From positions 1-64,000 of the forward strand of contig NZ_JAUFQO010000003.1 in assembly GCF_030409835.1 (NCBI RefSeq): a stretch of 64,000 nucleotides of DNA, read 5' to 3'. This stretch comes from Lutimonas halocynthiae. Its GTDB lineage: Bacteria; Bacteroidota; Bacteroidia; Flavobacteriales; Flavobacteriaceae. A program made the translations under genes and the position numbers. The notes beneath the pieces were generated by a model, which searched no databases, was not told where the DNA came from, and saw only the letters and a list, made by a program, of their open reading frames with translations. This document shows positions 1 through 64,000 of the stretch, one piece after another. Positions within the stretch are counted from its first letter, which is position 1. Each line of letters starts with the position of its first letter.

Positions 1-44
1 GCTGATGGTACTGCCCCTGGGTGGGAGAGTAAGTCGTTGCCTTT
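1..44 (+). rRNA. rrf: 5S ribosomal RNA, 3' end (partial)
   Basis: The first bases read as the 3' end of a 5S rRNA: a GATGGTACTGC stretch, then GTGGGAGAGTAAGTCG, the usual 3' part of the molecule in Bacteroidota. Only about 44 nt are inside the window; the rest of the molecule, and presumably the 23S and 16S genes, lie to the left. A terminator hairpin follows directly, which fits the end of an rRNA operon. The exact 3' end is uncertain by a few bases. Confidence 0.85.
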
Positions 45-50
45 CTTCTA

Positions 51-84
51 AACCTCTAACATATATATGTTAGAGGTTTTTTTA
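51..84 (+). terminator. Intrinsic terminator of the rRNA operon
   Basis: A perfect 10-bp stem (51-60 pairs with 69-78) encloses an alternating AT loop and runs into a T tract. It sits just after the 5S 3' end and should end rRNA transcription. Confidence 0.9.
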
Positions 85-230
85 TGCCCTGAAGCCAAGA
101 ACCCTGAGGTGATCGCAGGTGAGGTGATGAGTTCCGATCACCTCACCTGCGAACGCCTCGCAAGTGAACCCTTCAGCTCCGAAGCCTTCACCTCCGAGCG
201 GCTCGCAAGTGATTTACAAAAAAAAATATC
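85..230. repeat. GC-rich repeat patch with perfect 15-bp inverted repeat
   Basis: This non-coding stretch is markedly richer in G and C than its surroundings. Bases 114-128 and 137-151 form a perfect 15-bp inverted repeat around an 8-nt loop. Direct repeats follow: 154-167 and 199-212 match at 13 of 14 positions (CTCGCAAGTGA core), and 171-182 and 186-197 match at 11 of 12. No T tract follows the large hairpin, so it does not look like a terminator. The remaining bases up to 372 are AT-rich and show no gene; they probably hold the leader of the BON-LysM gene. The patch could be a REP-like dispersed element. Confidence 0.6.
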
Positions 231-372
231 AAATTGATTTTGTTTTATGTTAACTTTATGCTTGGTTTAAAATTCACCTTTATCAATAGGTTAAAGGAGT
301 ATTAACTACTAAAGCTCAAGGCCTATATTTAAGGTATCAGAGGCATAATTTATTAATTTAAAAAATATACAA

Positions 373-831
373 ATGGGATTAATTTCATTCTTAAAAGGAG
401 CAGGAGAAAAAGTTTTTGGTAAAAGCGACGAGACCCTTGAAAAGGAAAAAGCTGAGGCAATTGTAAAGCATATTAATAAGTATGGTTTGAATGTAAAGGA
501 TTTAGCCGTTACAGTAGAAGGTGAAACGGTAACATTAAATGGAGAAGTTTCGAGTGTTTTGGAAAGAAATAGAGTTGTGGTGGTAACAGGGAATGTTGCG
601 GGAATAAGTTCAGTGAATGATAACCTTGTTCTAAATGTGCCTGAACCTGAAGTGGTTGAGCCTGAAAAGCAGTATTACACTGTTGTAAGCGGAGATTATT
701 TATCTAAAATATCAAAAAGGGTTTATGGTGATGCGATGAAATACAACATTATTTTTGAAGCAAATAAACCAATGCTCACAGACCCTGATAAAATATATCC
801 AGGACAGGTTTTGGTTATTCCAGCATTATAA
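373..831 (+). CDS. BON and LysM domain protein (Kbp/YgaU-like)
   Basis: A 152-residue protein with a BON domain (about residues 27-88) followed by a LysM domain (about 101-150, containing YTVVSGDYLSKIS and PGQVLVIP). Order and length match the Kbp/YgaU family; E. coli Kbp is a cytoplasmic K+-binding protein of about the same size. There is no signal peptide, which agrees with a cytoplasmic protein rather than a peptidoglycan binder. The start ATG is followed by MGLISFLKGAGEK, the usual N-terminus of the family. It is a single gene with AT-rich flanks. The fold assignment is strong; the K+-binding role is inferred from the family. Confidence 0.85.
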   Translation: MGLISFLKGAGEKVFGKSDETLEKEKAEAIVKHINKYGLNVKDLAVTVEGETVTLNGEVSSVLERNRVVVVTGNVAGISSVNDNLVLNVPEPEVVEPEKQYYTVVSGDYLSKISKRVYGDAMKYNIIFEANKPMLTDPDKIYPGQVLVIPAL

Positions 832-1038
832 ACTGGCTGAACTTTTATTTTTTTAATGAGAAGCTAAGTGAATTTATTTTTATGGTTTTAAGGAATCAAA
901 TAAAAATGAAATATACTAGGACTTCATTATTGCCTTATTTGAGTACAATCTAATTTGATTCATTAAGACACGTTCGATGGGAATTCTTTTCTGATCGGTG
1001 GTGTCTTATACTTTTGAAAGCCCAATAAAACAAACTTT

Positions 1039-2127
1039 ATGCATTTTAAACACTCTATTTTTTTCTTTTTAGCACTAATCACCTTTAGTTCTTCTTGTGC
1101 TCAAGAACTGACTTTTGAAGAATACAACCCAACTTCTACTCTTGTAGTACCAGGAAACGTAATATTGAAAGCCAAGTTTCCCTTTATTGATATTCATGGA
1201 CACCAATACAGAATGCCGGAGCAAGATCTTGGCCCGGTGGTAGCCGCTATGGATACATTGAACATGGGCATAATGGTGAACCTGAGCGGAAGATCAGGTG
1301 ATCAGCTGATTCAGTCTGTCAAGAATATTAAGGATCATTACCCAAATCGATTTGTTGTTTTTGCTAATATTGATTTTGAAGGCGTTGGCACTGATAATTG
1401 GACAGAGAAAACAGTGAATCAATTAGAGAAGGACATTAATAATGGTGCCAGAGGCTTAAAAATTTATAAGAGCCTTGGAATGCGATATAAGGATACTGAT
1501 GGAAATAGAGTGGCTATAGATGATAAAAGGTTAGATGCTATTTGGGCAAAATGTGGTGAAATGGGTGTGCCTGTTCTTATTCATGCAGCCGATCCAAAAT
1601 CATTTTGGGATGACTTTGATGGTGATAACGAACGCTGGTTAGAATTAAAGACGCATCCAAGGAGAAAAAGAAGTGATTCAGATCCGGCCTCTTGGGAACA
1701 GATCATAAAAGAACAACATCAAATGTTTAAGAAACACCCGAAAACAATTTTTGTAAATGCCCACATGGGATGGTACGCCAATAATTTAGGAAAGCTAAGT
1801 GAATTGATGGACGACATGCCGAATATGAATGTTGAAATAGGAGCAATCATTGCTGAATTAGGAAGGCAACCAAGAGCAGCTAAGCGTTTTTTTGAAAAGT
1901 ACCAGGATAGAATTCTATTTGGGAAAGATAGCTGGAAACCAGAAGAATTCCCAACTTACTTTAGAGTGTTAGAATCTGATGATGAATATTTTCCATATCA
2001 TAAGAAGTATCATGCTTTTTGGGCGATGTATGGTTTAGATCTTTCAGATGAAGTTTTGAAAAAAGTGTATTATAAAAATGCCTTAAGAATTGTTCCAGGA
2101 TTGGATAGTAGTTTGTTTCCTGAGTAA
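1039..2127 (+). CDS. Amidohydrolase-family lipoprotein (TIM-barrel metal hydrolase)
   Basis: A 362-residue protein with a lipoprotein signal peptide (hydrophobic 6-16, lipobox ending at Cys20). The mature part looks like an amidohydrolase-related TIM barrel. A DIHGH metal motif (His53, His55) opens the barrel, later strands carry GARGLKIYK, VPVLIHAADP and FVNAHMGW with candidate Lys and His ligands, and an ILFGKDSW strand supplies the late Asp. It is likely a periplasmic or outer-membrane-anchored hydrolase or decarboxylase-type enzyme; the substrate cannot be told. The gene is convergent with the next one, with only 10 bp between the stops. Confidence 0.75.
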   Translation: MHFKHSIFFFLALITFSSSCAQELTFEEYNPTSTLVVPGNVILKAKFPFIDIHGHQYRMPEQDLGPVVAAMDTLNMGIMVNLSGRSGDQLIQSVKNIKDHYPNRFVVFANIDFEGVGTDNWTEKTVNQLEKDINNGARGLKIYKSLGMRYKDTDGNRVAIDDKRLDAIWAKCGEMGVPVLIHAADPKSFWDDFDGDNERWLELKTHPRRKRSDSDPASWEQIIKEQHQMFKKHPKTIFVNAHMGWYANNLGKLSELMDDMPNMNVEIGAIIAELGRQPRAAKRFFEKYQDRILFGKDSWKPEEFPTYFRVLESDDEYFPYHKKYHAFWAMYGLDLSDEVLKKVYYKNALRIVPGLDSSLFPE

Positions 2128-2137
2128 TTTTAAAAGT

Positions 2138-5100
2138 CTATTGTTTTAAAATCGCAGTAGAAATAATTTTAGATCCTTCATTAATTTTTAAAAAATAAAG
2201 GCCGGATGGCTTCTTTGTAAGATCCAGCGCAAAGTTTGTAACAGTGATATCATCTACTTCATAAATTAACCTTCCTGTTACATCATACACACTAAGCTGC
2301 ATAGAATCAAAACCAGGCCGTTGAATGTAGAAGACCGATGAAGATGGATTTGGATATAACTTGAAGTTGTTTTTGGCAAAATCATCTGTTGCCAGAATTG
2401 CACTGGCAGCTATGCTAAAATTATCAATAGCTACCCCTTCACCATTTTCTGCTTGATCTGAAGCAAACACAAATCTGAAAATGATATTAGGTTGATCACC
2501 CAATCCTTCCAGGTTAAAGCTGTATTCTTTAGCTGTTAAATCTGATCCGGTCCATTGTTTACCCACAGTAATCGTCCTTTGTGGATCTATGAAGTTACTG
2601 TTATACCAGTTAGGGTCATCTGCTGTCCCTAGAATTTGCCAGGTATGACCTTTGTCAATAGTGTATTCCATGTAAAGAACATCCCAGTTTAATTCAATGT
2701 CATAAACCATATCAAAAGTAAGCATCGGATTTTCAAGTCTGCTAAGGTCATAGCAAGGTGATATTAAATAGCTTGTTGTTTCATCTGAATAGTTTCCATT
2801 GGCATTGGTCACATAAACTTGATTAAATTTATCCTTAAATTTTTGACTGGTAGCTTCTGTTCTTTCCCAAAGCCCATTTGAATCGCCTAAAGTTATTTCA
2901 AGCCATTCATCTTCATTGACATCACCAAAGGTGTTTACATATTGACCTTCACCTAAATTATTGGAAGTAAAAGAGGCATAAAGTCTATTGTTGTCATTGA
3001 ATGCATCATTTGTAACTGTCGTTTCAACGCTAAGGCTATGATTTCCTAAGCTCACTTGACTATTGTTTGGTAATTCAATTTCTTTGACTTCATCAGGCCC
3101 GATTTCTCCTTCAAATAAATATTCAAAGGGTGAATCATCAACCATATATGCAATTGAAACTGAGTTCAATGTATTAAGCCCATTGTTTTTGACGGTTACA
3201 ACCGGGGTTATTCCGCCACATTGAACAGAATTATTTGTATTGATACTGAGTAAGCTGATATCAGTATTTGCCTTAGCGACTTCAATCGGAGATTGAAAGA
3301 CCCCTCGGCCATAAGTTCCTACGCTTATTAATTTGTCCTCTATATTTATTTCAATGTCGTAAACAGGTGCATTAGGCAGGCCTTTATCAAAGGCTTCCCA
3401 CTCGGTCATGTTATCATTCATATGATAAACGCCAATATTGGTACCTAAATAGATATCATTATGCAGGCTTTGGTTTTGATGCTTAATGACCAATTTAGAA
3501 TCTTCGGGAAGGTTTGCAGAGATGTTTTCCCAGTTTATTCCTCCATCCTCAGATTTAAAGACACTTCCGTCGCTTCCGGCGGTTGTCAGGTAAATTATGT
3601 TTTCGTTCTGATGATTGATCTCCAGAGAACTGATTAAGGATGTAAAACTCACGGCTAATTTCTCAAATGAGACACCGTTGTCATCACTTTTATACAATTT
3701 GTTGACACGTGAAGCGAACATGATACTATTATTGGATGGAGCAATTGATAGATTGTCAAGATCACCGCCAAAATCATCCGAGGAAACGCTTTCCCACGAA
3801 TTGTTCACGAGGCGATAAACTCGGGAGTATCCTGCATAAAGATTTCCTCTTCGGTCTGCAACCAAAGGAGTAACCCAATTCCCTCCGCTGTCATCATTTT
3901 CATTATCCACTTCTTCTTTTGGAGCCTCAGTGATCGTTCCTCCTTCTGTTTTACCTCCATTATAGGTGATATTTAAACTTCCTCCGTATTGGCTAAAGCC
4001 ATAGAATACATTTTCATCGTTAGGGTCAACCACGCAATCCATACCATCTCCACTATGATATTGATGCCATGTTTCATCACTGTAGGCAAAACCTCCGTTG
4101 TCTTGGAGACCACCAACAATTCGACCTGCATTACTTCTTGCCGTTGATATCTTATAATATTGACTGATACTTAAACTTTCTGAAAGATCTGTAAACGAAT
4201 TCGCGTCGTTTGAAGAGCTGTAAATACCACCATCAGTACCGGCAAATAACCGCCCGTTGAAGTATCTTAAAAAATGAATATCAGCATGGGTGTAAGCAGG
4301 ATCCGAGGGGTCCCACCATCTGTTTTTTTGGATAAAGGTATCTCCTCCATCTCTTGATTTCCATATGTCAAGTGTTCCGACAATAACAATATTTTCATTT
4401 ACAGGGCTGACCGTTAAAGCCATATCATACCAGGCTTGTTGACTTCCACCAAATATGTCTTCCAAGACGGCAGTTTTTTTAAAGCTTTCACCGGAATCGT
4501 CAGATTTGTATAATCCTTGAAAAGTATTATCAACATTTGCACTTAGGATATAAATGATTTCTGAATTCGCGTCGCTGACATCAATAGCAAATCGCCCGGA
4601 AGTTTGAGGGAGTTCGCTGCTAATTACCTCAAAGGTGTTACCTCCATTTGTCGATTTATAAAATTTAGAGCGACTCACGGCGTAAACCGTGTTTGGATCA
4701 CCAGGTTTTAATTTGAAATCAACAATATTATTTGATAATTGCTTGGTCCAACTGACTGATGCATCAAGACTTTTAAACAAACCTTTGTTGGTACTTACCC
4801 AAATAATATCAGAATCTTCTGGATGAATGTAGATTTCATTGGCAACCGCATTGGTTTCTGAGAAATCTAATCCGGTTTTCGACCAAGACGATCCCTTGTC
4901 AACTGATTTTAATACGCCTACACTATAGGTGTCACGGGCATCGTCATCACCGGTTGCAATGTATATAATATCCGAATTGTTTTTATCAATGGCTATTCCC
5001 GAAACACCAATCTGCGGTATTTCATCTGAAAGAGGCGTCCAGTTTATTCCTGAATCTGTAGAGCGCCAAAGACCTCCAGCCGGAGCACCAACATAATAGG

Positions 5101-5509
5101 TTTCCGCATCATTTGGATCAATGATAAATGTGTTTACCCTTCCTTGTCCATATTTTACATTGGTTGTATAGGGGCCAATCGATTTCCAGTCGCTTATTTT
5201 ACTTTGTGTCAAGTTATTTTTCTGTTTCCAGGAATTCCAAATCATTTGGGGCGTAACCAAGGACCCGTTTTTTGAAAGCTGATTTCGCCAATGGTTTTCC
5301 CATCTCTTGAATGGTTTAAATCCACTGCCTTTCTTATTACGGTCTTTTCCTACCCAATATGCGTTAAAAGATTCGCTTAAGTTTGCTAAAGAATTGTCTT
5401 GTGAAATTTTTCGTTGATCAGATACATCTATCCATGGAGCAGCCTCATTGTACTGTCCGGTGACATTATAAAAAACAAAAAGTAAAAAAAGGGAAGTTAC
5501 TTTTCTCAT
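2138..5509 (-). CDS. Secreted sortilin/BNR beta-propeller protein with T9SS sorting domain
   Basis: A 1123-residue secreted protein. It has an N-terminal signal peptide (about 1-18). A long array of Asp-box/sortilin-type repeats follows (about 110-740), with recurring units such as GGLWRSTDSGINWTPL, GLFKSLDASVSWTK and VFKSEDGGINWEN, typical of VPS10/BNR propellers. Next come a CARDB-like Ig domain (about 765-860) and a jelly-roll region (about 880-1030). The last 75 residues (LYPNPSS, then YDVTGRLIY, then PSGLYFLKI) are a type A T9SS sorting domain. It should be exported across the outer membrane and attached or released. The propeller resembles glycosidase-like folds, but no catalytic residues can be assigned, so the ligand is unknown. 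Confidence 0.85.
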   Translation of the reverse strand: MRKVTSLFLLFVFYNVTGQYNEAAPWIDVSDQRKISQDNSLANLSESFNAYWVGKDRNKKGSGFKPFKRWENHWRNQLSKNGSLVTPQMIWNSWKQKNNLTQSKISDWKSIGPYTTNVKYGQGRVNTFIIDPNDAETYYVGAPAGGLWRSTDSGINWTPLSDEIPQIGVSGIAIDKNNSDIIYIATGDDDARDTYSVGVLKSVDKGSSWSKTGLDFSETNAVANEIYIHPEDSDIIWVSTNKGLFKSLDASVSWTKQLSNNIVDFKLKPGDPNTVYAVSRSKFYKSTNGGNTFEVISSELPQTSGRFAIDVSDANSEIIYILSANVDNTFQGLYKSDDSGESFKKTAVLEDIFGGSQQAWYDMALTVSPVNENIVIVGTLDIWKSRDGGDTFIQKNRWWDPSDPAYTHADIHFLRYFNGRLFAGTDGGIYSSSNDANSFTDLSESLSISQYYKISTARSNAGRIVGGLQDNGGFAYSDETWHQYHSGDGMDCVVDPNDENVFYGFSQYGGSLNITYNGGKTEGGTITEAPKEEVDNENDDSGGNWVTPLVADRRGNLYAGYSRVYRLVNNSWESVSSDDFGGDLDNLSIAPSNNSIMFASRVNKLYKSDDNGVSFEKLAVSFTSLISSLEINHQNENIIYLTTAGSDGSVFKSEDGGINWENISANLPEDSKLVIKHQNQSLHNDIYLGTNIGVYHMNDNMTEWEAFDKGLPNAPVYDIEINIEDKLISVGTYGRGVFQSPIEVAKANTDISLLSINTNNSVQCGGITPVVTVKNNGLNTLNSVSIAYMVDDSPFEYLFEGEIGPDEVKEIELPNNSQVSLGNHSLSVETTVTNDAFNDNNRLYASFTSNNLGEGQYVNTFGDVNEDEWLEITLGDSNGLWERTEATSQKFKDKFNQVYVTNANGNYSDETTSYLISPCYDLSRLENPMLTFDMVYDIELNWDVLYMEYTIDKGHTWQILGTADDPNWYNSNFIDPQRTITVGKQWTGSDLTAKEYSFNLEGLGDQPNIIFRFVFASDQAENGEGVAIDNFSIAASAILATDDFAKNNFKLYPNPSSSVFYIQRPGFDSMQLSVYDVTGRLIYEVDDITVTNFALDLTKKPSGLYFLKINEGSKIISTAILKQ

Positions 5510-5590
5510 TCAAGGGGAATTATAGCAGCATTTTGTTTTCCAAATATACAAAAATTTACCCGCTATGAATGGCCAGGTTAAGTGAGCATA

Positions 5591-6172
5591 TTAGTCGATG
5601 CTATCTACTTTAACAATTGTGTCTGAGGAATCAATAGAAGGTGATTCAAGAACCTCATCAACAAACTTACTGATCTCACTATTTAGCGCATCTTGGAGAT
5701 TCATATTGTTTATTTTTAAGTTTAATGCTGAAAAGGCATTGATCATATTATTATTCTCCTGCTTTACAGATTCTTCCGTAATAGTCGGTATGCTTGACAT
5801 ATCAGCCAAACGAAGCGTTTCACTATACAATACATTGAGTCTTATTTTAACTTCTGGAATATTCAGTTTTTCAACCCGGATAGAATCCTTTAGTTGTTGC
5901 GCGAGTACAGATAGTTCAACACTGTTCAAAAGCGCTTCACTTACTGTTATTTCCTGATATTGGGTAATCAGATCTTCAAAATTTTGATATTCAGGCCAGG
6001 TTGTAACCAGTTCTTTTGCCTTAGCGTTTAAAGCTATAATCGGTTTATCAGATTTGATTGTGATGAACCTTTCTTCCTTGATGGAAGTTTCATCTTGTTC
6101 ACTTTTCTCTTTGTTATTACAGGAGATGAGTACAAGAATCAGCATAAAGTATCCGATGATAATCTTTGGCAT
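5591..6172 (-). CDS. Hypothetical lipoprotein
   Basis: A 193-residue protein whose N-terminus is a lipoprotein signal peptide (hydrophobic 4-16, ISC lipobox with Cys18). The mature part is rich in Glu, Ser and Asn and predicted mostly helical, with no motif I recognise. It lies 81 bp downstream of the T9SS protein's start on the same strand, so it could be co-transcribed with it. It faces the threonine dehydrogenase gene across a 114-bp divergent spacer. Function unknown. Confidence 0.7.
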   Translation of the reverse strand: MPKIIIGYFMLILVLISCNNKEKSEQDETSIKEERFITIKSDKPIIALNAKAKELVTTWPEYQNFEDLITQYQEITVSEALLNSVELSVLAQQLKDSIRVEKLNIPEVKIRLNVLYSETLRLADMSSIPTITEESVKQENNNMINAFSALNLKINNMNLQDALNSEISKFVDEVLESPSIDSSDTIVKVDSID

Positions 6173-6256
6173 ATGACAAGTTTTGACAGCTCAAAAATAA
6201 GCATTAATCTTAAAGGATATCAAACAAGTTGCATAGTTTTTCTATTTCAGAACTCC

Positions 6257-6264
6257 TATCTTTG
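6257..6264 (+). promoter_or_regulatory. Candidate -7 promoter element
   Basis: TATCTTTG matches the Bacteroidota -7 consensus TAnnTTTG and sits 22 bases before the threonine dehydrogenase ATG. No well-spaced -33 TTTG is visible, so this is a candidate only. Confidence 0.45.
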
Positions 6265-6286
6265 CCAAGGATTTTAATTAAGAATA

Positions 6287-7228
6287 ATGGCTTCGAAAAT
6301 TTTAATTATTGGGTCGAGTGGACAAATAGGAACCGAGCTGGTTTTAAAACTCCGCCAGATATATGGAAATGATAATGTAATCGCTTCAGATATCCGGAAA
6401 GGGAATTATGAAGTAATGGAATCTGGACCATTCGAGTTTCTCGATGTCACGAACAGGAGTGATATCAAAGAGGTTCTTGATAAGCACAAGATCACAGAAG
6501 TGTATTTAATGGTGGCTATTCTATCTGTAATTGCTGAACAGAATCCACAGAAAGCCTGGGAATTGAACATGGCGTCTCTTTTTAATATTTTGGAGCTTGC
6601 TAAAGATGGAATAATAAAAAAAGTATTTTGGCCAAGTTCTATAGCCGTATTTGGCCCTGATACGCCAAAAACAAACACACCTCAAGATACTATTATTAAG
6701 CCTTCAACTGTATATGGCATCAGTAAACTGGCAGGTGAGAACTGGTGTGCATACTATAAAAGTAAATATGGCGTAGATGTTAGAAGTCTTCGGTATCCGG
6801 GTTTGATAAGTTATAAAACTACACCTGGAGGAGGCACCACTGACTATGCTGTTGAGATCTTTTATGAGGCCATCAAGAGAAAATCATACACATGCTTCCT
6901 CGAAGAGGGTACGGTTTTACCAATGATGTATATGGATGATGCAATAAATGCCACCATATCACTTATGGAGGCTGCATTACGCGATGATTATATTTCTTAC
7001 AATATTGGAGCTTTTAGTTTTTCTCCTAAAGAACTTGGAGCAGCAATTAAAAAACAAATTCCTGAATTTACAATGGGGTATAAGCCTGATTCACGCCAAC
7101 AAATTGCTGAAACCTGGCCTGAAAGTATAGACGATACTCAGGCAAAAAAAGATTGGGGTTGGGAGGCTAAAACTGACCTTGATCAAATGGTGATTACAAT
7201 GTTACAGGGGTTACACTATACTATCTAG
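6287..7228 (+). CDS. L-threonine 3-dehydrogenase, SDR (epimerase) type
   Basis: A 313-residue extended short-chain dehydrogenase. The Rossmann motif is Gly9-x-x-Gly12-x-x-Gly15, and the catalytic set is Ser117/Ser118, Tyr143 and Lys147 in a TVYGISK context. The TTDYAVEIFYEA and LPMMYMDD segments are characteristic of the NAD-dependent threonine dehydrogenases first studied in Flavobacterium and found in animals and Bacteroidota. They oxidise L-threonine to 2-amino-3-oxobutyrate on the route to glycine. The length matches the family. It is unrelated to the zinc-dependent Tdh of E. coli. The family call is firm; activity is inferred. Confidence 0.88.
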   Translation: MASKILIIGSSGQIGTELVLKLRQIYGNDNVIASDIRKGNYEVMESGPFEFLDVTNRSDIKEVLDKHKITEVYLMVAILSVIAEQNPQKAWELNMASLFNILELAKDGIIKKVFWPSSIAVFGPDTPKTNTPQDTIIKPSTVYGISKLAGENWCAYYKSKYGVDVRSLRYPGLISYKTTPGGGTTDYAVEIFYEAIKRKSYTCFLEEGTVLPMMYMDDAINATISLMEAALRDDYISYNIGAFSFSPKELGAAIKKQIPEFTMGYKPDSRQQIAETWPESIDDTQAKKDWGWEAKTDLDQMVITMLQGLHYTI

Positions 7229-7275
7229 TTAGGTTTTATATTTGTTACGTCTAAACAGACTTAAATAGAATAAGA

Positions 7276-7881
7276 ATGAAGAAGATTATAGAACAAAGTT
7301 TAAAAACAGCACATAGCTATACGGCTTATAAAGAAATGATTCTGCAATTGCTGAAGGAAGGAAAATCTACAGGGATAAATCAAAATGACGACCTGTTTCA
7401 TTTTACTAAGTTGAATAATCAAAGGATGAAACGCCTTGATAAGCAAACTAAACTGAATGAAGTTGCCTTTACAAAAGCACAGAAAATTAATAAGGACTTT
7501 ACCTGGATGGTGTTAACTGAAAGCTGGTGTGGAGATGCCGCTCAAACCTTACCTGTCATAAACAAATTTGCAGAAGCAAATGATAAAATTGACTTAAAGG
7601 TGGTCTTGAGAGATGAGAATGAAGAACTAATGAATCAGTTTTTGACCAATGGAAATAAATCAATCCCAAAATTGATCGTTGTAGATAATGCTTCGAAGGA
7701 AGTTGTAGGCTCATGGGGCCCACGTTCGGCAAAAGCAGCAAAAATGGTAAGTGATTATAAGCAAGAACACGGAAAAATTGATGCCAAATTGAAGACTGAT
7801 TTACAAAATTGGTATAATGAAGATAAAGGAATCCATATTGAAAAAGAAATGGTAGATCTTATTGAAGATTTGATAGGTTAA
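7276..7881 (+). CDS. Thioredoxin-like protein with single-cysteine WCGD motif
   Basis: A 201-residue cytoplasmic protein with a thioredoxin fold. The active-site position reads Trp84-Cys85-Gly86-Asp87, followed by the helix AAQTLPVINKFAE, and the cis-proline loop is SIPKLIVVD. Cys85 is the only cysteine, so a two-cysteine disulfide exchange is impossible within one chain. It may act by a monothiol mechanism or not be a redox enzyme. Similar WCGD proteins occur across Bacteroidota. The stop is one base before the next ATG, so the two genes are probably translated from one mRNA. Confidence 0.8.
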   Translation: MKKIIEQSLKTAHSYTAYKEMILQLLKEGKSTGINQNDDLFHFTKLNNQRMKRLDKQTKLNEVAFTKAQKINKDFTWMVLTESWCGDAAQTLPVINKFAEANDKIDLKVVLRDENEELMNQFLTNGNKSIPKLIVVDNASKEVVGSWGPRSAKAAKMVSDYKQEHGKIDAKLKTDLQNWYNEDKGIHIEKEMVDLIEDLIG

Positions 7882-7882
7882 T

Positions 7883-8350
7883 ATGCTAGTAGCCAGTAAA
7901 GATTTAACTAGTGAAGCCAAGGTCATGATTTATCCGGGAAGCCGCAAATTCTTCGCGAATGAAATGCCAGTACTTAGAGAACAATTAGATTCGTTCTGTT
8001 CCAATTTAGAAGGAATTGATATTTGTTGTAAGATTGAATATGACAGGTTTTTAATTTTTATGATCTCTGAAGCAACCGCTCTGGATCTTGACAAGCAGAA
8101 TTTACTTGTTGATTTTGTACTGAGTTTGGAGAAAAAATTTGAGATCACTTTATTGGATAAAGTAAATGTTTGTTTTAAACAAGGACAATATGTTCAGTTG
8201 AAAGAGATTCCAGCGTTTAAATTATTGATTAAAAACAAAGGTGTGTCTAAGAAAACGGTTGTTTTTGACAATATGATCAATACAAAATTTGAATATGATG
8301 AGTCATGGGAGGTTCCGGCAGGTGAAAGCTGGTTATCTCATTTTTTCTAG
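7883..8350 (+). CDS. Conserved Bacteroidota protein of unknown function
   Basis: A 155-residue soluble protein with no signal peptide or membrane segment. It has an N-terminal VMIYPGSRKF motif, a central CKIEYDRFLIFMI strand and a strongly patterned C-terminus (TVVFDNMINTKFEY, then WEVPAGESWLSHFF). From memory, such proteins are widespread in Flavobacteriia and often carry the name ABC transporter ATPase. No Walker A, Walker B or signature motif is present here, so that name is not supported. It is coupled to the thioredoxin-like gene (1-bp gap). Its TAG stop overlaps the TAG of truB on the other strand in the shared bases CTAG. Confidence 0.65.
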   Translation: MLVASKDLTSEAKVMIYPGSRKFFANEMPVLREQLDSFCSNLEGIDICCKIEYDRFLIFMISEATALDLDKQNLLVDFVLSLEKKFEITLLDKVNVCFKQGQYVQLKEIPAFKLLIKNKGVSKKTVVFDNMINTKFEYDESWEVPAGESWLSHFF

Positions 8351-9048
8351 CTCATGGTTTCATTACCTAACTGCTCCAAAAAAGATTTCAATGTGGATGC
8401 TGACTCAATTTTGAAAGATCCGCTCTTCGTTCTTCTTAATGATGATAAATGACCTCCTGAGTTTAGTTTCTCACCAAAATCATTGGCAATTGATCTGATA
8501 TAAGTCCCCTTGCTACATTCAATTCTAAAGCTAATTACGGGCATTGCAATATCAGTAATTTCAAAAGCAAAAATTTCAACTTCCCTTGCATTAATTTCGA
8601 CCTGTTCTCCTTTACGAGCCAGGTGATAAAGGCGTACGCCATCTTTTTTTAGAGCAGAATACAGAGGTGGTTTTTGCTGAATCTTACCAACAAATGATGC
8701 TGCCGTTTCCAGAAGGTTTTGTTTAGTTATGTGTTCTGTTGGATAGGATTGGTCTATTTCAGTTTCAAGATCGAATGATGGTGTGGTGCCTCCCAGGGTA
8801 ATCGTACCCGTATATTCTTTTCCTTCGGCCTGATATTCAATGATTTTTTTTGTTTGCTTTCCGGTACAAACAATTAATATGCCGGTGGCCAATGGATCTA
8901 AGGTTCCGGCATGACCCACTTTAATTTTCTTTATTTTAAATTTTTTACGAATCGCCCAGCGAATTTTATTGACAACTTGAAAGGAAGTCCAGTTAAGAGG
9001 TTTGTCAATAACGAGAACTTGCCCGTTTTTAAAATCTTCAATATTCAT
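8347..9048 (-). CDS. truB: tRNA pseudouridine(55) synthase TruB
   Basis: A 233-residue protein from the ATG at 9048. TruB converts U55 of the T loop of tRNAs to pseudouridine. The catalytic motif GHAGTLDPLATG holds the nucleophile Asp51, and LVIDKPLNWTSF at the N-terminus and the central KEYTGTITLG are family hallmarks. The open frame extends 17 codons further upstream, but those codons lie inside uppP. The ATG at 9048 overlaps the uppP TGA as TGATG, which is classic translational coupling, so I chose that start. It is the last gene of the ftsX-DUF3098-uppP-truB cluster. Confidence 0.95.
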   Translation of the reverse strand: MNIEDFKNGQVLVIDKPLNWTSFQVVNKIRWAIRKKFKIKKIKVGHAGTLDPLATGILIVCTGKQTKKIIEYQAEGKEYTGTITLGGTTPSFDLETEIDQSYPTEHITKQNLLETAASFVGKIQQKPPLYSALKKDGVRLYHLARKGEQVEINAREVEIFAFEITDIAMPVISFRIECSKGTYIRSIANDFGEKLNSGGHLSSLRRTKSGSFKIESASTLKSFLEQLGNETMS

Positions 9049-9845
9049 CACATATAGAAATAGGAATAGCCTATAGCCAGTGTACCAACTATAAAACAAT
9101 AGGCTGAAAAATAGTATAATTTACTGTTCTTAACCAAAGAAATCATCCAATTGCAAGCTATAAGACCTGAAATAAATGCAGCAATAAATCCTACAATCAT
9201 GACGCCGAAATTTTCATCACTAAAGTTGATGGCTCCTCCCATAATATCTTTAGCAACTTTGCCAAAGATCAAAGGAACTACCATTAAAAAAGAAAACCTT
9301 GCGGCCTTGGTGCGATCGACACCGAGAAGAACTGATGTTGAAATCGTTGCACCTGATCTTGAAATACCAGGAAGCATGGCTATAGCCTGTGATATTCCAA
9401 TAATAAAAGCATTTTTATAGGAAACGTTTTTGTTTGTATTTTTTGCTTTGTCTGCTAAAAACAATAATAGACCCGTAATGAGTAACATGAAGCCTACCAG
9501 TAAAACATTGCCATTAAAAAAAGCTTCAAGTTCCTCTTCAAACAACAATCCAATTATAACTGCAGGAATCATTGAGATGATAATCTTTGCCGAGAATTCA
9601 AACTCATCATTATTTTTGAATTGTAACAGTCCTTTAAAAATATCAACTAAGTCTTTTCTAAAAATTACAAGCGTACTCAAAGCTGTGGCAAAGTGAAGCA
9701 CAACAGTAAAAGTTAAGCTTTCCTGCGGAACAGTTTCATTGCCAAATATGACTTTAGCCAATTCAAGGTGTCCGCTAGATGATACAGGTAAAAATTCAGT
9801 AAGACCTTGAACAATACCAAGGATAATAGCTTCTATATAACTCAT
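9048..9845 (-). CDS. uppP: Undecaprenyl-diphosphatase UppP (BacA)
   Basis: A 265-residue polytopic membrane enzyme with about 8 membrane segments. It dephosphorylates undecaprenyl pyrophosphate, recycling the lipid carrier for peptidoglycan and other envelope glycans. Both family signatures are present: GLTEFLPVSSSGHLEL at residues 14-29 (catalytic Glu17, His26) and PGISRSGATIS in the second half. Length and start match the family. It is coupled to truB through TGATG and lies 32 bp downstream of the DUF3098 gene. Confidence 0.95.
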   Translation of the reverse strand: MSYIEAIILGIVQGLTEFLPVSSSGHLELAKVIFGNETVPQESLTFTVVLHFATALSTLVIFRKDLVDIFKGLLQFKNNDEFEFSAKIIISMIPAVIIGLLFEEELEAFFNGNVLLVGFMLLITGLLLFLADKAKNTNKNVSYKNAFIIGISQAIAMLPGISRSGATISTSVLLGVDRTKAARFSFLMVVPLIFGKVAKDIMGGAINFSDENFGVMIVGFIAAFISGLIACNWMISLVKNSKLYYFSAYCFIVGTLAIGYSYFYM

Positions 9846-9877
9846 GTTTTATTGGAATGAATAAGAGTTGAACATTC

Positions 9878-10141
9878 TTACTTTTTTTCTTGTCCGGGAT
9901 TGGCCATGATGGCGTAGACTTCAATGGCTAAACCGATAAGTACAACTGTTGGGGCCAACCTAATTCTTTGAAAATTGTAGATTTCTTCATTGAATACAGT
10001 TGGGTCATCACTTCCACCACCTAACATAAGAGCAAAACCAATCAATATTACCACAACTCCGGCGATCATAATCAGATAGTTCTTTTTCCCAAAAAGGAAT
10101 TCTCCTTCTGTTTTGAGTTGATCTTTTTTCTTTGTGCCCAT
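9878..10141 (-). CDS. DUF3098 family membrane protein
   Basis: An 87-residue protein with two membrane segments (about 25-42 and 64-81) and a FGKKNYLIMIAGVVVILIG core typical of DUF3098. The family is usually found between ftsX and uppP in Bacteroidota, exactly as here. The gap to ftsX is one base, so they share an mRNA. Function is unknown; the location suggests a role in cell envelope or division. Confidence 0.85.
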   Translation of the reverse strand: MGTKKKDQLKTEGEFLFGKKNYLIMIAGVVVILIGFALMLGGGSDDPTVFNEEIYNFQRIRLAPTVVLIGLAIEVYAIMANPGQEKK

Positions 10142-10142
10142 T

Positions 10143-11021
10143 TTAATAATATAATTCGTCTGTTCTTAAATTTAAAAATCTTTGTGTTGCCAAAAAGGTG
10201 CTTATCCAGGTAATCAATATGCCCATTCCAAAAATAATTCCAAACAAAGAGGCCATTTCAATTCGATCGTCAACCATACCAAATTCGGGGAATGTTTTAT
10301 TCATATAGTACAGAAGAATAGCGAGTTGAAATATGGCAAAAATCGCGCCAATTATACCGAGTTTTACGCTGTTCCATATAAATGGTTTTCTTATAAATCG
10401 CTTCGAAGCGCCCACCATCTGCATGGTTTTTATCGTGAATCTTTTTGAATACACAGAAAGTCTTATCGAACTGTTGATCAAGACCACTACTACTAAAGTG
10501 GCTAATCCACAGAACACAAGAATGAATAGACTTATTCGTTTTACATTTTTTGTAAGCAAATCAATCAAGGGTTTGTCGTAAGAAACGGAAGAAACAAATT
10601 GATTTTTCTTATAAATACCCTCTATTTCCTGCATTTTTTCAGGGGAGACAAAGTCGGCTTTTACATAAATGTCTATGGAGTTTTCAAGCGGGTTATATCC
10701 TAGAAAATCCATAAAATCTTCACCATTTTCTTTTTTGTAAATCTCTGCCGCGTCTTCTTTAGATATAAATTTGGTGCTTTTTGTAAAGGCTTTTTCGTCA
10801 ATTGAGACCTGAAGATTCAAGATTTTATCGCGAGACACCTCGTTTTTAAGATACAAGGTGATCGCCGCACTTTCTTTAAAATAATTAGATACTTTTTTTG
10901 TGTTCAAAACAAGAAGACCTAAAACACCAATTAAAAACAATACCAGTGAAATACTGATAACGACAGATACATAAGAATATCGAAGTCTTCTTTTCTGGTA
11001 TTTCTCAAAGGATGTACTCAT
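10143..11021 (-). CDS. ftsX: Cell division protein FtsX (ABC-type permease)
   Basis: A 292-residue inner-membrane protein of the FtsX family: one N-terminal membrane segment (about 20-40), an extracytoplasmic domain (about 45-160) and three C-terminal segments carrying the permease region (about 165-285, with MQMVGASKRFIRKPF). FtsEX regulates peptidoglycan hydrolases at the septum. The partner ATPase gene ftsE is not in the window; in Bacteroidota the two genes are often apart. It is the first gene of the cluster leading to truB. Confidence 0.92.
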   Translation of the reverse strand: MSTSFEKYQKRRLRYSYVSVVISISLVLFLIGVLGLLVLNTKKVSNYFKESAAITLYLKNEVSRDKILNLQVSIDEKAFTKSTKFISKEDAAEIYKKENGEDFMDFLGYNPLENSIDIYVKADFVSPEKMQEIEGIYKKNQFVSSVSYDKPLIDLLTKNVKRISLFILVFCGLATLVVVVLINSSIRLSVYSKRFTIKTMQMVGASKRFIRKPFIWNSVKLGIIGAIFAIFQLAILLYYMNKTFPEFGMVDDRIEMASLFGIIFGMGILITWISTFLATQRFLNLRTDELYY

Positions 11022-11099
11022 AAAATTTCCAAGCTTTTAGCGAATTGCAAGGTAATTATTTCTGAATAAAGGGCAAATAAAAATTAGAAGTCCTGAACA

Positions 11100-11504
11100 T
11101 TATTTTTCTATTTCCTGACAGAGCTCTATCAACACTCCGTTACTGCTCTTAGGATGAAGAAAAGCGATGAGCTTGTTGTCAGCACCTTTTTTTGCTTTTT
11201 CATGAATCATTGTAAATCCTTCTTTTTTAAGCCTTAGAATTTCTTCTTCAATGTTTTCAACTTCAAAAGCTATATGATGAATTCCTTCTCCTTTTTTTTC
11301 AATAAATTTTGAAATTGGACTTTCTGTTGACAAGCCTTCAAGTAATTCGATTTTATTAGGACCAACTTTAAAAAATGACGTTTGAACGCCTTCACTTTCT
11401 ACTGCCTCCATTTTATAAGGTGCTGCCCCCAATAGACTAGTGAAAAGTTTGTTGGATGCTTCAAGGTTTTTTACGGCAATTCCTATATGTTCTATTTTAT
11501 TCAT
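11100..11504 (-). CDS. mce: Methylmalonyl-CoA epimerase
   Basis: A 134-residue protein of the glyoxalase/VOC fold that interconverts (R)- and (S)-methylmalonyl-CoA in propionate metabolism. The visible metal ligands are His6 (IEHIGIAV), Glu53 (KIELLE), His76 or His77 (GIHHIAFEV) and Glu127 (LIELCQ). The length matches the family. It is divergent from rbfA across 90 bp. A TATTTTTG on its strand (11532-11525) is a possible -7 element. Confidence 0.9.
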   Translation of the reverse strand: MNKIEHIGIAVKNLEASNKLFTSLLGAAPYKMEAVESEGVQTSFFKVGPNKIELLEGLSTESPISKFIEKKGEGIHHIAFEVENIEEEILRLKKEGFTMIHEKAKKGADNKLIAFLHPKSSNGVLIELCQEIEK

Positions 11505-11581
11505 TTGAAAGGATCTTAGGTTCTCAAAAATAAAGATTTTATACTAATTAAGTTTTGATGCTCCATTAAGTCTAATAATAC

Positions 11582-11589
11582 TATTTTTG
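11582..11589 (+). promoter_or_regulatory. Candidate -7 element just before rbfA
   Basis: TATTTTTG fits TAnnTTTG and ends 5 bases before the rbfA ATG. If used, transcription would start at or beside the start codon, giving an almost leaderless mRNA. No well-spaced -33 element is seen. Confidence 0.3.
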
Positions 11590-11594
11590 TACCC

Positions 11595-11978
11595 ATGGAA
11601 ACAAACAGACAGAAAAAAATTGCAGGCGTAATCCAAAAAGACTTGGTTGACATTTTGCAAGGAGCAGCAAGAGATGGTATGAAAGGCGTTGTTATTTCAG
11701 TAACTAAAGTTCATGTAACTTCTGATTTGGGACAAGCCAAAGCTTATTTGAGTATTTTTCCATCCGATAAGAAGGAAGAAATCATGGAAGGAATTACAGC
11801 AAATACTGTTATGATCAGACATGCTTTAGCGTTAAGGACCAAGAATCAATTGAGAAGAATGCCAGAGATGATGTTTTTCATTGATGATTCTTTGGATTAT
11901 ATAGAAGACATTGATAAAGCACTTAAGGGAGAAGACAATCCTATCAAGGATAATATTAGCGGAAAAAAGAAAAAATAG
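11595..11978 (+). CDS. rbfA: Ribosome-binding factor A
   Basis: A 127-residue KH-like protein needed for late maturation of the 30S subunit and 16S rRNA 5' processing. The N-terminal METNRQKKIAGVIQKDL, the central VTKVHVTSDLGQAKAYLSIF and the C-terminal LRRMPEMMFFIDDSLDY are the standard family segments, and the length is typical. The next gene begins 6 bases after the stop, so rbfA and the permease are one operon, an order common in Bacteroidota. Confidence 0.95.
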   Translation: METNRQKKIAGVIQKDLVDILQGAARDGMKGVVISVTKVHVTSDLGQAKAYLSIFPSDKKEEIMEGITANTVMIRHALALRTKNQLRRMPEMMFFIDDSLDYIEDIDKALKGEDNPIKDNISGKKKK

Positions 11979-11984
11979 ATCATA

Positions 11985-13184
11985 TTGAATTTTCCGCTTT
12001 ACATAGCAAGACGTTACCTACTTTCAAAAAGCAGTAATAATGCTATAAATATTATTACTTTAATCGCAACTCTAGGTGTTATCGTTAGTACCATAGCCTT
12101 ATTTGTGGTGCTCTCTGTTTTTTCAGGATTAAAAGATTTTAGTCTAAGTTTTATAAGAACATCAGATCCTGATTTGAAAATCACTTCAACCCGTGGTAAA
12201 TCTTTTTATTTTAATGATTCAATCGAACAGGCTCTGGTAAAGGATAAAATTGCTGCTTATACAAAGGTAATTGAAGAAAGAGTGTTTTTGAGTTATGGAG
12301 AGAAATCTCATGTGGCCAGTATCAAAGGCGTGGATTCTAATTATTTAAATGTCAATCGCCTGGATACCGCAATTTATTATGGCAACTGGGTAAATTATGA
12401 TCACAAATATACAGTAGTAGTCGGGAGTGCTATTTCAACTTCCCTGTCAATAGCATCATATGATTTTACAGAAACCTTAAAAATTTATGTTCCCAAGCCA
12501 GGAAAGGGATACATAACCAATCCGAAAACCGCTTTTAATCAGGTTGGGGCGCAAACCATTGGGATTTACAGACTCACAGATGATATTGATAAAAAGTATG
12601 TGTATAGCAACCTAAGTCTGGCCCAAGACCTTTTAAACTACAAGACTGATCAATTATCCGCTATTGAAATAAAAGTTAATCCTGATTATGATGTAAAAGA
12701 AGTACAGCAAGATTTGGAATTAAGTTTGGGAGAACGATTTGAAGTAAGAACAAGACAGCAATTAAACTCTGTTTTTTACAAAATGTTAAATACAGAAAAC
12801 CTGGTGTCTTATTTGGTATTCACTTTGATTCTGGTTATTGCTTTATTCAATGTTATCGGTGCCATAGTCATGATGATCATTGACAAAAGAGAAAACCTAA
12901 AAACCTTATTTCATTTAGGGTCTTCAATAAGAGAAATCAGAAAAATATTTGTGTTTCAAGGCTTCTTGTTAACTGTATTTGGCTTGTTTGTGGGCTTATT
13001 GGTGTCTATTCCGTTTGTCTTATTACAGAAAAAATACGGCTTCATAATGATCACTCAATCCCTTGCATATCCAGTTGAATTCAGGCTTGTAAATGTGCTT
13101 GTCGTTATCATTACGCTCTTATTTTTAGGATTTCTGGCTGCTAAAATTGCCAGCGCAAGAATTTCAAAGAAATTGGTGGAGTAG
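11985..13184 (+). CDS. LolC/LolE-like ABC transporter permease
   Basis: A 399-residue membrane protein of the LolC/E (MacB-FtsX) type: one N-terminal membrane segment (about 23-45), a large periplasmic domain (about 50-270) and three C-terminal membrane segments (about 275-395). LolCDE-type permeases extract lipoproteins from the inner membrane, but substrate assignment in Bacteroidota is uncertain. The start is TTG at 11985, giving MNFPLYIARRYL, which matches the usual N-terminus of this family; no ATG fits. It follows rbfA by 6 bases. Its 3' end overlaps a stretch resembling a tRNA 3' end (see separate entry). Confidence 0.85.
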   Translation: MNFPLYIARRYLLSKSSNNAINIITLIATLGVIVSTIALFVVLSVFSGLKDFSLSFIRTSDPDLKITSTRGKSFYFNDSIEQALVKDKIAAYTKVIEERVFLSYGEKSHVASIKGVDSNYLNVNRLDTAIYYGNWVNYDHKYTVVVGSAISTSLSIASYDFTETLKIYVPKPGKGYITNPKTAFNQVGAQTIGIYRLTDDIDKKYVYSNLSLAQDLLNYKTDQLSAIEIKVNPDYDVKEVQQDLELSLGERFEVRTRQQLNSVFYKMLNTENLVSYLVFTLILVIALFNVIGAIVMMIIDKRENLKTLFHLGSSIREIRKIFVFQGFLLTVFGLFVGLLVSIPFVLLQKKYGFIMITQSLAYPVEFRLVNVLVVIITLLFLGFLAAKIASARISKKLVE

Positions 13185-13199
13185 GGATTTGAACCCCTC
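13174..13199 (-). other. tRNA 3'-end-like sequence (T arm plus acceptor strand)
   Basis: On the minus strand these bases read like the last third of a tRNA: GGTTCAAATCC fits the T-arm consensus GTTCRANNC, and the following CTACTCCACCA resembles an acceptor strand. The T stem has three G-C pairs and a G-T pair, but the fifth pair is an A-A mismatch, and no 5' tRNA half is present. It overlaps the end of the permease gene and stops just short of the dusB stop. It may be an attachment-site remnant or chance. Confidence 0.35.
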
Positions 13200-13200
13200 A

Positions 13201-14184
13201 CTACTCATTACCAAACTTCTCTAACACCTCATCAAACACTTCAAAAACCTCTTCTTTGCTATCTCCGGTGACCATACGAAGTCTATAATCTTTAAAATGT
13301 GGAATTCCTTTAAAATAATTGGTGTAATGTCGGCGCGTTTCATAGAGTCCGGCGTGATCTCCGTTCCAGGCGATGGCCATTTCTAAATGTCTTCTAGCGG
13401 TTTTTACTCTTTCTGGAATTCCAGGTGAAGGCAAATGTTCACCAGTCTTAAAAAAATGCTTTACATCAGCAAAAAACCAAGGGTTTCCTATACTGGCTCT
13501 GCCGATCATGGCTCCGTCAAGACCGAATTTATCCCGCATCAACATGGCTTTTTCAGCAGAATTAACATCCCCGTTTCCGAACACAGGAATATGCATTCTG
13601 GGATTATTCTTGACTTCAGCAATAGGTTCCCAAATCGCGTCACCTTTGTACATCTGTGCCCTGGTTCTCCCATGAATAGCAATGGCCTGAATACCAACAT
13701 CCTGCAATTTTTCAGCCACATCTTGTATATAAACACTTTCATCATCCCAGCCAAGACGCGTTTTAACAGTGATTGGAAGTTTTGTGTGTTTTACCATGGC
13801 CTCACTTAATGAAACCATTAAAGGAATATCCTTAAGAATACCCGCGCCTGCTCCTTTACTAACTACTTTTTTTACAGGGCAACCAAAATTTATATCGATA
13901 AAGTCGGGTTGAGACCTCTCAACAATTTCCACCGTTTTCAACATGGACTCGAGATTGGCACCAAATATTTGAATACCTACTGGCCGTTCTTTATCATAAA
14001 TATCAAGTTTTTGCATGCTTTTGGCCGCATCTCTGATAAGCCCTTCGGACGAAATAAATTCGGTATAAACCACATCTGCTCCCTGTTCTTTGCACAAAGC
14101 GCGGAAAGGAGGATCACTCACATCTTCCATCGGGGCCAGTAAAAGTGGGAAATCTCCTAATTCAATGTTACCTATTTTTGCCAA
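13201..14184 (-). CDS. dusB: tRNA-dihydrouridine synthase (DusB type)
   Basis: A 327-residue flavoenzyme that reduces uridine to dihydrouridine in the tRNA D loop. Hallmarks are the N-terminal LLLAPMEDVSDPPFR, the catalytic loop NFGCPVKKV with Cys102, the KTRLGW substrate segment and AIHGRTRAQMY. FMN binds in the TIM barrel (about 10-245) and a helical RNA-binding domain follows. The length is typical. It converges on the permease gene with 16 bp between stops. Confidence 0.93.
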   Translation of the reverse strand: MAKIGNIELGDFPLLLAPMEDVSDPPFRALCKEQGADVVYTEFISSEGLIRDAAKSMQKLDIYDKERPVGIQIFGANLESMLKTVEIVERSQPDFIDINFGCPVKKVVSKGAGAGILKDIPLMVSLSEAMVKHTKLPITVKTRLGWDDESVYIQDVAEKLQDVGIQAIAIHGRTRAQMYKGDAIWEPIAEVKNNPRMHIPVFGNGDVNSAEKAMLMRDKFGLDGAMIGRASIGNPWFFADVKHFFKTGEHLPSPGIPERVKTARRHLEMAIAWNGDHAGLYETRRHYTNYFKGIPHFKDYRLRMVTGDSKEEVFEVFDEVLEKFGNE

Positions 14185-14297
14185 ACTTAATTTTTAGGCT
14201 GCAAAATTACATAAATTTTTAATCATTTAATGAGTAGTCTTGGTATTGCCCTTCATTTGAATTATCGATAAATTTTTATAGCAATTGTTGATTTTTG

Positions 14298-14327
14298 TTT
14301 GAAACTTTTTTAAAAAACGTAAATTTG
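14298..14327 (+). promoter_or_regulatory. Promoter, Bacteroidota consensus
   Basis: TTTG at 14298-14301 and TAAATTTG at 14320-14327, separated by 18 bases, match both elements of the Bacteroidota housekeeping promoter. The ATG at 14348 lies 20 bases downstream. This also argues against the upstream TTG at 14330 as the start codon. Confidence 0.7.
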
Positions 14328-14347
14328 AATTGACTTTAACCAATCCT

Positions 14348-15454
14348 ATGAAAAACAGAATTTTTATACTTGTTATTTTTATGCTTGTTTTAGCATGTAA
14401 ATCGTCTCATGACAACAGTAGCTATGATGGTAAATCTGGTGCTACCATTTGGGTAAACACCTTACACTATCCACAAGAAAAGCATTTGAAAAACATCAAA
14501 CAAATTACATTTGGAGGTGATAATGCTGAAGCCTATTGGAGTTTTGACAGCTCGAAATTAGTTTTTCAAGCCAATAATAAAGTCTGGGGCCTGGAATGTG
14601 ATCAAATTTTTGTGATGGATGCATCTAAACCTTTAGACAGTTTAGAGATCCCACAATTGATAAGTACCGGAACAGGGAGAACAACATGTAGTTATTTTTT
14701 ACCAGGAAACGAAACAATAGTTTATTCATCAACTCATTTGGCTAGCAAGGATTGTCCTGAAGTGCCGAATAAAGAAGATTATGGCAATAAGTATATATGG
14801 CCAGTCTATAAAGGCTATGATATTTTTGTGGCTGATACAAAAGGAAATCAATTAGAGCAATTGACTTTTGGGGATGGCTATGATGCAGAACCCACGGTGT
14901 CACCAAATGGAGATAGAATTGTATTTACCTCAACGCGAACTGGTGATCTGGAATTATTTACTATGAATATTGATGGTAGTGATGTAAGGCAAGTCACTAA
15001 TGAATTAGGATATGACGGAGGTGCGTTTTTCTCACCAGATGGGACTAAATTGATTTTTCGATCCTCTCGTCCAAAAACAGAAGAAGAGATTAAAGAATAT
15101 AAAGATTTATTAGCTGAAGGATTGGTTCAACCCACAAATATGGAGTTATATGTCTGTAATGTTGACGGGAGTGACTTAACAAAAATTACGGATTTAGGAA
15201 ATGCTAACTGGGCACCGTTTTTTCATCCTTCTGGTAAGAAAGTAATTTTTTCGAGTAACCATGCTTCGAAAAGAAGCTTCAATTTGTTTATGATCAACCT
15301 TGACGGATCAGGTCTAGAGCAAATAACTTATGACACGGTTTTTGACGCTTTCCCGATGTTTTCACCGGATGGTAAAAAGATCGTATTCTCTTCAAATAGA
15401 AATAATAATGGGACCCGTGATACAAATTTATTTGTAGCCGATTGGGTCGACTAA
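14348..15454 (+). CDS. TolB-like beta-propeller lipoprotein
   Basis: A 368-residue lipoprotein (signal peptide 1-16, lipobox LAC with Cys17). The mature part consists of TolB/PD40-type propeller blades, seen as repeated motifs such as EPTVSPNGDRIVFTSTR, GAFFSPDGTKLIFRSSR and PMFSPDGKKIVFSSNR. Such proteins bind peptides or other proteins in the periplasm and are not enzymes. The frame is open from a TTG at 14330, but the ATG at 14348 gives a proper signal peptide and fits the promoter. It is followed after 10 bases by an oxidoreductase gene, so the two are probably co-transcribed. Confidence 0.82.
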   Translation: MKNRIFILVIFMLVLACKSSHDNSSYDGKSGATIWVNTLHYPQEKHLKNIKQITFGGDNAEAYWSFDSSKLVFQANNKVWGLECDQIFVMDASKPLDSLEIPQLISTGTGRTTCSYFLPGNETIVYSSTHLASKDCPEVPNKEDYGNKYIWPVYKGYDIFVADTKGNQLEQLTFGDGYDAEPTVSPNGDRIVFTSTRTGDLELFTMNIDGSDVRQVTNELGYDGGAFFSPDGTKLIFRSSRPKTEEEIKEYKDLLAEGLVQPTNMELYVCNVDGSDLTKITDLGNANWAPFFHPSGKKVIFSSNHASKRSFNLFMINLDGSGLEQITYDTVFDAFPMFSPDGKKIVFSSNRNNNGTRDTNLFVADWVD

Positions 15455-15464
15455 AACATTTATA

Positions 15465-16445
15465 ATGGATAAAAAATATAACTGGGCTATTTTAGGTTGC
15501 GGAAAAATTGCTAGAAAATTTGTTGCTGATCTTTCTTTGTTGCCCAATGCAAATCTTTATGCCGCGGCTTCAAGAAGTTTGGATAATGCTAAAGAGTTTG
15601 CTGAAGAACTAGGTTTCGAGAAAGCTTATGGTTCGTATCAAGAAATGGTTGAAGATCCTAATGTAGATATTGTTTATATCGCTACCCCACATGCCAAGCA
15701 TCTCGAACATAGCTTACTGTGCTTACATAACAAAAAAGCAGTGCTTTGTGAAAAAGCTTTTGCCATGAACACAAAGGAAGTAGATCAAATGATTGAGGCT
15801 TCAAAAAGCAATAACACTTTCTTGATGGAAGCTTTCTGGACCATTTTTTCAGCAAAATTCATTAAAGTTTTAGAATTGGCAAAAGATAAAGACTTGGGTC
15901 AATTGCGATTTGTGAAGTCTGATTTTATGTTCAAGGCTGACTTTGACCCAGATAAAAGGTTGTACAATATAGATTTAGGAGCAGGCTCTTTATTAGACAT
16001 AGGGATTTATCCCATCTTCAGATCCTTGATGCTATTAGGAAAGCCTACATCCATAAAAACCATGGCGAATATTCGCTCAACAGGAGTAGAAGATAGTATT
16101 AGTATGCTTTTTGCCTATGAGAATGGCGCTATGGCTGTACTTACTTCAAGTTTTGAAAGCTCCTGTAATAATGAGACAGAACTCTGTTTTGAAAATGGGT
16201 TTATTAAATTTATTAGGGAACCTGAATTTCCGATTCTTATCGAAAAAAATGGTGTTCAAGAAGAAATCCATATAGAACAGCCAAAAGGAATGGGCTATGA
16301 GCTTGAAGCGATACATGTTATGGAATGCCTTGATCAAGGCCTTACTCAAAGTCCGTTATTACCTTTATCTACAAGCCGTGACTTAATGGAAATTTTAGAC
16401 TGGGTTAGAAAGGATGCCGGCATCGTATTTCCTAAGCATGATTAA
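15465..16445 (+). CDS. Gfo/Idh/MocA family oxidoreductase
   Basis: A 326-residue NAD(P)-dependent dehydrogenase. The N-terminal Rossmann motif is WAILGCGKIARKF (residues 6-18). The family's usual EKP motif appears as CEKAFAMN, keeping the catalytic Lys but with Ala for Pro. The C-terminal half carries the alpha/beta dimerisation domain, with the DIGIYP motif and its expected His position not obvious. The family works on sugars, inositols and related dihydrodiols; the substrate is not evident here. It follows the TolB-like gene by 10 bases. Confidence 0.85.
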   Translation: MDKKYNWAILGCGKIARKFVADLSLLPNANLYAAASRSLDNAKEFAEELGFEKAYGSYQEMVEDPNVDIVYIATPHAKHLEHSLLCLHNKKAVLCEKAFAMNTKEVDQMIEASKSNNTFLMEAFWTIFSAKFIKVLELAKDKDLGQLRFVKSDFMFKADFDPDKRLYNIDLGAGSLLDIGIYPIFRSLMLLGKPTSIKTMANIRSTGVEDSISMLFAYENGAMAVLTSSFESSCNNETELCFENGFIKFIREPEFPILIEKNGVQEEIHIEQPKGMGYELEAIHVMECLDQGLTQSPLLPLSTSRDLMEILDWVRKDAGIVFPKHD

Positions 16446-16460
16446 TCGAAAAAATTAGGT

Positions 16461-16489
16461 TTTGCCAACCAACTAAATGGTTATATTTG
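16461..16489 (+). promoter_or_regulatory. Promoter, Bacteroidota consensus
   Basis: TTTG at 16461-16464 and TATATTTG at 16482-16489 are separated by 17 bases, a very good match to the Bacteroidota promoter. The lepA ATG is 28 bases downstream, giving a short leader. Confidence 0.75.
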
Positions 16490-16517
16490 CGGCATTATTG
16501 AAGATAGGTAGACAAGG

Positions 16518-18314
16518 ATGAAGAACATACGAAACTTTTGTATTATTGCGCATATTGATCATGGTAAAAGTACCTTGGCGGATAGGTTGTTGGAATTTAC
16601 CAACACCATCACTGATAGGGAAAAACAAGATCAGTTACTGGATAGTATGGATCTGGAAAGAGAGAGGGGTATCACTATTAAAAGTCATGCCATTCAAATG
16701 GATTATGAATTTGAGGGAGAGCAATATGTTCTTAATTTAATTGACACGCCTGGTCATGTTGATTTTTCGTACGAAGTGTCAAGATCTATTGCGTCTTGTG
16801 AAGGAGCCCTATTGATAGTTGATGCTGCTCAAAGTATACAGGCCCAGACTATTTCTAATTTATATCTGGCTCTTGATAATGACCTGGAGATTATACCGGT
16901 TTTAAACAAGGTTGACCTTCCAAGTGCCAATCCCGAAGAAGTTACTGATGATATTGTTGATCTTTTAGGCTGCGACCCGGAGGAAGTTATTCACGCCAGT
17001 GGTAAAACTGGTTTTGGGGTTGAAAGCATTTTAAAGGCTATTATTGATAGAGTTCCAGCACCGGGTGGAAATCCTGACGGACCGCTTCAGGCCTTGATCT
17101 TTGATTCTGTATACAATTCTTATAGAGGCGTGGAAACCTATTTTAGAGTTATTAACGGGGAAATAAAAAAAGGTCAAAGGATAAAGTTTGTAGCCACAGG
17201 AAACGAATATTTTGCGGATGAAGTAGGAACGCTGAAACTGACCCAGGAACCTAAGAAAAGCATAAAAGCAGGAGACGTTGGTTATTTGATCACTGGGATC
17301 AAAACAGCCAGTGAAGTTAAAGTGGGGGATACAATCACTGATGCATTGAATCCTACCCAAGAAATGATTGAAGGCTTCGAAGATGTAAAACCAATGGTTT
17401 TTGCAGGAATATATCCCGTAGATACAGATGAATACGAAGAATTAAGGTCTTCTATGGAGAAGTTGCAACTTAATGATGCTTCCTTGGTTTTTGTTCCTGA
17501 AAGTTCTGCAGCCTTAGGATTTGGTTTTAGATGTGGATTTTTAGGAATGTTACATTTAGAAATTATTCAGGAAAGACTTGAAAGAGAATTTGATATGACC
17601 GTGATCACTACGGTACCAAACGTATCTTATCATGCCTTTACAAATAAAAGACCGGATGACATGATCTTGGTAAACAACCCAACAGATCTGCCGGAACCTT
17701 CTACCTTGAATAGAGTAGAAGAGCCTTTTATCAAAGCAAGTATTATTACCAAATCAGATTTTGTAGGACCGGTAATGAGTCTTTGTATAGAAAAGCGTGG
17801 AGAAATAACAAACCAGACCTACCTGACCACAGAAAGAGTTGAATTAAGTTTTGACATGCCGCTTTCTGAAATCGTATTTGATTTTTATGACAGATTAAAG
17901 ACTGTTTCAAAAGGATATGCTTCTTTTGATTACCATCCTATCGGATTCAGGTCTTCTAAACTTGTAAGGGTAGATATACTCTTGAACGGACAGCCTGTTG
18001 ATGCATTATCTGCTCTATTACATGACAGTACAGCCTATGGAATAGGAAAGAAAATGTGTGAAAAGTTACGTCAACTGATTCCAAGACAACAATTTGACAT
18101 TCCAATTCAGGCAGCTATTGGTGCGAAAATCATTGCAAGGGAAACGATCAAAGCCTTGAGAAAGGATGTTACCGCCAAGTGTTATGGTGGTGATATATCC
18201 CGAAAGAGAAAATTACTTGAAAAGCAGAAAAAAGGTAAAAAACGTATGCGCTTGGTGGGTAATGTTGAGATTCCACAACAAGCATTTATGGCAGTCTTAA
18301 AACTAAACGACTAA
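16518..18314 (+). CDS. lepA: Elongation factor 4 (LepA) GTPase
   Basis: A 598-residue translational GTPase, the standard LepA length. The GTP-binding motifs are [15 protein letters not shown] (about 10-24), the switch [10 protein letters not shown] and NKVDLPSA. Domains II and III follow, then the LepA-specific C-terminal domain, which ends in [18 protein letters not shown]. LepA binds ribosomes and affects translocation and ribosome assembly. It has its own promoter. Its TAA abuts the stop of the convergent MscS gene with no base between. Confidence 0.97.
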
Positions 18315-20078
18315 TTAGTTGTTAAAAAGATCAGGATTTGAACCTTTCTTAGCATCTGAACCACTTTTCTTTACTGTTTTTTTCTGAACCTTTATGGCTT
18401 GATTTTGGCCGGTAAGATGGTCTACGATTTTATCCAGCGGACTTTTTGATTCAGGGTTTAACTGACTCGGAACAGTGGTTAAATTACCATCCCTTGCCGC
18501 AATATACTGCGGTGACAATATCTCTACTCCAGCTATGTTAAATACATCTTGTATGTTCTTGTGCATATCTGAATAGATCAAAGCCATTTTTTTGGCCTCC
18601 TTACTATAGGCATTTATTTCATAGGCTACATAATTGTCATCTAGACTTGTCTGTAAAACGAATGGAGCGGGTTCTTTTTCAATATGAAGACTCTTTAAAG
18701 CAGCTTCGATCAATAATTTTTCAACTTCCTCCCAGGGCACATCATATCCTATGGTTACAGAGGTATGCAATACAAGACCAGCTTTTTCCGCATTTGCCGA
18801 ATAGTTTATTAAATGATTGTTAATGATATTGGCATTTGGGATGGTCACATCTTCGTTTTTGATGGTCCGTATTCTTGTAACGAGCAAAGTTTTCTCAACC
18901 ACATCTCCAATAGTATCTTGAATTTTTACCCGATCACCAATTTGGTATGGGCGCATATACGTAATCACAACCCCTGCTATGATATTGGCGATTGCCGAAG
19001 TAGACCCAAAAGAAACAATGGCACCAATAAAAATAGAAACCCCTCTAAAAGCTGGAGAGGCTGAGCCAGGAAGGTGAGGATAAATCAAAACAAGTGCAAA
19101 GGCCCAGATTAATAAACTTATTATTTTTTGTGTTGTGCCCGCCCAGTCTTTGGGGAAGCCCTGAATAATGAATTTTTCAGCTTCTATATCTTCAACAATA
19201 TCCCGTTGCACGCGAATCACATACCTTGTTATAAAAATAATAACAGTGATAAATATGAGATTCGGTAAAAAATCTATAAAACCAAAAATAACGAACTTCA
19301 CAGGTTTTGAAATATATCCGTAAAATAAGTTGACAATATCTTCGGTCCATGGGAAAAAACTGAACATGAAGGGCAAATAAGTAAGTAGTAGAAAGAGGAT
19401 TATGGTAAATCGCGAAACATTAGAAATAAAAACAAAGATATTGGCAGTTGTTTTCGGAATAAAGTACCTCAGAATATTTTTTTTCTTCTTGAGAAATTTC
19501 TTTTCAAACTTTGACAGATGAAGATTGAGTTTTCCATATGACCAGTTTATTAATTTTATAATTAGGATTAAGACCACTAGTGAAGCCAAAAAATAACCTA
19601 TTCTAATGAGCCATTCGCGGGTTGATAAATTATATTTTTCGTCCTCTTTTAAAGCTTCCTTTAGTTTTTGTACTTGGCTGTCAGCCAATGCATTTAAAGA
19701 AACATTATTGGATCTGGCATCGTTCTCAGTTACAATAAAGGCAATTTCATCATTATACATTACACTGACGAATGATGCTTCTTTCTTTGTGTAAATTGTA
19801 TCAACACCTTTCTCATAGCTCTTGGATAGTGACTCTAGTCGCTGGGAAATTTGTCCGGCCCGATAGCTGACAGGGTACTCCATAGGAGAGTGTCGAATTA
19901 AAAACAGGGTGTCGCCAGATAAAGTTACAGGTGCAAATTCATTAGATAACGTATCGCTCTTTTTTGTATTTAAGGGTTTGTCCTCAGAAATTAAAGAATC
20001 TGAAGTCTTAATTTGAGCAAGACTAAATGTAGTGTAAAGGCAAAATATGAGTGTAAATGCAATTTGAGGGGGACGCAT
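18315..20078 (-). CDS. Mechanosensitive ion channel, MscS family
   Basis: A 587-residue protein with a signal peptide (cleavage near residue 22), a periplasmic N-terminal region (to about 160) and several membrane segments. The MscS core (about 340-520) contains the pore helix (SFGSTSAIANIIAGVVITYMR) and the beta domain (QIGDRVKIQDTIGDVVEKTLLVTRIRT). The C-terminal 60 residues are Lys/Ser-rich and probably cytoplasmic and disordered. It should open on hypo-osmotic shock. It is larger than E. coli MscS (286 residues) because of the periplasmic part. It is a single gene on its strand. Confidence 0.9.
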   Translation of the reverse strand: MRPPQIAFTLIFCLYTTFSLAQIKTSDSLISEDKPLNTKKSDTLSNEFAPVTLSGDTLFLIRHSPMEYPVSYRAGQISQRLESLSKSYEKGVDTIYTKKEASFVSVMYNDEIAFIVTENDARSNNVSLNALADSQVQKLKEALKEDEKYNLSTREWLIRIGYFLASLVVLILIIKLINWSYGKLNLHLSKFEKKFLKKKKNILRYFIPKTTANIFVFISNVSRFTIILFLLLTYLPFMFSFFPWTEDIVNLFYGYISKPVKFVIFGFIDFLPNLIFITVIIFITRYVIRVQRDIVEDIEAEKFIIQGFPKDWAGTTQKIISLLIWAFALVLIYPHLPGSASPAFRGVSIFIGAIVSFGSTSAIANIIAGVVITYMRPYQIGDRVKIQDTIGDVVEKTLLVTRIRTIKNEDVTIPNANIINNHLINYSANAEKAGLVLHTSVTIGYDVPWEEVEKLLIEAALKSLHIEKEPAPFVLQTSLDDNYVAYEINAYSKEAKKMALIYSDMHKNIQDVFNIAGVEILSPQYIAARDGNLTTVPSQLNPESKSPLDKIVDHLTGQNQAIKVQKKTVKKSGSDAKKGSNPDLFNN

Positions 20079-20190
20079 AAAATTTCAGGTTTGATACGCT
20101 AATATACTAGAAAAAAATGTATTTACCTGAAGTCCTTTATTTTACAAAATGCAGATTGGATAAATGATGTGTTTAAAAATAAACAGCAGA

Positions 20191-20565
20191 TTAAATGATG
20201 CCCATACCTCGCAATAGGTTATCGAGTTGATCGGCCTTCTCAAAACAGGAATTTACTTTTTTTGGGTCCTCACAAAATGTGTGATTCTGATGATCTGAAC
20301 TGCAATCAATAACTGAAAGGTCGATCTGATTGAATCTTTTGTCTAAGAGGCGACACCTTTCAAGAAGTAAATCAAGTGATTCTTCATTTTTAGTTTCATA
20401 TCCTCTATTAGACAAGTACCCTTTTAAATAATTTTCAATAGCTAACAGGGTATTTTTGCAAACCAAAAAGGAGACTATATCTTCCTGTGGCTTATAGAGC
20501 TCTTCATTCGCCTTTCTTAGCTGTCCATCTGCTTTTTCAAATTGATTTTTAGCTTTTTTATCCAT
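20191..20565 (-). CDS. HEPN-like small helical protein
   Basis: A 124-residue, mostly helical cytoplasmic protein. The segment KNTLLAIENYLKGYLSNRGYE followed by LLLERCRLLDKRF resembles HEPN-domain proteins, but the RNase motif RxxxxH of the nuclease subset is not present. It contains four cysteines in the second half (CSSDHQNHTFC and two near residues 108 and 38), an unexplained feature. It lies downstream of the nifJ terminator on the same strand. HEPN membership is a guess and function is unknown. Confidence 0.55.
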   Translation of the reverse strand: MDKKAKNQFEKADGQLRKANEELYKPQEDIVSFLVCKNTLLAIENYLKGYLSNRGYETKNEESLDLLLERCRLLDKRFNQIDLSVIDCSSDHQNHTFCEDPKKVNSCFEKADQLDNLLRGMGII

Positions 20566-20575
20566 GGTTTGAAAA

Positions 20576-20612
20576 ATAAAAACCCCGTAGAATATTTAAA
20601 TTTTACGGGGTT
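20576..20612 (-). terminator. Intrinsic terminator downstream of nifJ
   Basis: A stem with arms 20581-20589 and 20604-20612 (CCCCGTA core), followed on the minus strand by a T-rich tract. It lies 14 bases past the nifJ stop. Confidence 0.85.
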
Positions 20613-20625
20613 TGGTTTAACAAAA

Positions 20626-23600
20626 TTATAAGCTTTTAAATAGTTCTAAACGTTCCCATTTAGATTCAACTTCTTCCTGTGCCTGAACCAATAACTCACC
20701 AGCCAAAGAAGCATTTTCTTTAACAACTCTCGTGAATCGAGCTTCATTGTACATGAAATCTTCCAATGGCGCTGAAGGCGCTTTTGAGTCAAGTCTGAAT
20801 TTTTTACCTTTTGGTTTTGAAGGATCAAACCTGAACAATGGCCAATACCCAGTGTTAACAGCTTTAGTTTGCTGCGTAACACCATGTTTTAGATCATATC
20901 CGTGCTCACCACAATGTGAGTAAGCAACGATTAATGATGGTCCGTTAAATTCAGCTGCTTCTTTAATAGCTTTTAAAGTTTGAACATCTTTAGCACCCAT
21001 TGCAATTTGTGCTACATAAACTGTACCGTATGAAATGGCTTGCATAGATAGACTCTTTTTAGGTGTTTTCTTACCAGCTATAGAGAATTTTGCGCTTGCC
21101 CCAAGAGGCGTTGCTTTAGATGTCTGACCACCGGTATTTGAATAAACTTCAGTATCCATCACAAGGATATTGATATTTTCACCTGAAGCCAGTACGTGAT
21201 CTACACCACCGTATCCTATATCATAGGCCCAACCATCTCCACCAAAGATCCAAACAGCTTTTTTACGAAGGTATTCGGTAAGTTGGTTCAATTTTTTGGC
21301 CTCTTCATTATTGTCAAGGATGTTTAAAGTTGCTTTAAGTTTATCTATATCTGCAAATTTTTTGGCTTTTTCAGTCTCATCTGCCTCTGGATTTAATAAT
21401 ATATCTGACACCAATTCGCTGCCAACTAATAACTCCATTGATTTCAATAAGCCCACTGCGATCTCTTGTTTTTTGCTAAGAGCCAGTTGCATTCCTAAAC
21501 CAAATTCTGCATTATCTTCGAATAAAGAATTCGCCCAGGCTGGACCTCTACCAAACTCATTGGTTCTGTAAGGCGTTGTAGGAAGGTTACCTCCATAAAT
21601 TGAACTACAACCCGTAGCGTTTGCAATCATGATACTGTCACCGTATAATTGTGTGATCAGTTTTATATAAGGTGTTTCACCACAACCAGAGCAGGCTCCG
21701 GAAAATTCAAATAAAGGTTGTAAGAATTGAGCTCCTTTCACATTTGAAGTACTAAGCTCTGTTCTTGCATAATCAGGAAGATCAATAAAGAAATCCCAAT
21801 TTGAATTTTCAACTACATCATGATCAAGTTTCTTACGCATATTGATCGATTTGAAACCAGGAACTAACTTGCTTTCAGCCGGACAAACCTCTACACATAG
21901 GTCACATCCCGTACAATCTTCTGGAGATACTTGAAGTACATAGGCATCATCTTTTGCAAATGGTCTACCCTTGGCACCAACATGTTTAAGTGTTAATGGC
22001 GCTTCGTAGAGTTCTTCTTTTGAAACTACTTTTGCTCTAATGGCAGCGTGAGGACAAATAGCAACACATTTATTACATTGTGTACAGATGTCTGCCTCAT
22101 CCCAAATAGGGATAAAATGCGCAATACCACTTTTTTCATATTGAGTTGTTCCAGTTGGGAAAGTACCATCAACTGGGAAAGCACTAACTGGTAATTCATC
22201 ACCTCTACCGGCTAGAATGGTTTCTAATACTTCTGTTACAAAGCCATCAGGAGCATTCGTCATAGCAGAAACAAATTGTTTGTCACTGGTAACTTGATCT
22301 GGGTATTCAACTTTTTGCAAGTTTTCCAGAGATTTATCAACAGCTTCAAAGTTCATTTGTACAATCTTATCTCCTTTATGAGAGTATGATTTTACAATGG
22401 CATCCTTAATCTTTTGAATGGCCTCTTTTTTAGGAAGAACACCTGATATAGCAAAGAAGCACGTCTGTAATATAGTATTTGTACGCTTACCTAAATTAGC
22501 ATCTTGTGCTACTTTAGAAGCATCCACTATATAGAAGTTTACTTCATTCTCTATAAGGTGTTTTTGCATTTCTTCAGGAAGTTGTTCCCAGATTTCATCC
22601 TTTGAATAAGGAGAATTCAATAGGAAAGTTCCACCTTTTTTCAAATCATTGATCATATCATATTTTTCAATGAAGTTGAACTGATGACTTGCAATAAAAT
22701 CAGCCTTTTCAATCAAGTAAGATGAATGAATTGGTTCAGGTCCAAATCTTAAATGCGATATGGTCTGAGCTCCGGCTTTTTTAGAATCATAAACAAAATA
22801 TCCCTGAACAAAATTATCAGTTGTTTCTCCAATAATTTTAATCGAGTTTTTATTACCACCTACTGTACCATCAGATCCTAATCCGTAGAACATACAGTTA
22901 AAAGTGGTTCTTTTTACCTCAAAAATTGGGTCAGCCATTAAGCTGGTATGTGTTACATCATCAATAATACCAACAGTAAAGTGGTTTTTTGGTTTATCTT
23001 TTAATAGTTCATCATAGACTCCTTTAACCATTTTTGGAGTAAATTCCTTAGAAGATAGGCCATAACGTCCTCCAACAATACTTGGAATTTCGTTACCACT
23101 CTCCATATAAGCAGTTAGAACGTCCATGTATAGGGGTTCTCCGATGCTTCCAGGTTCTTTTGTTCTGTCTAAAACAGCAATTTTTTTAACCGTTTTTGGA
23201 ATTTTATCGATAAAATCTTTTACAGAAAATGGTCTGTATAATCTAACGAACAGGGCACCTACTTTTTCACCTTCGGCTACCATTTTCTCCATAGCTTCAT
23301 ATACTGGTCCTTCACCAGATCCCATTATAACTGTAACTCTTTCTGCTTCAGGATGGCCTATATAGTTAAACAGGTCATATCGTCTGCCGGTATGGCTGTA
23401 GAATTCATCCATTACTTCCTGAACAATTTCAGGAACTTTGTCATAGAAAGTGTTAGCAGCTTCTCTAGCTTGAAAGAAAACATCAGGGTTCTGAGAAGTT
23501 CCTCTTATTACTGGATTATCAGGATCCAGTGAGTTTTTTTTATGCGCCATGATACGGTCTTCTGGCATCATTGCTTGAATGATATCATCAGGAATAGCAT

Positions 23601-24156
23601 CAATTTTTGAGATTTCATGCGAAGTTCTAAACCCGTCAAAAATATTCATAAAAGGTATTCTTGATCTAAGGGTTGCCACTTGAGTGATAAGCGCAAAATC
23701 CTGAGCTTCTTGAACTGATCCTCCAAAAAGCATGGCAAAACCTGTTTGTCTTGCAGACATTACATCGCTATGATCACCAAAAATAGATAAGGCGTGGGTT
23801 GCAACTGTTCTCGCAGCTACATGAATCACTGTAGGTAGCAATTCACCGGCCATTTTATACATATTTGGAATCATCAAGAGGAGTCCTTGAGAAGCCGTAA
23901 ACGTTGTGGTTAACGCACCAGCTTGTAAAGCTCCGTGAACTGCACCTGCAGCTCCACCTTCACTTTGCATTTCAACAATGCGAGGAATATTATTCCAGAT
24001 ATTTTTTTGCTCTTTAGAACTGTAGAGGTCTACATGTTCACCCATAGGTGATGCAGGAGTTATTGGATAAATCGCGCATACTTCATTGGTCTTATGTGCT
24101 ACTCTGGCCACCGCCTCATTCGCATCACAAATTATTTTTTCGAATTGTTTTTTCAT
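20626..24156 (-). CDS. nifJ: Pyruvate:ferredoxin (flavodoxin) oxidoreductase
   Basis: A 1176-residue homodimer-type PFOR that converts pyruvate and CoA to acetyl-CoA, CO2 and reduced ferredoxin. The fused domains are in standard order: N-terminal pyrimidine-binding domain (YPITPASPMGEHVD near residue 30), transketolase C domain, gamma domain (about 410-640), a 2[4Fe-4S] domain with Cys691/694/697/701 and Cys748/751/754/758, and the C-terminal TPP domain (GACSGCGETPY, then GGDGWAYDIGYGG). It is complete in length. A ferredoxin gene lies upstream on the same strand but behind its own terminator. PFOR is usually an anaerobic or microaerobic enzyme, so its presence with KorAB points to ferredoxin-based metabolism. 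Confidence 0.97.
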   Translation of the reverse strand: MKKQFEKIICDANEAVARVAHKTNEVCAIYPITPASPMGEHVDLYSSKEQKNIWNNIPRIVEMQSEGGAAGAVHGALQAGALTTTFTASQGLLLMIPNMYKMAGELLPTVIHVAARTVATHALSIFGDHSDVMSARQTGFAMLFGGSVQEAQDFALITQVATLRSRIPFMNIFDGFRTSHEISKIDAIPDDIIQAMMPEDRIMAHKKNSLDPDNPVIRGTSQNPDVFFQAREAANTFYDKVPEIVQEVMDEFYSHTGRRYDLFNYIGHPEAERVTVIMGSGEGPVYEAMEKMVAEGEKVGALFVRLYRPFSVKDFIDKIPKTVKKIAVLDRTKEPGSIGEPLYMDVLTAYMESGNEIPSIVGGRYGLSSKEFTPKMVKGVYDELLKDKPKNHFTVGIIDDVTHTSLMADPIFEVKRTTFNCMFYGLGSDGTVGGNKNSIKIIGETTDNFVQGYFVYDSKKAGAQTISHLRFGPEPIHSSYLIEKADFIASHQFNFIEKYDMINDLKKGGTFLLNSPYSKDEIWEQLPEEMQKHLIENEVNFYIVDASKVAQDANLGKRTNTILQTCFFAISGVLPKKEAIQKIKDAIVKSYSHKGDKIVQMNFEAVDKSLENLQKVEYPDQVTSDKQFVSAMTNAPDGFVTEVLETILAGRGDELPVSAFPVDGTFPTGTTQYEKSGIAHFIPIWDEADICTQCNKCVAICPHAAIRAKVVSKEELYEAPLTLKHVGAKGRPFAKDDAYVLQVSPEDCTGCDLCVEVCPAESKLVPGFKSINMRKKLDHDVVENSNWDFFIDLPDYARTELSTSNVKGAQFLQPLFEFSGACSGCGETPYIKLITQLYGDSIMIANATGCSSIYGGNLPTTPYRTNEFGRGPAWANSLFEDNAEFGLGMQLALSKKQEIAVGLLKSMELLVGSELVSDILLNPEADETEKAKKFADIDKLKATLNILDNNEEAKKLNQLTEYLRKKAVWIFGGDGWAYDIGYGGVDHVLASGENINILVMDTEVYSNTGGQTSKATPLGASAKFSIAGKKTPKKSLSMQAISYGTVYVAQIAMGAKDVQTLKAIKEAAEFNGPSLIVAYSHCGEHGYDLKHGVTQQTKAVNTGYWPLFRFDPSKPKGKKFRLDSKAPSAPLEDFMYNEARFTRVVKENASLAGELLVQAQEEVESKWERLELFKSL

Positions 24157-24299
24157 TTTATAGATAGTTTATAATATGAGATAAGTTTATTACTGCATTA
24201 ATCATTATCAAGCGAATACGATTAACAGTGGTAAAATTATAGTTTAGCTAAGAATTAAATTATGATATAAGTCATAGGCCTATTTTGGCAAGTTTGGAG

Positions 24300-24335
24300 C
24301 AAAAAAAAAGAGTATTTGATATCAAATACTCTTTT
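24300..24335 (-). terminator. Intrinsic terminator of the ferredoxin gene
   Basis: A long perfect palindrome centred near 24320 (AGAGTATTTGAT and its complement), followed on the minus strand by nine or more T. It lies 22 bases past the ferredoxin stop and separates it from nifJ. Confidence 0.88.
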
Positions 24336-24356
24336 AATTTTAAGAAATAAGTTTTT

Positions 24357-24707
24357 TTATTCTCCGTGCATCCAAACCTTTTTTTCAAGAAGCGCTTCTT
24401 CTGTCTCAACATGCTCCTCATCAGGAACACAACAGTCAACCGGGCAAACCGATGCACATTGTGGTTCATCATGAAAACCTTTACATTCTGTACATTTATC
24501 AGTAACGATAAAATAAAATTCATCACTAACTGCTTCATTTTCAGCATCTGCATCAACTGTTCTTCCATCAGGAGTAGTCACTTCACCACTTAAGGAGGTT
24601 TCATCTGAGTATGACCATTCACTATCTGGTTCATATATTGCGTTATTTGGGCATTCCGCAACGCAAGCATCACAGTTTATACATTCGTCTGTTATAATTA
24701 TAGCCAT
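24357..24707 (-). CDS. 2[4Fe-4S] ferredoxin, Alvin-like, with acidic insert
   Basis: A 116-residue acidic ferredoxin. Cluster I ligands are Cys9, Cys12 and Cys15 with Cys19 before a Pro. The second set is Cys72, Cys75, Cys84 and Cys88, with eight residues between the second and third cysteines as in Alvin-type ferredoxins. Two further cysteines (92, 93) follow. About 52 residues separate the two motifs, longer than in small clostridial ferredoxins, and this insert is rich in Asp, Glu, Ser and Thr. It is the likely electron acceptor for the neighbouring PFOR and KorAB. A TAACTTTG on its strand (24741-24734) is a possible -7 element. Confidence 0.9.
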   Translation of the reverse strand: MAIIITDECINCDACVAECPNNAIYEPDSEWSYSDETSLSGEVTTPDGRTVDADAENEAVSDEFYFIVTDKCTECKGFHDEPQCASVCPVDCCVPDEEHVETEEALLEKKVWMHGE

Positions 24708-24930
24708 TTTATTTAGATTTTAAAATTCTGCAACAAAGTTAAAGAAATAAAATTTTATAAAATTCAGTAGAACGAAAATTTAGAATTATTCCAAATAAGA
24801 GATTCTCAGAACGTTGAATGTAATAAAAATGACAGATTGATAAAAGTCATATTATAAAAGATCTAGGCTACTTACTTTTAGCCATTAAATAAATAGGGTA
24901 ATCTAAAATTTTAGTAAATTTATCAAAAAT

Positions 24931-26805
24931 ATGCATAAGATGGCTGTTAATAAAATGGATGACGCAATACATGAAGTAGAATCATTAAGTGCGGTAGTAA
25001 TCAGATTCGTTGGTGATTCTGGTGATGGAATGCAGTTAACTGGTACACAGTTTACTGACACGTCAGCCATGTTTGGCAATGACGTGGCAACTTTCCCCAA
25101 TTATCCGGCAGAGATCAGGGCGCCTCAGGGAAGCCTTTACGGTGTTTCCGGATTTCAGGTTCATATAGGTAGTATTGAAATCAGTACACCTGGTGATGAC
25201 CTCGATCTGCTGGTAGCTATGAACCCCGCTGGATTAAAAACAAATTTGCATGCATTGAAACCAGGACATACGCTTATTGTCGATGTTGATGCATTTTCAA
25301 AAAAGAACCTTCAAAAGGCTGAGTACGAAAGTAATCCATTAGAAGATGGAAGCCTTGAAAACTATAGAGTAATTGAAGTTTCTATGACCTCTATGACCAA
25401 GGAGTCTATTAAAGATTTGGGTCTTGATAATAAAAGTATTACAAGAAGTAAGAATATGTTCGCGTTGGGCATGGTTTACTGGATGTATAATCGTGAAATG
25501 AGTCATACCTTAAATTTCTTTGAGGAGAAGTTTAAGTATAAACCAGAGATTGCAGAAGCGAATACAAAGGTTCTGAAAGCAGGGTTTTATTATGCCGAAA
25601 CGCTGGAATTGATTCCGAATGCATATCAAATCGCTCCATCGACAATGCCTAAAGGAACCTACCGTATTATAAACGGTAATATGGCCACTGCCTGGGGGTT
25701 TCTTGCAGCTGCGGAGAAGTCTGGACTTGAGTTATTTCTGGGGTCTTATCCAATTACACCGGCAACGGATATATTACATGAACTGGTTAAACACAAGAAT
25801 TTTGGAGTTAAAGCCTTTCAGGCAGAAGATGAGATCGCTGGTGTTACTTCTTCAATTGGTGCCTCTTTTGCAGGTGACCTTGCCATTACCACTACTTCCG
25901 GACCGGGTCTTGCCCTTAAAGGAGAAGCTATCGGACTGGCATTGATGACAGAATTACCTTTGGTTATTGTGAACGTTCAGAGAGGTGGACCTTCAACAGG
26001 TTTACCAACCAAAACAGAACAATCAGATCTCTTACAAGCCATGTATGGCAGAAATGGGGAGTCACCGGTTATTGTTATCGCAGCAAGTACACCTTCTGAT
26101 TGTTTTGATTATGCTTATATAGCAGCTAAATTGACCCTTGAGCATATGACACCGGTCATACTGCTTACTGACGGATACATTGCCAATGGTTCAGAACCTT
26201 GGCGGATCAAGTCTATCAGCGAGATGCCTGATATAAAAACAAGTTTAGTAAATAAAGGTTCCGATAGTTGGCATCCTTATGATCGTGACAACGAAACCTT
26301 ATCGAGAAATTGGGCCATACCGGGTACCCCTGGTTTAGAACACAGGGTTGGTGGATTAGAGAAAGATAAGATCTCAGGAAATGTGTCTTATGTTCCTGAT
26401 AATCATGAATATATGACTAATATCAGGGCTGAAAAAGTAAAACGGGTTGAAAATTATATTCCAGACTTAAAAGCGGAATACAATGAAGAAGGTGATCTTT
26501 TGGTGATCGGATGGGGTGGTACTTATGGAAGTTTGCACTCTGCTGTTCGAAAATTAGATGCCAAGGGTTTCAAAGTTGGGCATGCCCATTTTCATTATAT
26601 CAATCCTTTCCCAAAAAACACGGCTGAGGTGTTATCTAAATTCAAGAAAATAGTAGTTTGTGAATTGAATAAAGGGCAATTATCGTTTGTGTTAAAAGGC
26701 AGATACCCTGAAAATGAATTTTTACAATACAATAAAGTGATGGGCTTACCATTTTCAGTGATCGATTTGGTAGAGAAATTCAAGAACATAATTAAAGAAG
26801 ACTAA
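24931..26805 (+). CDS. korA: 2-oxoacid:ferredoxin oxidoreductase, fused gamma-alpha subunit
   Basis: A 624-residue subunit in which the gamma domain (about 20-200, with VGDSGDGMQLTGTQF) is fused to the alpha domain (about 235-500, with GSYPITPATDILHELV). This is the two-subunit architecture of 2-oxoglutarate:ferredoxin oxidoreductases (Mycobacterium KorAB and Sulfolobus types). It oxidatively decarboxylates a 2-oxoacid to its CoA ester. The 2-oxoglutarate preference is inferred from architecture. In-frame ATGs at 24931, 24940 and 24955 make the exact start uncertain. korB follows after one base. Confidence 0.92.
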   Translation: MHKMAVNKMDDAIHEVESLSAVVIRFVGDSGDGMQLTGTQFTDTSAMFGNDVATFPNYPAEIRAPQGSLYGVSGFQVHIGSIEISTPGDDLDLLVAMNPAGLKTNLHALKPGHTLIVDVDAFSKKNLQKAEYESNPLEDGSLENYRVIEVSMTSMTKESIKDLGLDNKSITRSKNMFALGMVYWMYNREMSHTLNFFEEKFKYKPEIAEANTKVLKAGFYYAETLELIPNAYQIAPSTMPKGTYRIINGNMATAWGFLAAAEKSGLELFLGSYPITPATDILHELVKHKNFGVKAFQAEDEIAGVTSSIGASFAGDLAITTTSGPGLALKGEAIGLALMTELPLVIVNVQRGGPSTGLPTKTEQSDLLQAMYGRNGESPVIVIAASTPSDCFDYAYIAAKLTLEHMTPVILLTDGYIANGSEPWRIKSISEMPDIKTSLVNKGSDSWHPYDRDNETLSRNWAIPGTPGLEHRVGGLEKDKISGNVSYVPDNHEYMTNIRAEKVKRVENYIPDLKAEYNEEGDLLVIGWGGTYGSLHSAVRKLDAKGFKVGHAHFHYINPFPKNTAEVLSKFKKIVVCELNKGQLSFVLKGRYPENEFLQYNKVMGLPFSVIDLVEKFKNIIKED

Positions 26806-26806
26806 G

Positions 26807-27820
26807 ATGCAAGATACTATAGAAAAAAAATATACATTCAAGGATTTTTCCAGTGACCAAGAGGTTAGATGGTGTCCTGGTTGCGATGATTATGTAATCT
26901 TAAGATCAATGCAAAAAGCACTTCCTGAGATGGGTGTAAATAAGGAAGATGTCGTTTTTATTTCAGGAATTGGGTGTTCATCCAGATTCCCTTATTATAT
27001 AGATTCTTACGGAATGCATAGTATCCATGGAAGGGCAGCTGCCATATCCAGCGGGGTTAAATTAGCAAATCCGGACCTTAGTGTCTGGATGATTACAGGA
27101 GATGGTGATAGTTTGGCCATCGGAGGGAATCATTTTATACATGTGTTAAGAAGAAATCTGGACCTGAATATCATTTTGTTCAATAATGAAATTTACGGCT
27201 TGACAAAAGGGCAGTTTTCACCAACTTCTTTAATTGGTCAAAAGACAAAATCTTCTCCTTATGGGAATACTCAGCCTCCGTTTCATCCCGGTGAACTGGC
27301 TCTTGGAGCGCAAGCTAGGTTTTTTGCAAGATTGGGAGGTAACAGCCCTAAAGAAATGACCAGTCTTTTCATAGAGGCAGAGAAATTCAAAGGAACCTCA
27401 TTGATTGAGATTCTACAAAATTGTGTCATTTTTAATGATGGTTGTTTTACTCAGTTTACAGATAAGAAGGTTAAGGAAGACAAACAGTTATTCCTGGAAC
27501 ACGGTAAACCGATGATTTTTGGAAAAGAAAAGGATAAGGGACTTGTTCTGAATGGCCTTAAGCTCGAAGTAGTAACAATAGGTGAGAATGGAGTTACTCA
27601 AGAGGATATTTTGGTTCATGATGCCAAATGTGAAGATAATACTTTACATCAGATGCTTGTTAAATTGCAATATCCTTTAGCTACCGGAATTATCAGAAGT
27701 TTTGAAGATACTACTTTTGAACAACGAGAAGAGATGCTCAACGCAGAGGTAAAATCAAAGTCGCAATTTTCGAAGGTTGACGAACTGTTTTTCTCCGGAG
27801 AAACCTATGAAGTAAAATAA
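26807..27820 (+). CDS. korB: 2-oxoacid:ferredoxin oxidoreductase, beta subunit
   Basis: A 337-residue TPP-binding subunit. The [4Fe-4S] ligands expected in this family are visible as Cys23, Cys26, Cys57 and Cys206. The TPP/Mg motif is GDGDSLAIGGNH with NNEIYGLTKG downstream. There is no separate ferredoxin-like domain, so electrons should leave through the single cluster to a soluble ferredoxin. It is coupled to korA (1-bp gap) and followed by a terminator, so korAB is a two-gene transcript. Confidence 0.94.
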   Translation: MQDTIEKKYTFKDFSSDQEVRWCPGCDDYVILRSMQKALPEMGVNKEDVVFISGIGCSSRFPYYIDSYGMHSIHGRAAAISSGVKLANPDLSVWMITGDGDSLAIGGNHFIHVLRRNLDLNIILFNNEIYGLTKGQFSPTSLIGQKTKSSPYGNTQPPFHPGELALGAQARFFARLGGNSPKEMTSLFIEAEKFKGTSLIEILQNCVIFNDGCFTQFTDKKVKEDKQLFLEHGKPMIFGKEKDKGLVLNGLKLEVVTIGENGVTQEDILVHDAKCEDNTLHQMLVKLQYPLATGIIRSFEDTTFEQREEMLNAEVKSKSQFSKVDELFFSGETYEVK

Positions 27821-27835
27821 ATTAAAGTATTGTGT

Positions 27836-27866
27836 AAAGGGTGACATTGATCACCCTTTTTTTTTA
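27836..27866 (+). terminator. Intrinsic terminator after korB
   Basis: A 9-bp stem (27836-27844 with 27851-27859) and 6-nt loop, followed by a run of T. It separates korAB from the nuo operon. Confidence 0.9.
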
Positions 27867-27876
27867 AACCACGAGA

Positions 27877-27884
27877 TACATTTG
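27877..27884 (+). promoter_or_regulatory. Candidate -7 element of the nuo operon
   Basis: TACATTTG matches TAnnTTTG, 23 bases before the nuoA ATG and directly after the korB terminator, so the nuo operon probably has its own promoter. The -33 position lies in the terminator T tract and has no clear TTTG. Confidence 0.5.
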
Positions 27885-27907
27885 TGTACTAATTAAGAAT
27901 ATCAATT

Positions 27908-28258
27908 ATGGGTTACGAAGCGATTTTAGTATTTTTTATTGCGGGCGTTTTTTTAATTGTGTTAGCTAATTTCTTATCAAATCTGATTTCTCATAAATCG
28001 GAAAATGCAGCAAAAAAAGAGCCTTATGAATGTGGAGTTGAAACAATAGGACCCACTTGGGTACAATTCAAGGTAGGATATTATTTATTCGCAATCCTTT
28101 TTCTATTGTTTGACATTGAGATCGCATTTCTGGTACCTTGGGCAGTGGTTTTTAAAGAAGTAGGAACAGTGGCCTTAGTTGAAATAATGGTGTTTTTATT
28201 TATTTTAGGTTTAGGACTTTTATATGCATACAAAAAAAGAGCCTTAAAATGGGAGTAG
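27908..28258 (+). CDS. nuoA: NADH-quinone oxidoreductase-type subunit A
   Basis: A 116-residue membrane subunit of complex I with three membrane segments. It has the family motif [16 protein letters not shown] in the loop after the first segment and [15 protein letters not shown] in the second. It is the first gene of an 11-gene operon and overlaps nuoB by 10 bases. Confidence 0.95.
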
Positions 28259-28848
28259 AAAAGAAAAGATATTTAAGTCAGTTAGAAGCTGAAGGTTTAA
28301 AAGAAGTTGTTCCGGATAGTTTTCCGGGCAAAGTTATCCCTGCGGGAAATGGAGGAAATATTGTGGTGACCACTCTAGATTCCGTTGTTAACTGGGGTCG
28401 ATCCAATTCATTGTGGCCATTGTATTTTGGTACCAGTTGTTGTGCCATAGAGATGATGCAGACAGGAGCTCCAAAACACGATTTTTCGCGATTTGGCTTT
28501 GAAGTAGCCAGACCTTCCGCCAGACAAGCCGATCTAATCATCATTGCTGGAACTATTGTCAATAAAATGGGACCGGTATTAAGAAGATTGTATGATCAAA
28601 TGGCTGAACCTAAATATGTTATTGCAATGGGAGCATGTGCCATTTCCGGTGGTCCGTTCTATTATAATTCCTATTCTGTAATTAAAGGTGCCGATCATGT
28701 AATTCCGGTAGATGTTTATGTACCTGGATGCCCACCAAGGCCGGAATCATTATTGGAAGGGATGATCATGTTACAGGAAAAAATCAAGAAAGAGAACATG
28801 AAGGAAAAGATCAATCCAATTGACGGTTTTGATGAAGGAAATATTTAG
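28249..28848 (+). CDS. nuoB: Complex I subunit B (cluster N2 carrier)
   Basis: A 199-residue peripheral subunit that carries the terminal [4Fe-4S] cluster N2, which passes electrons to quinone. All four ligands are present: Cys64, Cys65, Cys130 and Cys161 (PGCPPRPE). A full set of ligands means the quinone-reducing end of the complex should work. It overlaps nuoA by 10 bases. Confidence 0.97.
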
Positions 28849-28868
28849 CATCTAAGCAAAGAGATACC

Positions 28869-29330
28869 ATGAAAAACGAAGAATTACAAAATATTATTAA
28901 TGGCTTAGGAGAAAATCTGGAATTCACGGAAGAAGGAACTGAATATTTAACGCTAACCGTTTCTAAAGAACAACTTCATGCCGTTTGCAGTAAATTAAAA
29001 ACAGAACCCCAACTAAAATTTGATTATGCTTTTTGTATCACAGGAATGGACTGGGGTGAAGAATTAGGTGTTATTTATCACCTGGAGTCCACCGAGTTTA
29101 AACATGCGATGGTTGTAAAAGTGAAGACTGAAGACAGGGAGAATCCAACGCTGGATTCTGTTTGTGATATATGGAGAACAGCCGAATTTCACGAAATGGA
29201 AGTCTATGATTTTTTTGGTATAAAATTCAATAATCATCCAAAATTAAAACGCCTTTTCTTAACTCCGGATTGGGTGGGCTGGCCATTGAGAAAAGATTAT
29301 GTAGATGAAGCTAATATGATTGTTAAATAA
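28869..29330 (+). CDS. nuoC: Complex I subunit C
   Basis: A 153-residue peripheral-arm subunit of the 30-kDa family. The C-terminal signature (CDIWRTAEFHEMEVYDFFGI, then HPKLKRLFLTPDWVGWPLRKDY) is intact. It is a separate gene, not fused to nuoD as in Enterobacteria or Bacteroides. It sits between nuoB and nuoD with gaps of 20 and 8 bases. Confidence 0.95.
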   Translation: MKNEELQNIINGLGENLEFTEEGTEYLTLTVSKEQLHAVCSKLKTEPQLKFDYAFCITGMDWGEELGVIYHLESTEFKHAMVVKVKTEDRENPTLDSVCDIWRTAEFHEMEVYDFFGIKFNNHPKLKRLFLTPDWVGWPLRKDYVDEANMIVK

Positions 29331-29338
29331 GGATTTTC

Positions 29339-30460
29339 ATGACCAATCAAGAATTAAAAACCAAAATAAAAACGGAAGAATATTTCGTTAATATGGGTCC
29401 TCAACACCCTGCAGCTCATGGTGTTTTACGTTTGATATTAACCATTGATGGAGAAATAATCAAAAACGTTGAGCCGGACCTCGGTTATATACATCGCTCG
29501 ATAGAGAAAATGTGCGAGAGAGATAGTTATCAGCAAATCGTTCACCTCACAGACAGGATGGATTATTTGTCTTCTCATATCAATAATGAAGCTGTTTGCT
29601 TGGCGGTAGAAAAAGGGTTGGAAATAGAGGTTCCTGATCGTGTAAAAGTGATTCGTACGATTATTGGTGAACTTACGCGTATCGCATCTCATTGTTTATG
29701 GTGGGGTGTTATGGGAATGGACCTAGGAGCATTAACTACCTATTTCTATGCTTTTAGAGATCGCGAGTTGATCAACGATATTTTTGAAGAAACCTGCGGT
29801 GCCAGACTGACCATGAATTACAATATTCCTGGTGGACTCATGTTTGATATTCATCCGAATTTTATAAATCGAACCAAAGAATTTATCAAGCATTTTAAAA
29901 CTAAAATTCCTGAATACGACCGTTTGTTAACTGGAAATGTAATTTTTGAAAAAAGAACGAAAGGGGTTGGAATTCTAACAAAAGAAGATGCTATTTCATT
30001 TGGCGTATCAGGTCCGGTTGCCAGAGGATCCGGTTATTCAAATGATGTGAGAATACACCATCCATACAGCGCATATGACCGCGTTGAATTTAAAGAAGCA
30101 TTATTGACATCAGGAGATACCTACGCGAGATATCAAGTAAGGATAATGGAAATGTGGGAGTCGATGTCAATTATTGAACAATTGATTGATAATATCCCGG
30201 AAGGAGAAACCAAAGTGACAACAAAAGCAGTAATTAAATTACCAAAAGGGGAATTTTATCAGCGTGTAGAAACAGCAAGAGGAGAATTAGGGGTTTATAT
30301 AAACAGCACCGGAACTAAAAATCCGTACAGACTTAAATTCCGTTCACCGGGATTTTCAAATTTATCCGTTTTAAACCATATTTCAAAAGGAGGTAAAATA
30401 GCTGATTTAGTAGCTACTATGGCTTCATTTGATTTTGTAATCCCAGATATAGATCGCTAA
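29339..30460 (+). CDS. nuoD: Complex I subunit D (49-kDa)
   Basis: A 373-residue subunit that forms the quinone site with NuoB. It keeps the N-terminal MGPQHPAAHGVLRL loop, whose His lines the quinone cavity, and the C-terminal FRSPGFSNLSVL segment with the end DFVIPDIDR. In the usual Flavobacteriia order nuoE, nuoF and nuoG come next; here nuoH follows after only 16 bases and no remnant of the missing genes is visible. Confidence 0.96.
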   Translation: MTNQELKTKIKTEEYFVNMGPQHPAAHGVLRLILTIDGEIIKNVEPDLGYIHRSIEKMCERDSYQQIVHLTDRMDYLSSHINNEAVCLAVEKGLEIEVPDRVKVIRTIIGELTRIASHCLWWGVMGMDLGALTTYFYAFRDRELINDIFEETCGARLTMNYNIPGGLMFDIHPNFINRTKEFIKHFKTKIPEYDRLLTGNVIFEKRTKGVGILTKEDAISFGVSGPVARGSGYSNDVRIHHPYSAYDRVEFKEALLTSGDTYARYQVRIMEMWESMSIIEQLIDNIPEGETKVTTKAVIKLPKGEFYQRVETARGELGVYINSTGTKNPYRLKFRSPGFSNLSVLNHISKGGKIADLVATMASFDFVIPDIDR

Positions 30461-30476
30461 TAAGACTAATTTTTTA

Positions 30477-31544
30477 ATGATGAATTTACCATTAAACATA
30501 ACAACAACAGTAAGTGATTGGATTTACTCGATCATGCCTGAAAGTGCAGCGACGGTTACAATTTGGGTGTTAATTGCAGCAGCTTATCTAGCCTTATTTG
30601 CAGTGGCAGGATTGTATTTAGTATTGTTAGAACGCAAAGTAGCCGCTTGGTTTCAGTTGAGGTTAGGACCAAACAGAGTTGGACCCGGCGGTATGTTTCA
30701 AACCATGGCAGATGCCTTAAAACTGGTTTCTAAGGAATTAACAAGTACTGAAAGGGTTGACAAATTTCTATTCAATTTAGCTCCTTATTTTGTAATTGTT
30801 TCTTCCCTGATTGCAATAAGTGTTTTTCCTTTTTCAAGACAATTTCAAGCCTTTGATATCAATATTGGGGTGTTCTTTTTATTGGCAGTCTCTTCAATTG
30901 GTGTGATAGGAATTTTATTGGGAGGATGGGCAAGTAATAATAAATTTGCTTTGATAGGTGCCATGCGAAGTGGTTTGCAAACCATTAGTTACGAATTATC
31001 GGTAGGGATGTCAATATTAACTATGGTTTTATTGACAGGGTCTTTACAATTGTCTGAAATTATCGAGGTGCAAAGAACTGGTGGCTGGTTAATCGTACAG
31101 GGTCATATTCCTGCGATCATCGCTTTTATGGTTTTTATGATAGCCGGAACGGCCGAAACCAATAGAGCACCTTTTGATCTGGTAGAAGCAGAATCTGAAT
31201 TAGGAGCAGGTTTTCACACAGAATATTCGGGGATGAAATTTGCCTATTTCTTTTTAGCAGAATTTATCAATATGTTTATTATTGCTTCAATAGCGGTCGT
31301 ATTATTTTTTGGTGGATGGTTATCTCCTTTCGGAATCACAGATAATATTGCATGGTTCCCTGAATCTATTTGGTTTTTGATAAAAGTATTGATTATTATC
31401 TTTTTGATGATGTGGTTTAGGTGGACTTTCCCAAGATTGCGGGTAGACCAATTATTAACCCTGGAATGGAAGTATTTATTGCCAATAAACTTGGTGAATA
31501 TAGTAATAATGGCAATTGTGATTTGGTTGAATTGGATAATTTAA
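30477..31544 (+). CDS. nuoH: Complex I subunit H
   Basis: A 355-residue membrane subunit with about eight or nine segments that joins the peripheral and membrane arms and helps form the quinone tunnel. Typical motifs are ERKVAAWFQLRLGPNRVGP, ETNRAPFDLVEAESELGAGFHTEYSGM and RWTFPRLRVDQL. Two adjacent ATGs (30477, 30480) make the start ambiguous by one residue. Confidence 0.96.
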   Translation: MMNLPLNITTTVSDWIYSIMPESAATVTIWVLIAAAYLALFAVAGLYLVLLERKVAAWFQLRLGPNRVGPGGMFQTMADALKLVSKELTSTERVDKFLFNLAPYFVIVSSLIAISVFPFSRQFQAFDINIGVFFLLAVSSIGVIGILLGGWASNNKFALIGAMRSGLQTISYELSVGMSILTMVLLTGSLQLSEIIEVQRTGGWLIVQGHIPAIIAFMVFMIAGTAETNRAPFDLVEAESELGAGFHTEYSGMKFAYFFLAEFINMFIIASIAVVLFFGGWLSPFGITDNIAWFPESIWFLIKVLIIIFLMMWFRWTFPRLRVDQLLTLEWKYLLPINLVNIVIMAIVIWLNWII

Positions 31545-31563
31545 TAAATGATAAAGAACGATA

Positions 31564-32040
31564 ATGAGTTACTTTTCAGATATATATAACGGAATAAAAA
31601 CCTTACTAACCGGAATGAGTGTTACTGGAGGTTATTTTATTCGTGCACGAAAGGGTAGTATAACACAACAATATCCCGATAACAGAGATACATTGAAAAT
31701 GTTCGATCGGTTTAGAGGTGAAGTTGTAATGCCACATGACGATAATAATGAACACTATTGCACCGGATGCCAGAAATGTGAAATAGCATGCCCTAACGGT
31801 ACAATTGAGATAGTTTGGGACAGACAGGTTGATCCGGCAACGGGGAAAAAGAAAAAAATGATCGATAAGCACATCTACCATTTGTCTATGTGTACCATGT
31901 GTGGTTTATGTATCGAAGCTTGTCCGACCGATGCTATTGTATGGGCCCAGAATTACGAAAATTCTGTTTATGACAGAAGCAAGCTAACAAAAGTATTGAA
32001 CCAACCTGGCTCAAAGGTACAAGCAGGAATCGAAGATTAA
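31564..32040 (+). CDS. nuoI: Complex I subunit I (2[4Fe-4S])
   Basis: A 158-residue subunit carrying clusters N6a and N6b. Ligands are Cys66/69/72/76 and Cys110/113/116/120. In complex I forms that lack the NADH module, this subunit is the expected docking area for ferredoxin. Between the two motifs lies a basic segment (ATGKKKKMIDK, about 92-102), which could favour an acidic ferredoxin; that last point is inference. Confidence 0.96.
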   Translation: MSYFSDIYNGIKTLLTGMSVTGGYFIRARKGSITQQYPDNRDTLKMFDRFRGEVVMPHDDNNEHYCTGCQKCEIACPNGTIEIVWDRQVDPATGKKKKMIDKHIYHLSMCTMCGLCIEACPTDAIVWAQNYENSVYDRSKLTKVLNQPGSKVQAGIED

Positions 32041-32044
32041 TCTT

Positions 32045-32551
32045 ATGGAAAGAATTATATTTTATCTTATAGCCTTGATCATGATCGTTTTCGCGATTAA
32101 AGCTGTTTCAAGTAGAAAAATGCTAAGAGCAGTGATCTACCTTTTATTCGTATTGATGGGAATTGCAGGCATCTATTTTATGGTAGATTATTCCTTTATG
32201 GCAGCAATACAACTTGCTGTATACGCGGGAGGTGTGATTGTTTTGATCATTTTCTCTGTATTGCTAGTGCATCATATCGAATTGAGACTTGAGGTTTCAA
32301 AATTATCCCAACGCATTTTGGCAGGATTGTTAAGCCTTTCGGGACTCACGCTCACTTTATATGCGGTTTTTACCTATGAATTCAAACCTGTTGAGAACTA
32401 TAATAGCATTGAAGTACGTGATATAGGGCTTGGAATGCTGAGCTATAAGGAGGGCGGTTTTATACTTCCGTTTGAAGTAATCAGTGTATTAATTGTAGCT
32501 GTTATGATAGGTGCGATTGTTATTGCTAAAGGAAAAAGATTAGAACAGTAA
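32045..32551 (+). CDS. nuoJ: Complex I subunit J
   Basis: A 168-residue membrane subunit with five predicted segments. The AAIQLAVYAGGVIVLIIF helix is the conserved feature of NuoJ/ND6. It starts 4 bases after nuoI and precedes nuoK by 11 bases. Confidence 0.93.
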   Translation: MERIIFYLIALIMIVFAIKAVSSRKMLRAVIYLLFVLMGIAGIYFMVDYSFMAAIQLAVYAGGVIVLIIFSVLLVHHIELRLEVSKLSQRILAGLLSLSGLTLTLYAVFTYEFKPVENYNSIEVRDIGLGMLSYKEGGFILPFEVISVLIVAVMIGAIVIAKGKRLEQ

Positions 32552-32562
32552 AACGAAGCTAA

Positions 32563-32880
32563 ATGATACAAGGAATAAGTATATATGAGATTTTAACTTT
32601 GACTTCCATCATATTTTTTATTGGATTGTACGGTTTTCTCACAAGAAAGAATCTGATCACGATGTTGCTGTCAATTGAATTGATTCTCAATGCCTCAGCC
32701 ATCAATTTTGTAGTGATCAATACCTATTTATATCCTGATGTACTTCAGGGCGTATTCTTCTCGATTTTTATTGTGGCAGTTGCAGCAGCTGAAACTGCCC
32801 TGGCCGTTGCAATTATAATCAATCTTTACAAACTGATTACTTCCGTTGAAGTAGAAGACACGGAAACAATGAAATATTGA
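32563..32880 (+). CDS. nuoK: Complex I subunit K
   Basis: A 105-residue membrane subunit with three segments. The conserved acidic residues of the proton path are seen in LLSIELILNASAINF and AAAETALAVAIIINLY. Length and order match NuoK/ND4L. Confidence 0.94.
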   Translation: MIQGISIYEILTLTSIIFFIGLYGFLTRKNLITMLLSIELILNASAINFVVINTYLYPDVLQGVFFSIFIVAVAAAETALAVAIIINLYKLITSVEVEDTETMKY

Positions 32881-32899
32881 ATAATGAAATAATGTAATT

Positions 32900-34819
32900 A
32901 TGGATTTTAGCTATACAATTTTAATTCCACTTATTCCACTGGCAGTATTTTTGCTCCTGGGGATCAATTACAATAGAATAAAGCCTGCGGTATCCGGTTG
33001 GATAGGATCTTTGGGGCTTTTTACAACACTAGGTTTGTCATATTATACTGCTTATCAGTATTTCTTTGTGGTAGGAAAAGTTGGTGATGTGTACCAAACT
33101 TTTACTGAAAAATGGCGTTGGATGAACTTTACAGATACGCTCTACATAGATATGGGTGTCATGATTGATCAGATCTCCGTGATGATGCTTGTTGTTGTGT
33201 CAACGATTTCATTTATGGTGCACCTTTACAGCCGAGGATATATGAAAGGCGACCCGGGTTATACCAAGTTTTTCGCTTTTCTGTCACTGTTTACTTTTTC
33301 TATGATGGGATTGGTAATGGCTGTAAACCTATTTCAGATCTATATCTTTTGGGAATTAGTTGGGGTATCATCCTTTTTACTCATTGGCTATTATTATACA
33401 AAACCTTCAGCTGTTTCAGCAGCCAAGAAAGCTTTTATTGTGACGAGATTTGCCGATCTTGGATTTTTGATAGGAATTCTGATCATCGGGTATTATGGAG
33501 GATCTTATGATTTTGCAACCTTAAATGATCTTGAAGGTACTGTGATTACCAATTGGGCTTCAACCTCTTTTATGGGCTTGTCTGTTTTTACCTGGGGTTT
33601 ACTTTTGATTTTTATGGGCGGTGCCGGGAAATCGGCCATGTTTCCTTTACATATCTGGCTTCCTGATGCTATGGAAGGGCCTACGCCCGTATCAGCGCTT
33701 ATTCATGCGGCAACCATGGTTGTGGCAGGTGTATATCTTGTAGCGAGATTATTCCCATTATATTATTTTGTTGAAAACGGTTATGCTTTAAATGTCGTAG
33801 CTTGGGTAGGTGCGTTTTCAGCACTTTTTGCGGCCATTATCGCCCTGACTCAAAATGATATTAAGAGGGTACTGGCATTTTCAACCATGTCTCAGATCGG
33901 TTATATGATGCTGGCGCTTGGTGTTTCGGGCTACTATGGTCATGACGGCCTTGGTTATATGGCGTCTATGTTTCATTTGTTTACGCATGCCATGTTCAAA
34001 GGCTTACTTTTCTTAGGGGCCGGTTCCATTATTCATGCGATCCACAGTAATTATATTCAGGATATGGGAGGCTTGAGAAAATATATGCCTATTACCCATA
34101 TTACTTTTTTGATAGCCGCATTGTCCATTTCCGGTTTTCCCGGTTTTGCAGGTTTCTTCAGTAAGGATGAAATATTGGTGGCTGCCTTCGAGCACAACAA
34201 GTTGATCTATGTGATTGGAGTCGTAGTTGCCGGATTGACTGCCTTCTATATGTTTAGATTATATTTTGGCATATTCTGGGGAAAGAACACCAAATACGAA
34301 CATACACCTCATGAATCTCCTGTCTCTATGACATTTCCTTTGGTATTTCTGGCCATAATGAGTGTTGTTGCAGGTTATATTCATTTTAGTGACTATGTGA
34401 CGGTAGATCATCAATCTTTTGAGGCTCATTTGAATTATCCTTTAGCTGCCATAGCGGTTGGTGTTGGAATGATAGGGATCTTGTTGGCCTATATTTTTTA
34501 TAAAAAACCAAACGGTTTGCCTGATAAAGTGGCGACTTCCTTTGGGTCATTATATAGATGGGCCTTTGATAAATTCTATTTCGATGAGTTATACTTATTT
34601 GTCACCAAGGAGATTATTTTTAAAAGAATCTCGGCACCTTTTGCCTGGTTTGACAAGCATGTAGTAGATGGCACCATGAATCTCATTGGTAATTCTACGG
34701 TTACAGGTTCCGAAAAGATCAAGAAAATTCAAACAGGACGGTTGCAGGACTACGCCTTTGCTTTTATAGCAGGAATCGTAGTGTTAGCGATGATTTTTAT
34801 TTATAAATGGATTATTTAG
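32900..34819 (+). CDS. nuoL: Complex I subunit L (antiporter-like)
   Basis: A 639-residue antiporter-like subunit of the distal membrane arm. It has the conserved FWELVGVSSFLLIGYYY and HIWLPDAMEGPTPVSALIHAATMV segments and the C-terminal lateral helix that runs along the membrane arm. Full length suggests the complex pumps ions. It precedes nuoM by 7 bases. Confidence 0.96.
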   Translation: MDFSYTILIPLIPLAVFLLLGINYNRIKPAVSGWIGSLGLFTTLGLSYYTAYQYFFVVGKVGDVYQTFTEKWRWMNFTDTLYIDMGVMIDQISVMMLVVVSTISFMVHLYSRGYMKGDPGYTKFFAFLSLFTFSMMGLVMAVNLFQIYIFWELVGVSSFLLIGYYYTKPSAVSAAKKAFIVTRFADLGFLIGILIIGYYGGSYDFATLNDLEGTVITNWASTSFMGLSVFTWGLLLIFMGGAGKSAMFPLHIWLPDAMEGPTPVSALIHAATMVVAGVYLVARLFPLYYFVENGYALNVVAWVGAFSALFAAIIALTQNDIKRVLAFSTMSQIGYMMLALGVSGYYGHDGLGYMASMFHLFTHAMFKGLLFLGAGSIIHAIHSNYIQDMGGLRKYMPITHITFLIAALSISGFPGFAGFFSKDEILVAAFEHNKLIYVIGVVVAGLTAFYMFRLYFGIFWGKNTKYEHTPHESPVSMTFPLVFLAIMSVVAGYIHFSDYVTVDHQSFEAHLNYPLAAIAVGVGMIGILLAYIFYKKPNGLPDKVATSFGSLYRWAFDKFYFDELYLFVTKEIIFKRISAPFAWFDKHVVDGTMNLIGNSTVTGSEKIKKIQTGRLQDYAFAFIAGIVVLAMIFIYKWII

Positions 34820-34826
34820 TTACAAG

Positions 34827-36314
34827 ATGGATATACTAAGCTTATTTGTTGTCGTGCCGGTCATTACCATTTTGGTGTTGATTTTTTCCAAAAGTTTAAA
34901 ACAAACCAGAGTGATTGCAGCTGTTGGGATGTTTGTGCAGTTCGCGATGTCTTTGAATTTGATCTTTGCCTATTTTAAGGAGAAACAGATCAATGATTCG
35001 ATCATGGTTTTTACAAAGGATTTTCTTTGGTTTGAAAAATTTAACATTCATTATGCCATTGGCGTTGACGGAATTTCTGTGGCCATGATTACACTTGCCT
35101 CCATCGTAGTGCTTGCAGGCGTCTTTATTTCATGGAAAATGGAAGACTTGCACAAGGAATTCTTTATTTCTCTTATCGTACTGGCTACGGGAGTTTTTGG
35201 ATTCTTTATTTCTTTAGATCTTTTTACCATGTTTTTGTTTTATGAAATAGCGGTGATCCCGATGTTTCTGCTCATTGGTATATGGGGATCCGGCCCTAAG
35301 GAATATTCTGCCATGAAATTAACCTTGATGTTAATGGGAGCCTCGGCTGTATTACTTGTCGGAATTCTCGGAATTTATTTCAATTCAAATGCGGATGGTG
35401 GTGCCTTGACATATAACATTCTGGAAATTGCTAAAGTGAACATACCTGTTGACGCTCAGAATTTATTTTTCCCTTTGACTTTTTTAGGGTTCGCAGTGCT
35501 TGGTGCTCTATTTCCATTTCACACCTGGTCACCTGACGGTCATGCTTCGGCGCCGACTGCTGTTTCGATGCTGCACGCAGGTGTTTTGATGAAACTTGGA
35601 GGCTATGGTGTATTTCGTGTCGCCATGTATTTGTTGCCCGAAGGCGCAATGACCTGGTCTAATTTCTTTATCGTTTTATCAGTTATTGGTGTCTTTTATG
35701 GCGCGCTGGCTGCTATCAAACAAACTGATTTAAAATATATCAATGCATACTCATCAGTAAGCCATTTAGGAATGGTATTATTCGCACTTTTAATGCTCAA
35801 TAAAACGGCTTGGAATGGAGCGATACTTCAGTCGTTATCTCATGGTTTTATGACAGCACTTTTCTTTGCCTTGATCGGAATGATCTATGGAAGAACACAT
35901 ACACGTGATGTAACTAAAATGAGTGGATTGTTAAAAGTGATACCATTTATATCTGTGATGTATGTCATTGCAGGTCTGGCCTCTCTTGGTTTGCCGGGAT
36001 TTAGTGGCTTTATGGCAGAAATGCAAATATTTGTTGGGGCTTTTCAACACCCTGATATGTTTCATCGTGTTGCTACTATTATTACCGTTTCTGCCATCGT
36101 GGTTACGGCAGTATACGTGTTGAGGGTAGTGGGAATGATGTTGATGGGACCGATTAGAAATAACGAATTTATGGAATTGGAAACGGCCACCTGGTATGAA
36201 AAAGTTGGGGTGATCTTATTGCTGATCCCGATCGTTTTTATGGGTATGACACCAATTTGGTTAAGTGATATGATCAGAGCAAGCATAAGCCCTTTTATAG
36301 AAAGAATGATGTAG
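34827..36314 (+). CDS. nuoM: Complex I subunit M (antiporter-like)
   Basis: A 495-residue antiporter-like subunit with about 14 membrane segments. The key stretches are FLFYEIAVIPMFLLIGIWG (with the conserved Glu) and FHTWSPDGHASAPTAVSMLHAGVLMKLGGYG. A 68-bp gap separates it from nuoN, the longest gap in the operon; no hairpin is seen there. Confidence 0.95.
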   Translation: MDILSLFVVVPVITILVLIFSKSLKQTRVIAAVGMFVQFAMSLNLIFAYFKEKQINDSIMVFTKDFLWFEKFNIHYAIGVDGISVAMITLASIVVLAGVFISWKMEDLHKEFFISLIVLATGVFGFFISLDLFTMFLFYEIAVIPMFLLIGIWGSGPKEYSAMKLTLMLMGASAVLLVGILGIYFNSNADGGALTYNILEIAKVNIPVDAQNLFFPLTFLGFAVLGALFPFHTWSPDGHASAPTAVSMLHAGVLMKLGGYGVFRVAMYLLPEGAMTWSNFFIVLSVIGVFYGALAAIKQTDLKYINAYSSVSHLGMVLFALLMLNKTAWNGAILQSLSHGFMTALFFALIGMIYGRTHTRDVTKMSGLLKVIPFISVMYVIAGLASLGLPGFSGFMAEMQIFVGAFQHPDMFHRVATIITVSAIVVTAVYVLRVVGMMLMGPIRNNEFMELETATWYEKVGVILLLIPIVFMGMTPIWLSDMIRASISPFIERMM

Positions 36315-36382
36315 TTTGAATTGGTGAATGAAGATGTGATCTTCAAAAAAGAATTGATTAAAAGAAAGAAAAATTTAAGCAT

Positions 36383-37798
36383 ATGGATTTAGGAGGATTT
36401 TTATTAATGAGACAAGAGTTGGTCCTGCTGGCTGTGATCCTGCTTCTTGTTATCTTGGAGATATTCATGAGCAATAAGAAAGCCCTTGTCAATATGGCTA
36501 TTGCTTTTTTCACTATTCATACTGTAATAGGTTTTATTCCTCTTGAAGACGGTTCTCTTTTTGGAGGAATGTTCCATACAACCCAATTAATTCATCTGTT
36601 TAAGAATGTCTTGAATGTTGGTGTATTGATCATTTTGCTGCAATCAGCCGAATGGATCAAAAAAGAAATTGTGGCTCAACATAAATCTACCGAATTCTTT
36701 ATGTTGATGCTTTCCTCACTTTTGGGAATGTATTATATGATCTCTTCGGGTGATTTTCTGATGTTTTATTTAGGACTTGAATTGTCTGCCTTGCCCATCG
36801 CGGCTTTAGTGGCTTTTGAAACCAGTAAACGGGTTTCTGCCGAGGCCGGGATCAAATTTATTTTGTCGGCAGCTTTGGCTTCGGGAACTTCAGTTTTTGG
36901 TGTTTCTCTAATTTATGCCACTACCGGGAGCATCTATTTTAGTGATGTAGCAGAATTATTGACCTATTCAAATTTAAGCCTGGTAGGATTTATCTTCTTC
37001 TTCTCAGGTTTGGCGTTTAAAATTTCTCTGGTTCCGTTTCATTTCTGGACAGCCGATGTATACGAAGGAGCTCCTATAGGTGTGACATCCTATCTTTCTG
37101 TTATCTCTAAAGGATCTGCGGTAATGATTCTAATGATCATTCTATTTACAGTAATGAAACCTTTTGAAGTGGTTACCAGTTCAATGTTGTACATCGTTTC
37201 AATTGGAACAATGTTTATAGGTAATTTATTTGCTTTGAGGCAACAGAACATGAAACGCTTTTTAGCCTTTTCATCAATTGCTCAGGCAGGTTTTATTTTA
37301 CTGGGTCTTCTTTCGCATGATCAACTCGGTATCTCAACCGTCGTCTATTTTGTGTCGATCTATGTATTTACAAATCTGGCAGCTTTTGGTGTCATACAAG
37401 CCATCTCAACGCAAACAGGGAAAGAGAATATGGATGATTATAACGGGCTGTACAGAACAAATCCTAAACTAAGTCTGGTCATGATGCTGGCACTTTTCTC
37501 CCTTGCGGGGATACCTCCGGTGGCAGGCTTTTTCGGTAAATTCTTTTTATTTACGGCCGCTGCAAGTCAGGGTTTGTATTTTCTGGTATTTTTAGCGGTG
37601 GTTAATGTCACGATTTCATTGTACTATTACTTGCTCGTGATTCGGGCCATGTTCTTGCGCAAAAGTGACAATCCAATACCTTATTTTGAAAGTAAGTTTA
37701 CGATGAAACTGGGATTGATACTGGCGGTTGTTGGCGTATTATTTATAGGTGTCTACAGTCCGATTTACGATTATATTTATCAACTAAGTATTTTTTAG
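36383..37798 (+). CDS. nuoN: Complex I subunit N (antiporter-like)
   Basis: A 471-residue antiporter-like subunit with about 13 or 14 membrane segments. Conserved pieces are LGLELSALPIAALVAFE, FHFWTADVYEGAPIGVTSYLSVISK and MLALFSLAGIPPVAGFFGKF. It completes the set A, B, C, D, H, I, J, K, L, M, N. Confidence 0.95.
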   Translation: MDLGGFLLMRQELVLLAVILLLVILEIFMSNKKALVNMAIAFFTIHTVIGFIPLEDGSLFGGMFHTTQLIHLFKNVLNVGVLIILLQSAEWIKKEIVAQHKSTEFFMLMLSSLLGMYYMISSGDFLMFYLGLELSALPIAALVAFETSKRVSAEAGIKFILSAALASGTSVFGVSLIYATTGSIYFSDVAELLTYSNLSLVGFIFFFSGLAFKISLVPFHFWTADVYEGAPIGVTSYLSVISKGSAVMILMIILFTVMKPFEVVTSSMLYIVSIGTMFIGNLFALRQQNMKRFLAFSSIAQAGFILLGLLSHDQLGISTVVYFVSIYVFTNLAAFGVIQAISTQTGKENMDDYNGLYRTNPKLSLVMMLALFSLAGIPPVAGFFGKFFLFTAAASQGLYFLVFLAVVNVTISLYYYLLVIRAMFLRKSDNPIPYFESKFTMKLGLILAVVGVLFIGVYSPIYDYIYQLSIF

Positions 37799-37802
37799 CA
37801 TT

Positions 37803-38129
37803 ATGGGGTTAGCAGGAAAACATATGTTTGGATCAATAGGTGAACAGAGAGTCACCTTTGTAGAGAAAAAAATTACTGTTGAGCGGTTGGATTTTCTCAA
37901 AAAACTTTTGGAAGTAAATGGGTTTGAAGTTCTTGTTGATGAGGACAAACGAAAAAGTGAGGAAGACCCTCAATTATATACCATAGGTGTTACTGATATG
38001 GTGTTTAATCCAACAGTATATATTTTCCAACGCAGATTAAAAACACTGGATGGGAAGCATATCGTTAATCAGGAATATTGGAATCAAATATCGGAAGATC
38101 CCAAGCCACAATATTGGAAGAACTCTTAA
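37803..38129 (+). CDS. Small conserved protein at the end of the nuo operon
   Basis: A 108-residue soluble protein without a signal peptide, starting 4 bases after the nuoN stop, so almost certainly co-transcribed with complex I. It has a compact alpha/beta look: VTFVEKKITVERLDFLKKLLE, then FEVLVDEDKRKSEEDP, then TIGVTDMVFNPTVYIFQRRLKT and an aromatic C-terminus. There are no cysteines for a cluster. I do not recognise a characterised family. Position suggests an accessory or assembly role for this complex I; that is inference. It could also be an unrelated passenger gene. Confidence 0.6.
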   Translation: MGLAGKHMFGSIGEQRVTFVEKKITVERLDFLKKLLEVNGFEVLVDEDKRKSEEDPQLYTIGVTDMVFNPTVYIFQRRLKTLDGKHIVNQEYWNQISEDPKPQYWKNS

Positions 38130-38358
38130 GAGAAATAATCAAATACATTTCATTTTTATTATATAGCTATGCCTGAAGTTGTAATTCAGTACTTGTGAAT
38201 TTCACCTTTACCGACATATTGGATAAAATCAGCTATATTTACAGTGCTTATTGAAAAAGAGCGAAATACATTAATTTACTGATTTAGAAAAAGTTATTGT
38301 TTTTTTTGAATGCTCATGCATTTATCTCCGGTTTAATTAATAACCAAAACCAAACCCA

Positions 38359-40545
38359 ATGAAACGCTTTTTACTAGTATTATTACTGGCTGGTCATGTT
38401 GTGACTTTAGCCCAAACCCAACCTGTTGCTCCGGTTAAAATTGTTACCGACGAATACTTCGGACAAAAAATTGATGATCCTTATAGAAATTTAGAAGATT
38501 TAAAGAATCCTGATGTAGATCAATGGTATAAAGGCCAAGGTGATTATACAAGAGGGGTGTTAGATAAAATTAACGGGCGAGATCAATTAGTGGCCAAGTT
38601 TAAGGAATTTGATAAAAGACAGTCATATTCGGTTTACAATTTAAGGATCACAGAAAACGATCTATATTTTTACCTTAAGGAAACTCCAGATGATGAAACC
38701 GGCAAACTATACTATAGAAATGGTTTCAAAGGAGAGGAAAAGTTGCTTTTTGATCCTGAAAAATTCAGAGTAGAGGAGAAAGTTCACTATACGATTTCTT
38801 CGATTTCTCCAAACAATGATGGTAGTAAAATCGGGATAAGTGTTTCTGCCAACGGAGCTGAAAATGCAACCATTATGGTCATGGACGTCAGCAAAGAAAC
38901 AATGCTTAAGGACCAATTATATCCTTGCTGGACCTCTTTTATGAATTGGCTGCCTGATGGGAACTCGTTTTTCTATGGCAAGTATAATTCTGATGATGTT
39001 CATGTAAAAGAAGCGACTCATGATACGCAAACATATCTTCACAAAGTTGGCGACGCACAAAGTGCTGATAAAGAAATGCTTTCAAGAAGGATGAATCCTG
39101 AATTAAAAATCTTACCAGAAGAATATCCTGTCATGGTTTATGATAAAGACAGTGATTTATTGTATGCTTTTATTTCTACTGTTGAAAATAATATGAAAGT
39201 ATTTTATGCTAGTTTCAATGAATTGGAAAAGAAAAAAGTGACCTGGAAAAAATTGATTTCAAGAAAAGATAAGATTGAAGATTTTTATTCAGATTCGAAA
39301 AGCTTTTATTTTAGGTCAACCATGGATGCACCAAATTACAAAATCCTAAAAACATCGATAGAAAAACCAGATTTGAAAAATGCTGAAGTTTTAGTAGCTG
39401 AGAAGAGTGATGAAGTATTAAGAGATTTTGTCATCACAAGTGATGGTTATTATTATACAACCATGAAAAATGGCGTTGAGGGAAAAGTCTATACGGCAGA
39501 TACAGATGGAAAGAATTTTGAAGAGATACCATTGCCCTATGCGGCGGGAAGAGTTAGTATTAGTAATAAAGATATGAATCACAATGATGTTTGGATCAGT
39601 ATGTCAGGCTGGACCCAAGATAATCATCGATTTAAATACTCAAAAAGTAAAGGCACATTTAATGATGAGACACTATCATTTAATGCTAAATATCCTGAAT
39701 TTGAAGATTTGGTTGTTGAAGAAATTATGATTCCTTCACATGATGGGGTTATGGTGCCAGTATCTATAGTTTATAAGAAGTCTTTGGTGAGAAACGGTGA
39801 TAATTCTTTAATGCTCTATGGTTATGGGTCTTATGGAAATGAAATTAGACCTTTCTTTTGGCCGGTCTTTCTATCCTGGGTAGATGAGGGCGGCATTTTT
39901 GTAGTGTCACACGTACGTGGAGGTGGAGAGCTCGGAGATCAATGGCATAAGGCTGGATTCAAAAGTACCAAGCCAAATACTTGGAAAGACTTCATTGCAA
40001 CAGCAGAGTATTTGCACGAAAACAAATACAGTTCACCCGAAAAGACAGCAATATTTGGAGGTAGTGCTGGCGGTATATTAGTTGGTAGAGCCATGACAGA
40101 TAGGCCCGATTTGTTTGCAGTGGCTATTCCTTCTGTTGGATGTATGAATCCTGTTAGAATGGAGAATTCGCCTAATGGCCCGGTCAACGCTCCTGAGTTT
40201 GGAACAGTAGCGATTGAGGAAGAATTTAAGGCCTTATATGAAATGGATGCCTACTTACACATTCAAGATGGGGTTGAGTATCCCGCAACCATGGCAACTG
40301 CTGGTATGAATGACCCACGTGTAATCGCTTGGCAGCCTGGTAAATTTGCAGCAAGATTACAAGCAGCCAATGCTTCGGATAATCCGATTCTTTTCAGAGT
40401 AGATTATGAATCTGGTCATGGAATAGGTGATTCAAAATCTAAAACTTTTGAAGAGTTTGCTGACATATTTGGTTTTGCTTTTTGGCAGACAGGTCATCCT
40501 TCTTATCAGTCTATTAGAACTGATGAAGCTCCTCTTGCAAAATAG
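38359..40545 (+). CDS. Secreted prolyl oligopeptidase family (S9) serine peptidase
   Basis: A 728-residue protein with a signal peptide (about 1-19, LAQ before the mature end), so it acts in the periplasm. It has an N-terminal seven-bladed propeller (about 75-440) and a C-terminal alpha/beta hydrolase domain. The catalytic triad is Ser569 in GGSAGG, Asp652 in NDPRV and His687 in ESGHGIG. The start of the chain (PVAPVKIVTDEYFGQKIDDPYRNLED) is typical of the family, which cleaves short peptides after proline. The 229-bp upstream gap is AT-rich with no clear promoter match. A terminator follows. Confidence 0.92.
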   Translation: MKRFLLVLLLAGHVVTLAQTQPVAPVKIVTDEYFGQKIDDPYRNLEDLKNPDVDQWYKGQGDYTRGVLDKINGRDQLVAKFKEFDKRQSYSVYNLRITENDLYFYLKETPDDETGKLYYRNGFKGEEKLLFDPEKFRVEEKVHYTISSISPNNDGSKIGISVSANGAENATIMVMDVSKETMLKDQLYPCWTSFMNWLPDGNSFFYGKYNSDDVHVKEATHDTQTYLHKVGDAQSADKEMLSRRMNPELKILPEEYPVMVYDKDSDLLYAFISTVENNMKVFYASFNELEKKKVTWKKLISRKDKIEDFYSDSKSFYFRSTMDAPNYKILKTSIEKPDLKNAEVLVAEKSDEVLRDFVITSDGYYYTTMKNGVEGKVYTADTDGKNFEEIPLPYAAGRVSISNKDMNHNDVWISMSGWTQDNHRFKYSKSKGTFNDETLSFNAKYPEFEDLVVEEIMIPSHDGVMVPVSIVYKKSLVRNGDNSLMLYGYGSYGNEIRPFFWPVFLSWVDEGGIFVVSHVRGGGELGDQWHKAGFKSTKPNTWKDFIATAEYLHENKYSSPEKTAIFGGSAGGILVGRAMTDRPDLFAVAIPSVGCMNPVRMENSPNGPVNAPEFGTVAIEEEFKALYEMDAYLHIQDGVEYPATMATAGMNDPRVIAWQPGKFAARLQAANASDNPILFRVDYESGHGIGDSKSKTFEEFADIFGFAFWQTGHPSYQSIRTDEAPLAK

Positions 40546-40566
40546 AAGTTCGTCATATAATAAAAG

Positions 40567-40597
40567 AACATATTACCCATTGTAATATGTTTTTTTA
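40567..40597 (+). terminator. Intrinsic terminator after the S9 peptidase
   Basis: A stem of 9 bp (40567-40575 with 40583-40591) and 7-nt loop, followed by T residues, 22 bases past the stop codon. Confidence 0.82.
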
Positions 40598-40756
40598 TGC
40601 GCAATAAACAGGTTTTATTAAATCGAGAATTATTATCTCTAAAAAGAGAACATTCACAAGAATTGTTTTTAATTTTTATGTTGAATTAATATAAGCGTCT
40701 AATTTTTTTCGAATAACATAATTATTTTATATATTAAAAAATTCAAACTCAAAATA

Positions 40757-40783
40757 GTATACCGCTGATTTTAAGCGGTATAC
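40757..40783 (+). promoter_or_regulatory. Stem-loop in the leader of the glucan operon
   Basis: A perfect 10-bp stem (GTATACCGCT at 40757-40766 and its complement at 40774-40783) with a 7-nt loop and a short T-rich tail. It ends 22 bases before the glgA N-terminal ATG. The S9 peptidase already has its own terminator upstream, so this could be an attenuator or a translation-control hairpin for the operon, or a second terminator. No consensus promoter is visible in the 160 bases before it. Confidence 0.55.
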
Positions 40784-40805
40784 ATTTTTATTGTATCTAA
40801 TTATC

Positions 40806-41609
40806 ATGGAGATATTGAATGTCAGTGCGGAGTGTTTTCCGGTTGCAAAAGTAGGAGGGCTAGCAGATGTTGTTGGTGCCTTGCCTAAATACCAGAAAAA
40901 ACTTGGTGTTGAATCAAAGGTTATCATGCCTTTTTATGATAATGACTTTAAAAAAAACAACAAGTTTAAAGTTGTCAATACAGGTAATTTAAAGCTGGGT
41001 AAGCTTAGGTATGAATATGAAATTCTAAGACCAATCATACCCTTAGACTTTACAATACTTCTTGTTGATATACCAGGCTTGTTTGATCGTTCTGATGTCT
41101 ATTCTTACGAAGATGATGTGGAGCGATTTTTGGCTTTTCAATTGGCCGTGCTCGATTGGTTAAACAGGAAAACTAATAAACCATCGGTTATTCATTGTCA
41201 TGATCATCAGGCAGGATTCATACCTTTTTTAATGTCACACGGGCTTAAGTATAGCAGTTTGAAAGAAATACCAACTGTTTTTACAATTCACAATGCACAA
41301 TATCAAGGCCAGTTCGGATACGATAAACTCAAATATTTTCCTGAATTTGATTTAAAGAAAATGGGCCTCATTGATTGGGATGGTTCTATTAACCCTTTGG
41401 CAACTGCAATTAAAAGCTCATGGAGAGTAACGACTGTGTCGCCCGGCTATCTGGAAGAATTAAAAGCGAACGCAAATGGATTGGAAGAGTTGATCAATCA
41501 GGAGAGTGAAAAATTTTCGGGGATCTTAAACGGTATTGATACAAATGTTTGGAATCCGGAAACGGATGAACACTTAGTTAAAAATTATTCAAATAAAAGC
41601 ATCAAATAA
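40806..41609 (+). CDS. glgA: Glycogen synthase GT5, N-terminal domain as separate gene
   Basis: A 267-residue protein equal to the N-terminal Rossmann domain of GT5 glycogen synthase. It has the ADP-glucose-binding KVGGLADVVGALP (Lys15), HDHQAGFIP, VFTIHNAQYQGQF, the TTVSPGYLEEL motif and the linker GILNGIDTNVWNPETDEHL. It stops right after the inter-domain linker (NKSIK). The C-terminal domain is encoded separately at 42812. The stop touches the ATG of the GT4 gene. I chose the ATG at 40806 because MEILNVSAECFP is the family start; the frame is open from a TTG at 40791. With the other half it would make a 484-residue enzyme of normal size; alone it lacks the catalytic Glu. Confidence 0.9.
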   Translation: MEILNVSAECFPVAKVGGLADVVGALPKYQKKLGVESKVIMPFYDNDFKKNNKFKVVNTGNLKLGKLRYEYEILRPIIPLDFTILLVDIPGLFDRSDVYSYEDDVERFLAFQLAVLDWLNRKTNKPSVIHCHDHQAGFIPFLMSHGLKYSSLKEIPTVFTIHNAQYQGQFGYDKLKYFPEFDLKKMGLIDWDGSINPLATAIKSSWRVTTVSPGYLEELKANANGLEELINQESEKFSGILNGIDTNVWNPETDEHLVKNYSNKSIK

Positions 41610-42812
41610 ATGAAAGCATTATTTTACACAAGAGAGTTTCCACCCTATGTATACGGAGGAGCCGGAGTGCATGTTGAATATTTAGCAGGAGAACTATCTA
41701 AATTAATGGAAATTGATGTCAGATGCTTTGGAGATCAGGACGATAAGGATGGAAATTTATCTGTTAAAGGGTTTCCGTTTGATAATGTTGATTTTGATAA
41801 TTCGAATGACAAACTTAAGGCGGTTTTTAAAACCTTGAGTACCTGTATACATATGAATGCTGACGAAGTGGATGCTGATATTGTGCATTGCCATACTTGG
41901 TACGCGCAATTTGCTGGTATTGTAGCCAAACTTTGTTATGGAATTCCATTAGTGATTACAACCCACTCATTGGAGCCTTTAAGGCCTTGGAAAAGAGAGC
42001 AACTTGGAAGAGGTTATGATGCCTCTTCTTGGGTTGAAAAAACAGCTATTGAAATGGCAGATGCCATTATTGCGGTTTCTGAGGAAACAAAAGTAGACGT
42101 GCTGAATAATTTCAATGTAGATCCTGAAAAGGTTAAGGTAATTTATAATGGAATTAACCTAACGGAATATGTGGTTACAGATAAAGTTTCGACCTTAGAA
42201 AAGTACGGTATTGATCAATCTAAACCTTTTGTATTATTTGTAGGCAGAATTACGAGGCAAAAAGGAATTATACATCTGGTCAATGCAGTTAAATATATAG
42301 ATCCCGATACGCAGATTGTGCTTTGTGCCGGTGCACCGGATACACCCGAAATCGCAAAAGAGATGGAGGATAGCGTTGCTGAGGTTAAGAAAGACAGAGA
42401 TAATGTGATTTGGATCGATGTGATGTTAGAAAAAGAAGAGGTAATTCAGTTGTATTCTCACGCAGATGTATTTTGCTGCCCTTCTATTTATGAGCCTTTT
42501 GGTATAATTAATATTGAAGCTATGGCATGTGAAACGGCTGTTGTTGCCAGTGCCGTTGGCGGAATAAAAGAAGTTGTGGTTCATGGTGAAACGGGCTTGT
42601 TGGTTCAGTTAGAGCAACAAGAAGAAGCACCTTTTGAACCAAAAGACCCTGATAAATTTTCACGAGACCTTGCCGAAGGAGTAAACCAATTGATTAACGA
42701 TAAGGAGCTCACTAGAAAGATGGCTAAGAATGGAAGAAGAAGGGTGGAAGACACCTTTGATTGGATCGCAATAGCTAAGCAAGTAGAAGATTTATATAAA
42801 TCGCTGATTTAA
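41610..42812 (+). CDS. glgM: GT4 glycosyltransferase, GlgM-type (actinobacterial-type GlgA)
   Basis: A complete 400-residue GT-B enzyme of family GT4. The N-terminal REFPPYVYGGAGVHVEYLAGEL and LVITTHSLEPLRPWKREQLG, and the C-terminal VGRITRQKGI and PSIYEPFGIINIEAMACE with the E-x7-E pair Glu295/Glu303, match the enzymes called GlgA in actinobacteria and renamed GlgM. GlgM joins ADP-glucose and glucose-1-phosphate to make maltose-1-phosphate, the substrate of GlgE encoded downstream. It lies exactly between the two halves of a GT5 glycogen synthase, touching the first (0-bp gap) and overlapping the second (TAATG). The GlgM call is strengthened by the glgE neighbour; plain glycogen synthase activity is the alternative. 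Confidence 0.85.
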   Translation: MKALFYTREFPPYVYGGAGVHVEYLAGELSKLMEIDVRCFGDQDDKDGNLSVKGFPFDNVDFDNSNDKLKAVFKTLSTCIHMNADEVDADIVHCHTWYAQFAGIVAKLCYGIPLVITTHSLEPLRPWKREQLGRGYDASSWVEKTAIEMADAIIAVSEETKVDVLNNFNVDPEKVKVIYNGINLTEYVVTDKVSTLEKYGIDQSKPFVLFVGRITRQKGIIHLVNAVKYIDPDTQIVLCAGAPDTPEIAKEMEDSVAEVKKDRDNVIWIDVMLEKEEVIQLYSHADVFCCPSIYEPFGIINIEAMACETAVVASAVGGIKEVVVHGETGLLVQLEQQEEAPFEPKDPDKFSRDLAEGVNQLINDKELTRKMAKNGRRRVEDTFDWIAIAKQVEDLYKSLI

Positions 42813-43465
42813 TGAAGCAGGAATTATTGGACAAAACCCGTGAAATTACAGATTTCACATCTGGGAAGCAGGCCAATAAGTCAGACCTTTGTAAAAGATT
42901 CGGGCTTGACGAATCCTTGCCATTATTTGTCTTTATCGGAAGGTTGGTTAATGAAAAGGGTGCTGATTTGTTTCCGGCGGTATTGTACAAGTCATTGCTA
43001 AAAAAGGATTGCTCTCTGTTTATTCTAGGAGAAGGAAAGGATTCAATAGAGTCAGAGTTGAAATCATTGCGGTTTCATTTTAATAAAAATTATGCAAGCG
43101 TCATTGGTTTTGATGAGGCCTTAGCTCATAAGCTGTATGCTGCAGCTGATTTTCTTTTGATGCCTTCGAGGGTTGAGCCTTGTGGATTGAATCAAATGTA
43201 TGCTTTGAGATATGGTACCATCCCGATTGTAAGAAGAACGGGAGGCTTAAATGATTCAGTTATCGATATTGGAGACGGTGGATTTGGATTCTGCCATGTG
43301 CAGGCATCTGTAAAAGATGTTTGTGATTCAATGTTGAGAGCCAAGGAATTATATAAAAATAAAAAAGAATTAAAACGAATAATAAAAAAATGCATGAGAA
43401 TTGATCATTCTTGGGATATATCAGCCCAAGAATATTTAACTTTATACAAATCTTTAACCCCATAA
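42812..43465 (+). CDS. glgA: Glycogen synthase GT5, C-terminal domain as separate gene
   Basis: A 217-residue protein equal to the C-terminal Rossmann domain of GT5 glycogen synthase. It has FIGRLVNEKGADL (Arg44, Lys49), the catalytic-loop motif PSRVEPCGLNQMYALRYGTIPIVRRTGGL (written in part; Glu122) and the final DHSWDISAQEYLTLYKSL. About 16 residues of new N-terminal sequence (MKQELLDKTREITDFT) precede the point where homology resumes (SGKQANKSDLCKRFGL). The ATG overlaps the GT4 stop as TAATG. Key residues are kept, so the half is not a decayed pseudogene. It probably pairs with the N-terminal half from 40806. Confidence 0.9.
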   Translation: MKQELLDKTREITDFTSGKQANKSDLCKRFGLDESLPLFVFIGRLVNEKGADLFPAVLYKSLLKKDCSLFILGEGKDSIESELKSLRFHFNKNYASVIGFDEALAHKLYAAADFLLMPSRVEPCGLNQMYALRYGTIPIVRRTGGLNDSVIDIGDGGFGFCHVQASVKDVCDSMLRAKELYKNKKELKRIIKKCMRIDHSWDISAQEYLTLYKSLTP

Positions 43466-43467
43466 AT

Positions 43468-44733
43468 ATGTTCAGTAAAAAAGTATTAGGAATCATACTA
43501 GGAGGAGGACAAGGTTCTCGATTATATCCTTTAACAGAAAGCAGGTCAAAACCCGCAGTGCCAATTGCCGGGAAGTACCGATTGGTGGATATTCCAATCT
43601 CCAATTGTATTAATTCTGAGATAAAGAGAATGTATGTATTGACGCAGTTCAATTCAGCGTCCTTGAATCGACATATAAAAAACACCTATCATTTTAGTTT
43701 CTTTAGCCAGGCCTTTGTAGATGTGCTTGCAGCTGAACAGACTCCTATGAGTGATACCTGGTTTCAAGGTACAGCGGATGCTGTCAGACAGAGTATGCAT
43801 CATTTTCTAAGACATGATTTTGAATATGCCTTGATACTTTCTGGGGATCAACTATATCAAATGGATTATAACCTGATGGTTGAACAACATGTCAAGACTG
43901 GTGCAGAAATTTCAATAGCTACAATTCCGGTAAATGCCAAGGATGCTACTTCATTTGGAATCCTAAAATCAGATGACAAAAATGAAGTGACTTCCTTTAT
44001 AGAAAAGCCAGAGAAAAAACTTTTACCAGACTGGACTTCTGAGGTGAGTGATACGATGAAATCTGAAGGAAGGAATTATCTTGCTTCCATGGGTATTTAC
44101 ATATTTAATAGAGAACTGCTCATTGAATTAATGAAGAACCCTGACACAAATGATTTCGGTAAAGAAATTATTCCTCAGGCATTGAGTAAGCATAAAATCG
44201 CAAGTTATCAATATGAAGGATATTGGACGGATATTGGAAATATTGAATCTTTCTTTGAAGCCAATCTCGGTTTAACAGATGATATTCCATCTTTTGATCT
44301 TTATGACAGGAATAAAAGAATTTATACCAGGGCCAGAATGTTACCAACTTCAAAAATTTCTGGAACTACTTTAAACCGAAGTGTAATCGGAGAGGGTTGT
44401 ATCGTGCATGCTGCGAAAATTGACCGCTCAGTAATTGGAATTCGATCTAGGATAGGAAATGAATCTACGGTAATCAATACCTATATGATGGGGAATGATT
44501 CTTACGAAACCTTAGAAGAAATTGACAAGAACAAGACCAAAATTTTAATGGGTATTGGAGAGCGTTGTTTTATTAAGAATGCGATTATTGATAAGAATTG
44601 CCGAATAGGTGATGATGTAAGAATCAATGGTGGTTCGCATTTGAAAGATAAAGAAACAGATACTTACTGTGTTAGAGAAGGTATTGTTGTGATTAAAAAA
44701 GGAGCTATTATCCCGAAAGGATACGTTATCTAA
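43468..44733 (+). CDS. glgC: Glucose-1-phosphate adenylyltransferase
   Basis: A 421-residue enzyme that makes ADP-glucose from ATP and glucose-1-phosphate. It shows the nucleotidyl motif GGGQGSRLYPLTESRSKPAVPIAGKYR in its first part (split by name here: GGGQGSRL at the N-terminus), then DIPISNCINS, LILSGDQLYQMDY and FIEKP, and a C-terminal left-handed beta helix with the SVIGEGC and RIGDDVRINGG turns. The frame is open upstream, but the ATG at 43468 gives the family N-terminus MFSKKVLGIILGG and lies 2 bases after the previous stop. It supplies both GlgM and the split GlgA. Confidence 0.95.
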   Translation: MFSKKVLGIILGGGQGSRLYPLTESRSKPAVPIAGKYRLVDIPISNCINSEIKRMYVLTQFNSASLNRHIKNTYHFSFFSQAFVDVLAAEQTPMSDTWFQGTADAVRQSMHHFLRHDFEYALILSGDQLYQMDYNLMVEQHVKTGAEISIATIPVNAKDATSFGILKSDDKNEVTSFIEKPEKKLLPDWTSEVSDTMKSEGRNYLASMGIYIFNRELLIELMKNPDTNDFGKEIIPQALSKHKIASYQYEGYWTDIGNIESFFEANLGLTDDIPSFDLYDRNKRIYTRARMLPTSKISGTTLNRSVIGEGCIVHAAKIDRSVIGIRSRIGNESTVINTYMMGNDSYETLEEIDKNKTKILMGIGERCFIKNAIIDKNCRIGDDVRINGGSHLKDKETDTYCVREGIVVIKKGAIIPKGYVI

Positions 44734-44750
44734 GAAAAAATTATAAGCGC

Positions 44751-46688
44751 ATGCAAAAGCAGCAAAGAGTGGTTATTGATCATGTTTCGCCACAGATCAA
44801 TGGAGGAGAGTTGTCTATTAAAAGAGTAGTAGGCCAATTGGTAAATATTTCTGCTGATATATTGGCTGATGGGCATGATCTCTTGGCAGCCTCTATTTTA
44901 TATAAGCATCAAAACGAGAAAAAATGGTCTGAAGTGAGGATGGCTCCCGGTCATAACGATGATTGGTTTGGTGCTATTAAAGTTGAGAAGCAAGGAGTCT
45001 ATAATTATAAGATTGAAGCTTGGGTTGATTATGCTTTGAATTGGCAATATGGAATTGGTCGAAAAATAGCTGACAACCAGCATGTAAATTCTGAATTGGA
45101 AGAAGGAGTCCTTTACCTCAAATCTGTTAGAAAAAAAGCTAATGAAACCGAGAAGTCCTATCTTAAAAAGTTAATAGACCTCTTTGTAAATGAGCATGCT
45201 TATGATGAGGCAGTGCGAGAAGCCGTTGGTGACAAACTAAAACTTATTTTTGAAAAATATCCAGAGAAATTTCTGGCAAATACTTCTGAACAATTTCCTG
45301 TTTATGTTGATAGGAAAAAGGCATTATTTAGCACCTGGTATGAGTTTTTTCCAAGATCGTCTAGTAAAAAAGAAGGCGAGCACGGTACCTTCAAAGAATG
45401 CATTCCTTTATTAGATAGGGTTGCTGAGATGGGATTTGACACTTTGTATTTTCCTCCCGTACACCCAATTGGTGAAGTAAATCGCAAAGGAAAAAATAAT
45501 ACGACCACTGCAGAAGAAGGAGATGTTGGTTCATGTTGGGGTATTGGGTCACGTCAAGGCGGACATAAAGACATTCATCCTGATCTAGGCACCTTAGATG
45601 ATTTTAAAGACTTAATAAAAAAAGCAAAAGAATTTGATATTGAAATAGCGATGGACTATGCCCTTCAGGCAGCTCCTGATCATCCTTGGGTGAAAGACCA
45701 TCCATCATGGTTTAAGTGGAGACCAGACGGGACTGTTCAATACGCTGAAAATCCTCCAAAAAAATACCAGGATATTCTTCCCATTTATTTTGAATCGGAA
45801 GATTTTAAAGGATTATGGAAGGAATGCCTTGATGTGTTGAATTTTTGGATAGATTGTGGTATTAAAATTTTCCGAGTAGATAACCCGCACACAAAGCCTT
45901 TTTATTTTTGGAACTGGATTATCAACGAAGTTAAAAAGAATCACCCTGATATTATTTTTCTGGCGGAAGCCTTTACAAGACCAAAAGTTATGCAGGAATT
46001 GGCCAAACAAGGCTATTCACAATCTTACACTTATTTTACCTGGAGAGATAATAAGCATGAATTGATAAGCTATGTTGAAGAATTGACTAAGACGGAGCAA
46101 TCAGAATATATGCGGCCTAATTTCTGGCCTAACACACCTGATATTAATCCTTTCCATCTGCAAGGTGCCAATGAATCAAAGCATATTCAACGTTATGTGT
46201 TGGCAGCAACTTTAAGTTCGAATATTGGTATTTATGGACCTGTATTTGAACAAATGCTCAGTCAGGCATTACCTGGTAAGGAAGAGTATTTGAATTCAGA
46301 AAAGTTTCAGATCCAACATTATGACTGGACTGCTGAGAATTGGTTAATTAAACTGATTTCAGGAATTAACAAGGCAAGAAAAGAATGCGAAGCTTTGCAA
46401 CAAACCAATAATATTAGGTTTTGTCATATTGATAATGATCAGTTAATAGCTTTTTATAAATGGAATGATGAGAAGACAAGCGAAGTACTGGTAGTAATTA
46501 GCCTTGACCATCATCATGCCCAACGTGGTACGGTACAATTGCCCATTCAGGATTTGGGTATTAGTGGCAATGAGCAATTAAAGATCAGAGATATATTACC
46601 AGATATTGAGTACACTTGGAATGGTGAATGGAATTTTGTAGAATTACATCCTAATATGCCGTTTCATATTTTCGAAATAATTAAATAA
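44751..46688 (+). CDS. glgE: Maltose-1-phosphate maltosyltransferase GlgE
   Basis: A 645-residue GH13 subfamily 3 enzyme that adds maltosyl units from maltose-1-phosphate to alpha-1,4-glucan. An N-terminal immunoglobulin-like domain (about 1-110) and a helical insert precede the barrel. Catalytic residues are the nucleophile Asp377 in FRVDNPHTKP, the acid/base Glu406 in LAEAFTRPKV and Asp464 in NTPDIN. HTKP and the stretch SQSYTYFTWR mark GlgE rather than ordinary amylases. Length is typical. Its neighbours glgM, glgC, maltokinase and glgB complete the pathway. Confidence 0.95.
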   Translation: MQKQQRVVIDHVSPQINGGELSIKRVVGQLVNISADILADGHDLLAASILYKHQNEKKWSEVRMAPGHNDDWFGAIKVEKQGVYNYKIEAWVDYALNWQYGIGRKIADNQHVNSELEEGVLYLKSVRKKANETEKSYLKKLIDLFVNEHAYDEAVREAVGDKLKLIFEKYPEKFLANTSEQFPVYVDRKKALFSTWYEFFPRSSSKKEGEHGTFKECIPLLDRVAEMGFDTLYFPPVHPIGEVNRKGKNNTTTAEEGDVGSCWGIGSRQGGHKDIHPDLGTLDDFKDLIKKAKEFDIEIAMDYALQAAPDHPWVKDHPSWFKWRPDGTVQYAENPPKKYQDILPIYFESEDFKGLWKECLDVLNFWIDCGIKIFRVDNPHTKPFYFWNWIINEVKKNHPDIIFLAEAFTRPKVMQELAKQGYSQSYTYFTWRDNKHELISYVEELTKTEQSEYMRPNFWPNTPDINPFHLQGANESKHIQRYVLAATLSSNIGIYGPVFEQMLSQALPGKEEYLNSEKFQIQHYDWTAENWLIKLISGINKARKECEALQQTNNIRFCHIDNDQLIAFYKWNDEKTSEVLVVISLDHHHAQRGTVQLPIQDLGISGNEQLKIRDILPDIEYTWNGEWNFVELHPNMPFHIFEIIK

Positions 46689-46691
46689 TCT

Positions 46692-48320
46692 ATGCCAGAT
46701 AAGGCCACCAATACGGAATTACAATCCACTTTTGAATTTGAAGGTGTTTGGGAAGAACTGCTCGAAAATAAAGATTTTATTGAGATATTCTTGTCAGAGG
46801 TTCTTGAAGATTATATCATTAAACAGAGATGGTACGGTGGAAAGGCCAGTAAGTTAAAGTATATTGAACTCAGTGAATATTTTAGAATTCAACAACATGG
46901 GGAGGTCTATTTTGGGCTCCTTTTAGAAATAGATTTTTTTGAAGCTTTTTTCCATCATTATTTTTTACCGATTGCTTTTGTTACGGATGTGAATTTCGCA
47001 AAAAGTGATCGTATTTTGCCCATTAAGATTCAAGGACAGCAGGGCTTTATAATTGATGCTATTAATTTAGAAGCTTTTAGAAAACTTGTCTTTGAGAGAA
47101 TATTAGGTGCTGCTCCTTTTGACAGGACAAAGGTGCAATACCACAGGAGTGAATCCTTTAAGGATGTTGTATATGAATCTTCAAGATTCATGGGTTTGGA
47201 GCAAAGCAATACTTCGATCATTTATAATGAAAAGTATGTTTTAAAGTTCTTTAGACGCATTTTTGCTGACAAGAATCCTGATTATGAAATGAGCAGATTT
47301 CTAACTGAGATCAAAGATTTTAAGAACACACCATCTTACCAAGGGAGCTTAAATATCATTGATTCTGAAGAGGTTAATGTCACGATAGCATTGATGCAAA
47401 AACTGGTTCCCAATGAAGGAGATGCCTGGGATTACATGCTCAAAGAATTGAAATGTGTTTTTGAAAATTTAGAGACCAAACATATCAACATTGGAAATTT
47501 GCCAATAGCAGATAGGTTTGAAAGGATGCAAATCAATGAGGTAAAACCTGAAATCATTGATTGGATAGGCCTTAATTTGTTACTTAAGATACAACAGCTC
47601 GCTGTAAGAACAGCTGAAATGCACGTTGTGTTGGGCTCGGAATTTGAGGATACAGCTTTTACACCAAATCACTTTAACGGAGATTATGAGGTGTGGTTAA
47701 AGAACAGGCTTTTATATCAATTTCAGAACAGACTCAATATTGTTGAGAATGGAATGCATAAGCTTGAAGGCATGGCGCTTGACCTTGCAAAGGAATTTTT
47801 AGAGAAAAAGACGCTGATAAGAAAACGGATCACTAATTTTGATTGGACAGCTTTGAAAGGTGAACGAATCAGGGTGCATGGTGATTACCATCTTGGACAG
47901 ATTCTTGTAACCAATAATGACTTCTATATCCTGGATTTTGAAGGAGAACCTGAAAGTACTATTCGTGATAGAAAAGTAAAACAGCCTCCATTAAAAGATG
48001 TAGCAGGCTTGTTTAGGTCTTTTCATTATGCGATATATGCGACAATCTTTAATAACCCGGATTCATTTAAACGGCCCCAGGAGGAGCTTTTTGAAGCGGC
48101 AGAGATACTATACAGTTATTTTACAAGTGTGTTTTTGGGCACTTATACAGATGAAATACAAAATGCCAATTTGAATATTGGCTATAACCAGGAGCGAATA
48201 TTTATTCTTAAATATTGTCTGCTTGAAAAAGCAGTTTATGAAATAGGATATGAATTTAATTCACGTCCTCAATGGGCTTTGATTCCTTTAAAAGGAATTT
48301 CTAATATTATAAATCATTAA
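46692..48320 (+). CDS. mak: Maltokinase (Mak/Pep2 type)
   Basis: A 542-residue kinase-like protein. The N-terminal cap motif KQRWYGGKASKLKYIEL and the kinase core, with HGDYHLGQILV (His396, catalytic Asp398) and DFEGEPESTIRDRK (Asp415), match maltokinases of the Mak/Pep2 family, which phosphorylate maltose to maltose-1-phosphate with ATP. It is longer than the stand-alone actinobacterial enzyme (about 450 residues) and closer to the form fused to trehalose synthase, but no TreS domain is present. It is 3 bases after glgE and 4 before glgB. It offers a second route into maltose-1-phosphate. Confidence 0.88.
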   Translation: MPDKATNTELQSTFEFEGVWEELLENKDFIEIFLSEVLEDYIIKQRWYGGKASKLKYIELSEYFRIQQHGEVYFGLLLEIDFFEAFFHHYFLPIAFVTDVNFAKSDRILPIKIQGQQGFIIDAINLEAFRKLVFERILGAAPFDRTKVQYHRSESFKDVVYESSRFMGLEQSNTSIIYNEKYVLKFFRRIFADKNPDYEMSRFLTEIKDFKNTPSYQGSLNIIDSEEVNVTIALMQKLVPNEGDAWDYMLKELKCVFENLETKHINIGNLPIADRFERMQINEVKPEIIDWIGLNLLLKIQQLAVRTAEMHVVLGSEFEDTAFTPNHFNGDYEVWLKNRLLYQFQNRLNIVENGMHKLEGMALDLAKEFLEKKTLIRKRITNFDWTALKGERIRVHGDYHLGQILVTNNDFYILDFEGEPESTIRDRKVKQPPLKDVAGLFRSFHYAIYATIFNNPDSFKRPQEELFEAAEILYSYFTSVFLGTYTDEIQNANLNIGYNQERIFILKYCLLEKAVYEIGYEFNSRPQWALIPLKGISNIINH

Positions 48321-48324
48321 TGAC

Positions 48325-50235
48325 ATGGCAGAAGTAATCAATTATAGTCTTTTTACTGAATTTGATGTAGATCTATTCAAATCAGGAAAGCATTACCGAC
48401 TTTATGAAAAGTTCGGATCTCACCCAATGACTCTTGATGGAGTTGAAGGGACTTACTTTGCGGTATGGGCGCCATCTGCAAAATCAGTATCGGTCATTGG
48501 AGATTTTAATTTTTGGAACGAAAAACAACATCGATTAAAAGTAAGATGGGACGCCTCAGGTATTTGGGAAGGGTTTATTCCTGATGCCAAAGAGGGTATG
48601 AGGTATAAATACAAGATTAAGTCAAATCATAATGACATCGTTACAGAAAAGTCTGATCCTTATGCTTTTGCCTACGAAAAGCCGCCAAATACAGCTTCTA
48701 TTATTTCAAGTGTCGATGGCTATGATTGGAAGGATAAAGCTTGGATGGGCTATAGAAAAGATAAAAATGGTTTGGATAAACCTTATGCGGTATATGAGGC
48801 ACATTTGGGTTCTTGGATGCGAAATGCCGATGACAATAGTTTTTTAAGTTACGAGCAATTAGCTGATAAATTAGTGACTTATTTGAAGCAGATGAATTTT
48901 ACACATGTAGAGTTTATGCCGATAATGGAGTATCCTTATGATCCTTCATGGGGTTACCAGCTTATAGGGTACTTTGCCCCAACTTCAAGATTTGGTACTG
49001 CCCAGGGTTTTATGCATTTATGTGATAAATTACATCAAAATGATATTGGAATCATCCTTGATTGGGTGCCTTCTCATTTCCCTTCAGATGATCATGGTCT
49101 AGGCTTTTTTGATGGTACTCATTTATATGAACACCCTGACCCGCGAAGAGGGTACCACCAAGACTGGAAGAGTTTGATTTTTAATTATGGTAGAAATGAA
49201 GTGAAATCATTTTTAATAAGTAATGCATTTTACTGGTTTGACAAATACCATATTGATGGATTGCGAGTTGATGCTGTTGCATCAATGCTTTATCTTGATT
49301 ATTCACGTGAAGATGGTGAATGGGAACCAAATATCTATGGAGAAAGAGAGAACCTCGAAGCCATTGATTTCTTGAAAGACTTTAACCGTGAGGTATATGC
49401 AAATTTCGATGGAATTCAGACTATTGCTGAAGAATCAACTGCTTTTACCGGAGTGACCAATGATGTCGCTTTTGGAGGTTTAGGTTTTGGTATGAAATGG
49501 ATGATGGGATGGATGCATGACACATTAGAATATTTTTCAAAAGATCCTGTTTACAGGAAGCATCATCAAAATGAAATAACCTTTAGTTTGGCTTACGCCT
49601 TTTCAGAAAAATTTATGTTACCCTTATCCCACGATGAAGTGGTATATGGCAAGCAATCACTTTTAGGTAAGATGCCGGGTGACGAATGGCAGCGATTTGC
49701 AAATTTAAGGTTACTTTATGCTTATATGTATACGCATCCAGGAACCAAATTGATGTTCCAGGGAGGTGAATTTGGACAGTCTGAAGAATGGAATTTCTCA
49801 CAGAGCCTAGATTGGCACTTATTGGAATTTAAACCACATAAAGGCTTGCAGACCTTTGTTAAGGATCTTAATTCATTTTACAAAACAACTCCTGCTTTAT
49901 ATGAAAAAGCTTTTAGTGGAGAAGGATTTGAATGGATTAATTATGGAGATCATGAAAACTCCGTAATCTCATATATCCGTAAAGGACATGATGAAAAGGA
50001 CGATGTTATAGTGCTATGTAATTTCAATCCAGTGGTTCGAAAGAATTATGAAATTGGCTTACCTCGCAAAGGGAAATTAAAACAGGTTATGAATAGCGAT
50101 TTTAAAAAGTATTTTGGCAGCGGTATCAGCAATTCAAAAGAAATTGCTATTAAAAAAGAAAGCAGAGATGGCAGGCCTTTTTCTGCATCGATTACCTTGC
50201 CTCCTTTAAGTCTGGTCGCCTTTAAGATAATATAG
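48325..50235 (+). CDS. glgB: 1,4-alpha-glucan branching enzyme
   Basis: A 636-residue GH13 enzyme that introduces alpha-1,6 branches. It has an N-terminal CBM48 (about 30-115; FAVWAPSAKSVSVIGDFNFW) and the catalytic barrel with the nucleophile Asp316 (GLRVDAVASMLYLDY), acid/base Glu369 (IAEESTAF) and transition-state Asp437 (LSHDEVVYGK). A C-terminal beta domain closes the chain. This is the shorter form without the extra N-terminal N1 domain. It is the last gene before a strong terminator. Confidence 0.96.
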   Translation: MAEVINYSLFTEFDVDLFKSGKHYRLYEKFGSHPMTLDGVEGTYFAVWAPSAKSVSVIGDFNFWNEKQHRLKVRWDASGIWEGFIPDAKEGMRYKYKIKSNHNDIVTEKSDPYAFAYEKPPNTASIISSVDGYDWKDKAWMGYRKDKNGLDKPYAVYEAHLGSWMRNADDNSFLSYEQLADKLVTYLKQMNFTHVEFMPIMEYPYDPSWGYQLIGYFAPTSRFGTAQGFMHLCDKLHQNDIGIILDWVPSHFPSDDHGLGFFDGTHLYEHPDPRRGYHQDWKSLIFNYGRNEVKSFLISNAFYWFDKYHIDGLRVDAVASMLYLDYSREDGEWEPNIYGERENLEAIDFLKDFNREVYANFDGIQTIAEESTAFTGVTNDVAFGGLGFGMKWMMGWMHDTLEYFSKDPVYRKHHQNEITFSLAYAFSEKFMLPLSHDEVVYGKQSLLGKMPGDEWQRFANLRLLYAYMYTHPGTKLMFQGGEFGQSEEWNFSQSLDWHLLEFKPHKGLQTFVKDLNSFYKTTPALYEKAFSGEGFEWINYGDHENSVISYIRKGHDEKDDVIVLCNFNPVVRKNYEIGLPRKGKLKQVMNSDFKKYFGSGISNSKEIAIKKESRDGRPFSASITLPPLSLVAFKII

Positions 50236-50258
50236 TATAGAAATTAGGTTTTAAAGAG

Positions 50259-50308
50259 AAATACCCCGTTATTTTTTTATTCTTCATAAAAATGACGGGG
50301 TATTTTTA
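50259..50308 (+). terminator. Intrinsic terminator after glgB
   Basis: An 11-bp stem (AAATACCCCGT at 50259-50269 with 50295-50305) with an inner AT-rich extension and T residues after it. It ends the split-glgA to glgB transcript. Confidence 0.88.
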
Positions 50309-50319
50309 GGATATCCACA

Positions 50320-50350
50320 TTGATTGAATTAGCGAATTTCATTAGGTTTG
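50320..50350 (+). promoter_or_regulatory. Candidate promoter of the GH31 gene
   Basis: TAGGTTTG at 50343-50350 matches the -7 consensus. TTG triplets at 50320-50322 (20-base spacing) and 50324-50326 (16-base spacing) could serve as -33. It lies between the glgB terminator and the GH31 ATG. Confidence 0.5.
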
Positions 50351-50396
50351 TAGGCTGTGAAATATGCTGCTCCTCAGGGAGATAAAATGATGATTT

Positions 50397-52802
50397 ATGA
50401 TTTTAAATACGGAGTTAGAAAACAAAGGGAATTTATTCCCATCTAAAATAATTTCTTACCGAAAAGACGTTGATACCTTTTATTTTACAACCGAAAACTT
50501 TGTAGTATTACAGGTGACGGTTCGCAGAGATAGCGTACTAAGATTCAGGTATAGTACAAAAACGATATTCGACAATGATTTTTCATATGCTATTACCAAA
50601 TATGCAAGTGAGGGCTATAACCATTTAGATCTAACCGAAGATAAAACGCATTATATTATTACAACTTCTAAATTGATCTGTAAGATCGCAAAAGAAGACA
50701 TGCGTAAGTCAATATTTGATGCGAAAGACGGGAAACTTATTTGCGAGGATGAGATTGGATTTCACTGGGAAGAGAGTTATGAGTTTGGAGGAGATATTGT
50801 TAAGATGTCTAAAGTTTCACAGGATAGTGAAGCCTATTATGGACTAGGTGATAAGCCAGTTGATATCAATTTAAAAGGGAAGCGATTTGAGAATTGGGTA
50901 ACTGATTCTTATGCCTATGGCAGGGATACAGATCCTATTTATAAATCTATACCTTTTTATATCGGTTTGCATCACACCAAGGCATATGGAATATTTTTTG
51001 ACAACACCTTTAGATCTTTTTTTGATTTTTGTGCTGAACGTAGAAATATTACCAGTTACTGGGCTCAGGGCGGAGAAATGAACTATTATTTCATTTACGG
51101 ACCAGATATGACAGATGTTGTGGCGTCTTATACAGATCTAACCGGGAAGCCGCACGAAATGCCTCCTTTATGGGCTTTGGGATACCATCAATGTAAATGG
51201 AGTTATTATCCGGAAGCAAATGTTAAGGCTGTTACCAAAAAGTTTAGAGACCTAAAGATACCATGTGATGCCATTTATTTGGACATTGATTATATGGATG
51301 GTTTTAGATGTTTTACATGGAACAAGGAGCATTTTCCTGATCCAAAAGGAATGGTCAAGGAATTAGAAGATGATGGATTTAAAACCATTGCGATTATAGA
51401 TCCAGGGATCAAAATCGATATGGATTATAATATATTCAGAGAGGCCCTTGAAAAGGATTATTTCTGTAAACGAGCAGATGGCCCTTATATGAAAGGTAAA
51501 GTTTGGCCCGGAGAATGTTTCTTTCCTGATTTTACTGATCCAAAAGTTCGTGAATGGTGGTCTGGCTTATATAAAGAATTAATTGAAGAAATAGGCGTTA
51601 AGGGAGTCTGGAACGACATGAACGAACCTGCTGTAATGGACGTTCCTGGAAAGACATTTCCTAACGATGTAAGACATAATTATGACGGGAACCGTTGTAG
51701 TCATAGGAAGGCGCATAATGTATATGGAATGCAAATGGCCAGAGCAACCTATCAAGGGTTAAAGAAGTTCTCATATCCCAAACGACCTTTTGTAATTACT
51801 AGAGCGGCTTATGCAGGAACTCAACGTTATACATCAACATGGACGGGTGACAATGTTGCCACCTGGGATCATTTAAACATAGCGAATATACAAGCACAAC
51901 GATTAAGTATGTCAGGATTCTCTTTTGTAGGATCAGACATCGGAGGATTTGCTGAACAGCCTAATGGAGAACTCTATGCACGTTGGATACAACTAGGGAT
52001 GTTTCATCCTTTCTTTAGAACACATTCATCCGGAGATCACGGAGATCAGGAGCCTTGGGCATTTGGATCAAACATAACCGATATCGTTAGAAAATTTATT
52101 GAGATCAGGTATGAATTATTACCTTATATGTATACTGCTTTTTGGAGGTATGCAGAGGAAGGAATTCCGATTTTAAAATCCTTAGTATTGTTTGATCAGG
52201 AAGATCCGCATACGCATTATAGAAATGATGAATTTATCTGTGGAGAAAAAATTCTTGCTTGCCCAATTGCTGAACCAAATGCTAAAGGAAGAAGAATGTT
52301 TATCCCTAATGGAGAATGGTATAATTTCTGGGATAATGAAGTAGTGCAAGGAGGAGAAGAAGTGTGGGTGGATGCTGATCTTGATTTCATGCCAATTTTT
52401 ATAAAAGCTGGGTCGATTATTCCAAAATACCCTGTGCAACAGTATGTTGGTGAGAAGACGATTGATCAGTTAATTCTCGATGTTTATTTCAAAGAAGGAA
52501 AAGAAAAATCTCAGGTGTATGAAGACGCACATGATGGTTATGATTATAAAAAAGGAAGGTTTAGTTTAAGGGATTTTAAATTGATTGGAAAGAAAAAGTC
52601 ATTGGTTATCCAGCAGTTTAAATCAGGAAAGTATATGACTCCTTATGAGACTTTTCAAATCAATTTGAAAGGACTACCTTTTAAAATAGCGAAAATTGAA
52701 ATTGATAATGAAGAATTAGATCTTAAAAAATTAAAGATCAATGGTGAGAATTCATTTGTAGTGACCAAAGATTTTAACAGACTATATATAACAGCCAAGT
52801 AA
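50397..52802 (+). CDS. Alpha-glucosidase, glycoside hydrolase family 31
   Basis: An 801-residue GH31 enzyme with an N-terminal beta-sandwich (about 20-240), catalytic barrel (about 255-600) and C-terminal beta domains. The nucleophile is Asp407 in VWNDMNEPA and the acid/base Asp485 in WTGDNVATW. There is no signal peptide, so it is cytoplasmic and likely trims intracellular alpha-glucans or malto-oligosaccharides, which fits the neighbouring synthesis operon. Alternatives within GH31 (for example sulfoquinovosidase or xylosidase) are less likely from the ALGYHQCKWSYYPE and DIDYMDGFRCFTW motifs of true alpha-glucosidases. Confidence 0.92.
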   Translation: MILNTELENKGNLFPSKIISYRKDVDTFYFTTENFVVLQVTVRRDSVLRFRYSTKTIFDNDFSYAITKYASEGYNHLDLTEDKTHYIITTSKLICKIAKEDMRKSIFDAKDGKLICEDEIGFHWEESYEFGGDIVKMSKVSQDSEAYYGLGDKPVDINLKGKRFENWVTDSYAYGRDTDPIYKSIPFYIGLHHTKAYGIFFDNTFRSFFDFCAERRNITSYWAQGGEMNYYFIYGPDMTDVVASYTDLTGKPHEMPPLWALGYHQCKWSYYPEANVKAVTKKFRDLKIPCDAIYLDIDYMDGFRCFTWNKEHFPDPKGMVKELEDDGFKTIAIIDPGIKIDMDYNIFREALEKDYFCKRADGPYMKGKVWPGECFFPDFTDPKVREWWSGLYKELIEEIGVKGVWNDMNEPAVMDVPGKTFPNDVRHNYDGNRCSHRKAHNVYGMQMARATYQGLKKFSYPKRPFVITRAAYAGTQRYTSTWTGDNVATWDHLNIANIQAQRLSMSGFSFVGSDIGGFAEQPNGELYARWIQLGMFHPFFRTHSSGDHGDQEPWAFGSNITDIVRKFIEIRYELLPYMYTAFWRYAEEGIPILKSLVLFDQEDPHTHYRNDEFICGEKILACPIAEPNAKGRRMFIPNGEWYNFWDNEVVQGGEEVWVDADLDFMPIFIKAGSIIPKYPVQQYVGEKTIDQLILDVYFKEGKEKSQVYEDAHDGYDYKKGRFSLRDFKLIGKKKSLVIQQFKSGKYMTPYETFQINLKGLPFKIAKIEIDNEELDLKKLKINGENSFVVTKDFNRLYITAK

Positions 52803-52821
52803 AATTGGAATTGTAAGAAAC

Positions 52822-52853
52822 AAAAAAAGCTGTCAGTGTTGACAGCTTTTTTT
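52822..52853 (+). terminator. Intrinsic terminator after GH31
   Basis: A 14-bp stem (A-rich arm plus GCTGTCA at 52822-52835, complement at 52840-52853) with a 4-nt loop and terminal T run, 20 bases after the stop. Confidence 0.92.
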
Positions 52854-52856
52854 TAT

Positions 52857-52884
52857 CGAGCCCCTCACTTAAGTGAGGGGCTCG
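52857..52884. repeat. Perfect 28-bp GC-rich palindrome
   Basis: Each 14-base half (CGAGCCCCTCACTT and its complement) is perfect with no loop. It lies directly after the GH31 terminator. The flank 52879-52890 matches 200-211 near the rRNA operon at 11 of 12 bases, hinting at a dispersed repeat. With no T tract it is not a simple terminator. Confidence 0.7.
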
Positions 52885-52969
52885 CTAGTGTCTCGAAGTA
52901 TCAAAAGTAAACTACATTCTTTTGAATACTTTTTGACTCTGATTTTTTTTACTTTTGGTTTTTCCAGAT

Positions 52970-53308
52970 TTACTCTTGGTCAACCCTGTCCTTCTTTTCT
53001 ATCATTGCATTTGCTACCAAGAACATACCTCCGAATAAAAAGATCATTGACGGATAAGCCACTTCTTCATCTAATACTGTGTAGCTTTCGAGTAGTGAGG
53101 CAATTAAAATACCAATTCCTATACCTACTGCCAACATCCCAAATTTTAGGGTAAGATTTGAACGATGGTTTTTTTTGGTTGCGAAAAGAGAGGCATCTGC
53201 TCCTTTTTCAATTAATGATAATCTTTCTTTGTTTCTCGTATTTAGAAATACATAAGCGATTCCGAATATTGATGAGAATACTATTAAGGGGATTAGAACT
53301 TCTGTCAT
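52970..53308 (-). CDS. DUF6249-like small membrane protein
   Basis: A 112-residue membrane protein with three predicted segments (about 5-22, 52-70 and 82-98) and a central NKERLSLIEKGADASLF loop, the mark of small DUF6249-type proteins that often sit near ECF sigma genes in Bacteroidota. It is divergent from the sigma factor across 137 bp. Function unknown. The GADASLF loop is cytoplasmic in the simplest topology. Confidence 0.7.
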   Translation of the reverse strand: MTEVLIPLIVFSSIFGIAYVFLNTRNKERLSLIEKGADASLFATKKNHRSNLTLKFGMLAVGIGIGILIASLLESYTVLDEEVAYPSMIFLFGGMFLVANAMIEKKDRVDQE

Positions 53309-53445
53309 AATTTAGTTATTTAAGTTATACATGTTGCTTTCTAAATAAGACGCTGCATTCAAAAACCAGGTTACATTTTTTATTAAATAAAATTTTTTGC
53401 TTTAACTTGTAACCTCAAGATCAGCTAAAGTGTCTAATACTATAG

Positions 53446-54021
53446 ATGGATATGAATTCAGATCAAATATATATTGATAAAGTATTATCAGGCGACACAA
53501 ATGCTTTTGCTTATTTAATTAATAAGTATAAGGATATGACCTATACAATAGCGATAAAAATTGTTAAAAGCCATGAGGATGCTGAAGAGGTGGCTCAGGA
53601 TAGTTTTTTAAAGGCTTATGAGAAATTGAATACTTTTAAAGGAAATGCCAAGTTCTCTACCTGGTTGTATACTATTGTGTATCGGAATTCTATTACGAAA
53701 ATTAGGAAGAAAAAGGTAGACACATCTGATATAGATGATTATGTGATCGACAATCATAGTGAAGGAGATGAATTTCCTCAAATTGAGGCGATGAAAAATG
53801 AAGAACAGCAAAAGTATGTAAGAGAGGCTATTGATAAATTGCCGGAGAAAGATGCATTATTGATTACCTTGTTTTACATGAATGATAGTTCAATAGAAGA
53901 GATCGAACAAATTACAGGTTTGACCCAATCGAATATAAAGGTGAAATTGTTTAGAGCAAGAAAAAAATTGAATCAGGAATTATCGCTATTATTGAAGGAA
54001 GAATTAAAAACAATATTATGA
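53446..54021 (+). CDS. ECF-type RNA polymerase sigma factor
   Basis: A 191-residue sigma-70 family protein of the extracytoplasmic-function class. Region 2 spans about 20-85 (LINKYKDMTYTIAIKI, then AEEVAQDSFLKAYEKLNTFKGNAKFSTWLYTI) and region 4 about 130-180 (LPEKDALLITLFYMNDSSIEEIEQITGLTQSNIKVKLFRARKKL, given in part: helix-turn-helix). Its last 4 bases overlap the next gene (ATGA), as is common for sigma and anti-sigma pairs. The start could be residue 1 or 3 (two ATGs). Confidence 0.93.
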   Translation: MDMNSDQIYIDKVLSGDTNAFAYLINKYKDMTYTIAIKIVKSHEDAEEVAQDSFLKAYEKLNTFKGNAKFSTWLYTIVYRNSITKIRKKKVDTSDIDDYVIDNHSEGDEFPQIEAMKNEEQQKYVREAIDKLPEKDALLITLFYMNDSSIEEIEQITGLTQSNIKVKLFRARKKLNQELSLLLKEELKTIL

Positions 54022-54509
54022 ACGATGATGGAAAAATAGACAAGCTATTACGTGAAAGCCTTAGAATGGAGCAGCCATCTATTGACTTTACGGATAAGAT
54101 CATGGGGCAAATAGAAGCCATGGATACCAAGGAGGAGAAAGCGCTAAGTAGTGTGTTAAAGAGAAATGCATTACAGAGCCCGTCGTTGAACTTTACTGAC
54201 AGAGTGATGGGGCAAATCGAAAAGTCTTCTATAGCCATTGTAAATAAGCCAATTATAGGTAAGAAGGCTTGGGCTTTTATTGGAATCTGTTTGACTTTGA
54301 TAGTTGTCTATGTATTGGCAGCGCCGAGTCAAGAAACCGCTACTTCTTTATATCTGGATAATGCGATGGCTAAATATGATGGGATGCTTTCATTTGATCT
54401 TCCTGGTATATTAAGTTCTCCTTTATTCGCGATTAGCGTATTTGCTTTAAGCTCTCTTTTATTTCTTGATTATTTTCTTAGAAACAGATCACTATCATTG
54501 AAAATCTGA
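54018..54509 (+). CDS. Probable anti-sigma factor with internal repeat
   Basis: A 163-residue protein coupled to the ECF sigma gene by a 4-base overlap. The N-terminal half contains a direct repeat: PSIDFTDKIMGQIEAM (about 20-35) and PSLNFTDRVMGQIEKS (about 55-70). Two membrane segments follow (about 83-101 and 137-155). There is no zinc-binding HxxxCxxC anti-sigma motif. Position and topology (cytoplasmic N-terminus plus membrane anchor) suggest an anti-sigma factor; the sequence alone does not prove it. Confidence 0.7.
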   Translation: MNDDGKIDKLLRESLRMEQPSIDFTDKIMGQIEAMDTKEEKALSSVLKRNALQSPSLNFTDRVMGQIEKSSIAIVNKPIIGKKAWAFIGICLTLIVVYVLAAPSQETATSLYLDNAMAKYDGMLSFDLPGILSSPLFAISVFALSSLLFLDYFLRNRSLSLKI

Positions 54510-54530
54510 TACTTACATATATCATAAATC

Positions 54531-54580
54531 ACCCTCTTGACTTCTTAAATGATTGTTTAATGTCAAGAGGGTATTTTTTT
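54531..54580 (+). terminator. Intrinsic terminator after the sigma/anti-sigma pair
   Basis: An 11-bp stem (ACCCTCTTGAC at 54531-54541 with 54562-54572) followed by a run of T. Confidence 0.9.
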
Positions 54581-54602
54581 TGAAAAATTTTTTGGAAAAC
54601 GC

Positions 54603-54632
54603 TTGCTGAAATTCGAAAAACAATTATATTTG
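54603..54632 (+). promoter_or_regulatory. Promoter of tRNA-Asn
   Basis: TTG at 54603-54605 and TATATTTG at 54625-54632, 19 bases apart, fit the Bacteroidota consensus. The tRNA begins 22 bases downstream. Confidence 0.65.
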
Positions 54633-54654
54633 CACACCTTAAAAAGGAAAACAT

Positions 54655-54728
54655 TCCTCCTTAGCTCAGTTGGTTAGAGCATCTGACTGTTAATCAGAGG
54701 GTCCAAGGTTCGAGTCCTTGAGGAGGAG
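54655..54728 (+). tRNA. tRNA-Asn (GTT anticodon)
   Basis: A 74-nt tRNA with a 7-bp acceptor stem (TCCTCCT with AGGAGGA), D arm, anticodon stem TCTGA/TCAGA holding the loop CTGTTAA (anticodon GTT, asparagine), a 5-nt variable loop and the T arm CAAGG-TTCGAGT-CCTTG. The discriminator is G. CCA is not fully encoded (GCA then A residues). Promoter upstream and terminator downstream show it is a separate transcript. Confidence 0.97.
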
Positions 54729-54729
54729 C

Positions 54730-54762
54730 AAAAAACGTCAGCATTAGCTGGCGTTTTTTTTG
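54730..54762 (+). terminator. Intrinsic terminator of tRNA-Asn
   Basis: Stem ACGTCAGC with GCTGGCGT (one G-T pair) and a 4-nt loop, A-rich before and T-rich after, directly downstream of the tRNA. Confidence 0.9.
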
Positions 54763-54980
54763 TTTATTATATTCTTGAGGAGCTTAAATCATCCATTAAT
54801 CCTATGACTTAGAGGATTCGTATAATACTCAAGACAAAATTTGACTCTTTTCTTACACTTTTCTCGAGGATCTTCTGAATAACTTTGTACGCTCTTTTTT
54901 TGTAAATATTTTATACCTTTATCCGTGAATTTTCAATATGGAAATTCGAACTTCATATTAATAATTAAAATTATCAAAAA
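54763..54980. other. Intergenic region before the TIM-barrel lipoprotein
   Basis: About 220 AT-rich bases without a gene. TAACTTTG at 54880-54887 fits the -7 consensus and could start a transcript with a leader of about 90 bases, but no -33 element is seen. Confidence 0.35.
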
Positions 54981-56009
54981 ATGAAAATTTCTTTTCAACT
55001 ATCAAAAATCATGATGATGGTTTTTGCATCAGTTCTTTTTTTAAATTGTAATTCTGGGCCCAAATCTTCTGAGCAAGATGAAGCTAAAGAAAATCTTGAG
55101 GTAAAATCAGTTGAAAAAGAAGCTGATTTTAAAATTTCACTGGCCCAATGGTCTTTACACAAGACTTATTTTGGCGGACCAATAACTGATTGGAGTGGAT
55201 TTGCAAGGTTGATCAAAGAATCACCGGATTCAGTGTTAAAAGGCGATGCCGATCCAAAGGATTTCCCGGTATTGGCAGCTGGTTATGGTATTCACTCCAT
55301 TGAATTGGTGAATACCTTTTATTTTACAAAAGTTGATGATATGGCTTACTGGACAGCCTTTAAAGAGCAATGTGATAAATCTGGCGTTTCAGTTGGATTA
55401 ATTATGTGTGATTTGGTTGGTAATTTGGCGGATGCCGATGCAAACGTGCGTTTGAAAGCTGTTGAAGACCATTATAAATGGGTAGATATAGCCAGTTTTC
55501 TAGGCGCTCGCTCTATTCGCGTAAATGCAGGTGGGGAAGGCACCGCAGAAGAGGTGGCAACAAATGCAGTTGACGGTCTTTCAAAATTAGGCGCTTATGG
55601 TGCTTCAAAAGGAGTCAATATCATAGTAGAAAATCATGGGGGCTATTCTTCTGATGGATCTTGGCTTTCGGGAGTGATGAAAAAGGTTGGAATGGAAAAT
55701 GTTGGAACCCTTCCTGATTTTGGAAATTTCTGTATGCAACGCGGACCAGAAGGATGTGAGAAAGAGTATGACAAGTATAAAGGTATCGCTGAGTTGATGC
55801 CCTATGCAAAAGGAGTTAGTGCCAAATCAAATAAATTTGATGAAAACGGCAATGAAACAAAGTCTGATTATTTAAGAATTATGAAAATAGTTAAGGAGTC
55901 TGGTTTCAAAGGATATGTTGGAATCGAATATGAGGGCACGGAGCTTTCAGAAGATGATGGAATAAAAGCGACAAAGACCCTTCTCGAAAAGGTGTTTGCA
56001 GAACTTTAG
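54981..56009 (+). CDS. Sugar phosphate isomerase/epimerase-like lipoprotein
   Basis: A 342-residue lipoprotein (signal peptide with Cys23 in LNCNSG) carrying a xylose isomerase-like TIM barrel. Metal-ligand candidates are Glu in HSIELVNTF, Glu and His in IIVENHGG, Asp in LPDFGNF and the final Glu in YVGIEYEG. A surface-exposed or periplasmic enzyme acting on sugars or inositol-like compounds is likely. The substrate is unknown. It has a terminator downstream and appears monocistronic. Confidence 0.82.
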   Translation: MKISFQLSKIMMMVFASVLFLNCNSGPKSSEQDEAKENLEVKSVEKEADFKISLAQWSLHKTYFGGPITDWSGFARLIKESPDSVLKGDADPKDFPVLAAGYGIHSIELVNTFYFTKVDDMAYWTAFKEQCDKSGVSVGLIMCDLVGNLADADANVRLKAVEDHYKWVDIASFLGARSIRVNAGGEGTAEEVATNAVDGLSKLGAYGASKGVNIIVENHGGYSSDGSWLSGVMKKVGMENVGTLPDFGNFCMQRGPEGCEKEYDKYKGIAELMPYAKGVSAKSNKFDENGNETKSDYLRIMKIVKESGFKGYVGIEYEGTELSEDDGIKATKTLLEKVFAEL

Positions 56010-56015
56010 AGGATG

Positions 56016-56047
56016 AAAAAGCACCTGTGAAAGCAGGTGCTTTTTTC
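56016..56047 (+). terminator. Intrinsic terminator (GCACCTG stem, copy 1)
   Basis: A stem of A tract plus GCACCTG (56016-56027) with CAGGTGC plus T tract (56034-56046), loop TGAAAG. The same stem recurs at 56972-57003. Confidence 0.92.
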
Positions 56048-56140
56048 TTTAAGTAAAAAAATAAAGGGTATTCGCAATGTTTTAAGTGGCATGATTTATG
56101 CTCAAAACATGGCAAGTATTTAAGAGAAAAAATTAAATTT

Positions 56141-56908
56141 ATGAAACCTTTATTGTTGGTTCTTGTTTCCCTAATAATTCTATCCTGTGATACGGAGGGT
56201 AAAATCCTTTCCGATCGTGAAATACAATTGGAATCGTTAAAGAAAAACAGAGATTTATGGAAGAGTCAAAATATTGATCATTATAAGTTTAATCAATCTA
56301 AAATATGTTTCTGCTTGTTCGAAAATGATGAATTCGATTGGAGTATTGAAGTTAAGAAAGGTCAAGATGCCTTTGTCAGATATAACAATAACTTAATTGA
56401 TGCACTGCCAGATTACGCCTTATCAATAGATCAATTATTTAATCAAATAGAAAGTGAATTAAATCGCAATCCATATCCTCATAAAATAGTGGTTAAATAC
56501 AATTCAGAATATGGTTTTCCTGAGATGTTTTCAATTGATATCGATGAGCTGATAGCAGATGAAGAATATAGCTTTATCAATTCTGAATTCAAAATAATAG
56601 AATGTGAATCAAAGTCTTTTACTGGTAAATTGGTTTTGAAAGGAATATGTATGAATTATGTTATTGAAGTACTTGATGGAGATATGGACCAAAATTTAAT
56701 CGAGAATGAATGGACAAACGAATTAACGAATGTTTCTTATGATAATGTTTTTGCATTGGGCAGCTATTGTAGTTTCCCTGAAAACATTAAAGAAGGTGAT
56801 ACTTTTCAATTTTCCATTGAAACTAATGATATTAATCAAACTTGTGCGGTTTGTGAGGCTTACAGTCCTACTCCCAATAAGTCATTAAAGATAAAAGTAT
56901 GTGAATAA
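56141..56908 (+). CDS. DUF6174-like lipoprotein
   Basis: A 255-residue lipoprotein (signal peptide 1-15, Cys16 in LSCDTEG). The first part resembles DUF6174: NRDLWKSQNIDHYKFNQ, then a ligand-like CFCL, IDQLFNQIESEL and VKYNSEYGFPEMFSIDIDE. The second half (about 165-255) is an additional beta-rich domain with four cysteines, possibly disulfide-bonded in the periplasm. Function unknown. Terminators with identical stems flank it on both sides. Confidence 0.65.
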   Translation: MKPLLLVLVSLIILSCDTEGKILSDREIQLESLKKNRDLWKSQNIDHYKFNQSKICFCLFENDEFDWSIEVKKGQDAFVRYNNNLIDALPDYALSIDQLFNQIESELNRNPYPHKIVVKYNSEYGFPEMFSIDIDELIADEEYSFINSEFKIIECESKSFTGKLVLKGICMNYVIEVLDGDMDQNLIENEWTNELTNVSYDNVFALGSYCSFPENIKEGDTFQFSIETNDINQTCAVCEAYSPTPNKSLKIKVCE

Positions 56909-57318
56909 ATCTCATAAGACTTAATTGCTAACACTATATTTTTATTCAAATATTATTAGAAAAATAAATTCAAAAAGCACCTGCTTTTGCAGGTGCTTTT
57001 TTTGATTGTATTGTTCCCTTAAAGACTCCATAAAGTTTTCTTGACAATCTATATTTTTTCGATCTGATAGTTTTGATAAATTTTATTTGACTCGTTACAA
57101 TTCTTCCAAAATTTCTCCTTGTTTTAGTAAATATTATATAAAATCAGAAGTTTTACATTCTTAATTTGTATATAAAAGATAGTTGTTTAATGCTAAAAGA
57201 GAAATATAAGTAATAACTTTAAGCTCAGTGTTTAAGACACCAATTAATAAGAAAACCTACAAATTTTTAAATACAGGATAAATATGTGTCATTAAACAGA
57301 AACTAACTTTGAAATAAA
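56909..57318. other. Intergenic region of about 410 bases
   Basis: It holds the terminator at 56972-57003. The rest (57004-57318) is very AT-rich, with no convincing ORF, RNA gene or consensus promoter; it probably contains the promoter and leader of the TPR protein gene. Confidence 0.5.
56972..57003 (+). terminator. Intrinsic terminator (GCACCTG stem, copy 2)
   Basis: A 13-bp stem (56972-56984 with 56989-57001), TTTT loop and T tail. The GCACCTG/CAGGTGC core equals that at 56016-56047. Confidence 0.93.
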
Positions 57319-58893
57319 GTGAATATAAAAAGATACATAGCAGAACTCAAAAGGCGTAATGTATTTAAACCGGCAATAGCTTATTTGCTGGTGGCGTGGT
57401 TAATTGTTCAGGTGGCTGATATAGTTCTTTCAACTTTTGAGGCACCACCTTATTTCATGAAAACCTTGATGTTTTTCTTAATTATTGGCTTTCCCTTGAA
57501 TTTAATTTTTACTTGGATATACGATTTCACGCCTAAAGGATTTAAGAAAACTGAACAAGCTGAAGAAGAGGTGACGTTTACATCAAAATCCAATCAACAA
57601 TTTGATAAAAATATTAAAAAACTTGCTGTATTGCCGTTTCGCAACATCGGTTCGGAAAAAGACAGTGATTATTTTAGTGATGGTCTTACGGAAGAAATCA
57701 TAATTCGCTTGTCAGGAATCAAGGATCTTGAGATTGCTTCACGAAGCACTTCCATGCAATATAGAGATTCGAAATTGGATATTATATCATTGGGTCGCGA
57801 GTTGAAAGCAAGATACCTTTTACAAGGTGCAGTACGGAGAAATAACGGTGATTTAAGAATATCGACAGAGTTAATTGATGTCGAAAAAGATGCTGAACTA
57901 TGGGCTGAGATCTATAGTGGGAAAATGGCTGATGTATTCGAAATTCAGGAAAAGGTATCTAAGCAGATTGTAAAGTCATTGCAACTAAGGATTAGTCAAA
58001 AAGAAAAAGTGGCACTAAAGAAAAGAGCAACTATGAATAGCGATGCCTTTGATGCGAACTTAAGGGCTCGTGAGTTTCTTTTTCGATATACCAAGAGTTA
58101 CCTGCTTTGGTCTATAGATCTTTTTCAGAAGGCATTGGATTTTGACCCAGAATATGCAGCTGCCTATGCTGGTATGAGCGAGGCCTATGCGATGTTATAT
58201 GAAACACATGATAAAATACCTGTATGGCTCGAACGGGCCGAGCAGGCAGCTTTAAAAGCACTCATCTATGATCATGGTTCTTCTGAAGCTTATAGCGCCT
58301 TAGGTCTGGTTTATTATAATAGAAATTTATTGGATGAAGCATTATTATCGGTTCAAAAGGCAATTTCATTTGATCCGGATAACTTTTTTGCCTATTGGAT
58401 AAGAGGTCGCCTTTATAGAATGAAAGATAGAGATGCTGAAGCTGTAATTGACTTTAATAAAGTGTTAGAACTTAATCGTGACTTCCATTCGGCTTATGGA
58501 GATTTACAGATGTCTTATGAGAAATTAAAAGACAAAGAAAAGCTGGAGGAAACGATTCAACGGGCAGTACTGTTTTATCCCAACTATTTGATGCATAAGC
58601 CTGAGGATGCCCGTGCCCATCAATTTTATGCTTTTACATTAGAAAGACTGGGTCGCAGAAAAGAAGCTAAAGAAGAAATGAGAAGAGGAATTGAGATAAA
58701 TCCAAATGACCTGATTATTGTTTATAATGCGGCCTGTTTTTATGCATTAATAGGCGATAAAAAGACGTCGATTGAAATTCTTAAAAAAGCAATAGATAAT
58801 GGATTTGAAAATTTTGAGTATATCAAACATGACCCTGATCTTTATAGCTTGAATGAGGAGCCTGATTTTATCGCTCTGTTACATGGAAAATAA
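57319..58893 (+). CDS. Membrane protein with TolB/FlgO-like domain and TPR repeats
   Basis: A 524-residue protein starting with GTG. It has two N-terminal membrane segments (about 18-38 and 47-67) with an IAELKRRNVFKPAIAYL start. A TolB N-terminal/FlgO-like domain follows (about 98-230: KLAVLPFRNIGSEKDSDYFSDGLTEEI in part, then YLLQGAVRRNNGDLRI and AELWAEIYSG), then TPR repeats (about 240-510). This architecture is common in Gammaproteobacteria and Bacteroidota, often with an N-terminal DNA-binding or cyclase domain, absent here. It is likely a membrane-bound scaffold. A paralogue lies at 60212 beyond the alcohol dehydrogenase. Confidence 0.8.
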   Translation: MNIKRYIAELKRRNVFKPAIAYLLVAWLIVQVADIVLSTFEAPPYFMKTLMFFLIIGFPLNLIFTWIYDFTPKGFKKTEQAEEEVTFTSKSNQQFDKNIKKLAVLPFRNIGSEKDSDYFSDGLTEEIIIRLSGIKDLEIASRSTSMQYRDSKLDIISLGRELKARYLLQGAVRRNNGDLRISTELIDVEKDAELWAEIYSGKMADVFEIQEKVSKQIVKSLQLRISQKEKVALKKRATMNSDAFDANLRAREFLFRYTKSYLLWSIDLFQKALDFDPEYAAAYAGMSEAYAMLYETHDKIPVWLERAEQAALKALIYDHGSSEAYSALGLVYYNRNLLDEALLSVQKAISFDPDNFFAYWIRGRLYRMKDRDAEAVIDFNKVLELNRDFHSAYGDLQMSYEKLKDKEKLEETIQRAVLFYPNYLMHKPEDARAHQFYAFTLERLGRRKEAKEEMRRGIEINPNDLIIVYNAACFYALIGDKKTSIEILKKAIDNGFENFEYIKHDPDLYSLNEEPDFIALLHGK

Positions 58894-58948
58894 AAGTTAC
58901 AAATAAAATTATAAAGGAATTTTTGACCTGATCAATTTATAAAAGAAT

Positions 58949-59995
58949 ATGAAAGCAGCAGTTTATGAAAAATTTCAAGGACCTATAAGTGTTCAGAATG
59001 TAGCAGACCCAAAACCAAATAATCATGGGGTCATTATTTCTGTGAAAGCTACAGGATTGTGCCGTAGTGATTGGCATGGTTGGATGGGTCACGATGCAGA
59101 TATTGAATTGCCCCATGTTCCTGGGCATGAGTTTGCCGGAACTATAGAAATTGTTGGAAAAAATGTCAAAAATTTTAAGGTAGGAGACAGAGTTACCGCC
59201 CCTTTTGTATGTGGATGTGGAAGTTGTAGACAGTGCTTATCAGGAAATCATCAAGTGTGTGACCGTCAATCACAACCCGGTTTTACACATTGGGGTTCTT
59301 TTGCACAATATGTTGCCTTGGATTATGCTGATATTAATTTGGTGAAATTACCTGAAGAGATTAACGATATAACTGCTGCAATTTTGGGTTGTAGATTTGT
59401 TACATCATACAGGGCAATAGTTCACCAAGGCAAGGTTTCTGGGGGTCAATACGTAGCTGTACATGGCTGTGGTGGTGTCGGACTATCCGCTATAATGATC
59501 GCGCAAGCTATGGGGGCTCAGGTAATAGCAGTAGACATTAATGATGAATCCTTAAAACTTGCGAAAAGACTGGGAGCATTTGCAACCATAAATGCCTCGC
59601 AAAACAATGATACAGTTGAGCAAGTCAAATCAATAAGCCAAGGTGGAGTTCACGTATCAATAGATGCTCTGGGTAGTGACATTACTTGTTATAATTCTGT
59701 TTCGAATCTAAGGAAAAGAGGCAAACACATTCAGGTTGGCTTGATGACAGGAAGCCATAAAGATTCGAAGGTCCCTATGAATAAGGTGTTGGCTGGAGAA
59801 TTAGAAATCATTGGAAGTCATGGAATGCAGGCATATAAATATCCTGATATGCTAGAAATGATTAAAAATGGCAAACTGCAACCTGAAAAACTAATAGAAA
59901 AGACTATTTCACTTCAAGAAGCGACTATTGCCTTGCCAGGCATGAATAATTTCGATAATAAAGGCGTTTGGGTTATCAATTCTTTTGATGGTTGA
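58949..59995 (+). CDS. Zinc-dependent alcohol dehydrogenase (MDR family)
   Basis: A 348-residue medium-chain dehydrogenase. Catalytic zinc ligands are Cys38, His60 with Glu61 and Cys148. The structural zinc is held by Cys90, Cys93, Cys96 and Cys104. The NAD(P)-binding motif is Gly173-x-Gly175-Gly176-x-Gly178, and the acidic residue after the next strand (IAVDIND) indicates NAD preference. The substrate is an alcohol or aldehyde that cannot be named. It sits between two TPR paralogues, with 55 bp upstream and a weak terminator downstream. Confidence 0.92.
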
Positions 59996-60034
59996 TAAGT
60001 AAGAATTCATTCTTTAATTTGAGCTAAAGATGAG

Positions 60035-60070
60035 GAGTAAAAAGCACTTTTGAAAGCATGTGTTTTTTTG
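60035..60070 (+). terminator. Weak terminator related to the GCACCTG-stem copies
   Basis: AAAAAGCACTTTTGAAAGCATGTG is clearly similar to the terminator at 56016-56047, sharing AAAAAGCAC, TGAAAGCA and the T tail, but the stem has mismatches. It may end the alcohol dehydrogenase transcript. Confidence 0.55.
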
Positions 60071-60211
60071 TTTTATGATGCATATCAATTAATCGGTTGA
60101 TAGGAATCATTTGTTGTTTTGCTGCTAAGGTTTAACTTAGAGCCAATTGTTTTAAAAGGCTTCATTGGTATTTATAGATCAAGAGGAGGTTTTTTCATTT
60201 GGTATAAGAGT

Positions 60212-61999
60212 ATGCCCGGAAATACGTTTTTTGAAGAACTGAAACGCCGTAATGTTGTTAAGGCATCTATTGCTTATTTGGTGGTGTCCTGGATTTTGTT
60301 ACAGGTGGCCAGTAATATATTGCCCATTGTTGAAGCGCCTGCGTGGATATTAAAAACCTTTTCATTTTTCTTAGTCATAGGCTTTCCAATCTGGATCATT
60401 TTTTCATGGGTTTATGAAGTTACACCTGAAGGGGTAAAGAAAACTGCTAAGGTTTCTTCTAACAATTTGATTACCGATAAAACCAATAAACGTTTAAATA
60501 TTTTAATCATAATTGGATTGATTTCAGCAATGGCTCTTTCATTTTATAACAGACCTAAGTCAATAGCCGCTTCAATTGATCCCTTGATTTTGGAAAATAC
60601 AATTGCAGTTTTGCCCTTTGACGATTTGAGTTCAGGTGGCGATACAGAATGGTTTTGTGATGGAATAACTGAAGACATAAGAACGAGTCTGGCAAAGATA
60701 AAAGGTGTAAAAAAAGTAATTTCACATACCAGTGTAAAAAAGTATAAAGGGTCGTTTAAAACAATTCCTGAAATAGCGGATGAATTAGATGTCTCTTATA
60801 TTTTAGAAGGTAGTGTAAGAAAACATGACAACAAGATTATAGTTACTGCAAAACTTGTTGATGCTGGAGATAATCGAATTTGGTCAAATCAGTATAATAA
60901 TAACTTTGATAAAATTTTTGACATTCAGAATGATGTTTCCAAAAGAATTGCGCAACAATTGCAAATAGCAATAAGCCCAGAAGAAGATAAATCATTTAAT
61001 ACGGTACCAACAGATAATTTTGAAGCTTATGAGCTTTATTTAAGAGGACGTCATTTGTTACATCAAAGATCACCCGAATCAGCAAACCGATCTATAGAAT
61101 ATTTAAAAGAGTCCATTAGATTAGATTCTGCTTATGCTCCTGCTTATGTGGCTCTGGCTGAAAATTATATTCTACAGAATATGTTTATTAAAAATAATGA
61201 AGAAAAACTAATACACAGAATAAAATGTCGCAAAGCCATTGATAAAGCACTTGAATTGGATAATGACCTGGCAGAAGCTTATATTTCAAAAGGTCATATG
61301 ATAGGCATGTATGAATGGAACTGGGAGGAAATGAAAAAAATGGTAGATAAAGGATTGGAAATAGAGCCCAATAATTCAAAAGGTCATATGACGCTCTCAA
61401 TGTATTATTTGATAAAAAGTGATTTCACCAAATCTATAGAAGAGTCGTTAATTGCTGAAAGACTTGATCCGCTTAATCCTATGATAGGATCCTATGTCGG
61501 TTACAATTATTATTTAGCTCAAGATTATTCGGGAGCAATAGATCAATATGAAAAGGTTCTTAAAGTATTTCCTAATGACCCAATGACATGGGGAGATGTG
61601 GCAGAAGCGCAATATTTCTCTGGCAAAAAAGAAGCAGCAACTGATTCTTGGGTTCAGTTTTTTAAAATTATGGGAAGTGATGATATGGCGAATATATTTG
61701 CTACTGAAACACTGAACGTTGCTATTGAAAAGTGGTATAGAGGAGCATTGGAAGGGGATGAACTCTATTGTTCGAACCCCACTACAATAGCAAAAGCGCA
61801 TATGCTAATTGATAAGGAACAAGTCTCTTTTAAATACTTGGAAATTGCTTATAAATACCATGATGAAAACCTCCCTTTTTACTTGTTGTTGCCTCATTTT
61901 TACCCGTTGCATGATAATCCTCGATTTAGAGATTTGGTTGTAAAAACAGGTGTGACTTTACCTCAGGTTGATCAACCAGAGTTTGTTCTAAAAGATTAA
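60212..61999 (+). CDS. Membrane protein with TolB/FlgO-like domain and TPR repeats, paralogue
   Basis: A 595-residue protein from the ATG at 60212 (MPGNTFFEELKRRNVV). The frame is open 31 codons upstream, but that stretch looks non-coding, and the paralogue at 57319 aligns from the ELKRRNV motif. Three membrane segments occur (about 20-42, 50-70 and 93-110), then a TolB/FlgO-like domain (about 130-265: IAVLPFDDLSSGGDTEWFCDGITEDI in part, ILEGSVRKHDNKIIVTAKL) and TPR repeats (about 270-560). It is likely a membrane scaffold like its paralogue. Confidence 0.8.
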   Translation: MPGNTFFEELKRRNVVKASIAYLVVSWILLQVASNILPIVEAPAWILKTFSFFLVIGFPIWIIFSWVYEVTPEGVKKTAKVSSNNLITDKTNKRLNILIIIGLISAMALSFYNRPKSIAASIDPLILENTIAVLPFDDLSSGGDTEWFCDGITEDIRTSLAKIKGVKKVISHTSVKKYKGSFKTIPEIADELDVSYILEGSVRKHDNKIIVTAKLVDAGDNRIWSNQYNNNFDKIFDIQNDVSKRIAQQLQIAISPEEDKSFNTVPTDNFEAYELYLRGRHLLHQRSPESANRSIEYLKESIRLDSAYAPAYVALAENYILQNMFIKNNEEKLIHRIKCRKAIDKALELDNDLAEAYISKGHMIGMYEWNWEEMKKMVDKGLEIEPNNSKGHMTLSMYYLIKSDFTKSIEESLIAERLDPLNPMIGSYVGYNYYLAQDYSGAIDQYEKVLKVFPNDPMTWGDVAEAQYFSGKKEAATDSWVQFFKIMGSDDMANIFATETLNVAIEKWYRGALEGDELYCSNPTTIAKAHMLIDKEQVSFKYLEIAYKYHDENLPFYLLLPHFYPLHDNPRFRDLVVKTGVTLPQVDQPEFVLKD

Positions 62000-62102
62000 A
62001 ACAAATAGTTTTTAGCTTCCCCTTAGAATCTATCAAAGAAAAGGGCACAATGTCAATACCTCTTTGAATTAAAAAAAAATGTTCTTAACAAATTTGAATC
62101 AA

Positions 62103-64000
62103 TTAAATCAAATTTACATCCGTAGCAATCTCAAGAAGAGCAGGGCCTTGGTGTTCAAATAATTGTTTCATTGCCTTATCTAGCTCCTCAATAGCTACTA
62201 CCTTAATTCCTAAGGCTCCGCAACTATTGGCATATTCTGAAAAATCAGGATTTACCAGGTCAGTTGCCCATTTATCCCAACCTCCCGCGCGTTGTTCCTT
62301 GCTGATTTTTCCTAGTTCACTATTATTAATGATAATGGTTTTTATTGGCATATTATATTTTACAGCTGTGGTTATTTCAGCCAAATATTGGCAAAACCCT
62401 CCGTCTCCTGCAACAGCAATGATGGGTCTGTCATTCCCAACAGCAGCCCATGCACCCATAGAAGCAGGAAATGCAAATCCGATAGAACCCAGATATCCTG
62501 ACATGAGAAAAGTATGTTTTTTACTTTCGAAGTAACGCCCAAAAGAATAGGCGTTATTACCGACATCTACACACATTACAGCGTTTTCAGGGGCGTATCT
62601 GTTTAGGGCATCGAATACAGCAATTGAACTGAGACCTTGATGTCCATTTTCTCTCAATCGCTTTTGTTTTTCTTCTTTCCAAATACGCCATCTATTTGAA
62701 ATTTCATTTCTCTGATCTATTTTGTTGCCAGAAATAGATTCTGTTTTTTCCGAAATCAACCCAACAGTTCTAGAAATCTCTCCGTAAACGGCAACATCTA
62801 CTTTATGGAATTTACTCAATGCCATAGGGTCAAAATCAATTTGAATCGTAGGTTTTTTTGGCGTAATACCTGTATGATTAGAAAAGGAAGCGCCAATTAC
62901 TAATAAGACGTCAGCCTCATTCATAAAATATGAAGCGATGGGAGTTCCACTCCTTCCCAGCACCCCACATCCTAATGGGTGGCTATCTGAGATTTGACCT
63001 TTTCCCTTAAAGGTTGTCATGACCGGGGCATTTATTTTTTCTGCTAATCCTATAATTTTATCCATGTGGAATCTGGCTCCATGACCAACAATAATAACTG
63101 GGCGTTTAGATGTAGTCAATAGCGAAACGGCTTCGTTTAAACTTTCTTCCGGGGGTGCAATGTCTAATGCTGTAATTCTTTGATGTGGCGTTTGGGCCTT
63201 TGCGCCATTTGCAGGAAGTACCTGCACTTGATCAGGGAATGTTAAATGAGAAACATCCCTATTCAAAATGGCATGTTTTACTGCTAAAGTCATTAATTCA
63301 CTGTGCCTGCTTTGATGTTCCACACGATGGTTAAAACCAGCTACTGATTCAAAGGCGCGTACTAAATCCACTTCTTGAAAATTGCCTGTTCCCACAACTT
63401 GCGTTGCCACCTGACCTGTTAAAGCTAAAATAGGTGCTCTGTCTACTTTAGCATCCCATAAGCCAGTAAACATATTGGTACTTCCAGGACCCGCTATACC
63501 AAAACAGGCGGCAGGTTTTCCGGTCAATTTTCCATAGGCAGCGGCTGCAAAGGCACCTGCTCCCTCATGCCGAATTCCAATAAACTTTAATTTCCCTTGA
63601 ACTTCTAATCTTCTAAACGCATCTGCTAATCCGAGGTTAGAATGTCCAACCATACCAAAAACCCTGTTTACACCCCAATTCACCATGGTCTCTGCCATGA
63701 CATCCGTTATTGTTTTTTCATGAGGTGGTTCTTCTTCTAAACCAACATACACTGCCTCTTCTTCTATTTTTAGATCATACTTTTGTAAGCCATCTCCAAA
63801 ACCATCAGAATCACCGCCGCATGGATTAAAGTCCCAGCCGTGCCAAGGGCAACGCAATAAACCATTTTCTATTGAACCTTCTCCTAAGGGGCCGCCCTGA
63901 TGTGGGCATTTATTTGTAATGGCATTGTATTTACCTTTGAAATGAGTAAGACAAACTTGGGTATGGCCCGCATTCACAGTCATTACCCTATTCTCTTGAA
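62103..64000 (-). CDS. Rieske [2Fe-2S] domain fused to TPP-dependent enzyme (partial at 5' end)
   Basis: At least 631 residues; the frame is still open at the right edge, and the first visible codons (QENRV) continue upstream of the ATG at 63983. Numbering from that ATG, the N-terminal Rieske domain holds Cys26, His28, Cys45 and His48 (CPHQGG and CPWHGW). From about residue 95 a TPP enzyme of the acetolactate synthase/pyruvate oxidase family follows: pyrimidine domain with the catalytic Glu in RHEGAGAFAAAAYG, central domain, and pyrophosphate domain with GDGGFCQYLAEIT and INNSELG. The reaction is unknown. The Rieske cluster could accept electrons from a TPP-bound intermediate. The gene converges on the TPR gene with about 100 bp between. 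Confidence 0.88.
   Translation of the reverse strand, partial: QENRVMTVNAGHTQVCLTHFKGKYNAITNKCPHQGGPLGEGSIENGLLRCPWHGWDFNPCGGDSDGFGDGLQKYDLKIEEEAVYVGLEEEPPHEKTITDVMAETMVNWGVNRVFGMVGHSNLGLADAFRRLEVQGKLKFIGIRHEGAGAFAAAAYGKLTGKPAACFGIAGPGSTNMFTGLWDAKVDRAPILALTGQVATQVVGTGNFQEVDLVRAFESVAGFNHRVEHQSRHSELMTLAVKHAILNRDVSHLTFPDQVQVLPANGAKAQTPHQRITALDIAPPEESLNEAVSLLTTSKRPVIIVGHGARFHMDKIIGLAEKINAPVMTTFKGKGQISDSHPLGCGVLGRSGTPIASYFMNEADVLLVIGASFSNHTGITPKKPTIQIDFDPMALSKFHKVDVAVYGEISRTVGLISEKTESISGNKIDQRNEISNRWRIWKEEKQKRLRENGHQGLSSIAVFDALNRYAPENAVMCVDVGNNAYSFGRYFESKKHTFLMSGYLGSIGFAFPASMGAWAAVGNDRPIIAVAGDGGFCQYLAEITTAVKYNMPIKTIIINNSELGKISKEQRAGGWDKWATDLVNPDFSEYANSCGALGIKVVAIEELDKAMKQLFEHQGPALLEIATDVNLI

Follow-up and report, generated by a model that had tools for sequence, protein, structure and literature searches.

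How does a glycogen synthase come to be encoded by two genes on either side of a third, complete glycosyltransferase gene, and are its two pieces the parts of a working enzyme or the remnants of a broken one? This question is raised by a locus in a 64,000-nucleotide stretch of DNA (hereafter the window), in which an N-terminal half (glgA-N) and a C-terminal half (glgA-C) of a GT5 glycogen synthase flank a GT4 gene, glgM. We infer that the two halves very probably constitute one GT5 glycogen synthase working as two chains. The gene row, which is read directly from the DNA, runs glgA-N, glgM, glgA-C, glgC, glgE, a maltokinase-like gene and glgB:

40806..41609, + strand: glgA-N, GT5 glycogen synthase N-terminal Rossmann domain (267 aa; PF08323, TIGR02095)
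41607..41612, + strand: junction 1, glgA-N TAA then glgM ATG, 0 bases between
41610..42812, + strand: glgM, complete GT4 of the alpha-maltose-1-phosphate synthase type (400 aa; TIGR02149, 6tvp)
42810..42814, + strand: junction 2, TAATG, in which the glgM stop overlaps the glgA-C start
42812..43465, + strand: glgA-C, matching C-terminal Rossmann domain of this GT5, nucleotide-sugar side (217 aa; TIGR02095)
43468..44733, + strand: glgC, ADP-glucose pyrophosphorylase, same operon (PF00483, PF25247)
44751..46688, + strand: glgE, maltose-1-phosphate maltosyltransferase (PF11896, PF21702)
46692..48320, + strand: presumably a maltokinase-like (Mak/Pep2-type) gene, a name we assign only from its position between glgE and glgB; without a Pfam match at E<=1e-8
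48325..50235, + strand: glgB, branching enzyme (PF02922, PF00128, PF02806)

The coordinates, lengths and TAA/ATG and TAATG junctions of the original prediction all hold, with the glgA-N stop codon TAA at 41607-41609, and profile matches confirm its reading of a GT5 glgA in two halves around an intact GT4. When compared to TIGR02095 (477 positions), glgA-N covers positions 1-271 and glgA-C covers positions 272-477, so that the halves together equal one normal enzyme, as had been claimed. PF08323 also matches glgA-N, with 208 bits. The TIGR02095 scores are 243.7 and 216.5 bits in two chains, and the curated cut-off of 328.45 bits for a single-chain GlgA is therefore not met. Four key residues had been predicted, K15 in glgA-N and R44, K49 and E122 in glgA-C, and all four are correctly assigned; K15, which we count among the ADP-glucose residues as that prediction did among the key ones, is kept in glgA-N. 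R44, K49 and E122 align with E. coli R300, K305 and E377, and further ADP-glucose residues are found in both glgA-N (H162, V211 and N242) and glgA-C (G125 and L126). The corresponding E. coli set, as given in the accessible part of the source, is H161, V211, N246, R300, K305, E377, G380 and L381 (PMC7137382). By alignment and invariant columns, the requirement for the GlgA ADP-glucose residues is thus met, but only across the two halves; because these residues are divided between N and C, a complete donor site requires both chains.

Alignment with unsplit relatives places the break in the inter-domain linker, in agreement with the predicted break between the two Rossmann domains: glgA-N ends with KNYS and a few variable residues, glgA-C resumes at about GK..NK..LC, and in this alignment no conserved residue is lost at the break. 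On several unsplit relatives, the regions that glgA-N and glgA-C match in BLAST share ~15 residues, which prompted the idea that a duplicated linker had been retained in both halves; we rejected it because the first 16 residues of glgA-C are not conserved between species (0.23 identity). A read-through fusion of glgA-N and GlgM was also rejected: the two genes share a frame in the window's own genome, but not in the five other full loci described below, where they overlap by 1 or 4 bases.

The middle gene meets the TIGR02149 criterion for GlgM (550.4 bits, cut-off 302.4), and its closest solved relative is the alpha-maltose-1-phosphate synthase 6tvp (E 5e-107), the M. smegmatis GT4 enzyme of the same type. 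M. tuberculosis, according to the accessible text of one study, lacks GlgA and feeds the GlgE route through GlgM (PMC7137382); unlike there, GlgM and GlgA coexist here.

We sorted 22 genomes of the genus, including the window's own, into five sets. The full N-GlgM-C order recurs in six genomes (G000, which is the window's, G008, G011, G012, G013 and G017), and G015 holds GlgM-C only, on a contig that ends within glgM, bringing the split total to seven. An unsplit glgA, with no glgM found, is present in five genomes (G007, G009, G010, G019 and G004, the last with N and part of C in one frame up to the contig end). In five others we found glgM-glgC without glgA (G002, G003, G016, G020 and G021), and G005 has both glgA and glgM on separate contigs. 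Neither gene was found in G001, G006, G014 and G018, which are drafts 61-90% complete; in G001, glgE lies at the very start of a contig. The search that the original prediction had called for, for the N-GT4-C order and for unsplit relatives, thus returned six full loci and five unsplit genus genomes. Across the six full loci, junction 1 measures 0 bases in G000, -1 in four and -4 in one, while junction 2 measures -1 in five of seven loci and +11 and +15 in the other two, with the first possible start codon taken.

Several of these genomes are fragmented drafts, as would suit an assembly or annotation artefact. Such an artefact nevertheless has next to no chance of accounting for the locus, given that seven separate assemblies agree, two of them single-contig (G011 and G017). 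An assembly error at the junctions had been named as one possible refutation, and is excluded because the arrangement recurs in separate genomes.

We also searched beyond the genus. A family sample of 397 genomes yielded 77 with an N-domain match at E<=1e-45: three of these come from the genus, with frames of 283-284 aa, and the other 74 are unsplit, with frames of 466-543 aa. Among named loci of other Bacteroidota (the best 80 of 578), 79 of 80 are unsplit with frames of 467-568 aa, and the remaining one is a 398-aa frame cut by a contig end; no glgM relative at E<=1e-60 was found in the stretches around these best 80 of 578 loci. A phylum-wide search for split GlgA took in 395 genomes, 347 of them with a match, and does not exclude other cases, since it considered best matches only. 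No adjacent N + C pair was found on rechecking 16 low-scoring phylum genomes, which were chosen by hand and are not all such genomes. Among the phylum matches, G776 and G791 have C-side frames of 360-362 aa, G813 has one of 262 aa beside a full-length frame, and G818 has two pieces that lie on separate contigs; in G611 and G664 the matches fall within very long open frames, which we took as masked sequence.

A split of this kind could mark decay, with the insertion of glgM having broken glgA and left two remnants that are redundant beside the GlgM-GlgE route. Because GlgE provides another way to make glucan, the cell might tolerate losing GlgA activity; GlgE and GlgM are both encoded in this operon, and five genus relatives have glgM-glgC and no glgA. 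There is also a precedent in Estrella lausannensis, which has GlgE-like genes and a GlgA shortened by a stop codon that shows no detectable activity, according to the accessible text of the report (PMC7935935). That same text describes a GlgA-GlgB fusion, a truncated inactive GlgA and a GlgE route in Waddliaceae/Criblamydiaceae (PMC7935935), which are thus alike in having a rearranged or broken glgA in organisms with the GlgE route. The truncated GlgA described there is inactive and lacks a second half, whereas our locus retains both halves under constraint.

This constraint is visible in substitution rates. We calculated dN/dS by the Nei-Gojobori method with our own script, giving no value to pairs with saturated dS, and base our main estimate on the pairs with the lowest dS (0.40-1.66), which involve G011, G013 and G017 and make up three of 15 pairs for N and GlgM and three of 21 for C. 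In these pairs, dN/dS is 0.040-0.048 for N (dS 0.77-1.21), 0.083-0.117 for C (dS 0.40-0.56) and 0.011-0.018 for GlgM (dS 0.99-1.66). Other pairs with finite dS gave 0.065 for N (one pair), 0.088-0.169 for C (six pairs) and 0.036-0.049 for GlgM (two pairs), and the ranges over all finite-dS pairs are 0.040-0.065 for N (4 of 15) and 0.083-0.169 for C (9 of 21). By these values, constraint acts on the C half but is weaker there than on N and far weaker than on GlgM. The comparison of synonymous and non-synonymous change proposed at the outset therefore gives low dN/dS in both halves. As a rough comparison, with pS near saturation, pN/pS over all pairs of the split halves is 0.08-0.23 for N and 0.11-0.34 for C; in unsplit genus relatives the N part gives 0.27-0.47 and the C part 0.24-0.38.

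We further scored the halves at 81 columns that do not vary across 91 unsplit GlgA proteins. In five of six genomes the N half retains every invariant residue (40/40), with 39/40 in G011 (G015 has no N half to count), and the C half keeps nearly all: 41/41 in G008, 40/41 in G012, 41/42 in G011, G013, G015 and G017, and 40/42 in G000. The overlapping linker holds one of the two G000 differences in C as well as the single G015 difference. Several observations count against the two-chain reading: evolution is faster in the C half than in the N half; there are small losses, Y100F in five of the seven C halves and G24V in the G011 N half; the assemblies of G008, G012, G015 and G017 are 72-95% complete; and the G017 operon ends inside glgE.

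Both halves are nevertheless full open frames with low dN/dS and retained invariant residues, and no genus genome searched has one half alone, with the exception of G015 at its contig end. We therefore consider decay very unlikely. Intact glgA relatives together with decay of the halves would have refuted the original prediction; intact relatives do exist, but the halves are without decay by dN/dS and invariant residues. A second intact GT5 glgA would have done so as well. We found no second full-length GT5 in the window's own genome, and no GT3 glycogen synthase in the 22 genus genomes. Apart from the N half and glgM, a GT5-domain match occurs only once in the genome, in an N-only gene beside panC:

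G000:C1:124488-125180: panC-linked GT5 N-only gene (269-aa frame), not an intact glgA

At least six species thus keep the split arrangement with the active site intact, which suggests that the two parts form a functional enzyme and are not the product of a broken gene. As each named refuter that we tested failed, among them decay, a backup GT5 or GT3 and assembly error, the proposal of a two-chain synthase rather than decay is well supported, by inference.

To place the division within the GT-B fold, we modeled each half alone with AlphaFold2 (pLDDT 85.9 for glgA-N and 86.9 for glgA-C). Foldseek comparisons of the glgA-N model return starch and glycogen synthases as best matches (TMq 0.77-0.80, but with an rmsd of 6-8 A for GlgA), and those of the glgA-C model are of the same kind, including 2qzs (TMq 0.89) and 2bfw, the isolated C domain of P. 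abyssi GlgA (TMt 0.80). In the lone glgA-N model, the tail is poorly ordered from about residue 241 (block pLDDT 50, 49 and 40). In the split species, this tail (residues 239-262) is conserved like the core, at 0.785 vs 0.765 (four N rows), and the C-terminal helix of glgA-C (residues 201-215) is above its core, at 0.81 vs 0.72 (five C rows). Unsplit genus relatives show the same pattern (tail 0.67 vs 0.64, helix 0.75 vs 0.72; five rows), indicating that tail and helix were not relaxed by the split. The freed ends, in contrast, drift in the split halves (0.36 and 0.23, with unsplit counterparts at 0.48 and 0.52). The conservation rows comprised 4 of 6 N and 5 of 7 C sequences, with near-identical species left out, and the structure alignments drew on 36 of the 80 C relatives and 35 of the 79 N relatives. 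By alignment, models and conservation together, the division falls between the Rossmann domains and leaves the C-terminal helix with the C chain, as in two-chain GT-B enzymes of the Alg13/Alg14 kind, which serve here as an analogy only; the conserved tail and helix are what one expects if both still bridge two partner domains.

The two chains might instead have taken on separate new roles, the N chain acting alone and the C chain as an ADP-glucose binder or regulator. The panC-linked gene offers a parallel, as a stand-alone GT5 N domain in the same genome that must act alone; like glgA-N, it has no C domain in its chain. It fits a remark in the accessible portion of a review, that Bacteroidetes retain a GlgA-GT5 fragment (PMC11046441), which likewise favors separate roles, and the C domain of P. 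abyssi GlgA has been solved on its own (2bfw). Yet the panC-linked kind lies at a different locus and is distant in sequence (in six relatives it shares 22-24% identity with the N half), the joint active-site residues are kept in both halves, and conservation along the halves follows the pattern of unsplit relatives. Separate roles are thus improbable.

A further possibility concerns the middle gene itself, for which the original prediction had suggested a place "perhaps in complex with GlgM". In such a three-part complex, the halves of an obligate two-chain GT5 would also bind GlgM, and one assembly would channel ADP-glucose to both the GlgA and the GlgM-GlgE alpha-glucan routes. GlgM lies between the halves in all six full split loci, with junctions of -4 to +15 bases, but the other operon genes are also tightly packed, with gaps of 2-17 bases. 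Moreover, GlgM from split operons does not separate as a well-supported clade from the GlgM of other operons (34% of bootstrap trees) and lacks the long stem that a large new interface might give. Binding of GlgM is not excluded, but it is without support and we regard it as unlikely.

The split has a single origin, in the common ancestor of one clade of a Flavobacteriaceae genus. Split GlgA forms one clade in the gene tree (100/100; seven split rows), and the five split hosts with readable Nuo genes form one clade in a 13-row NuoLMN tree (100/100). Within the genus, unsplit operons have the order glgA-glgC-glgB and glgM-type operons the order glgM-glgC-glgE-glgB, with a kinase-like gene in some. 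Where flanks are readable, unsplit, glgM-type and split operons lie at the same chromosomal site, flanked by nuoL-M-N with a 108-aa gene at one end and by a GH31 gene at the opposite end; the exceptions are G007, whose upstream neighbor differs, and G017, whose flanks differ. The split operon is a combination of the two operon kinds found at this site in sister species. In a quick tree in which outgroup rows mix with genus rows, the GlgC sequences of the split clade join that of glgM-type G020 (support 97), apart from GlgC of unsplit operons, and the trees of GlgB, GlgM and GlgE do not clearly place the split clade; in the set of trees that includes GlgC, matches with <35% identity or <101 aligned residues were dropped. 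We infer the formation of a composite operon at this site and the placement of a complete glgM within the glgA linker, although the exact event is unresolved.

Overall, these data support a model of a two-chain GT5 synthase in which assembly, activity, coupled translation and the insertion event remain inferred. A complete glgM would have entered the inter-domain linker of glgA within an operon uniting the GlgA and GlgM-GlgE routes. The two chains would be made side by side through coupled translation from one operon, each would fold as one Rossmann domain of the GT-B fold, and the two would join non-covalently. The ADP-glucose site would then be completed by K15, H162, V211 and N242 of the N chain with R44, K49, E122, G125 and L126 of the C chain. 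The likely clasp would be the C-terminal helix of the C chain together with the tail of the N chain, as in Alg13/Alg14 (EpsF/EpsE), a MurG-related two-chain GT-B enzyme that is also divided between its two domains. The Alg13/Alg14 complex is held by the Alg13 C-terminal helix and the last three Alg14 residues, as described in the available part of that work (PMC8993221). Alg13/Alg14 differs in belonging to another GT-B family, which uses UDP-GlcNAc and a lipid-linked acceptor, and no transferase gene between its halves is reported in the same available part (PMC8993221). Compared to bacterial GlgA (E. coli 2qzs, A. tumefaciens 1rzu), our locus has both domains, the ADP-glucose residues and the glgC and glgB context, but as two chains with another gene between them instead of one chain. 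We found no report of a two-chain GT5 in the accessible literature on split or two-subunit glycogen synthases or their gene fission, which leaves out most work in subscription journals, and the available portion of the main glycogen review does not mention a split or fission.

The GlgA enzymes with solved structures are all single chains. The locus appears to capture gene fission by the insertion of one glycosyltransferase gene into another, with an unsplit operon, a glgM-glgE operon and their composite all at the same site within one genus. If the two-chain reading is true, this natural and long-kept division at a domain boundary shows that GlgA domains can work as separate chains, and the halves would provide a ready-made pair in which to study GT-B opening, closing and acceptor binding.

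In different species of the genus, three alternative glycogen operons occupy one chromosomal slot: an unsplit glgA-glgC-glgB operon, a glgM-glgC-glgE-glgB operon, and the composite operon, in which the two glgA halves flank glgM. The slot is bounded by nuoN and a gene of 108 aa on one side and by a GH31 gene on the other, and comprises the following loci.

Loci of the shared slot
Window 37803-52802: slot in L. halocynthiae
L054-L056, L059-L061 and L086-L090: slot loci compared

Within the window, the 108-aa gene and the composite operon are separated by a prolyl oligopeptidase gene (38359-40545), which is missing at the corresponding place in three congeners, G008, G011 and G013.

In G005, a draft genome that is 67% complete, the nuo slot holds an operon of the glgM type (L087) and a separate contig carries an unsplit glgA-glgC-glgB operon (L063); this could represent either a genuine double set or mixed strains. 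In G017, a single-contig genome that is 72% complete, the composite operon ends inside glgE (L053, 10248-12358), with a match over 434 of 645 aa and unrelated genes beyond that point; either a genuine truncation or a scaffolding fault could account for this end.

G813, from a different family, has a 262-aa frame (G813:C166:37645-38394) that matches GlgA on its C side alone (positions 227-474), and additionally has a full-length GlgA match. L. halocynthiae itself encodes a GT5 N domain alone (G000:C1:124488-125180, L002), as a 269-aa frame divergent from the adjoining panC, and six relatives in the genus have frames of 269-287 aa that resemble this stand-alone gene.
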